From IMG/VR virus record IMGVR_UViG_3300032213_000159, positions 1 through 24,287 of that record: a stretch of DNA of 24,287 nt. One strand, given 5' to 3'. Numbering within the stretch: the stretch's first letter is position 1; each line of letters opens with the position of its first letter. This document shows, in pieces, positions 1 to 24,287 of the stretch. The stretch is from a virus. A program made the translations under genes and the position numbers. The notes under the pieces are model-generated. The model saw only the letters and a list, made by a program, of their open reading frames with translations. It did not search any database and was not told where the DNA came from.

Positions 1-28
1 AGCCTATAACCATGCAAGACATACATAA
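1..28. repeat. 28-base direct repeat, copy 1
   Basis: This 28-base sequence starts AGCCTATAACCATGCAAG and recurs without mismatch at 60-87, giving a 59-base period. It begins at the first base of the window, so the repeat may extend further left and there may be more copies upstream. The stretch between the copies shows no coding potential. Its role is unknown; a packaging, replication or recombination site, or the remnant of a duplicated intergenic segment, are all possible. Confidence 0.85.
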
Positions 29-59
29 GCATGACAGGCATCATTAGGGCCTTAAATTC

Positions 60-87
60 AGCCTATAACCATGCAAGACATACATAA
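60..87. repeat. 28-base direct repeat, copy 2
   Basis: This is an exact second copy of the 28 bases at 1-28. The sequences after the two copies differ at once, but a short GGCCTTA element follows each (about 48-54 and 92-98), so the second unit may be the same repeat with an internal deletion. It lies just before the bidirectional terminator at 111-145. Confidence 0.85.
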
Positions 88-110
88 CAAAGGCCTTACC
101 CAAACAGCGT

Positions 111-145
111 AAAAAAACCGGCAAATAAATTGCCGGCTTTTTAAT
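111..145. terminator. Bidirectional Rho-independent terminator
   Basis: A six-base-pair stem (CCGGCA at 118-123 with TGCCGG at 131-136) encloses a seven-base AT loop. It is flanked by seven A residues on the left and a T run on the right. On the minus strand the hairpin is followed by seven U residues, so it should end the leftward operon whose last gene stops at 160. On the plus strand it is followed by CUUUUU, so it could also stop rightward transcription entering from the left. This suggests convergent transcription units meeting here. Confidence 0.85.
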
Positions 146-159
146 TAGATGGAAAAATA

Positions 160-675
160 TCAAATCATTTTTCCGTATTCATTAAATTCATAATCATTCG
201 CCAAAATAGTTTCATTTACTGATTCTTCAGAAGTAAGGTAGATATATTCATTGTCTAATATTATTAAATATTCTTGTGATAATTGCTTTAAATAAATTTT
301 ATCTAATTCATCCAAATCAGAGTCAAGTTGATAACAGTCTAAAAATTCACCAAATTCATCTTTTTCTGAATTTTCAATTAATTCATCCCTTTTTGTAAGG
401 TACTCTTTTGTAATTGCATAGGTATTACAAGTTTCTCCATGTTCTTTTTCAATTTTATATGCAGTATCTTCGGCATGAGATAAAAAAGAGATAGAAATAT
501 CTTTTTTAAAAATATCAAATTCTTTGATAAGTAAATAAACTTCTTTTGCATCATAGTAAACATTTTCCCACCATCCATAATCTACATTTATATCTGAAAG
601 GTAACCTGTTGCGTTTTGTTGTGCTACTTCTGAAAGTTCTTCAAATTTGTATGCAATTGTTTCTATTGTTCTCAT
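160..675 (-). CDS. Hypothetical protein of a family found in phages and mobile elements (171 aa)
   Basis: This 171-residue acidic protein has no signal peptide or membrane segment. The N-terminus (YKFEELSEVAQQNA) and a WW pair near residue 35 match, from memory, an uncharacterised family common in phages and mobile elements, sometimes labelled as an antitoxin-related protein. The C-terminal stretch YLTSEESVNETILANDYEF also fits that family, so the gene looks full length. It is the last gene of a three-gene leftward cluster and ends 15 bases before the terminator stem. Its start at 673-675 lies nine bases after a 19-base leader shared with the next gene upstream, which supports this start. Function is unknown; the antitoxin label has no support here because no partner toxin is visible. 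Confidence 0.8.
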   Translation of the reverse strand: MRTIETIAYKFEELSEVAQQNATGYLSDINVDYGWWENVYYDAKEVYLLIKEFDIFKKDISISFLSHAEDTAYKIEKEHGETCNTYAITKEYLTKRDELIENSEKDEFGEFLDCYQLDSDLDELDKIYLKQLSQEYLIILDNEYIYLTSEESVNETILANDYEFNEYGKMI

Positions 676-684
676 TGTTTTTGC

Positions 685-715
685 GTTTAGTTTGTTAAGG
701 TAATTGTTAAGGTAA
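685..715 (-). repeat. Conserved leader motif plus tandem half copy, upstream of the 160-675 gene
   Basis: Read on the minus strand, TTACCTTAACAAACTAAAC occupies 685-703 and ends nine bases before the start codon of the gene ending at 160. A second copy of its first twelve bases, TTACCTTAACAA, lies directly upstream at 704-715. The same 19 bases occur at 1098-1116 at the same distance from another start. It could be a translation-enhancing leader, an operator or a promoter part; the sequence alone does not decide. Confidence 0.75.
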
Positions 716-722
716 AATTTAA

Positions 723-1088
723 TTAATTGTTTTCTATTTCAATATCATTAAAAAGATCTTCGTACGTTTCAAAATCAGCCATAACATAATCAGCAATATT
801 TTCCAATATGTCAAAAAGATTATTATAATCAAGGCGTGGGAAACTGTCTAAATTCCCGTAACCGTTAAACATTACATATTCGTGTGAATAGTTATACTCA
901 CCATAAAATGTAGCCTGAACAGCACGCAAAACGTCATTACCAAAGGCATATTCAAAAAAATATTCATCATTATAATAAATTGTACTATCGTGCATATTCA
1001 TGTCATGAGATAACCTGTTGTTAAGATCAAAAATCTCTTCAGATGACATTAATTTGATCTGTGTAATGATTGTTTCTTTTGTGTTCAT
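723..1088 (-). CDS. Hypothetical phage protein (121 aa)
   Basis: This is a 121-residue, strongly acidic soluble protein rich in Asn, Asp and aromatic residues. The central part (AVQATFYGEYNYSHEYVMFNG) is the most distinctive segment and resembles small uncharacterised proteins of Bacteroidota phages and mobile elements; I cannot assign a function. It is the middle gene of the leftward cluster. Its ATG at 1086-1088 is preceded, nine bases away, by the 19-base leader also found before the following gene, so the two are probably controlled together. Very acidic small phage proteins are sometimes DNA mimics or host-protein inhibitors, but that is only a possibility here. Confidence 0.75.
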   Translation of the reverse strand: MNTKETIITQIKLMSSEEIFDLNNRLSHDMNMHDSTIYYNDEYFFEYAFGNDVLRAVQATFYGEYNYSHEYVMFNGYGNLDSFPRLDYNNLFDILENIADYVMADFETYEDLFNDIEIENN

Positions 1089-1097
1089 TTTTTTTAA

Positions 1098-1116
1098 GTT
1101 TAGTTTGTTAAGGTAA
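1098..1116 (-). repeat. Conserved leader motif upstream of the 723-1088 gene
   Basis: Read on the minus strand this is TTACCTTAACAAACTAAAC, identical over 19 bases to 685-703. It is again exactly nine bases from the start codon. Conserved sequence and spacing suggest a functional leader or operator rather than chance. A weaker similarity (AACAAATTAAAATAAAC) precedes the start at 1234. Confidence 0.75.
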
Positions 1117-1126
1117 AAAAATTGAA

Positions 1127-1234
1127 TTACATAATATTATCAGCAAGGCAAGCAAGCAATAAAAGAATGATAAGGCCAATTGATAATAAAGCGTTTTCTT
1201 GATCTTTTTTTGTGTGTTTTTGTTTTTGTGTCAT
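1127..1234 (-). CDS. Small single-span membrane peptide (35 aa)
   Basis: The reading frame stays open up to 1309, but I place the start at the ATG at 1232-1234. The upstream part would overlap the predicted promoter at 1278-1310, and the sequence after this ATG looks natural. The peptide has a basic, polar head (MTQKQKHTKKDQ) followed by one hydrophobic segment (about residues 16-30, SIGLIILLLLACL) and a short tail. This predicts an inner-membrane peptide with a cytoplasmic N-terminus. It is the first gene of the leftward cluster. Function is unknown. Small membrane peptides in phages often act in superinfection exclusion or membrane perturbation, but nothing specific supports that here. Confidence 0.5.
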   Translation of the reverse strand: MTQKQKHTKKDQENALLSIGLIILLLLACLADNIM

Positions 1235-1277
1235 GATGTTTATTTTAATTTGTTGCTCATTATTTGCTTTTGTTTCA

Positions 1278-1310
1278 TAAAGATACATAACAAAAACGAT
1301 ATAAAACAAA
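1278..1310 (-). promoter_or_regulatory. Predicted -33/-7 promoter for the leftward cluster
   Basis: On the minus strand TTTG (1307-1310) is followed after 21 bases by TATCTTTA (1278-1285), a five-of-six match to the Bacteroidota TAnnTTTG element. The expected spacing in Bacteroidota is about 19-21 bases. Transcription would begin near 1271, leaving a short leader before the ATG at 1234 and excluding an upstream start for that gene. It points away from the packaging genes, so the two transcription units are divergent. Confidence 0.55.
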
Positions 1311-1357
1311 AGATATTTGAATAATCTGTAAAATTTAGAAATTGCTTAATTTTGAGC

Positions 1358-1564
1358 ATGAAAAAAGGATATTATTTAAAGAAAGATAAAAAAGATAATA
1401 TAATATTGAATATTTTTGTATCTGATTTTATAACTTATTTGCAAAGTTTACAGCATCAGGAGGGTTGGGTGAACTTAAAAATATACGAACGTGACAAGGT
1501 TCCTGCAAACGGTTTAACGCATGAATTGAAGCAATTAACCGGCAAAGTGGAAAAACAAAAGTAA
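1358..1564 (+). CDS. Small hypothetical protein upstream of the small terminase (68 aa)
   Basis: The frame can be opened at a TTG at 1352, but the ATG at 1358 is the better start. The 68-residue product is very lysine-rich at its N-terminus (MKKGYYLKKDKKD). Its second half (WVNLKIYERDKVPANGLTHEL) resembles short phage proteins with a WVNL...THEL-like pattern that I remember as uncharacterised. No membrane segment or cysteine pair is seen. It is the first plus-strand gene and ends 25 bases before the small terminase, so the two are probably cotranscribed. A role in DNA binding is plausible from the charge but is not shown. Confidence 0.6.
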   Translation: MKKGYYLKKDKKDNIILNIFVSDFITYLQSLQHQEGWVNLKIYERDKVPANGLTHELKQLTGKVEKQK

Positions 1565-1589
1565 TTTTGAATTCAAAAAAATTCAACGT

Positions 1590-1910
1590 ATGAACATTGA
1601 AACGATACAAACTGAAGCAAAGAAAACAAAAAACAAAGGAGGGCACGGAGGGCCACGGCCTGGAGCTGGACGCAAAAAGCAACCGGACGAAGCACACCTA
1701 ATTGAAAAGCTTTACCCTTTAGAGGAAGCGGCTTTTAAGGCTCTTCATCAAGGCCTGGCTAAAGGTGATCCTAAAAGCTTAGATATCTTTTTTAGGTATT
1801 ATTTCGGCCTACCAACCCAAAGGATCGAAAGTAAAGTTGAAGGAAACTTGAATCAGGTTAATATTGAAGTACTTCGCCCACAAACTGAAACATTAAAAAA
1901 AGTGAGTTAA
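1590..1910 (+). CDS. terS: Probable terminase small subunit (106 aa)
   Basis: The protein carries a glycine/proline/arginine-rich AT-hook-like motif (GGPRPGAGRKK, residues 20-30) after a basic N-terminus, a hallmark of many Bacteroidota phage small terminases. The rest (about residues 37-80) is predicted helical, consistent with DNA binding and oligomerisation. The small terminase recognises the packaging site and hands DNA to the large subunit. At 106 residues it is shorter than many family members. The large terminase follows after a 332-base gap, the usual order, which is the second line of support. The motif is not exclusive to terminases, so another DNA-binding role remains possible. The start is the first ATG in frame. 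Confidence 0.65.
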   Translation: MNIETIQTEAKKTKNKGGHGGPRPGAGRKKQPDEAHLIEKLYPLEEAAFKALHQGLAKGDPKSLDIFFRYYFGLPTQRIESKVEGNLNQVNIEVLRPQTETLKKVS

Positions 1911-2242
1911 TGACAAGTTGACAAGGTTTGTTTAACTTTTCTATTTAACATAATACTAGTTATTTACGGAAAAAAACAAAATATAACAGATATGACATGA
2001 TGGCATGATGGCGAAGGTAGGGCAAAGGGATGTAGCGCAATGGTTAACCGGACGGGATCAGCCACAAAGGGACGGGATACAACGGCCGGTACTTTAAAGT
2101 TTTACTTTTGGCCAGGGGCGGGGTAAAACCCCAAGAATCATAGTCCAAAATCCAAACATAACACTTATTATACGATGACCCCACTTTCTGGTATACTTTT
2201 CAACCCCAAAACCCAAACTGAAATTTTAATTTTTACTGAAAT
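1911..2242. other. Long non-coding gap between terminase genes, rich in repeats and palindromes
   Basis: No convincing gene lies here. The left part holds two tandem eight-base units (TGACAAGT/G at 1911-1926) and a tandem CATGATGG (1996-2011). From about 2010 to 2135 base composition turns clearly G+C-rich compared with the genes around it. This part contains the palindromes GGTTAACC (2042-2049) and ACTTTAAAGT (2091-2100), and a direct repeat GGACGGGAT (2050-2058, 2070-2078). It also has an ACCGG/CCGGT inverted pair (2047-2051, 2086-2090) and a hairpin GGGGT-AAA-ACCCC (2120-2132). Position and structure make it a candidate packaging (cos/pac) site or a structured RNA; neither is proven. Confidence 0.6.
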
Positions 2243-3394
2243 ATGGAAGTAAGCTTACAGACGAACAAGATATTCGACATCCTCACAGATAGCGATAAGC
2301 GCATAACGGTGATGCAAGGTGGAAGTCGAAGCGGGAAAACTTACAATATACTTATCTGGTTCATTATCAAGCTATTGCAGGAGGATGGCAAAACCCTTAC
2401 TATAGTTAGGCAATCACTTCCATCCATCAAGGGTACGGTTCTCCGTGATTTCATTGATATCCTCTCCCGCATGGAGATTTACTCTGAAGACAACCACAAC
2501 AAAACTGACCAGATATATAGCTTGAATGGGAATATCATTGAGTTTGTGTCTGCTGATCAACCTCAGAAGATTCGTGGACGCGCTCGTGACTACCTGTTTT
2601 GCAATGAGGCGAACGAATTAACATATGAGGCGTGGATGCAGCTGATTATGCGTACTTCTGGTAAGATAGTGATTGACTACAACCCTTCTGACCTATCATC
2701 TTGGATCTACGATGATGTAATACCCAGAACTGATGCGGACTTTTATATAACCACGTTCCGTGATAACCCATTCCTTCCCCCCGAGCTTATTGCGGAGTTG
2801 GAGAGGTTGAAGGATGCTGACCCGAATTATTGGCAGATTTATGGTCTGGGTGAAAGGGGTCTCTCTCAGGACTTAATCTATTCGCATTGGAGAACAACTG
2901 AGCAGATGGTGGACGATGATGAAGGTGAGGTGGTGTATGGGTTGGACTTCGGGTTTAATGTGCCAACGGCATTGGTCAAGGTTGTCTTCCACGAAGGAAA
3001 CGCTTATTGTAAGGAAATGCTATACGAAACCAAGCTCACCACTGAGGACTTGGTAGACCGCTTGAAGACTTTAAATATCAGCCCGTATGACGATTTGTAC
3101 TGCGATGCTGCCGAGCCAAAGACGATAGAGGCACTTGTCAGGAGTGGGTTTAATGCCAAGCCAGCTAACAAAGATGTTACTGAGGGAATTAGGACTGTAA
3201 AAGCCACTCCGTTGTTTATATTAAATGAAAGTGTAAATTTGTTGAAAGAAATCAAAAATTATCGGTGGAAAACCGATAGAAATGGAAATAAATTAGATAT
3301 GCCCGTAAAATTTGGCGATCATATCCTTGATGCCTTACGATATGGGATTTATTCCAAAATAACAATTCCCAAGGTGACTTGGGGAGCAATTTAA
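2243..3394 (+). CDS. terL: Terminase large subunit, ATPase and nuclease (383 aa)
   Basis: This is the DNA-packaging motor and headful nuclease. The ATPase half shows a Walker A motif (GGSRSGKT, residues 26-33) and a Walker B-like segment (DYLFCNEANE, about 116-125) with the catalytic glutamate following. The RNase H-like nuclease half shows the expected three acidic clusters: GLDFGFN (Asp235), YCDAAEPK (Asp288) and the C-terminal GDHILDALRYG (Asp359, Asp363). This arrangement is typical of the Terminase_3/PBSX-like family, in which about 380-430 residues is usual, so the protein is complete. It acts at the portal vertex of the procapsid. Its stop lies five bases before the portal start, indicating cotranscription. 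The start is the first ATG, preceded by an AT-rich leader and no Shine-Dalgarno sequence. Confidence 0.97.
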   Translation: MEVSLQTNKIFDILTDSDKRITVMQGGSRSGKTYNILIWFIIKLLQEDGKTLTIVRQSLPSIKGTVLRDFIDILSRMEIYSEDNHNKTDQIYSLNGNIIEFVSADQPQKIRGRARDYLFCNEANELTYEAWMQLIMRTSGKIVIDYNPSDLSSWIYDDVIPRTDADFYITTFRDNPFLPPELIAELERLKDADPNYWQIYGLGERGLSQDLIYSHWRTTEQMVDDDEGEVVYGLDFGFNVPTALVKVVFHEGNAYCKEMLYETKLTTEDLVDRLKTLNISPYDDLYCDAAEPKTIEALVRSGFNAKPANKDVTEGIRTVKATPLFILNESVNLLKEIKNYRWKTDRNGNKLDMPVKFGDHILDALRYGIYSKITIPKVTWGAI

Positions 3395-3399
3395 AGATA

Positions 3400-4839
3400 A
3401 TGGGCGTATTCGATAGGTTGTTCAATAATACAAAGGGCATCAATCCAAATGTGAACGTGACGGCTCAGATGCGTGGCATCAATGGTGCAGTGTTGCAGGA
3501 TTATGAGGATGGGAAGTATGTGAACGAGGGATATCTGGGGAATGCTGACGTTTATGCTATTGTGACATTCCTCTCACGCAAGGCATCTTCCATTCCTTGG
3601 TACGTTTATAAGCTCAATGATACACCTAAAGGCAGGACTGAGCTGAGCAGATACAAGACGATGAGCCGTAACATTGGGCAGCGTGGCTCGTACGAGGCGG
3701 CAGTCAAGGCGAGGAAGAACGCTTACTCAGAAAACATTGTTGAGAATAACGAATTGGCGAGGTTGCTTGAAAGACCTAACCAATATCAGGCCCAAGACCA
3801 ATTCCTTGAGAATTTATTCGGATACCGCTTTCTTTCGGGTGAAGGGAACGTTTATGGGAATGATGGTCGGTTGGGGGGTCAATTCACCGAGTTAAACGTG
3901 CTTCCAACCCACTTTCTAGAGATATACCCTGACCCAAATGACCTGTACGGGTTGCTTGGTTATAAGCTGATGGTGAGCAGAGGGATTGATCTACCGAAGG
4001 ACAATGTGATGCAGTGGAAGACGTGGAGTCCTGATTTCAATGACGTGACCCGTAGCCACATGAGAGGTGTTAGTCCGCTGAGAGCGGCATATAAAACACT
4101 TCGCATGAGCAACAACTCAGCGGATGCCTCTGCAATGATGACTGCTAATGGCGGTGCGAAGGGTGCGATAACGCCAAAGCCTCTAGGCTCGATAGTGCCT
4201 AACTTTACTATTGAGCAGGCTAATATTATTAAGAGGGCGGTCAATGAGGACATTAATACTGTGGATAACAAAGGGAAGGTTGCAGTATTGCAGACCCCTT
4301 GGGATTATCTCAATTTTGGATTGTCTTCTATCGACATGGAGCTTGTGAAGACTATGCAGATGAGTTTGCAGCAGTGGTGCCGTGTGTTCGGCCTTCCTGC
4401 TGTAATTTTTGATACAGACACGTCAAGCTACAATAATTACCACAATGCGATGCGTGACCTTGTCACCAATACCATTGTGCCAATGTGTTGCAGCCTCCGT
4501 GATGAGCTTAATAAATGGCTTGTGCCAAGATATGGCAGCGAATACTACATCGACTTCGATATAACTGCTCTGCCAGAGATGCAGCAAGACATGGAGCGTA
4601 TGGTGCGTTCACTTCGTGATGCTAACTGGCTGACAATGGACGAGAAGCGTGTAGCGATGAATTACAGCGAGAAGGGTGGTGCATGGGATATGAGCTACAT
4701 AAATCAGGGTTTGATTCCGATTGAGCAGGCAATGATGGACTTAAGCATAAGCGATGATAACAGCAGAAACAACGGACAGCGAGATATGGGAGATCGTGAT
4801 GACGAGATTTCCGAAGATCCCAACGGAGAGGACGTGTAG
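3400..4839 (+). CDS. Portal protein, HK97-like family (479 aa)
   Basis: The portal dodecamer forms the head vertex through which DNA enters and leaves and to which the connector attaches. The N-terminus MGVFDRLFN, the segment NADVYAIVTFLSRKASSIPW, and the later VFGLPAVIFDTDTSSYNN are characteristic of the HK97-like portal family. So is the C-terminal run of helices with MDEKRVAMNY. Length (479 residues) is normal. A TTG at 3379 would extend the frame by seven residues into terL, but the ATG at 3400 gives the conserved start and is preferred. The last ~25 residues are very acidic and Asn-rich, a typical disordered tail. It lies between terL and the MuF-like gene, the standard order. Confidence 0.95.
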   Translation: MGVFDRLFNNTKGINPNVNVTAQMRGINGAVLQDYEDGKYVNEGYLGNADVYAIVTFLSRKASSIPWYVYKLNDTPKGRTELSRYKTMSRNIGQRGSYEAAVKARKNAYSENIVENNELARLLERPNQYQAQDQFLENLFGYRFLSGEGNVYGNDGRLGGQFTELNVLPTHFLEIYPDPNDLYGLLGYKLMVSRGIDLPKDNVMQWKTWSPDFNDVTRSHMRGVSPLRAAYKTLRMSNNSADASAMMTANGGAKGAITPKPLGSIVPNFTIEQANIIKRAVNEDINTVDNKGKVAVLQTPWDYLNFGLSSIDMELVKTMQMSLQQWCRVFGLPAVIFDTDTSSYNNYHNAMRDLVTNTIVPMCCSLRDELNKWLVPRYGSEYYIDFDITALPEMQQDMERMVRSLRDANWLTMDEKRVAMNYSEKGGAWDMSYINQGLIPIEQAMMDLSISDDNSRNNGQRDMGDRDDEISEDPNGEDV

Positions 4840-4895
4840 AACGGAGTGGCTCGCTAGAGCAGAGGTGAGAAGGAGTTATAAAATAAGGTTGACAG

Positions 4896-5726
4896 ATGAA
4901 CGCAATGCAGCGCAGCGATTATTGGCTCAAGATGGAGCGGATGCGGAGGGTAGTGGAGCGTAAGTATACGCCCATCATGACCGAGGTGTTGCTGAAGGAG
5001 TTCGATAGCTTCGCCAAGAGTGTTAAACGTGATGGGCCAAGTGCAGCGATGAGTGGATTGGGAGCGGTGGTGTGGGATACAAAGATAATGTCGGTGATGA
5101 GTGATATGTATAGAGAGGTGGCGGTGCAGTTCAGCAATAGTGCGTATAGGGCAGTGGGGATTGAGAGCAGGAAGGCGTATAATCCGTTTAAGCTGAATAG
5201 CACTTTTCTTGCGGAGATCATGCGGTATCTGGCTCAGTACGGGTTTTACATCGTGGCTTTTATAACGCAAACGACTAAAAAGAAGTTAATTAGCCTAGTA
5301 ACTGCTGCGATGGGTATAGGAGCTAGTGTGGATGACATAGTGAATCTTATTGTAAGCAAGGAGATGGGCGAATATGCTAGGATGAGGGCGAGGATGATAA
5401 TCAGGACAGAGGTGGTGAGAGCTAGCAATTACAGCGTGTCTATGGGGGCCACAGGGCATCCCTTTCAAGTGGACAAGATGTGGGTGGCTATGCGGGATGC
5501 GAGGACGAGGAGGATACCTAAAGACCAATATGACCATTGGGAAATGGACGGGCAAGTAAGACCAATTGATGAACCTTTCCAGAGCTTTGACAAGTTAGGT
5601 CGGGTGGTGTTGGCAGATATGCCTGGCGACCCCAAAGCACCTAAAGGATTTTTAATAAATTGCAGGTGTACGGTTGCGTATGTGCCGAGTAGGGATGCGA
5701 ATGGTAGATTAATAATGAAATTATAG
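4896..5726 (+). CDS. MuF-like head morphogenesis protein (276 aa)
   Basis: The C-terminal half carries the signature of the phage Mu F-like (SPP1 gp7) family. It includes an Arg-Thr-Glu helix (MIIRTEVVRASN, about 167-178), then KMWVAMRDARTR, HWEMDGQ, the loop MPGDPKAPKG, and the closing INCRCTVAYV (about 254-262) with its paired cysteines. Proteins of this family associate with the portal inside the procapsid and are needed for head assembly or DNA ejection. The N-terminal half is helical and basic. No extra toxin or effector domain follows the MuF domain. The ATG at 4896 is the first possible start because TGA at 4890 closes the frame. The 56 bases after the portal hold no gene. Confidence 0.92.
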   Translation: MNAMQRSDYWLKMERMRRVVERKYTPIMTEVLLKEFDSFAKSVKRDGPSAAMSGLGAVVWDTKIMSVMSDMYREVAVQFSNSAYRAVGIESRKAYNPFKLNSTFLAEIMRYLAQYGFYIVAFITQTTKKKLISLVTAAMGIGASVDDIVNLIVSKEMGEYARMRARMIIRTEVVRASNYSVSMGATGHPFQVDKMWVAMRDARTRRIPKDQYDHWEMDGQVRPIDEPFQSFDKLGRVVLADMPGDPKAPKGFLINCRCTVAYVPSRDANGRLIMKL

Positions 5727-5728
5727 AT

Positions 5729-6880
5729 ATGCCAATATACGAATGTAGCGGAGGCAAATATAGGATAGGTAATGGTGAGTGTGTTTACACGAGCAGAAGC
5801 AATGCCGAGAGTGCTTACCGAGCCTATTTGGCTGATTTGGATGAGGAATATGAAGATGACCACAGGAATGAAAAAGCGGAGACGTACAATGATTATCCGG
5901 AGGCGGCAACAAATAATGCCAAGCGTGCGATAAAGTATAAAGAGGAAAACGGGTCTTCTTGCGGAACGTCAGTAGGTTGGACACGAGCAAGACAACTTGC
6001 GAATAGAGAGAGCTTGTCAAGAGCCACCATTGCAAGAATGGCATCTTTTAAAAGGCATCAGCAGAATAAGGATGTGCCTTATGATGAGGGATGTGGAGGA
6101 ATCATGTGGGATGCATGGGGAGGTGATGCAGGGGTCAATTGGGCGATAAGAAAATTGGATCAAATAGATAACAAAAATAAGAGTATGATTTACACATATA
6201 AGGCTGCAAGGCTTGAGTTTAAGGATGTGGACAGCAAGAAAATGACCGTGACTGGTTACTTCTCTAAGTTTGGCAATGTGGATAGTGATGGGGACATAAT
6301 GATGCCAGGAGCATTTAAGCGTAGCATTGCTGATTGGGGGCCGGATGGCAAGCAGAGAATTAAGCACCTTATGAACCACAGACCCGATATGCCTCTTGGT
6401 AGGTTATCAGTTTTGAAGGAGGATAGCTACGGGTTATATTACGAGAGTGATTTAGTAAAGACAACATTTGGTATGGACTTTATTAAGATGGCCGAAGGCG
6501 GGATAATAACAGAACACTCAATTGGGTTCAATACCCTGACAGAAGCCAAAGGTTCTATGGGAAATGAGATAAAGGATGTCAAATTGTTCGAGGGTTCTTC
6601 CCTGACGGCTTGGGGTGCGAATATGGACACGCCATTCCTTGGATTTAAGTCAGAAATGGACATAAACGAACTTAAGCAAGAAATTCGTATTTTTGAAAAG
6701 TTTATACGCAATACCGATGCATCTGATCATGTAATCGATTTGTGTGTAATTAAAATTAGGCAATTAGCACAAGCGGTCGAGAGATTAAGTAGCACGAAGG
6801 CAACAGTAAATGAGCCGGAGCAGCCAAAAGTTGACGAGATGCTTGAGAAAAGTTTAATATCTATTCTCAAACAGTTTTAA
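5729..6880 (+). CDS. Prohead protease (HK97/S78-like) with extra N-terminal domain (383 aa)
   Basis: Residues from about 152 on form a U35/S78-type prohead protease. It has a typical opening (YKAARLEFKDVDSKKMTVTG), a substrate-strand motif (FGNVDSDGDIMMPGAF), the catalytic histidine in LMNHRPDMPLG (His217) and the catalytic serine in TEHSIGF (Ser264). It cleaves the capsid delta domain and itself during maturation. In front lies an additional module. Residues 1-35 are a short aromatic/cysteine segment (YECSGGKYRIGNGECVY). Residues 55-147 form a helical domain with SSCGTSVG, RARQLANRESLS and GCGGIMWDAWGGDAG. I remember this domain as recurring in phage head proteins of Bacteroidota, without known function. 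The protein is therefore about twice the size of a minimal S78 protease. It starts two bases after the MuF-like stop. Confidence 0.92.
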   Translation: MPIYECSGGKYRIGNGECVYTSRSNAESAYRAYLADLDEEYEDDHRNEKAETYNDYPEAATNNAKRAIKYKEENGSSCGTSVGWTRARQLANRESLSRATIARMASFKRHQQNKDVPYDEGCGGIMWDAWGGDAGVNWAIRKLDQIDNKNKSMIYTYKAARLEFKDVDSKKMTVTGYFSKFGNVDSDGDIMMPGAFKRSIADWGPDGKQRIKHLMNHRPDMPLGRLSVLKEDSYGLYYESDLVKTTFGMDFIKMAEGGIITEHSIGFNTLTEAKGSMGNEIKDVKLFEGSSLTAWGANMDTPFLGFKSEMDINELKQEIRIFEKFIRNTDASDHVIDLCVIKIRQLAQAVERLSSTKATVNEPEQPKVDEMLEKSLISILKQF

Positions 6881-6889
6881 AATCAACAA

Positions 6890-8059
6890 ATGGAAAATTT
6901 AAAAGAGTTCCAAGCTGCTCTGGAACTTAAAATGAACGAGCAAAAACAAGAGGTGGCTGCTGCTACCGAGAAGGCTGCAAAGTCCTTCGAAAGCAAAGTT
7001 GAGCAAATCAACGAAGAGATGCAAAAGGCTAACAAGACTGCCATTGAGGCTCTTGAGCAAGTTAAAGAAGCTAAGGCTGCATTCGGTAAGATTGCTGCTA
7101 AAGCTGAAAGCAGGATTTCAATGTCTTACAATGACCACATCAATTCTATCAAGTCTGAAATAGCCGCTGGTATTGAGAAGGGTTATGATCAGATTAAAGA
7201 AGCTGTTCGTGGTGATGGTAAAGGTTTTAGCTATGAGCTTGATCAAAAAGCCGTAGGTGTAATGACAACCGGTAACAACCTTACAGGTTCAGTTTACACT
7301 TCTTATGTGGACAATCCATTCCTGAGAGCTTATGTGAATCCACATTTGCGTTCAGTGTTCAACATCGTTCCTGTTTCTACCGGTTCAGTATCTTTCCCAA
7401 GGGGTAATACTCCAGTAGGTGAAGGTTCTTTCGGTAAGCAAACTGAAGGTTCTGATAAGCCACAGATTGATTATGATGTAACAGTTGTAAACACTGCTTT
7501 GTCATTCATTGCTGGTTATGCTAGGGTTTCTCGTCAGATGATTGATGATCTGCCTTTCTTGCAAGCTTACTTGCAGCAGTCGCTGATTGAAGATTTCCAA
7601 AGAGCTGAAGATACTTATTATCTTAACGCTATCGCATCTTCTGCAACCGCAGGTTCTTCTTCTGGTGCTAATACCGCTGAGAAGTTTATCGATTACGTTG
7701 CACAGCTTGGTTCTGCCAACTGGACTGCTAACCTCGCATTGATAACTCACGCAGGTTGGGCAAGTTTATTGAAGACTAAGCCTGCTGACTACTCAGTACC
7801 TGGTGGAATGACGATTGACAACAATGGTAACATCCGCATCGTAGGTGTACCTATTATACCTCACAGCTTGGTTACTACTAGCAGAATGTATGTGTTGGAT
7901 ACTTCAAAGTTTGCCATTGCCCAACAATCTGGATTGGCTGTAAGGTCAACAGAATTTAACCAAGATGATTTCATAAAGAACCTCATCACCTTTAGATGTG
8001 AGGCTCGTTGTGAACTCCTTCAGTATCAGCCAACTGCTGCTATCTACGGAGCAATCTAA
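6890..8059 (+). CDS. Major capsid protein, HK97 fold (389 aa)
   Basis: The main shell protein. The first ~110 residues are charged and helical (KMNEQKQEVAAATEKAAKSF and following), the expected coiled-coil delta domain that acts as an internal scaffold and is removed by the protease. The remainder resembles the HK97-type capsid family, with segments such as NPFLRAYVNPHLRSVFNIVP, a glycine-rich E-loop region, ARVSRQMIDDLPFLQAYL and SLIEDFQRAEDTYYLNA. A terminal domain follows with VGVPIIPHSLV and ITFRCEARCELLQYQPTAA. Size is typical, and no separate scaffold gene is present. The gene is followed within nine bases by a strong terminator, as expected for the most highly expressed structural gene. 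Confidence 0.95.
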   Translation: MENLKEFQAALELKMNEQKQEVAAATEKAAKSFESKVEQINEEMQKANKTAIEALEQVKEAKAAFGKIAAKAESRISMSYNDHINSIKSEIAAGIEKGYDQIKEAVRGDGKGFSYELDQKAVGVMTTGNNLTGSVYTSYVDNPFLRAYVNPHLRSVFNIVPVSTGSVSFPRGNTPVGEGSFGKQTEGSDKPQIDYDVTVVNTALSFIAGYARVSRQMIDDLPFLQAYLQQSLIEDFQRAEDTYYLNAIASSATAGSSSGANTAEKFIDYVAQLGSANWTANLALITHAGWASLLKTKPADYSVPGGMTIDNNGNIRIVGVPIIPHSLVTTSRMYVLDTSKFAIAQQSGLAVRSTEFNQDDFIKNLITFRCEARCELLQYQPTAAIYGAI

Positions 8060-8067
8060 AAATAAAC

Positions 8068-8101
8068 GGGGAGAGGAGGGACAGCTCTCCCCACTTTTTT
8101 T
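8068..8101 (+). terminator. Rho-independent terminator after the capsid gene
   Basis: GGGGAGAG (8068-8075) pairs with CTCTCCCC (8085-8092) across a nine-base loop. AC and seven T residues (8095-8101) follow. It should end most transcripts of the head genes and make everything downstream depend on read-through or an unseen promoter. The next start codon begins directly after the T run (8102). Confidence 0.9.
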
Positions 8102-8611
8102 ATGCCATACAGCTACGGATATTTTAAGCAAGAGTATTTCAACCATCTATTTGACAATTTCAAAATAGACATTGAGATATTAGATGTAGGGCCAGGTGCA
8201 GGGACTTATGGTAATCTATTGAATCAAGACTTTCAGTTTATTGATTGCATAGAGATTCATAAGCCTTACCGATCACAATTCCTGCTTGACAAGATATATC
8301 GGAATGTATTTATTGGCAATGTCCTAGAGTTTGACTACGCTTATTATGACTACATCATCCTTGGTGATGTGTTGGAGCATATGAGCGTTGATGATGCTCA
8401 AAAACTGCTCTTTGATATAACAGATAAAAATATCTACTGCATGGCTGCGGTGCCGTATAAGATGCCGCAAGGTGCTGTTGGAGGCAATGTGTATGAAACA
8501 CATTTGCAGGATGATTTGACTGTTGAAAACTTTACTGACAGATACCCTATGATGCGAGGCCTATTTCGGAATAGCGAATACGGGTATTATGTAAACTATA
8601 ACTACTTATGA
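8102..8611 (+). CDS. Class I SAM-dependent methyltransferase (169 aa)
   Basis: A small Rossmann-fold methyltransferase. Motif I is ILDVGPGAGTYG (residues 26-37), which binds S-adenosylmethionine. The acidic end of strand 2 is DCIEIH (48-53), and the post-motif segment YDYIILGDVLEHM (82-94) is typical of the Methyltransf_23-like group. Such enzymes often act on sugars or small molecules, but the substrate cannot be read from the sequence. The gene starts immediately after the capsid terminator, with no room for a ribosome-binding site. It ends in an ATGA overlap with the glycosyltransferase, so the two are translationally coupled and probably act in one pathway. It is not a head-assembly gene and looks like inserted cargo. 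At 169 residues it is near the minimum for the fold. Confidence 0.85.
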   Translation: MPYSYGYFKQEYFNHLFDNFKIDIEILDVGPGAGTYGNLLNQDFQFIDCIEIHKPYRSQFLLDKIYRNVFIGNVLEFDYAYYDYIILGDVLEHMSVDDAQKLLFDITDKNIYCMAAVPYKMPQGAVGGNVYETHLQDDLTVENFTDRYPMMRGLFRNSEYGYYVNYNYL

Positions 8612-9582
8612 ACATAGTCGCATCTATCCACTTGTATCATCCAAACCACAACTGCGGTGCGGAAGCAATGATGCATCAAGTATTGAAAAGCTTGCAAAAA
8701 AAAGGACATAATGTTAGAGTTCTTCTAAACCAAGCTAATCATTACAAGATAACTTCTAATTACGTTTTTGATGGGGTGGATGTATTTCCTCCAAACACAA
8801 ATGTGGTAGAAGGATTGTATAACTGGGCCAATGTGATATTTACCCATCTTGATTATACAAGATGGAGCATACATATGGCTGCTATGCACAAAAAGCCTGT
8901 TATGCATTTTATACATAATACTCACTTGTACCCAGAGATTGCAGATGCGGAGAAGACACAATATGTAGTTTACAATTCGCAGTGGGCAAAGGATAAGCTT
9001 AATTATAAGTGGGACAATATGATAATGACACCTCCCGTTGATTGGAGGCATTACGACACGAAGGTTAACACCATGAAAAGTCAGTATGTGACTTTAATAA
9101 ATGTGAATGAGAATAAGGGGGGAAAGATATTTACAGAGATAGCAAGAGCAATGCCTAATAAGCAATTTTTAGGTGTTCTTGGGTCGTATGATGAGCAAGT
9201 AACCACTAATCTGCCTAATTTAAAGTATATTTCAAATACTGTTGACATATTGGATGTGTATAAGCAGACAAGGACTTTACTTATGCCGTCAACATATGAG
9301 AGCTGGGGTCGAACTGCAACGGAGGCAATGTGTAGCGGGATTCCTGTTATAAGCAGTGAGGCTGAAGGGTTAAAAGAGAACTGCGGCAATGCAGGAATTT
9401 ATATAAAAAATAGAAACGATGTCAAAGAATGGGTTGAAGCAATTGCAAAGTTGGATGACGAAAAGACGTACTTCACGGCATCAAAAAAAGCAAAAGCACG
9501 ATCAAGAGAGCATGATCCGAGAGAAACACTTGATAGATTTGAGCTATGGCTCAAAGAAAAAGTTTACAGCTACAAACATTGA
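8608..9582 (+). CDS. Glycosyltransferase, GT-B fold, GT4-like (324 aa)
   Basis: A retaining-type nucleotide-sugar glycosyltransferase judging from its motifs. The N-terminal domain begins MNIVASIHLYHPNHNCGAEA with the glycine-containing acceptor loop. The C-terminal nucleotide-binding domain carries VNENKGGKIFTEIARAMP (about 166-183), LLMPSTYESWGRTATEAMCS with the EX7E pair Glu231/Glu239, and SGIPVISSEAEGLKEN. No signal peptide or membrane segment is seen, so it is cytoplasmic. It overlaps the methyltransferase by four bases (ATGA) and ends two bases before the connector start. Plausible acceptors are virion proteins (neighbouring capsid or tail) or host surface glycans; the sequence does not settle this. 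It is slightly shorter than typical GT4 enzymes but looks intact. Confidence 0.9.
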   Translation: MNIVASIHLYHPNHNCGAEAMMHQVLKSLQKKGHNVRVLLNQANHYKITSNYVFDGVDVFPPNTNVVEGLYNWANVIFTHLDYTRWSIHMAAMHKKPVMHFIHNTHLYPEIADAEKTQYVVYNSQWAKDKLNYKWDNMIMTPPVDWRHYDTKVNTMKSQYVTLINVNENKGGKIFTEIARAMPNKQFLGVLGSYDEQVTTNLPNLKYISNTVDILDVYKQTRTLLMPSTYESWGRTATEAMCSGIPVISSEAEGLKENCGNAGIYIKNRNDVKEWVEAIAKLDDEKTYFTASKKAKARSREHDPRETLDRFELWLKEKVYSYKH

Positions 9583-9584
9583 AC

Positions 9585-10157
9585 ATGAGTATATTGGTCA
9601 ATAGCATATCGGTTATAGCGGATTCATCAGTAGAGCCTGTATCTATCACGGATGCAAGGGATTGGCTGAAGCTCGATACTGCTTACACAGAAGATGATAA
9701 TCTAATTGCAGAGCTTATAACGTCTGCGAGAAAGCATATAGAGAAATTGACTGGAGTTAACTTAGTCAATAAGAGCATGAAAGTGCTTATTGATGTTTAT
9801 GGCCTTCCTCACAACCCTACCTATGTGGTTGACCTTCCTTATGGGCCGGTGGTATGTGTGGATTTGGTTAGACTAAAAGCAGGTATAAATACTTATGATA
9901 CCTTAACTAAAAATACGCACTACGAGTTTATTGGTGGCAAGCTTTGGCTTTACGCTGTTGGTGATTACGAGGTGACTTATACAAGTGGATACGGTGACTG
10001 CCCTGCGGACTTAGAGACCGATATTTTGACCTTAGTTGCTTGGAGCTATGAGAACAGAGGCAAGAAGATGGAAGGGCAAGGAAGGGAAGGATTGCTGCGT
10101 AGCTACCCTAATTGGGATGGCATGAACTATCATCAATATAAAAAAGTAGTTATATAA
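9585..10157 (+). CDS. Head-tail connector protein, gp6-like (190 aa)
   Basis: The product resembles the HK97 gp6/SPP1 gp15 family. It has an N-terminal helical core (EPVSITDARDWLKLD, DDNLIAELITSARKHIEKLTG), then a beta-rich middle and a last helix (LETDILTLVAWSYENRG). These proteins form a ring under the portal that begins the head-tail joint. The frame is open further upstream (from 9546, inside the glycosyltransferase gene), but the ATG at 9585 lies two bases after that gene's stop and gives the conserved beginning, so it is chosen. The stop overlaps the next gene's ATG by one base (TAATG). Confidence 0.88.
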   Translation: MSILVNSISVIADSSVEPVSITDARDWLKLDTAYTEDDNLIAELITSARKHIEKLTGVNLVNKSMKVLIDVYGLPHNPTYVVDLPYGPVVCVDLVRLKAGINTYDTLTKNTHYEFIGGKLWLYAVGDYEVTYTSGYGDCPADLETDILTLVAWSYENRGKKMEGQGREGLLRSYPNWDGMNYHQYKKVVI

Positions 10158-10567
10158 TGGCAGGAATTATTAAAGTCAACGGAGTCAATCAAACCATCGC
10201 AAAAATTAATAAGTTTGCGGAGAGGAAGATTGTCAAGTTGGATAAAATAATGGATCAGAGCCTAAAGACAATGGCTTCTCAAGCCAATGCAAATGCTTCT
10301 GGTGAGATAAAAGGAACAGTTAAGTCTGATAGAATAGATACATTAAACTATGACCTTGGCTCTCCTGTTCCTTACGCTGCTTATGTTGAGTTTGGTACTG
10401 GCGATGATGCGTCTAAATACGTTCCAAAACTTCCTGAGGAATGGCAAGAAGTAGCATGGCGTAAATATATAGATGGATCCGGTAAGACAAAACAGGACCC
10501 ATTTTTGTACCCTGCTGTAAACACTGGGTTGCCAGAGATGATAAAGAAAATGAAAGAAAATGCTTGA
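10157..10567 (+). CDS. HK97 gp10-like head-tail joining protein (136 aa)
   Basis: The signature PYAAYVEFGTG (about residues 72-82) and the closing PFLYPAVN segment mark the HK97-gp10 family of tail-completion or head-tail joining proteins. The N-terminal half is helical and basic. Length is normal for the family. It is tightly packed between the connector (one-base overlap) and the tail terminator (eight-base overlap), which fits its job at the neck. Confidence 0.9.
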   Translation: MAGIIKVNGVNQTIAKINKFAERKIVKLDKIMDQSLKTMASQANANASGEIKGTVKSDRIDTLNYDLGSPVPYAAYVEFGTGDDASKYVPKLPEEWQEVAWRKYIDGSGKTKQDPFLYPAVNTGLPEMIKKMKENA

Positions 10568-10991
10568 TACAAGTAATGCCGTGAGGCAGGCGTATATAAC
10601 AGCGTTGAATGGCAACATTACCTATGATAGTGTTAATGTTCCCGTCTATGGAAACATCCCATTCAAGACACCACCAAAGAAATATGTTATCATAAGTGAT
10701 ATAAGAGAAGTGCAAGACCTTAACAACAATGCGTTTTTTAATAATGTTGTTGTAACTTTGGATATATTTGCTGAGCAATACATGACAAATGATAATGGGG
10801 TTGTGGATAATATTGCTTCGCAGATAATGCAGATTTTGATGCCGGTGCCAGGTGCTAAACTTTTTGCTCAGACAAATCACGACATTTATCCAAGCCAAAG
10901 GTTATCATCAAGGTACTTACCGCTTCAAAATGGTCAGGACTTTGTGGCGAGAAAAATAATAACAATTAGTAATTTAGTAAATCAAAAATAA
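10560..10991 (+). CDS. Tail terminator / tail completion protein, DUF3168-like (143 aa)
   Basis: The alpha-beta layout resembles lambda gpU/DUF3168-type tail terminators: a first helix (SNAVRQAYITAL), a short strand with VPVYGNIPFKTPPKKYVIIS, a central strand FFNNVVVTLDIFAEQY and a helix (NIASQIMQILM). These cap the growing tail tube and bind the head. The position between the gp10-like gene and the tail tube gene is where such a gene is expected. It overlaps the preceding gene by eight bases. The assignment relies on context and general pattern. Confidence 0.78.
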   Translation: MLDTSNAVRQAYITALNGNITYDSVNVPVYGNIPFKTPPKKYVIISDIREVQDLNNNAFFNNVVVTLDIFAEQYMTNDNGVVDNIASQIMQILMPVPGAKLFAQTNHDIYPSQRLSSRYLPLQNGQDFVARKIITISNLVNQK

Positions 10992-10997
10992 AGAACA

Positions 10998-11429
10998 ATG
11001 GCGCAGATTCTTTCAGTTAACCAAAATATCGAAATAGATGTAGCCGGTGGCACATCATTTAAGAATTTGGTATGTACAAGCAGCGCAACGCTGAATACGA
11101 CTCTTGCTACTACGCAAGATCAAACTTCATGCGGTGTTTTGACTGCTGTCGGTGAGCCTTCCATGACAATAGATTTTGATGCGGTATGCGAGACTGCTCC
11201 TACCGTATCTCAAATCTCTTACGAGGATTTGCTTGCTGCTTCTGTAAACAAGACTTTGGTAAATGTAAGGATGCAGAACCCAGTTGTGACTGGCTCTTCT
11301 CTTGGTGCTGCTTACTACCATCAGTTCTTTGCTTACATCACTGATTTGTCACTTGCTTCAACAGTTGGTGAGTTTATCAAATTTAGCGGAACATTATCAA
11401 GCACAGGAACACTTGACGTAATCCCGTAG
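10998..11429 (+). CDS. Major tail tube protein (143 aa)
   Basis: A beta-rich, Thr/Ser-rich protein without cysteine pairing or a membrane segment. Its pattern (FKNLVCTSSATLNTTLATTQ, then SMTIDFDAVCE and the final TLSSTGTLDVIP) fits the tube proteins of TP901-1-like siphophages. It lies between the tail terminator and the tail chaperones, exactly where the tube gene is expected. Hexameric rings of it would stack into the tail tube. A second protein of similar pattern is encoded at 16998-17630. Confidence 0.85.
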   Translation: MAQILSVNQNIEIDVAGGTSFKNLVCTSSATLNTTLATTQDQTSCGVLTAVGEPSMTIDFDAVCETAPTVSQISYEDLLAASVNKTLVNVRMQNPVVTGSSLGAAYYHQFFAYITDLSLASTVGEFIKFSGTLSSTGTLDVIP

Positions 11430-11435
11430 TAGAAT

Positions 11436-11786
11436 ATGAATACTGCGACTATAACCATGAATGGTCATACCATCAGCCTTCGCTATGGTATGTCTTCATT
11501 CCGGTACTTAACTGAAAGATTTGTTGACGGCATCAGCTTTGACAACGGGTCATTGAACGAGATAGGCTTATCACATATTCTTTATAGTGGTTATACTAAC
11601 CATTGCCTTGTAAAGGATATTAAGAAGGAATACAGCTTTGAGTTCTTCGTAGATTACGTTGAGGCACATCTTAAAGATGAACCTTTTATGGCTGAAGTGA
11701 TGGATGCGTTAAAAGTATGGACTGACAGCGACTTCATCAAACAGACACAAGAGGCTAATCCTGACGAGCCAAAAAAAAAGACTTAA
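11436..11786 (+). CDS. Tail assembly chaperone, short product (G-like, 116 aa)
   Basis: The unshifted product of a frameshifted pair equivalent to lambda G and GT. It begins MNTATITMNGHTISLRYGM and is largely helical afterwards, ending DEPKKKT just after the slippery A run at 11771-11779. Such chaperones coat the tape measure protein and recruit tube subunits, and are not found in finished virions. Its place between tube and tape measure is diagnostic. Its conserved length and its ending right at the slippery run argue against a plain stop codon. Confidence 0.85.
   Translation: MNTATITMNGHTISLRYGMSSFRYLTERFVDGISFDNGSLNEIGLSHILYSGYTNHCLVKDIKKEYSFEFFVDYVEAHLKDEPFMAEVMDALKVWTDSDFIKQTQEANPDEPKKKT
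11771..11780 (+). promoter_or_regulatory. Programmed -1 frameshift site (A AAA AAG)
   Basis: Nine A residues followed by G give the heptamer A_AAA_AAG (11774-11780) in the frame of the upstream chaperone gene; an overlapping A_AAA_AAA is also available. This is the strongest known type of -1 slippery sequence in bacteria. Four bases further on, the upstream frame meets TAA (11784-11786), while the -1 frame is open to 12097. I did not find an obvious stimulatory stem-loop downstream. Confidence 0.85.
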
Positions 11787-12097
11787 CGTGGGATGAGATT
11801 GAAGCTTTCGCTTTTGGAGAGCTTTGCTTGAGGCCCATGGAGTTCTACGAGATGGCTCCACGGCATCTTGGCTTGATGATTAGAGGTCATCAGGAAAAGA
11901 AGGTGGATACTTATAGGCAGACACGAATGCTGATGTTTACGATGGTGAGGCTTCATGCCGATCCAAAGTCAGCACCCAAGACACCGGAGGCTTTGTGGGA
12001 GTTGCCTGGTGATGCTGTTGCGAACCCAGTAGAAGAGGCTGAAGAGTATAAAAAAATCTTTGAACGATTAGGACAATGGCAGAAACCGGAGATTTAA
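11780..12097 (+). CDS. Tail assembly chaperone, frameshift extension (T-like; fused product about 220 aa)
   Basis: This frame has no suitable start of its own near its beginning: a TTG at 11828 is possible but would cut off the conserved opening. Reached by a -1 shift at 11774-11780, it adds 105 residues to the upstream product, beginning DLTWDEIEAFAFGELCLRP and continuing EFYEMAPRHLGLMIRGH. That is the pattern of T-domain extensions of tail chaperones. The extension ends with an acidic, charged helix (EEAEEYKKIFERLGQW). It overlaps the tape measure gene by 22 bases. The fused protein is expected as the minority product and binds the tape measure during tail assembly. Confidence 0.85.
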   Translation, partial: DLTWDEIEAFAFGELCLRPMEFYEMAPRHLGLMIRGHQEKKVDTYRQTRMLMFTMVRLHADPKSAPKTPEALWELPGDAVANPVEEAEEYKKIFERLGQWQKPEI

Positions 12098-14583
12098 TAA
12101 TTAAGATAGGGGGTGATGCCTCAAAATTCAAGGCCACCATTGCCGATGTAGAGAATAGTCTCAAGTCGTTCAAGGCTAATTTAGGTACTACCGGTCTGAA
12201 CATAAAGATTGAAGCACTTGGGTTTCAAGAGACCAAATCCAATATAAAAAGTGTTGCTGATTTTGCGGAGGGCACGCTTGGTGCTATAAAGAATACGATT
12301 AAGGAAGTAAAGGCAGAGAGGCTAACAATATCAGCCGATCCGAACTCTCTCGCTCCATTTAACATAAAGCTCAATGAGCTTAACACGACAGTTAAAGAAC
12401 TTGAGAAAGCCGGTATTCTCAAAAACGTTCCGCAAGAGGCTGCTGTTGCAGCCAATAGTTTACAAGGGTTAAGCAATAAATTAACTGAGCTTCGTAAGCA
12501 AAGGGCGATTATAGACCCAGATACGAATGCAAGAGCTATTCTGCAAATCAATCAGCAGATAGATAAGCTGCAACAAAAGATAGTAAACCTTAATAATCTT
12601 GGTCAAAAGATTGATACAGGTGGTGGTTTAGCAGGCGGGTTTAACGGAATAAAGAAAGGAAGTGCGGAAGCAGGCAGAGCTTTGACAAGCTTATCATTGG
12701 TAGCTCAAGATTTGCCTTTTGGTTTTATAGGTATTCAGAATAACCTTCCTGCTGTCATACAAAGCTTTGGTCAGTTAAAAGCATCTGCTCCTGCTGCTGG
12801 CGGTGCGTTAAAAGCACTTGGAAGCGCATTGGTTGGGCCTGCTGGCTTGTTTCTAGCCTTCAGTGCAGTAACGGCAGCAGTTACATTTGCCATACAAAAA
12901 TACGGCAGTTTAGGGGCAGCTTATGATGCCTTGGTAGGTAAAATAGACCCATTAGCTAAAATTATTAATACAGTTAATGATGATTTAGAAAACTTTAATA
13001 AAGGCTTTCTAACTACTGATCAAGCAATTGGCAAAGCGACTGCAAGTACAGAGGCGCAGATTATAAAAGTTCGTCAATTATCAAAAGCTGTTTTAGATAC
13101 TACCAAATCAGAGAATACAAGAAAGTTTGCTCTTGAGCAATTAAAAAGTATAGATGAAGCAAGGTTTGGAAGATATGATGTAGAAAAAGGTAAGTTAGCC
13201 GGATTAGAGGGTGCTGTTAATTCTTATACAAGGTCAATAATAGCCAATTCTGTTGCACAGAAGTTATCTGATAGGGCGGGAGATGCTTTAATAGCAAGAA
13301 ATTCCGCACTATCTTTATTCACTGCGCAAGAAAAAGTTGTTAATGATTTATTACAAAAGTTCCCAGATTTACAAAGGCAGGCAAAGAAATATTCAGATGA
13401 TTTAATAAGGACACAAGGTCAACTTGGTCAAAGACCTATTGCTGCGCCTGGTGTGTTGGATTTTCTTGCTGCTACTGATAAGTTAGAGGATTTTAAAAAA
13501 CAGCTTCAAGATATTAATGCTGTTTATAGGCAGACAAGAACAGAAGCAATTGCCGCTACCGAGGAAAGCATAAATCTTGGCGAGGCTCTTACTAAAGCTA
13601 CTGAAGGTAAAAAAGATGGTGGCGGCACAAGAACTAAAGCAGTCTTTTCCCCACAAATAGATTCACAAGCTCTTGATGAGGCATTCAATTTAGATAAGAT
13701 TATTGCTAACTTAACTAAGTATGGCAATGTACTTATTGATGTAAATAAGACAGAGGCAGAGAGAAAGAATGCTTTGCGTGAGCTGTCTGAAATAAACCCT
13801 GAGTATTTTAACCAATTTAAAATTGGCAAGTCATCTGTAGCGGATGCTAAAACTCAGTTAGAGGGTTTTATTAGGACATTGCTTGTGCAAAAAAAGGCAC
13901 AAGAGGATGCTTTGGCTGCGGCTAAATTAAATAATGAGTTTAGAAAAAATGAGGAGAAAGGCATAACAGATGTTGGGGATAAATATAGAATACTAGAAGG
14001 CGTAGTTTCTACAATCCCAACAACAATGAATGAGGTTGCTAAAAGCTTTCAAAACGCAACTTTAAATGTAGATAAATTATTTAAGTTAGATTTTAGCAAA
14101 TTTGATACATCATTTGACTTTGATATGTTATCAAAGGGGTTTAAGATTATAGAAGAGCAAAGTAGAAAGATTAAGGATAATATGATATCTGCGTTAAGTG
14201 GAGTTCAAGCTATTTTGCAGGATACATTTTTTGAGTTGCTTGATGAAGGGAAAGGCAATTGGAAGGCATTTGGTGATGCTGCCGTCAAAGAAATAAAAAG
14301 GATTACAGCTGCATTGGTGGTAAAAGCTTTAGTAGAAGGTCTTGCTAATTTGTTAACGGCAGGCATTTCAGGTACAGTTCAATCCGTAGCAAAAGGATTA
14401 GAAGGAATTGACACTGCATCTCTTGGAGAATGGCTAGATATGACTCCAGGTGCAGCTAACTTCGGAGGAATAAGAGGCAATGATGGAGTAAATATGTCTG
14501 GACAAGTGGTTATGACATTAAGAGGAACGGATTTGGTAGGGGCAATGAATAGAACAAACACATCAATTAACAGAGTTGGCTAA
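12076..14583 (+). CDS. Tape measure protein (835 aa)
   Basis: The longest helical protein of the tail module, it sets tail length and sits inside the tube. At 835 residues, and using the general rule of about 0.15 nm per residue, a tail of roughly 125 nm is expected. The N-terminus (GDLIIKIGGDASKFKATIADVE) is typical of Bacteroidota and Gram-positive tape measures. A long helical region follows, then a hydrophobic stretch (about 245-274, with LVGPAGLFLAFSAVTAAVTFAI) that could insert in the host membrane on DNA ejection. Two related ~65-residue segments (about 338-405 and 552-613) form an internal duplication. A second moderately hydrophobic stretch lies near residues 740-765. The start overlaps the chaperone extension. 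Confidence 0.95.
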   Translation: MAETGDLIIKIGGDASKFKATIADVENSLKSFKANLGTTGLNIKIEALGFQETKSNIKSVADFAEGTLGAIKNTIKEVKAERLTISADPNSLAPFNIKLNELNTTVKELEKAGILKNVPQEAAVAANSLQGLSNKLTELRKQRAIIDPDTNARAILQINQQIDKLQQKIVNLNNLGQKIDTGGGLAGGFNGIKKGSAEAGRALTSLSLVAQDLPFGFIGIQNNLPAVIQSFGQLKASAPAAGGALKALGSALVGPAGLFLAFSAVTAAVTFAIQKYGSLGAAYDALVGKIDPLAKIINTVNDDLENFNKGFLTTDQAIGKATASTEAQIIKVRQLSKAVLDTTKSENTRKFALEQLKSIDEARFGRYDVEKGKLAGLEGAVNSYTRSIIANSVAQKLSDRAGDALIARNSALSLFTAQEKVVNDLLQKFPDLQRQAKKYSDDLIRTQGQLGQRPIAAPGVLDFLAATDKLEDFKKQLQDINAVYRQTRTEAIAATEESINLGEALTKATEGKKDGGGTRTKAVFSPQIDSQALDEAFNLDKIIANLTKYGNVLIDVNKTEAERKNALRELSEINPEYFNQFKIGKSSVADAKTQLEGFIRTLLVQKKAQEDALAAAKLNNEFRKNEEKGITDVGDKYRILEGVVSTIPTTMNEVAKSFQNATLNVDKLFKLDFSKFDTSFDFDMLSKGFKIIEEQSRKIKDNMISALSGVQAILQDTFFELLDEGKGNWKAFGDAAVKEIKRITAALVVKALVEGLANLLTAGISGTVQSVAKGLEGIDTASLGEWLDMTPGAANFGGIRGNDGVNMSGQVVMTLRGTDLVGAMNRTNTSINRVG
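13087..13290 (+). repeat. Tape measure internal duplication, copy 1
   Basis: Codes for tape measure residues about 338-405. Key residues are AVLDTTKSENTRKFALEQL followed by F, K, a spacer, and KLSDRAGDAL. It lines up with 13729-13914 at shared positions such as K-x-E-xx-RK-x-AL-xx-L-xx-I, a later F, a hydrophobic I and a final D-x-AL. The two copies are too diverged to recognise at DNA level, so this is an old duplication. Confidence 0.6.
13729..13914 (+). repeat. Tape measure internal duplication, copy 2
   Basis: Codes for tape measure residues about 552-613 (VLIDVNKTEAERKNALREL, then INPEYFNQFKIGKSS and VQKKAQEDAL). It is the second member of the pair with 13087-13290. I remember the N-K-T-E-x-ER-x-AL-x-EL-x-x-INPEYF pattern as common in tape measures of Bacteroidota phages, which supports the host inference. 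Confidence 0.6.
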
Positions 14584-16996
14584 AGCGTTAAAATATTACA
14601 TAGACTTTTACACTCACCAAGGGCAATCTTGTAGGGTAAGATTTCTATTTGAAGGATGGACTGGCGACAACCAAGTGCTAATTCCATCATCAAGGCCATT
14701 TGTCTTATCTGAATTTAATCAGTCAGAAGATTTATACAAGCCAATAAGACCACAGCAAGCAACTATTCAGTTCATAGGCAACAGCGTGAACACGATGGAT
14801 ACGTTTTTTGCCAATAACGATAATGATATTGAGGTAAGGTTTGACTTTGGCACATTCACAGATTATTGGGTAGGTTATCTATTGCAGGATAACTTTCAAG
14901 AGATTTGGCAAGATACAAATCATATTGTTACCCTAACCGCCACAGAGGGTATTGGCTTGCTTGAGTATGAGCAGTTTGGCAATGCGGGTACAGAGGTAGT
15001 AGGTAGGCTTACGACCTATCAAGCGTTGCAATATTGCGTTCAGCCAACTCCGCTGACATTTACAGATTCAAGGATAATTAATAACCTATTCCATAGCTCG
15101 ATGACTAATACGGGAACAAATATCCCGTTAGATCAGTGCTATATCGATGCGAGAAGCTTTCAGATAGAGGCAAGGGATTTTGACAATAAAAAGGTTGCTC
15201 TTGAGAAAATAAACAGCTCATGGGCACAAACACTCTTTCAATGGAAGGGCGCATACTTTTTGATAAGGATGGAGGAACTATACACTCCTACGGCAAGCAA
15301 CTTACGCCAAGTGACAATGTCTTCTACAAGAGTTGCGACTAACTTAAGATATGACGTTAGCGTAGGTAAGCTACAAGATGTTAAGCCTGTTGACTCCGAG
15401 ATGATAAGATATATCAAAAGAAGAACTAAGCAGGATATAAATAAGTTTGAGTACGAGTTATTCAATGAGGTAGTAGAGAATGAGAGTTTTACAAGGGGTA
15501 CATTGGTTTCAAGCAACCCATCTACTAAATTAAAGGTTCTTGATTCTTGGACTTACGAGACGGGGACATTCGCTTCTCCCACAACGCCAACGCCTCCGGC
15601 GGGCAACTATGGACTTGTAGAGAATTATTTTGATGGCTTATTTGAGAATAGCTACGCTTATTTCTCAATACCCGCAACAACGGGGGCATTTTGGATTAAG
15701 TCTATACCATTTGATGTTAATAACCTTCAGACTCTTGACATACAATTTGAGGTATCATACAATCCTTTCCTAGGCAATTTCCCTTCCGGCAAGGTAACCA
15801 CATTCCCATGTTGGGTTTTTCTTGATGGTGTAACAGCTAATTACCAGTTGCTCAATACGGGCAAGTGGGAGCTTGTGGCGGGTAGTGTTCCGACAAAGGC
15901 AATAGAGCTTGAGTATGATAGCTCAAAAGAGCCTATTGCGGAGCAGTTTAATGCCATAAGCGTACAATCAGATAGGATTCCTGATAATGGCAGCATAAGG
16001 TTTTATTTCTATGCCCAAGGGCAGACCGGAATGGTTGGCAATGAGTTTAGAATAAAGAATTTTATATGCAAGGTTCTCAATCCTTACAATGTTGATACAG
16101 AGAGAAGGAATATTACCGGTCAGAAGTTATACTATCAAAAGACAGACACCTTGCGTGTTGACTCTGAGTATGATGTATTTTTTGGTGATAATTTTTCTCA
16201 ATCCCACAAGGGTACAATATACGAGGGCAATGGTACAACGATAGCTGATAAGAAATGGTATAGGTTAAGATTCCCAACTGAGACGGTGCCATTCAGAAAA
16301 CAATCGCTCATCTCTAGGTGGGAGAATAATAGATTTAATAGGAACAAGATAGATGTTGATCTTTATGGATTGTTATGGTCAAGTGGCACACAGCCTATTG
16401 GCTTAATGAATACGATAAGATTTACTGATGATGACCCTAATAAGGTTTATGCTATACTGAATCTGCGTGAGATAGACTTTGCCGCATCAAGATGGTCAGC
16501 AACGCTGCTTGAGGTTTATGATAGTGCTAAAGATGGAGGCACGGCCGCAACCAATACTTTTACGGCTAATAGAATAAATGGAACTTATTCTGCAATATCT
16601 TATGTACCATTTACCCTAACAAGTCCTGCTGACTTCATAATTTCTCCATCATACATCATGTCTTATACTGGTGATGATACCATAACAGTAAACATAACTG
16701 CTTCTGTTGGAGGAAATATTATTACGGCACCAGACCCAAGTACGGTGTATTTGAGGTTGCAGAGGAATGGCACTGATATAAATACTGCTGCCATTAACGT
16801 TAGCGGATTGCCAGAACCATTTAATGCAATATTGACTACAAACTCAGTAACGCTTAATAGTGGAGATAACTTGGCTGTCTTTATTGATTCCGCAATAACA
16901 TCTATCCAGATTTCAAGCGGCTCGATAAGCTTTACTTATGTTGATCCGGTTCCCTTTATTTATGACCCTTATTTTGAAGAATATATAAGCAATTAA
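14576..16996 (+). CDS. Distal tail / tail-tip protein (806 aa)
   Basis: A large beta-rich protein directly downstream of the tape measure, where the distal tail and hub proteins of siphophages lie. The N-terminal ~130 residues (YIDFYTHQGQSCRVRFLFEG, then ATIQFIGNSVNTMDTFFANN and TLTATEGIGLLEYEQFG) match the beginning of tail-tip proteins I remember from Bacteroidota phages. The middle includes an insert that looks like a carbohydrate-binding-type beta sandwich (about residues 320-500), and the end is a beta-rich domain. The start is a TTG at 14576 overlapping the tape measure stop by eight bases; no ATG occurs in frame before about residue 70, so the TTG is preferred. Roles would be closing the tube and carrying the fibres. 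Confidence 0.72.
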   Translation: MAKALKYYIDFYTHQGQSCRVRFLFEGWTGDNQVLIPSSRPFVLSEFNQSEDLYKPIRPQQATIQFIGNSVNTMDTFFANNDNDIEVRFDFGTFTDYWVGYLLQDNFQEIWQDTNHIVTLTATEGIGLLEYEQFGNAGTEVVGRLTTYQALQYCVQPTPLTFTDSRIINNLFHSSMTNTGTNIPLDQCYIDARSFQIEARDFDNKKVALEKINSSWAQTLFQWKGAYFLIRMEELYTPTASNLRQVTMSSTRVATNLRYDVSVGKLQDVKPVDSEMIRYIKRRTKQDINKFEYELFNEVVENESFTRGTLVSSNPSTKLKVLDSWTYETGTFASPTTPTPPAGNYGLVENYFDGLFENSYAYFSIPATTGAFWIKSIPFDVNNLQTLDIQFEVSYNPFLGNFPSGKVTTFPCWVFLDGVTANYQLLNTGKWELVAGSVPTKAIELEYDSSKEPIAEQFNAISVQSDRIPDNGSIRFYFYAQGQTGMVGNEFRIKNFICKVLNPYNVDTERRNITGQKLYYQKTDTLRVDSEYDVFFGDNFSQSHKGTIYEGNGTTIADKKWYRLRFPTETVPFRKQSLISRWENNRFNRNKIDVDLYGLLWSSGTQPIGLMNTIRFTDDDPNKVYAILNLREIDFAASRWSATLLEVYDSAKDGGTAATNTFTANRINGTYSAISYVPFTLTSPADFIISPSYIMSYTGDDTITVNITASVGGNIITAPDPSTVYLRLQRNGTDINTAAINVSGLPEPFNAILTTNSVTLNSGDNLAVFIDSAITSIQISSGSISFTYVDPVPFIYDPYFEEYISN

Positions 16997-16997
16997 T

Positions 16998-17630
16998 ATG
17001 GCAGATGCAGTAAGAGCGGAAGGATTAGTTATAGCGGCTACGGATGCGAGCGGCAATGTTTATCCGTTTGCGTGTACGAAGGATGTGACGATGAATATCA
17101 GCAGGGATTTTATTGAGCTTGCACCAAAGACGAATAGCATTTTTCGTGAATATATAAAAAACAGGACAACGTATACCATAAGTGGCAATGGATTGGTTAA
17201 AATAGTTGAAAGCAATACGCAACCAATCACATTCTTTGACTCATTTATAGAAGGCACGGACAGCGTGATTGTTGGTAGTACTAACAGTTTTGTTGGTTAT
17301 ATTGACATGATAGATGCCCAAAATAACTATAAATTGTATAAATTTGGGTGTATATTTCAAGACCTGACATTGACTTCAGCGGTAGGACAAAACGCTCAGT
17401 ATTCGTTCACTTTGCAAGGCAATGGCCCGATTACTGAGCTGACTGTTGTGGATACATATACGGTCAGTTCGGGCACTATCCCAGGTCGGTCAACGGGTAC
17501 GCATAAGTTGGTTGCAGTAGGTTACAGAGGCAAGTGGTATTACAATTATACGGTGAGTGCAGGGCCGGTGATAAATTTAGGTGCTAGTTTGAATGGAGTA
17601 AGTGTTGTGGCAGCTTATGTAGCTCTTTAA
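16998..17630 (+). CDS. Second tail-tube-like protein (210 aa)
   Basis: The first ~150 residues are beta-rich, with a pattern close to tail tube proteins (YPFACTKDVTMNISRDFIEL, then TYTISGNGLVKI, a GYIDM strand and CIFQDLTLTSAVGQNAQYSF). The start of this stretch parallels the tube protein at 10998 (CTSSATLNTTLATTQ). A C-terminal ~60-residue extension (TVSSGTIPGRSTGTHKLVAV and following) adds another beta-rich domain. It follows the tail-tip gene by one base. A role in the tail tip or initiating tube ring is plausible; it could also be a decoration subunit. The fold assignment is by pattern only. Confidence 0.6.
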   Translation: MADAVRAEGLVIAATDASGNVYPFACTKDVTMNISRDFIELAPKTNSIFREYIKNRTTYTISGNGLVKIVESNTQPITFFDSFIEGTDSVIVGSTNSFVGYIDMIDAQNNYKLYKFGCIFQDLTLTSAVGQNAQYSFTLQGNGPITELTVVDTYTVSSGTIPGRSTGTHKLVAVGYRGKWYYNYTVSAGPVINLGASLNGVSVVAAYVAL

Positions 17631-17641
17631 AAACAATATAT

Positions 17642-17800
17642 ATGAAACAATTAGTTGAAAACGTTAAGACAAGTTTATTTGGTGCTGTTGCAGGTCTTCC
17701 TGTTATTTGGGAAGGTGCAGAAGCAGGAGATTGGAAGATGATTCTTGCCGGTCTCGGTATGTTTTTAGTAGGTCTGTTTGCATCTGACGCTAAAAAGTAA
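17642..17800 (+). CDS. Holin-like small membrane protein (52 aa)
   Basis: A 52-residue gene that common length cut-offs miss. It begins MKQLVENVKTSLFGAVAGLP and has two hydrophobic segments (about 11-22 and 33-47, MILAGLGMFLVGLF) separated by an acidic/aromatic turn (WEGAEAGDW). It ends in ASDAKK. I remember this pattern (ENVKTS...G...AGLP and LVGLFA.DAK) from small proteins of Bacteroidota phages annotated as holin-like. A two-span membrane protein with a charged tail is typical of class II holins, which open the inner membrane at lysis. The XhlA-like gene follows after six bases. The ATG is 11 bases after the previous stop, preceded by an A/T-rich leader. Confidence 0.65.
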   Translation: MKQLVENVKTSLFGAVAGLPVIWEGAEAGDWKMILAGLGMFLVGLFASDAKK

Positions 17801-17806
17801 TTAGAG

Positions 17807-18028
17807 ATGGATCAGGGGATTCTAGTAACAATCGTCATCCAAAGCATTGTTTTTGTGGGCGCATTGTCAAAGATGTTCACGGACATGAAGATTAAGCTTA
17901 GAGAGCTTGACCTTCGTGTCCGTACCCTTGAAAAGAAGGAAGACGAGATAGGCGAGAAGTTGACGAAGATATTTGATGCTTTGCAAGACATAAAATTAGA
18001 GCTAAAAGATAAAGCTGATAGACCATGA
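17807..18028 (+). CDS. XhlA-like membrane-anchored coiled-coil protein (73 aa)
   Basis: One N-terminal membrane segment (about 4-22, GILVTIVIQSIVFVGALSK) is followed by a highly charged helix with heptad-like hydrophobics (about 25-70, KIKLRELDLRVRTLEKKEDE and onward). This is the architecture of XhlA, a holin-associated protein of PBSX-type prophages, and of some phage accessory lysis proteins. It lies directly after the holin-like gene and overlaps the next gene by four bases (ATGA). A purely structural role as a tail-associated coiled coil is the main alternative. The start is the first ATG after the six-base gap. Confidence 0.6.
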   Translation: MDQGILVTIVIQSIVFVGALSKMFTDMKIKLRELDLRVRTLEKKEDEIGEKLTKIFDALQDIKLELKDKADRP

Positions 18029-18363
18029 GTGAATTTAACTTAAAAAATATCCGCAAAGGAGACACATGGTCGATGGACTTGAAGTTCTGGTCTGATGACT
18101 GCAAGACTACGCCTATCAACGTGTCAACATATAGCTTTAAGCTTGTGGCAAAGAATAGTGCGGGTACTGTTCAGTGGACATGGAATAATGCGGACTTTGT
18201 TGCAGGAGCTACAACCAATGAGAGAATAGTAACGATAAGTGCGGTGACAACGGCAACGTATAATGTAGGCGAGTACAGATATGACTTGCAAGTAACAACA
18301 GCTTCATCTGTGATGACCTACTTAGTGGGTTATGTAAGGGTTGAAGACCAAATCACATCATAA
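18025..18363 (+). CDS. Baseplate Ig-like protein, BppU N-terminal-like (112 aa)
   Basis: A 112-residue all-beta protein beginning MSEFNLKNIRKGDTWSMDLK. It contains the strands YSFKLVAKNSAG, IVTISAVTT and YRYDLQVTTASSVMTYLVGY, and ends in VEDQITS. This resembles the N-terminal Ig-like domain of BppU-type baseplate upper proteins. Such proteins link fibres or receptor-binding proteins to the tail tip. Here the domain stands alone without a fibre part; the fibre is encoded by the next gene. The start forms ATGA with the previous stop, and the end forms TAATG with the next gene. Confidence 0.7.
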   Translation: MSEFNLKNIRKGDTWSMDLKFWSDDCKTTPINVSTYSFKLVAKNSAGTVQWTWNNADFVAGATTNERIVTISAVTTATYNVGEYRYDLQVTTASSVMTYLVGYVRVEDQITS

Positions 18364-20297
18364 TGGTTATAGAGGTAACATTCGATGTCACTGATGTATA
18401 TATAAGTACTACGGTCAGTCCGGTGTATGTTAACGTGAGCTTTGAAGCTCCGTCAAGTGGTGGTGGAACTTGGGGATCAATTACAGGTACCCTATCTAAC
18501 CAAACAGACCTGCAGAATGCATTAAATGCAAAGTACAACAACCCAACGGGAACTACTTCACAATATCTTCGTGGTGATGGCTCTTTGGCTACATTTCCTG
18601 CGATTCCAAGCGGTACGGTCACATCGGTAGGACTTACTATGCCGAGTGCATTTAGTGTTGCCAATTCGCCTATTACGAGTTCGGGGACACTTGCGGTAAC
18701 GGCAACGGGAGACACAACACAATACATTGCAGGTGATGGTTCATTGGTAGCGTTTCCGATTACGGGACAAGCAGGTACGTTGGTTAGAGAGGTTCGTAAT
18801 GTTACGGGTGCTACATTAACTAAAGGAACGGTTGTTTACATAAATGGTGCGAGTGGCAATAAGCCAACTGTGGCGAAGGCATTAGCAACGGGAGATGCGA
18901 CATCTGCGCAGACATTTGGATTGATACAAGCAGATATAGCGAATAATTCAAACGGATATTTAGTAGCCTTTGGTGATTTGGATGGGTTGAATACTTCGGC
19001 ATTTGCGGAGGGAGTGCAGTTGTATTTATCATCAACAACGGCAGGTGGTTATACAAGTACCAAGCAATACGCTCCTAATCATTTGGTTTACATCGGTGTA
19101 GTAACGAGGCAGCACATTAACCAAGGGCGTATTGAGGTTCGTATACAGAACGGCTACGAAATGGATGAACTGCATGACGTGGCTGCACAGACACCATCTA
19201 ACAATCATGGCTTATTCTACAATAGCACCAATTCACTTTGGGAAAATAAGTCAATCGCAACGGCATTAGGGTACACCCCTGCAAACGCAGGAACGACATT
19301 AACGATTAACGGGGTGACTTACGATTTGAGTACATCACGCACTTGGACTATTTCAACAGGTATTTCGGGAAGCGGTGCGAGTGGGCAGGTATCCTATTGG
19401 AATGGTACGACATCACAGGCGGGGTCGAATAATCTGTTTTGGGATGCGACAAACTCACGGTTAGGGATTGGGACTAATGCACCGAGTACAACATTAGATG
19501 TAAGAGGTAAAGCAAGGATACAAGCATCGGGTAATTGTGAATTGGACTTTGTTGATGGTGCAAACTCCATGCGGGTAGCAATGGGTTCAACACAAGGTTT
19601 TATTGGTACTTTATCTTCACATCCTTTTGGTTTTTTTACTGCTGCAACCGAAAGGGCAAGAATAAGCACTAATGGAAATCTACTTATAAACTCAACCTCC
19701 GACTCAGGCGAACGCCTTCAGGTGACGGGTGATGTGAAGATAGTTAATGGAACTTTGACTTCAACTCACTTAAAAATAGGTACAAGTTTAAATGTTGGTA
19801 GTTTTAGCACCCCTGCAATAGCTTTTAACACTACTACTGGTATATATTCAGATACTAATAGAATATTTTTTGTATCAGCAGGAGCTTTTGCAGGTGGGTT
19901 TTCTTCAGAAGGTTTTGTTGGGACTACTGCTTGGGTTAATGCTTCTTCTGGGGCTAATGATTTAAATACTCCAAAATTAGGAGGTTATAGACTTAATGCA
20001 CAAGGTCTTTCAAGTGGCTTAGGAGGTAATTCAGCAGGTGATGTATCAATAGCATCAAATAACCTTGCAAGATTTGTTGTAAAATATACAGGTGAAATTG
20101 GTATAGGAACTTCATCACCAAACGCATCAGCAATAACACAAATAGATTCCACCACTAAAGGTTTTCTACCCCCACGAATGACCACAACCCAAAAGAACGC
20201 TATTGCATCGCCAACAGCAGGACTTGTGGTGTATGACACAACTTTAGCCAAACTATGCGTATATACTACCGCATGGGAAACAATAACATCTATATAA
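18363..20297 (+). CDS. Large tail fibre / receptor-binding protein 1 (644 aa)
   Basis: A Thr/Ser/Gly/Asn-rich fibre. The N-terminus (VTFDVTDVYISTTVSPVYVN) probably attaches to the baseplate. It is followed by WGSITGTLSNQTDLQNALNA, two copies of a TT-x-QY-xx-GDGSL-xx-FP unit, and a SGTVTSVGL...ANSPITSSGTLAV unit also present in the second fibre. A globular part (about 140-290) follows. The C-terminal half holds repeated IGIGT-x-x-P-type units. The last ~60 residues (TTKGFLPPRMTTTQKNAI, then GLVVYDTT) form an end domain common in fibres of Bacteroidota phages. It is the likely receptor-binding fibre or its shaft. It starts with a one-base overlap with the baseplate Ig-like gene. Confidence 0.82.
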   Translation: MVIEVTFDVTDVYISTTVSPVYVNVSFEAPSSGGGTWGSITGTLSNQTDLQNALNAKYNNPTGTTSQYLRGDGSLATFPAIPSGTVTSVGLTMPSAFSVANSPITSSGTLAVTATGDTTQYIAGDGSLVAFPITGQAGTLVREVRNVTGATLTKGTVVYINGASGNKPTVAKALATGDATSAQTFGLIQADIANNSNGYLVAFGDLDGLNTSAFAEGVQLYLSSTTAGGYTSTKQYAPNHLVYIGVVTRQHINQGRIEVRIQNGYEMDELHDVAAQTPSNNHGLFYNSTNSLWENKSIATALGYTPANAGTTLTINGVTYDLSTSRTWTISTGISGSGASGQVSYWNGTTSQAGSNNLFWDATNSRLGIGTNAPSTTLDVRGKARIQASGNCELDFVDGANSMRVAMGSTQGFIGTLSSHPFGFFTAATERARISTNGNLLINSTSDSGERLQVTGDVKIVNGTLTSTHLKIGTSLNVGSFSTPAIAFNTTTGIYSDTNRIFFVSAGAFAGGFSSEGFVGTTAWVNASSGANDLNTPKLGGYRLNAQGLSSGLGGNSAGDVSIASNNLARFVVKYTGEIGIGTSSPNASAITQIDSTTKGFLPPRMTTTQKNAIASPTAGLVVYDTTLAKLCVYTTAWETITSI

Positions 20298-20307
20298 AAT
20301 TCAAAAT

Positions 20308-20601
20308 ATGAAACAAATAACCCCCTTCCCAGTTTGGCACAATGGTGCAAACGTTGATGCCGAGTATTTCGCAATGAAGTCTATTGACGATAACCTTGAA
20401 GATTCTGCGCTGTTTTATTGGCAGCTATTTGCCAAAACGCAAGACCCCGAAGGTAATGACGTGGTTGGTCAGGCATTGTCTCAAGGTAATCTTACGATGA
20501 GCGGTCAAGACTACTCCGATTGGGGCGACCAATCAGGTAACGACATAAATGGTTGGGCATATACTTGGGCAGCTAATCTGTTGAACATAACTCTTATATG
20601 A
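20308..20601 (+). CDS. Small protein between two fibre genes (97 aa)
   Basis: A 97-residue acidic protein beginning MKQITPFPVWHNGANVDAEY and ending WGDQ...WAYTWAANLLNITL. Its Trp-rich C-terminal half, with GNLTMSGQDYSDW, matches my memory of a small uncharacterised family found among tail-fibre genes of Bacteroidota phages. Its placement between the fibres, overlapping the second by four bases (ATGA), suggests a fibre-assembly partner or a component of the tip. No membrane or signal sequence is present. Confidence 0.7.
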   Translation: MKQITPFPVWHNGANVDAEYFAMKSIDDNLEDSALFYWQLFAKTQDPEGNDVVGQALSQGNLTMSGQDYSDWGDQSGNDINGWAYTWAANLLNITLI

Positions 20602-23024
20602 GGATAAACAAATCCTTAATTACTTATCAACCTTCGTCAGGAGCGGGTAGCGGTACGGTGACATCTGTGGCGCTATCTGCTCCAACGGGTTTTACTGTAA
20701 GTGGATCACCTATAACGAGTGCAGGAACACTTGCCTTATCCTTTACCACAGGTTATGGCATTCCTCCGCTGATGACGGGCAACTCTGGCAGATTCCTCAC
20801 CACCAATGGCACAACGATGTCATGGGTGAACATTGCGGGAACTGATGTGACGGGTGCTGCTATTAGCACATCAAATGATACAAATATCCTCATCACTGCA
20901 AGTGGCAATACTACCAATGCTCTCCTCCGTACACTTACATTAACAACTGGGTGGACTGGTCAATTAGCAGTAGCAAGGGGTGGAACGGGTGCAAATTCTT
21001 TACAAGGTGTTCTTATAGGTAACTTGACCGCTCCCGTAACTGCGGTGACGGGTATAGGTGGTCAGCTATTACGAGCCAACCCTTCTACGGGTGTTTATGA
21101 GTTTTTTACTCCTGTTTATATGTCAAATCCGATGACAACACTCGGAGACATCATATATGGCAATGCAGCGGGTGCGCCAACAAGATTGGCTGCAAATGGT
21201 ACTGCAAACAATATGTACCTACGCTCCGTGAGTGGTGGTATTCCTTCATGGGCATCAATTGCAGGTGGAGATATTACAGGTGCAGCATTAACTGAAGTAG
21301 ATGATACAAATGTAACTTGTACACTTGGCGGTACGCCTGCCAATGCCTTATTGCGCTCAGTATCTCTGACTTTCGGTTGGACTGGGCAGCTTTCTGTGCC
21401 AAGAGGGGGGACGGGTGTTGCAACTTTGACGGGAGTAGTTATTGGTAACGGAACGGGGGTAATGACAGGCGTAGCAGGAACGGCTGACCAATTACTACGC
21501 AGAAACTCCGCAAATACTGCATACGAGTTCTTCACACCTACTTTTTTATCTAACCCGATGACCTCATTGGGTGATATTATTTACGGAAACGCAGCAGGTG
21601 CGCCATTGAGGTTGGGAGCGAATGCTACCAGCACAAATAAATTCTTGCGCAGCGTTTCAGGTGGTACACCTTCATGGGAAGAGATAAGTGGATTTCTAAC
21701 GGGAAGTGGTACAACCAATTATGTTCCTAAATGGACTCCATCAGGAACAGTTTTAGGCAATAGTCAGATATATGACAATGGTACATCGGTAGGCATAGGG
21801 ACTGCATCACCGAATACTAAACTTCATACAACTGGTAGCCTTACCATTGATGATGTACTATATTTACAACGGGGTTCGGGTTCTTTTTACCTTCCTGTGT
21901 TAAATTTTTGGAATGGTACGGGGTCACCACTTGCAGGTACTAAAGGTGATATTTTAGCGATAGGTAATACGGGCGGTGATGCTCTTGTATTTGTTACCAA
22001 TGCATCAGAGAGGGCGCGGTTTACATCGGCAGGCAATTTTGGAATCAATACACCAACACCAACGCACAAACTTGAAGTTATTGGTGTAATTTCAGCAGGA
22101 AATGCATCGGCTACAAGCGGTTCGATAATTTTGCAGGATACTTACTCCGCAGGCCATCTTGGCAACATTGGAACAATGTTTAGTAGTGGTAATTTTATGT
22201 TAGGCTATGCGGTAACTCCTTCAACATCTTCTGCTACTTCTTTTTTGAGTTCTGCGTTTGTTAGTGGTGTTGATTTTTGGAGGTCTTCAATAACACTTGG
22301 TGAAAATGTTAGCATTTACACGGGTGCTGCGCAGAGTGTTGCCGTAGGTTCATCAGTCACAATGAGTGAAAGGTTAAGGCTACTTAATAGCGGTCAATTA
22401 AGGCTTTTAAACTACACATCAACATCATCTTTCAGCGGTCTTACTGTTGGTTTGCTTGGCTTTACAAGTACGGGTGCAATTACTACATACACAATCCCAG
22501 GTGGTGTGTCGGGTACTCAGGATTACTTAGCTAAGTTTGATTCAACGGGGATTGCGGTCGGGAACTCACGGATAGTAGATAATGGTACAAACTTCCTATT
22601 TAACTCCGCATCATCATACGTTACAGGTCTTAATCTCATAGGTGATATCGGTATCCAATCAGCATCAAGTCAGGCATCTTCAATACTGATGAGGAGCAAC
22701 CAAACGCCAACGAGCGGAACATCAATCGGAATAATTGATTCCTATGCAATAACTACAGGTTCAACTTATACACTGTCGGCAGGAATAGATTTTAGAGCCT
22801 CGCAGAACTGGAACTCCACTTCAGCAGGTACTGATATCTTTGTTCAGACGGCACCTGATAATACTATTGCCCCTGCAGACATGTTTGTTTTTTTAAATAA
22901 TGGGGCGGTTCGGTTTATCGGTAGGACGTCAAACCCCATTGGTGCAGCGGCAGGAACGATGTATTATAATAGTTCAGCAAATAATATGCGGTATTATAAC
23001 GGAACGAGTTGGATAACTTTTTAA
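20598..23024 (+). CDS. Large tail fibre / receptor-binding protein 2 (808 aa)
   Basis: A second, longer fibre with the same low-complexity, Gly/Ser/Thr-rich style. It starts with a SGTVTSVAL...SPITSAGTLAL unit like the one in fibre 1. Residues 75-358 are two tandem 142-residue repeats, each containing GWTGQL, RGGTG, LGDIIYGNAAGAP and LRSVSGG. The central and C-terminal part holds IGIGT-xx-P and NFGINTPTPTHKLEVIG units, then Ser-rich beta-repeats, and ends GTMYYNSSANNMRYYNGTSW, a tip-type sequence. It may be a shaft extender or an alternative receptor-binding fibre. The start is part of an ATGA overlap with the small gene before it. No terminator is evident after its stop. Confidence 0.8.
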   Translation: MRINKSLITYQPSSGAGSGTVTSVALSAPTGFTVSGSPITSAGTLALSFTTGYGIPPLMTGNSGRFLTTNGTTMSWVNIAGTDVTGAAISTSNDTNILITASGNTTNALLRTLTLTTGWTGQLAVARGGTGANSLQGVLIGNLTAPVTAVTGIGGQLLRANPSTGVYEFFTPVYMSNPMTTLGDIIYGNAAGAPTRLAANGTANNMYLRSVSGGIPSWASIAGGDITGAALTEVDDTNVTCTLGGTPANALLRSVSLTFGWTGQLSVPRGGTGVATLTGVVIGNGTGVMTGVAGTADQLLRRNSANTAYEFFTPTFLSNPMTSLGDIIYGNAAGAPLRLGANATSTNKFLRSVSGGTPSWEEISGFLTGSGTTNYVPKWTPSGTVLGNSQIYDNGTSVGIGTASPNTKLHTTGSLTIDDVLYLQRGSGSFYLPVLNFWNGTGSPLAGTKGDILAIGNTGGDALVFVTNASERARFTSAGNFGINTPTPTHKLEVIGVISAGNASATSGSIILQDTYSAGHLGNIGTMFSSGNFMLGYAVTPSTSSATSFLSSAFVSGVDFWRSSITLGENVSIYTGAAQSVAVGSSVTMSERLRLLNSGQLRLLNYTSTSSFSGLTVGLLGFTSTGAITTYTIPGGVSGTQDYLAKFDSTGIAVGNSRIVDNGTNFLFNSASSYVTGLNLIGDIGIQSASSQASSILMRSNQTPTSGTSIGIIDSYAITTGSTYTLSAGIDFRASQNWNSTSAGTDIFVQTAPDNTIAPADMFVFLNNGAVRFIGRTSNPIGAAAGTMYYNSSANNMRYYNGTSWITF
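20820..21245 (+). repeat. Fibre tandem repeat unit 1 (426 bases)
   Basis: The first of two head-to-tail units within the second fibre gene, coding residues 75-216 from the conserved Ser-Trp to just before the next one. The two units have the same length (426 bases). Protein similarity is strong in LGDIIYGNAAGAP, GWTGQL and LRSVSGG, but codons differ: in IIYGNAAGAP six of ten codons differ only at synonymous positions. Confidence 0.85.
21246..21671 (+). repeat. Fibre tandem repeat unit 2 (426 bases)
   Basis: Second copy of the 142-residue fibre unit, coding residues 217-358. The following residues (SWEEISGFLTG, from 21672) look like the start of a third unit that breaks off. Drifted codons with conserved protein sequence point to an old duplication kept by selection. 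Confidence 0.85.
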
Positions 23025-23039
23025 ATTTATATAACTTTG
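23008..23039 (+). promoter_or_regulatory. Predicted -33/-7 promoter for the post-structural operon
   Basis: A -33-like GTTG (23008-23011) precedes, by a 20-base spacer, TAACTTTG (23032-23039), a perfect match to TAnnTTTG. The spacing fits the Bacteroidota rule. Transcription would begin near 23046, leaving a short leader before the ATG at 23058. The element overlaps the 3' end of the second fibre gene. Confidence 0.6.
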
Positions 23040-23057
23040 TTTATAAAACTTACACCA

Positions 23058-23438
23058 ATGACTTACAAAGAACTCATCGAAGCAATGCAAATCTTGGTTC
23101 AGAACATCGGAAACCAAGAAACTAAGACTCAAAAGAAACTACTCGCAATTCATAGTAAGCTGAAAAAGTACTATGAGAATTACGAGGAATTACTAAACGA
23201 TATTCGACTTGAGAACGCAATGACAGAAGAGAATGGTGCGCTAATTCTTGACGAGAAAGGTGGTTATAAGTATAATAAGGATGGTCAGCGTAAGATGTAT
23301 AAAGATATCAAAAGCCTTCTTTCAGAGGAATTCGACTTTAATGTTATTGAGGTAGTGAACCCAAACGGTCTTGAAGAGCATATTTATTTAGAAAAGTTTG
23401 TTAATGGCGTAAAATTCAAAGAAAGTGAAGAAGAATAA
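23058..23438 (+). CDS. Hypothetical helical protein (126 aa)
   Basis: A 126-residue soluble, lysine/glutamate-rich protein. The N-terminal half (MTYKELIEAMQILVQNIGNQ and onward to ENYEELLNDIRLENA) is helical, possibly a coiled coil. The C-terminal half contains ILDEKGGYKYNKDGQRKMYK and ends acidic. A TTG at 23037 in the same frame would overlap the promoter's -7 element, so the ATG at 23058 is chosen. The predicted promoter just upstream makes it the first gene of a new operon. I do not recognise the family. Confidence 0.75.
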   Translation: MTYKELIEAMQILVQNIGNQETKTQKKLLAIHSKLKKYYENYEELLNDIRLENAMTEENGALILDEKGGYKYNKDGQRKMYKDIKSLLSEEFDFNVIEVVNPNGLEEHIYLEKFVNGVKFKESEEE

Positions 23439-23919
23439 ATTAAGTCCAGAGATAGAGATGTTATTGGCTTTCATTAGCATTATCGCTCTCATTATATTTT
23501 TCGGCAGTTGCAACCCCGTCAAGCAGGTGCTTGGTAATAACAAAAAGTTTGAGGTTGTGGCAGCCGAAGTCATTAAACGTGGGTATTGTTTGAATGATAC
23601 TTCATACATCTACAAGACGGACACGCTTGAAATAACGGACACTACAACTTTTGTATATGTGGACACCACAGTCATCAACGACACTACGTATTTATGGGAA
23701 ACAAAGTACCACACCATCACCAAAGTTCGGACTATCCGCGATAGCGTGAAGGCAGTGGTTATTGATTCCGCTAGAGTTAAAGTATTACTTAAAGAGTTAA
23801 AAGACAACGAAACGAAGCTAAAAGCTGCATTGGGTGACCAGAAAGTTTTAAAAAGGATTATGTTTTTTATGGGCGGTGGAGCGTTGATATTCTTTTTACT
23901 CTTATTTAAGTTAAAATGA
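23425..23919 (+). CDS. Probable unimolecular spanin: lipoprotein with C-terminal membrane anchor (164 aa)
   Basis: The product starts at GTG 23425 (overlapping the previous stop by 14 bases), giving MKKNKLSPEIEMLLAFISII. This is a basic head plus a hydrophobic stretch ending in a lipobox FFGSC with Cys29. An ATG at 23458 would drop the basic head, so GTG is preferred. The middle (about 55-105) is rich in Thr/Tyr/Asp with alternating beta-type residues, followed by a charged helix (about 112-142). A C-terminal membrane segment (about 145-161) then ends KLK. An outer-membrane lipid anchor, a periplasmic middle and an inner-membrane anchor in one chain is the layout of unimolecular spanins such as phage T1 gp11, which fuse inner and outer membranes at lysis. 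Size is similar. An alternative is an unrelated lipoprotein with a hydrophobic tail. It overlaps the next gene (ATGA). Confidence 0.62.
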   Translation: MKKNKLSPEIEMLLAFISIIALIIFFGSCNPVKQVLGNNKKFEVVAAEVIKRGYCLNDTSYIYKTDTLEITDTTTFVYVDTTVINDTTYLWETKYHTITKVRTIRDSVKAVVIDSARVKVLLKELKDNETKLKAALGDQKVLKRIMFFMGGGALIFFLLLFKLK

Positions 23920-24287
23920 ACAAAACTGAAATAGTTCGTGAATATAGAGATAAGTACGGTATGGATATGCCAAATCTAAAGTTGGCTCGTATCATCTACA
24001 ATGAAAACCCTACACTATATCTGAACATAGAAGCAGTCAGAACCACACTAAGAAATATACAAAAAGGTCATAATTCACAAGGTCAGAGAAAAGTAACTCA
24101 CCCTCATCCTGACCGACCACTAAACCCGTACAAGCTGCCCGAATCTTACAAAAAAGAACCAGAGGTATTAAAACTACTAACGAATAACGATAGTATACTT
24201 GTTATATCTGATTTGCATATACCTTACCATGATATTGATGCTATCACAATAGCCATTGAATACGGAATTAATGAAGAGGTTAATACT
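23916..24287 (+). CDS. Metallophosphoesterase (calcineurin-like), truncated by the window end
   Basis: The frame runs off the window end. It begins MNKTEIVREYRDKYGMDMPN with a short helix-rich N-terminal region (about 1-75) that could bind DNA or RNA. It then enters a phosphoesterase opening: SILVISDLHIPYHDIDAI, with the D-x-H metal motif (Asp-Leu-His), followed by a helix AITIAIEYG. This matches the first half of calcineurin-like phosphoesterases that I remember from Bacteroidota phages. The remaining metal motifs (GDxxD, GNHE, H residues) would lie beyond the end, so catalytic competence cannot be checked. It is coupled to the spanin candidate by ATGA. Confidence 0.8.
   Translation, partial: MNKTEIVREYRDKYGMDMPNLKLARIIYNENPTLYLNIEAVRTTLRNIQKGHNSQGQRKVTHPHPDRPLNPYKLPESYKKEPEVLKLLTNNDSILVISDLHIPYHDIDAITIAIEYGINEEVNT

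Follow-up and report, generated by a model that had tools for sequence, protein, structure and literature searches.

The locus analyzed here raises the question of what a methyltransferase (MT) and a glycosyltransferase (GT) do among the head genes of a siphophage. The window, that is the whole stretch of DNA under analysis, is a virus record of 24,287 bases with siphophage head and tail genes of the Bacteroidota type. Genes of the terminase large subunit TerL (start at 2243), portal (start at 3379), MuF (start at 4896) and prohead protease (5729-6880) are followed on the plus strand by the gene of an HK97-type major capsid protein of 389 aa (MCP, 6890..8059; Phage_capsid 3.8e-16, phrog_10 9.1e-32), the genes of the MT (8102..8611, plus strand, 169 aa) and the GT (8608..9582, plus strand, 324 aa), and the head-tail connector gene (9585..10157, plus strand; Phage_connect_1 9.4e-7, phrog_442 3.6e-18), the start of which was set at 9585 instead of 9546 given in a mechanical ORF list. 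A gp10-like gene (start at 10157) and the genes of the tail terminator (10560), tail tube (10998) and tape measure (12076) come next; the portal and tape measure were labelled by gene size, place and reading of the sequence. The sequence-only reading stated that the two enzyme genes interrupt the order of capsid gene and connector, and the flanks bear this out, MCP and connector being the fixed neighbours of the pair on the left and on the right, respectively. Bacteroidota phages head the list of MCP relatives in the phage collection, the window protein being 30.8% identical to the MCP of Cellulophaga phage phi10:1 and 30.2% identical to that of Flavobacterium phage 11b. A nucleotide search of the same collection with the MT-GT locus gave no match, and an Rfam scan of the window gave none either.

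The GT was recognized by the Glycos_transf_1 profile of Pfam (9.4e-14, 51.7 bits against a cutoff of 26.4), and its structure model (pLDDT 95.0) had its best PDB matches among MshA, PglA, BshA and PimA, matching also the chlorovirus glycosyltransferase 3oy2. In an alignment of 40 relatives, residues E231-x7-E239, K170 and G171 were invariant, E-x7-E being what we take to be the signature of the GT4 family. The profile score above the cutoff, the GT-B fold and this motif together place the enzyme in GT4. A scan of 14 long related contigs detected exactly one GT4 per contig. The protein belongs to the phage family phrog_26352 (1.6e-69), which is listed without function and would obtain a likely one if the glycan role proposed below is correct.

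The MT remained below the Pfam cutoff (Methyltransf_23, 16.3 bits against 27), which the corresponding protein of a related contig (L036) clears with 46.7 bits. A profile built from 20 relatives matched the solved methyltransferase 3cc8 (E 3.3e-8), the structure matches of the AlphaFold2 model (pLDDT 84.9) were methyltransferase folds, and two motifs, D-x-G-x-G-x-G at residues 28-34 and GD..EH at residues 88-93, were invariant in the 20 relatives. With its Rossmann-type methyltransferase fold and glycine-rich SAM motif, the protein is a class I SAM-dependent methyltransferase. A fold of this kind does not reveal the substrate; the MT is proposed to be a sugar O-methyltransferase.

To place the pair among relatives, viral contigs were scanned with the GT query, the MT query, an MCP alignment (best 80 of 401 matches) and a GT alignment (best 80 of 402), which yielded 166 distinct contigs after removal of 19 loci repeating a contig. 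Conservation beside the capsid gene, the check proposed for the pair in the sequence-only reading, was evident for the GT: the order MCP, GT, connector was found in all 138 distinct viral contigs holding all three genes. The GT was present in 164 of the 166 contigs, the other two (L056 and L123) ending 40 and 80 nt behind the MCP gene, and in 78 of the 80 contigs selected by MCP (best 80 of 401 relatives, all close, at least 76% identical), a set unbiased by the GT query. Two loci from metagenome-assembled genomes (MAGs) labelled Taibaiella (L188) and Saprospiraceae (L189) showed the MCP, a cassette of GT25/GTx/GT11 type, the GT and the connector in the same order. A scan with divergent MCPs (best 80 of 197, one already counted) added 79 further loci, in 52 of which, some belonging to contigs included above, the MCP was followed by the GT and/or the enzymes of the interval preceding it, while 22 had the connector behind the MCP with no enzyme match and 5 ended too early. 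One of the 22 (L305) encodes an MCP 100% identical to that of phi10:1, and in the cultured phages phi10:1, 11b, Arctus_1 and snusmum, whose MCPs are 23-31% identical to that of the window, no enzyme is annotated between these two genes. The 22 enzyme-free loci of 79 indicate that the module is characteristic of one part of the capsid family and, together with the cultured relatives, that phages of this capsid type can do without it.

The same GT family was also sought in cellular genomes, where 54 loci were obtained: the two Bacteroidota MAGs, 42 loci in Actinobacteria and 10 weak matches in other bacteria (L231-L238, L240, L241). An upstream ORF was obtained in 35 of the 42 Actinobacteria loci, and in seven of these it encoded a major head protein, of either the PF05065 MCP family (L192, L195, L196, L208) or the P22-type coat proteins (L190, L193, L197). 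In L196, a second GT copy lies directly upstream and the next ORF, a capsid gene, was counted instead; in L190 and L197, an additional ORF separates the coat protein and the GT. The remaining 28 upstream ORFs had no head-protein match, some being beta-propeller proteins, although the calls are crude in these high-GC loci and some of the 28 may be miscalled. Many Actinobacteria loci of the GT family lie outside phage surroundings. A non-structural context of relatives, which the sequence-only reading named as a finding against a role in the particle, was thus encountered for Streptomyces relatives of the GT (L203, L205, L213 and others, L205 adjoining an NHL/beta-propeller repeat protein) and not in viral contigs, where the GT family never occurred outside the capsid locus.

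The GT, not the MT, is the constant element of the locus. The interval from a conserved hairpin behind the MCP gene to the GT start codon, referred to as the slot, contained in the 164 contigs an MT of the window type (68 contigs), a protein designated GT25a (43), an FkbM-type methyltransferase (36), a GT25b+GTx+GT11 set (8), GT25a together with FkbM (4) or another methyltransferase (1), and nothing in four contigs starting at the GT. Labels were given by similarity to representatives that had been compared with Pfam (FkbM 1.3e-7 and 2.5e-8; Glyco_transf_25 2.2e-6; Glyco_transf_11 6.1e-14). The name GT25a derives from a match between its profile and that of GT25b (probability 100, E 3e-43), as the protein gave no Pfam match in the closer relatives of the window and no match to solved structures; GTx (L030:4545-5252) and a third cassette protein (L188:6363-6965, L325:10243-10866) had no Pfam match. 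In 152 of 153 contigs, the MCP-GT interval was wholly taken up by genes of the MT, FkbM methyltransferase, GT25, GTx, GT11 or HNH types, with no unexplained stretch above 150 nt, the single exception having 169 nt left. HNH endonuclease genes were found in the slot of eight contigs (L024, L066, L079, L082, L084, L087, L094, L174), and homing by these endonucleases could help to drive the exchange of slot alleles. The cassettes of divergent relatives are longer, 5-6 kb in L254:7139-12877 and L325:7232-13027, where the capsid-linked genes comprise an FkbM-type methyltransferase, GT25, GT11 and several unnamed small genes.

The distribution of slot states over the MCP tree (132 rows, i.e., 131 contigs and the window) required at least 28 changes, compared with a least possible number of 5 and a mean of 64.9 upon shuffling; the value of 28 is approximate, because the tree was built by a quick method and contains long branches (L036, L021, L032). 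The GT tree gave 29 changes, and the starred branches of the MCP tree alone force at least 8, 10 and 6 changes for MT, GT25a and FkbM, respectively. Contigs L062 and L064 encode identical MCPs and carry GT25a and the FkbM-type enzyme, respectively, which means that the slot is not decided by the MCP sequence. Contigs L151 (MT) and L165 (GT25a) are 93.7% identical up to base 5497, the MT starting at 5495, and become alignable again from base 6000, the GT starting at 6001. Pairwise alignment revealed borders as exact in L140/L150 and L151/L154, and borders rougher on one side in L062/L064, L088/L084 and L085/L079. Slot swaps run from start codon to start codon. The earlier description of a coupled MT-GT pair therefore holds for the overlap of the two genes and fails for the fixed pair; the pair as an obligatory unit was rejected, since the GT stays and its partner is swapped across relatives.

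The left border of the slot is a terminator-like hairpin with a T-run (8068..8101, plus strand). It lies between the MCP stop codon and the MT start, is GC-rich, and possesses a perfect 8-bp stem (GGGGAGAG/CTCTCCCC, 8068-8075/8085-8092), while the T-run extends to 8101 and touches the MT start codon. Under one fixed rule applied to all stretches, 129 of 131 contigs showed such a hairpin behind the MCP gene, compared with a single case among 338 control stretches taken from behind GT, connector or protease genes. Probably it acts as an attenuator that sets capsid output above enzyme output. At the other end of the slot, the ATGA overlap noted in the sequence-only reading was confirmed at 8608..8611 (plus strand), where the GT start and the MT stop share bases, which suggests that the translation of the two genes may be coupled. 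Spacing of this overlap type, in which the final base of the last sense codon of the slot gene also belongs to the GT start as in the window, was found for MT in 32 of 68 contigs, for GT25a in 19 of 43 and for FkbM in 8 of 36, being the commonest spacing for MT and GT25a and the second commonest for FkbM. As it recurs for three unrelated slot enzymes, translational coupling to one and the same GT seems to apply to each slot allele.

Glycosylation of the virion has been established in a few mycobacteriophages, where it is usually discussed as a shield from mammalian antibodies; Freeman et al. reportedly described it in 2023 for Che8 (gp108-110), Corndog (gp38) and Myrna. In papers citing that study, Che8 gp110 and Corndog gp38 are given as essential for capsid glycosylation (PMC12363180), and the glycans are located on the capsid and tail tube (PMC12363180), namely at their C-termini (PMC12619734). 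Of the Che8 proteins, gp110 was matched by the Glyco_transf_25 profile, and in gp108 a GT2 domain is joined to one of the TylF/Methyltransf_24 type; like this system, the window encodes a glycosyltransferase with an associated methyltransferase. The window itself has no GT25-type enzyme, GT25a and GT25b being alleles of sibling phages, and the likeness in this respect is one of Che8 gp110 to the distantly related GT25b (hhalign probability 92, E 6.5e-7). A direct link of GT25a to the gp110 family was not supported, at an hhalign probability of 4, the connection running only through GT25b. The glycosyltransferase genes of Che8 are located at the right end of its genome, away from the capsid gene, and a capsid-adjacent location is consequently not needed for virion glycosylation. 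Wildflower, which by its gp110 homologue is presumably a Corndog-like mycobacteriophage of cluster O, carries an O-methyltransferase (gp33), two glycosyltransferases (gp34 and gp35) and GT25 (gp36) between the portal and the capsid protease/MCP, in a run that resembles the present one in its place among head genes. The earlier remark that glycosyltransferases stand beside structural genes in some mycobacteriophages is correct in this respect. The differences are that the methyltransferases of Che8 gp108 and Wildflower gp33 are of the TylF type, a family other than that of the window MT, and that the locus studied here belongs to Bacteroidota-type phages, has a single GT4 rather than a GT2-type enzyme as its core, holds strictly to the MCP-slot-GT-connector position and exchanges unrelated enzymes in the slot at exact borders.

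The MT has its own connection with these phages. A search of the phage collection returned six records, four of mycobacteriophages, one of a freshwater actinophage (DSL-LC01) and one unannotated; the annotated phage homologues are few and mostly found in mycobacteriophage glycosylation clusters. Among the three records inspected, Phrappuccino gp145 lies directly behind the glycosyltransferases gp142-144, prophiGD91-2 gp78 between the glycosyltransferases gp73-75 and gp80, adjoining terminase, and the DSL-LC01 homologue near a glycosyltransferase and a UDP-galactopyranose mutase.

A system of similar working is found in chlorovirus PBCV-1 (A064R, A061L), in which viral glycosyltransferases are described as building the capsid glycan, viral methyltransferases as O-methylating its terminal sugar and antigenic variants as arising from loss of A064R functions (PMC9614988). 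The combination of a glycosyltransferase and an O-methyltransferase finishing a capsid glycan would be a likeness in working and not in descent, PBCV-1 being a eukaryotic virus with an unrelated capsid and a larger glycan. To our knowledge, no fixed core with a swappable slot is known in PBCV-1. Among the annotated phages of the collection, a GT homologue was detected in Streptomyces phage TurkishDelight alone, whose gp20 (29.5% identity, E 9e-34) similarly lies between the MCP and the major tail protein; however, it consists of two GT4 domains in one protein, is separated from the MCP gene by two genes of unknown function and comes from a phage of an actinobacterial host. Serotype-converting gtr clusters of temperate phages likewise comprise sugar-altering glycosyltransferases with alleles exchanged between phages; their enzymes are membrane-linked and adjoin integrase/att, in contrast to the soluble-type enzymes in the head operon described here. 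As none of the 14 long related contigs, which may be fragments, gave a Phage_integrase match, lysogenic serotype conversion was rejected. No description of the MCP-slot-GT-connector arrangement was found in open-licence PMC literature.

Considering the position of the genes, the exclusivity of the slot, its swapping, the coupling and the association with proven virion glycosylation, the best reading is that MT and GT constitute one allele of a module glycosylating the virion, with head or tail proteins as acceptors, to which we assign a probability of about 0.7. The modification of the particle suggested in the sequence-only reading is thereby supported indirectly, by capsid linkage in every relative that could be checked, by slot partners all of sugar-tailoring types and by MT homologues within glycosyltransferase clusters. 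Building on the observed genes, folds, gene order, conservation, start-codon-exact swaps and hairpin, we infer a sugar as the substrate of the MT and other slot enzymes, a virion protein as the acceptor and a biological benefit. Late in infection, attenuation of transcription at the hairpin behind the MCP gene would leave the MCP in excess, and the downstream enzymes would be produced in smaller, coupled amounts. The GT4 enzyme would then transfer a sugar to a virion protein, or build one there, with a head protein as the most probable acceptor and presumably a host sugar nucleotide as the donor, and the slot enzyme would cap or extend this glycan, in the window through O-methylation of a sugar by the MT. 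In sister phages, the finishing would be performed by the FkbM-type methyltransferase, the GT25-like glycosyltransferase or the GT25+GTx+GT11 set. The kind of system would be a known one, virion glycosylation; a fixed core combined with a swappable tailoring allele would be new to it.

Which virion protein is the acceptor is a separate matter. The glycan may be attached to a tail, neck or decoration protein, the place beside the MCP reflecting late timing only; this form of the reading is a possibility we consider rather doubtful. The glycans reported on the tail tube as well as on the capsid of mycobacteriophages (PMC12619734, PMC12363180) agree with it, as do the identical MCPs paired with different slot enzymes and the ORF between coat protein and GT in the two actinobacterial loci mentioned above, while the GT being always nearest to MCP and connector speaks against it. 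A conserved Asn-Leu-Thr of the MCP was considered as a glycosylation site and dropped, because the motif is just as invariant in the capsid proteins of phi10:1 and 11b, two phages for which no enzymes are annotated at this place.

The host surface, named earlier as the alternative target, is the main rival, though less likely than the particle. Under this explanation, which we regard as unlikely, the GT and the slot enzyme would act late in infection on the host cell and modify its O-antigen, capsule or glycolipid; the change would keep other phages from adsorbing or prevent progeny from being lost to debris, and the alleles would match the surface sugars of the hosts. The GT4, GT25, GT11 and FkbM families are indeed usual in LPS and capsule clusters, the modelled GT resembles the lipid- or small-molecule-acceptor enzymes PimA, PglA and MshA, and in L151/L165, the sole pair compared downstream, the tail-fibre stretch differs along with the slot, as expected if alleles track the host surface. 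One published source proposes only DNA or cell-wall roles for such phage glycosyltransferases, and another proposes these along with virion glycosylation. Against the host surface stand the constant position among head genes instead of an early or lysogeny region, the lack of an integrase match in all 14 long contigs, a slot that is filled by tailoring enzymes and HNH genes and leaves no space for membrane genes such as a flippase, the occurrence of the GT family beside unrelated capsids in Actinobacteria, whose envelope differs, and the MT homologues within mycobacteriophage glycosyltransferase clusters.

An insertion hotspot behind the MCP terminator, collecting 'morons' of no common function, would account for the HNH endonucleases in the slot of eight contigs and for the start-codon-exact replacement; yet no member of the group has lost the GT, the two contigs that end behind the MCP aside, and slot content is so uniform (152 of 153) that a generic moron slot was rejected as improbable. 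Hypermodification of DNA, with the GT glycosylating a modified base and the MT methylating DNA, corresponds to the assumption often made for phage glycosyltransferases; it was rejected as the least probable explanation, as no base hydroxymethylase of the thymidylate-synthase-like kind was matched in any of the 14 long contigs (possibly fragments), each of which has exactly one GT4, the other slot enzymes FkbM, GT11 and GT25 do not act on DNA, the MT had no DNA-methylase match in the Pfam scan, and relatives have a separate cytosine-methylase-like gene elsewhere, recognized by reading of translations.

Returning to glycosylation of the virion, a swap of the slot gene would give the particle a new outermost glycan with the capsid protein unchanged, akin to a switch of particle serotype. 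We put forward only tentatively, as somewhat less probable than not, that a whole group of aquatic phages keeps an obligatory capsid-linked GT4 and, by recombination from start codon to start codon within the stretch bounded by the conserved hairpin and the GT gene, exchanges the glycan-finishing enzyme. If so, phages with the same capsid protein would differ in their outer sugars, and antigenic variation of phage capsids would exist without mammalian immunity as its driver, the selection coming from sugar-binding factors of hosts, grazers or the matrix. In a large environmental group of phages, the capsid locus regularly includes a gene set comparable to that of the few glycosylated mycobacteriophages, its tailoring gene being repeatedly swapped with the capsid unchanged. 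Confirmation of its role would pose the question of what in the environment recognizes the exterior of the phage head, would provide natural allele pairs (same capsid, different slot) for testing, and would make a GT4 gene between capsid and connector a marker of glycosylated phages in sequence data.

Several minor observations were made along the way. The cytosine-methylase-like gene, as read from translations, lies in the early region at L246:12505-13632, where it is split into two ORFs, and at L249:5386-6552. Approximately 800 bases interrupt the TerL match of L048:5-1609 and that of L049:3-1742, suggesting an intron, an intein or an endonuclease insertion; the MCP match of L049:4923-5956 consists of two overlapping pieces, which suggests a frameshift in the contig or the gene. 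In the window, the prohead protease (5729-6880) has approximately 150 additional N-terminal residues ahead of the protease domain, with a phrog_2859 match at residues 48-141, and two adjoining long tail-fibre-like genes (18363-20297 and 20598-23024) have a repeated Gly/Ser/Thr-rich segment in common close to their starts, in the manner of duplicated modules.

Follow-up and report, generated by a model that had tools for sequence, protein, structure and literature searches.

A new sequence family of probable unimolecular spanins in tailed phages with likely Bacteroidota hosts

Introduction

The gene at positions 23425-23919 of a 24,287-base virus record (hereafter the window, meaning the whole stretch of DNA that was analysed) raises the question of whether its 164-aa product is a unimolecular spanin (u-spanin), half of a two-component spanin, or an envelope lipoprotein with some other late role. 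The initial annotation had read it as a candidate u-spanin of a Bacteroidota phage, possibly of a new sequence family, and had held that spanins of such phages are poorly described. On the last point it was wrong: Kongari et al. (2018, PMC6139136) listed 58 u-spanins in 13 families, about 12 of which (Table 5) come from Cellulophaga and Flavobacterium phages and from phage RAP44, including Cellulophaga phages phi10:1, phi12:1, phi17:1 and others, and Flavobacterium phages 11b and FCL-2. According to a 2025 survey (PMC12596118), unimolecular spanins are the exclusive type in Bacteroidetes phages, and u-spanins have also been annotated in North Sea flavophages (PMC8776804).

The window carries terminase, portal, prohead protease, tape-measure-type and major capsid genes. 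Its capsid protein is nearest, among cultured phages, to those of Cellulophaga phage phi10:1 and Flavobacterium phage 11b (about 30% identity), and its terminase is closest to those of Bacteroides phages (about 34%); a Bacteroidota host is therefore likely, as had been proposed, and the phage itself is distant from any isolate.

A protein gene with an anchor at either end

The gene, the parts of its product and the flanking genes are as follows.

23058..23438, + strand: 126-aa gene directly upstream of the u-spanin gene, conserved, function not assigned (neighbourhood comparison)
23425..23919, + strand: probable u-spanin gene, 164 aa, GTG start (ORF list, sequence, dN/dS)
23425..23508, + strand: predicted lipoprotein signal peptide, residues 1-28 (sequence)
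23509..23511, + strand: Cys29, predicted lipid attachment site, followed by NPV(K/R)QVL (invariant in alignments; 37/37 in the unselected scan)
23587..23589, + strand: Cys55, conserved periplasmic cysteine 26 residues beyond the lipid Cys (70/70 distinct members; 37/37 new complete ones)
23599..23766, + strand: beta-rich periplasmic region, residues 59-114, with many (N/T)DT repeats (AlphaFold2 model)
23767..23856, + strand: charged helix, residues 115-144, running on into the membrane segment (AlphaFold2 model, pLDDT about 85-92; model of the divergent member L045)
23857..23907, + strand: C-terminal transmembrane (TM) segment, residues 145-161, followed by KLK (hydropathy and conservation)
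23916..24287, + strand: 5' part of the gene after the u-spanin gene, interrupted by the record end

The elements first described for this ORF (the Cys29 lipobox, beta-rich middle, charged helix and C-terminal anchor) were all seen again in the sequence or the predicted model. The lipobox reads FGSC29, then NPV, and the hydrophobic C-terminus is IMFFMGGGALIFFLLLF, followed by KLK, a short basic tail expected to lie in the cytoplasm. Calls of lipobox and TM segments were made by pattern and hydropathy; by hydropathy, the C-terminal TM segment sits on the same chain as the lipobox with no further TM segment between them. Translation may alternatively start at an ATG at residue 12, in which case the lipobox would stay intact. 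An acidic surface-export signal after the lipid cysteine has been described for Bacteroidetes lipoproteins (PMC5080379); a K(D/E)2-type motif of this sort is absent after Cys29, where NPVKQVL stands instead, and an inner-leaflet, periplasm-facing position is therefore expected.

We scanned for ORFs of 90-300 aa with this layout, in which a start codon and basic n-region lead into a hydrophobic stretch and a lipobox and the only membrane segment lies at the C-terminus, and found 23425-23919 to be the sole match among the ORFs of the window. Across 81 related loci (731 kb), 58 family members matched and no ORF outside the family did so. Shuffled sequence (371 kb) contained no match at all, so the layout does not arise by chance. 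Compared with three relatives at 76-78% protein identity, the gene has a dN/dS of about 0.12 (dN about 0.16, dS about 1.3) and is thus a real protein gene under purifying selection. A spurious ORF or chance layout is accordingly refuted by the data: the only features in its favour are the GTG start and the overlaps with the neighbouring genes (14 bases upstream; four bases, ATGA, with the downstream ATG), and against these stand the purifying selection, the absence of matches in shuffled DNA, and the relatives and invariant motifs described below.

AlphaFold2, run on the 164-aa protein with 52 sequences, placed in order the signal helix, short helices at residues 31-37 and 39-51, a long beta hairpin (59-84/87-114) and a single helix at 115-163 that includes the membrane segment, with a mean pLDDT of 75.6 and a pTM of 0.29, so that details of the fold are uncertain. 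The middle, for which the initial annotation had suggested a structure prediction, is thus predicted to be mainly beta at moderate to low confidence. A model of a divergent member (L045) has two short helices, four poorly predicted strands and the same long helix at pLDDT 87-96. Foldseek against BFVD matched solely uncharacterised proteins of uncultured phages, at low TM-scores.

A family confined to uncultured phages in the collections searched

Searches of IMG/VR with a growing profile returned 2, then 15, then 184 relatives (80 kept). Because one earlier family scan had used CNPV as a pattern, conservation of the lipobox was rechecked in a scan whose patterns all lay in the central part of the protein; it returned 110 relatives (80 kept). 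Together the searches gave 72 sequences distinct over their last 100 residues and 39 more from the middle-pattern scan, about 110 in all. Among the new members, all 37 that were N-terminally complete have the lipobox and a second Cys 26 residues after the lipid Cys, and 37 of 39 passed the C-terminal membrane threshold, the others being one truncated sequence and one scoring 1.19 against a threshold of 1.2. In 7 of 66 members, C-terminal hydropathy is only moderate (1.1-1.5), borderline for a TM segment. Loss of the lipobox or of the C-terminal segment among homologues had been named at the outset as evidence that would count against a u-spanin; both are kept in essentially all of the about 110 distinct relatives. 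Residues invariant in 52 aligned members are C29-NPV, V35, L36, G53, C55, D58-T59, D66-T67, D72, I104, D106 and D114. Signal peptides differ between clades, some having about 26-31 residues and others 12-16 of other sequence, each ending in a lipobox, as expected if selection is for lipidation and not for sequence.

The 164-aa protein has no match in Pfam and nothing convincing in PHROGs (best phrog_28005, E 0.0045, unknown function). With four diverse members as tblastn queries, no relative turned up in 50,697 records of cultured phages, in line with the suggestion of a new sequence family. Two scans of 84,980 species genomes from bacteria and archaea likewise found none, so neither a prophage copy nor a host was found this way.

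One 43,229-base IMG/VR contig carries two diverged copies of the gene with their surroundings (L099 and L119) near its two ends, the copies sharing 88.6% DNA identity over 2.1 kb; either the lysis region was duplicated or the assembly mixes strains.

Linkage to endolysins of five classes

Gene neighbourhoods were compared in 72 distinct (non-redundant) loci, 67 of which extend beyond the gene. A peptidoglycan hydrolase gene of one of five Pfam classes lies within three genes in 66 of these 67; the exception is the window itself, whose record ends 368 bases past the u-spanin gene, which accounts for the lack of an endolysin there, so that the cassette context is that of the relatives. The gene cut by the record end is phosphoesterase-like, and in L002 a gene of this kind is followed by an endolysin. 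In 60 loci the hydrolase lies at most three genes downstream, as Peptidase_M15_3 (29), phage lysozyme GH24 (17) or Peptidase_M15_4/VanY (14), and in 50 of those 60 it follows directly. Other hydrolases adjoin the gene in six of the seven remaining loci: GH19 in L029 and L030, a different M15_4 in L056, and an upstream Amidase_2 in L033, of which L046 and L073 have close homologues. These classes are mostly unrelated to one another, and their occurrence at the same place means that the gene is tied to lysis as a function rather than to a single lineage of endolysins. All contigs stem from a single metagenome collection and are mutually related, so the counts are of loci and not of independent events; it is the swapping of different endolysins beside the same u-spanin gene that forms the independent part of this evidence.

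Of 64 loci, 57 have a small TM (holin-type) gene at positions -3 to +2; those without one belong mostly to the window's own clade. Two small membrane-protein genes occur in the window, at 17642-18028, before the tail fibre genes:

17642..17800, + strand: 52-aa membrane protein, weak holin candidate, no family match
17807..18028, + strand: 73-aa protein with N-terminal TM segment and coiled coil, i-spanin or holin candidate

The second matches PHROG 7686, an Rz-like spanin, at E 0.0014, and falls into one cluster with a protein of L046 whose PHROG match is a holin (3.9e-5).

The candidate u-spanin first proposed is supported by a layout unique in the window, by the conservation of lipobox and anchor and by the endolysin in 66 of 67 loci. 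On this sequence evidence, we consider it very probable that 23425-23919 encodes the u-spanin of a Bacteroidota tailed phage, the product being a known kind of lysis protein in a new sequence family.

Candidate two-component spanin genes in the window and in sister cassettes

The initial annotation had seen no i-/o-spanin pair in the window. This holds for the outer-membrane half, since the layout and lipoprotein scan of the window found no o-spanin-like lipoprotein besides 23425-23919, but an i-spanin/holin-type protein is present (17807-18028), 5.4 kb upstream; separate i- and o-spanin genes were thus not found. Could the 164-aa protein instead be the outer-membrane half of a two-component spanin, partnered by this TM-plus-coiled-coil protein (or by clusters C6 and C35 elsewhere), with its C-terminal TM segment an extra anchor? 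Proteins of the partner's type are common nearby, one of them has the weak Rz-like match given above, and two-component spanins typically have a periplasmic Cys. The candidate partner in the window is distant, however, loci L001, L004 and L005 have no TM-coiled-coil gene next to the u-spanin gene, and C6, where present, often has an overlapping lipoprotein of its own, making such a partnership highly improbable.

That overlapping lipoprotein, LIPO11, is an extra protein found in 20 sister loci, 110-121 aa long where complete and without a TM segment. Its gene overlaps that of C6, which encodes a TM segment plus coiled coil, by exactly four bases (17 loci in which the upstream neighbour was called), the same gene order and overlap as in classical i-/o-spanin pairs. 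The u-spanin gene is present in these loci too, as is an endolysin gene wherever the flanks reach far enough; in L079 the order is the TM-coiled-coil gene (722-997), the lipoprotein gene (994-1347), a holin-like gene, the u-spanin and a lysozyme. Such pairs, L079 722-1347 and L029 5136-5770 being two from the 20 loci, have an ATGA overlap and no periplasmic cysteines, with a u-spanin in the same cassette. We rejected LIPO11 as a truncated paralogue of the u-spanin family, there being no real similarity.

With an i-/o-spanin-like pair in these 20 cassettes, a u-spanin there looks redundant, which counts against our reading and favours a different one, a double-anchored envelope lipoprotein whose gene lies among the lysis genes but whose late role is another, for instance in lysis inhibition or in excluding superinfecting phages. 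Phage lipoproteins can indeed act in exclusion. Nevertheless, a role in lysis agrees both with the gene's association with endolysins from five Pfam classes and with the obligate two-membrane layout of its product, and the window offers no other candidate for an o-spanin; we regard this other role as improbable, if somewhat less so than membership of a two-component pair. Should the u-spanin reading apply to the sister cassettes as well, both spanin types may coexist in them. The joint proposal that the u-spanin works as a disulfide-linked dimer, in contrast to the u-spanins described to date, and that sister phages use both a complete pair and a u-spanin from one lysis cassette is a doubtful one, which we put forward tentatively.

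Comparison with known spanins

T1 gp11 and the Kongari u-spanins likewise have an N-terminal lipobox, a short helix then a mainly beta periplasmic domain, a C-terminal TM segment and a gene in the lysis cassette; the predicted order of elements here resembles the short helix, several strands and TM segment published for the T1 gp11 family. The present family differs from them in its invariant periplasmic Cys and in the long helix that is predicted to run into the TM segment. A layout scan of four phage genomes from the Kongari table found one protein of at least 90 aa in each:

28129-28593 of Flavobacterium phage 11b: layout match, beside a GH19 gene
11415-11798 of Flavobacterium phage FCL-2: layout match
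758-1231 of Cellulophaga phage phi10:1: layout match, gp004 (L083)
38652-39083 of Cellulophaga phage phi12:1: layout match, gp64, beside an amidase gene

All four share the layout, length class and Bacteroidota hosts of the family described here, and those of 11b and phi12:1 adjoin an endolysin gene, as in this family. RAP44, also in that table, is a Riemerella phage. In an hhalign comparison with the 11b u-spanin, the one Kongari u-spanin so compared, the signal peptide alone aligned (probability 26%), with no homology detected in the periplasmic domain; no homology was detectable to any tested spanin. The job of the present protein is expected to be that of lambda Rz/Rz1 and P2 LysB/LysC, namely to disrupt the outer membrane once the wall has been cleaved; there it is divided between two proteins, the i-spanin being a coiled coil, whereas here both anchors are on one protein.

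Two papers describe u-spanins as lacking periplasmic cysteines, which are reported to be absent from all 58 published u-spanins. This is an observation on those 58 members and not a definition, and with its invariant Cys55 the present family departs from it, standing as a counter-example to the rule. Periplasmic Cys residues are lacking in the 11b, FCL-2 and phi12:1 proteins; phi10:1 gp004 has one, in another sequence context. This gp004 is the sole u-spanin-like protein found in phi10:1, and its Cys conflicts with the published statement of none in 58; unless Kongari et al. had another phi10:1 gene in mind, their statement goes too far.

Proposed mechanism and significance

From the sequence we infer lipidation, a two-membrane topology, oligomerisation and a disulfide, and by analogy with known spanins we propose a model of membrane fusion. 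The lipid on Cys29 would anchor the protein in the outer membrane and the C-terminal TM segment in the inner membrane, one chain linking both, with the intact peptidoglycan meshwork holding it in place; Cys55 would probably form a disulfide-linked dimer near the outer-membrane anchor. Once the holin had opened the inner membrane and the endolysin had cut the wall, u-spanin molecules could gather, and the beta-rich middle and long helix could collapse or fold back, pulling the membranes together. Fusion of inner and outer membranes would then remove the last barrier to phage release.

New here are the sequence family, its invariant periplasmic Cys and the 20 sister cassettes with an added i-/o-spanin-like pair. 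The u-spanin reading names a probable outer-membrane lysis protein for a large group of uncultured phages and fits the report of Bacteroidota phages relying on u-spanins. For annotation, the family may be recognised by a lipobox-CNPV(K/R)QVL, a G-x-C-x-N-D-T whose Cys lies 26 residues on, (N/T)DT-rich strands and a C-terminal TM segment.

Other features of the window

Two further features of the window lie in its structural genes. By eye, SAM-dependent methyltransferase-like and glycosyltransferase-like proteins are encoded at 8102-9582, between the capsid gene and those for the head-tail connector; such an insertion is unusual for an operon of late structural genes. Residues 604-691 of the tape-measure-type protein (12076-14583) match the Pfam tRNA_anti-like domain (PF12869) above the cut-off (E 1.5e-6), an odd domain to find in such a protein.
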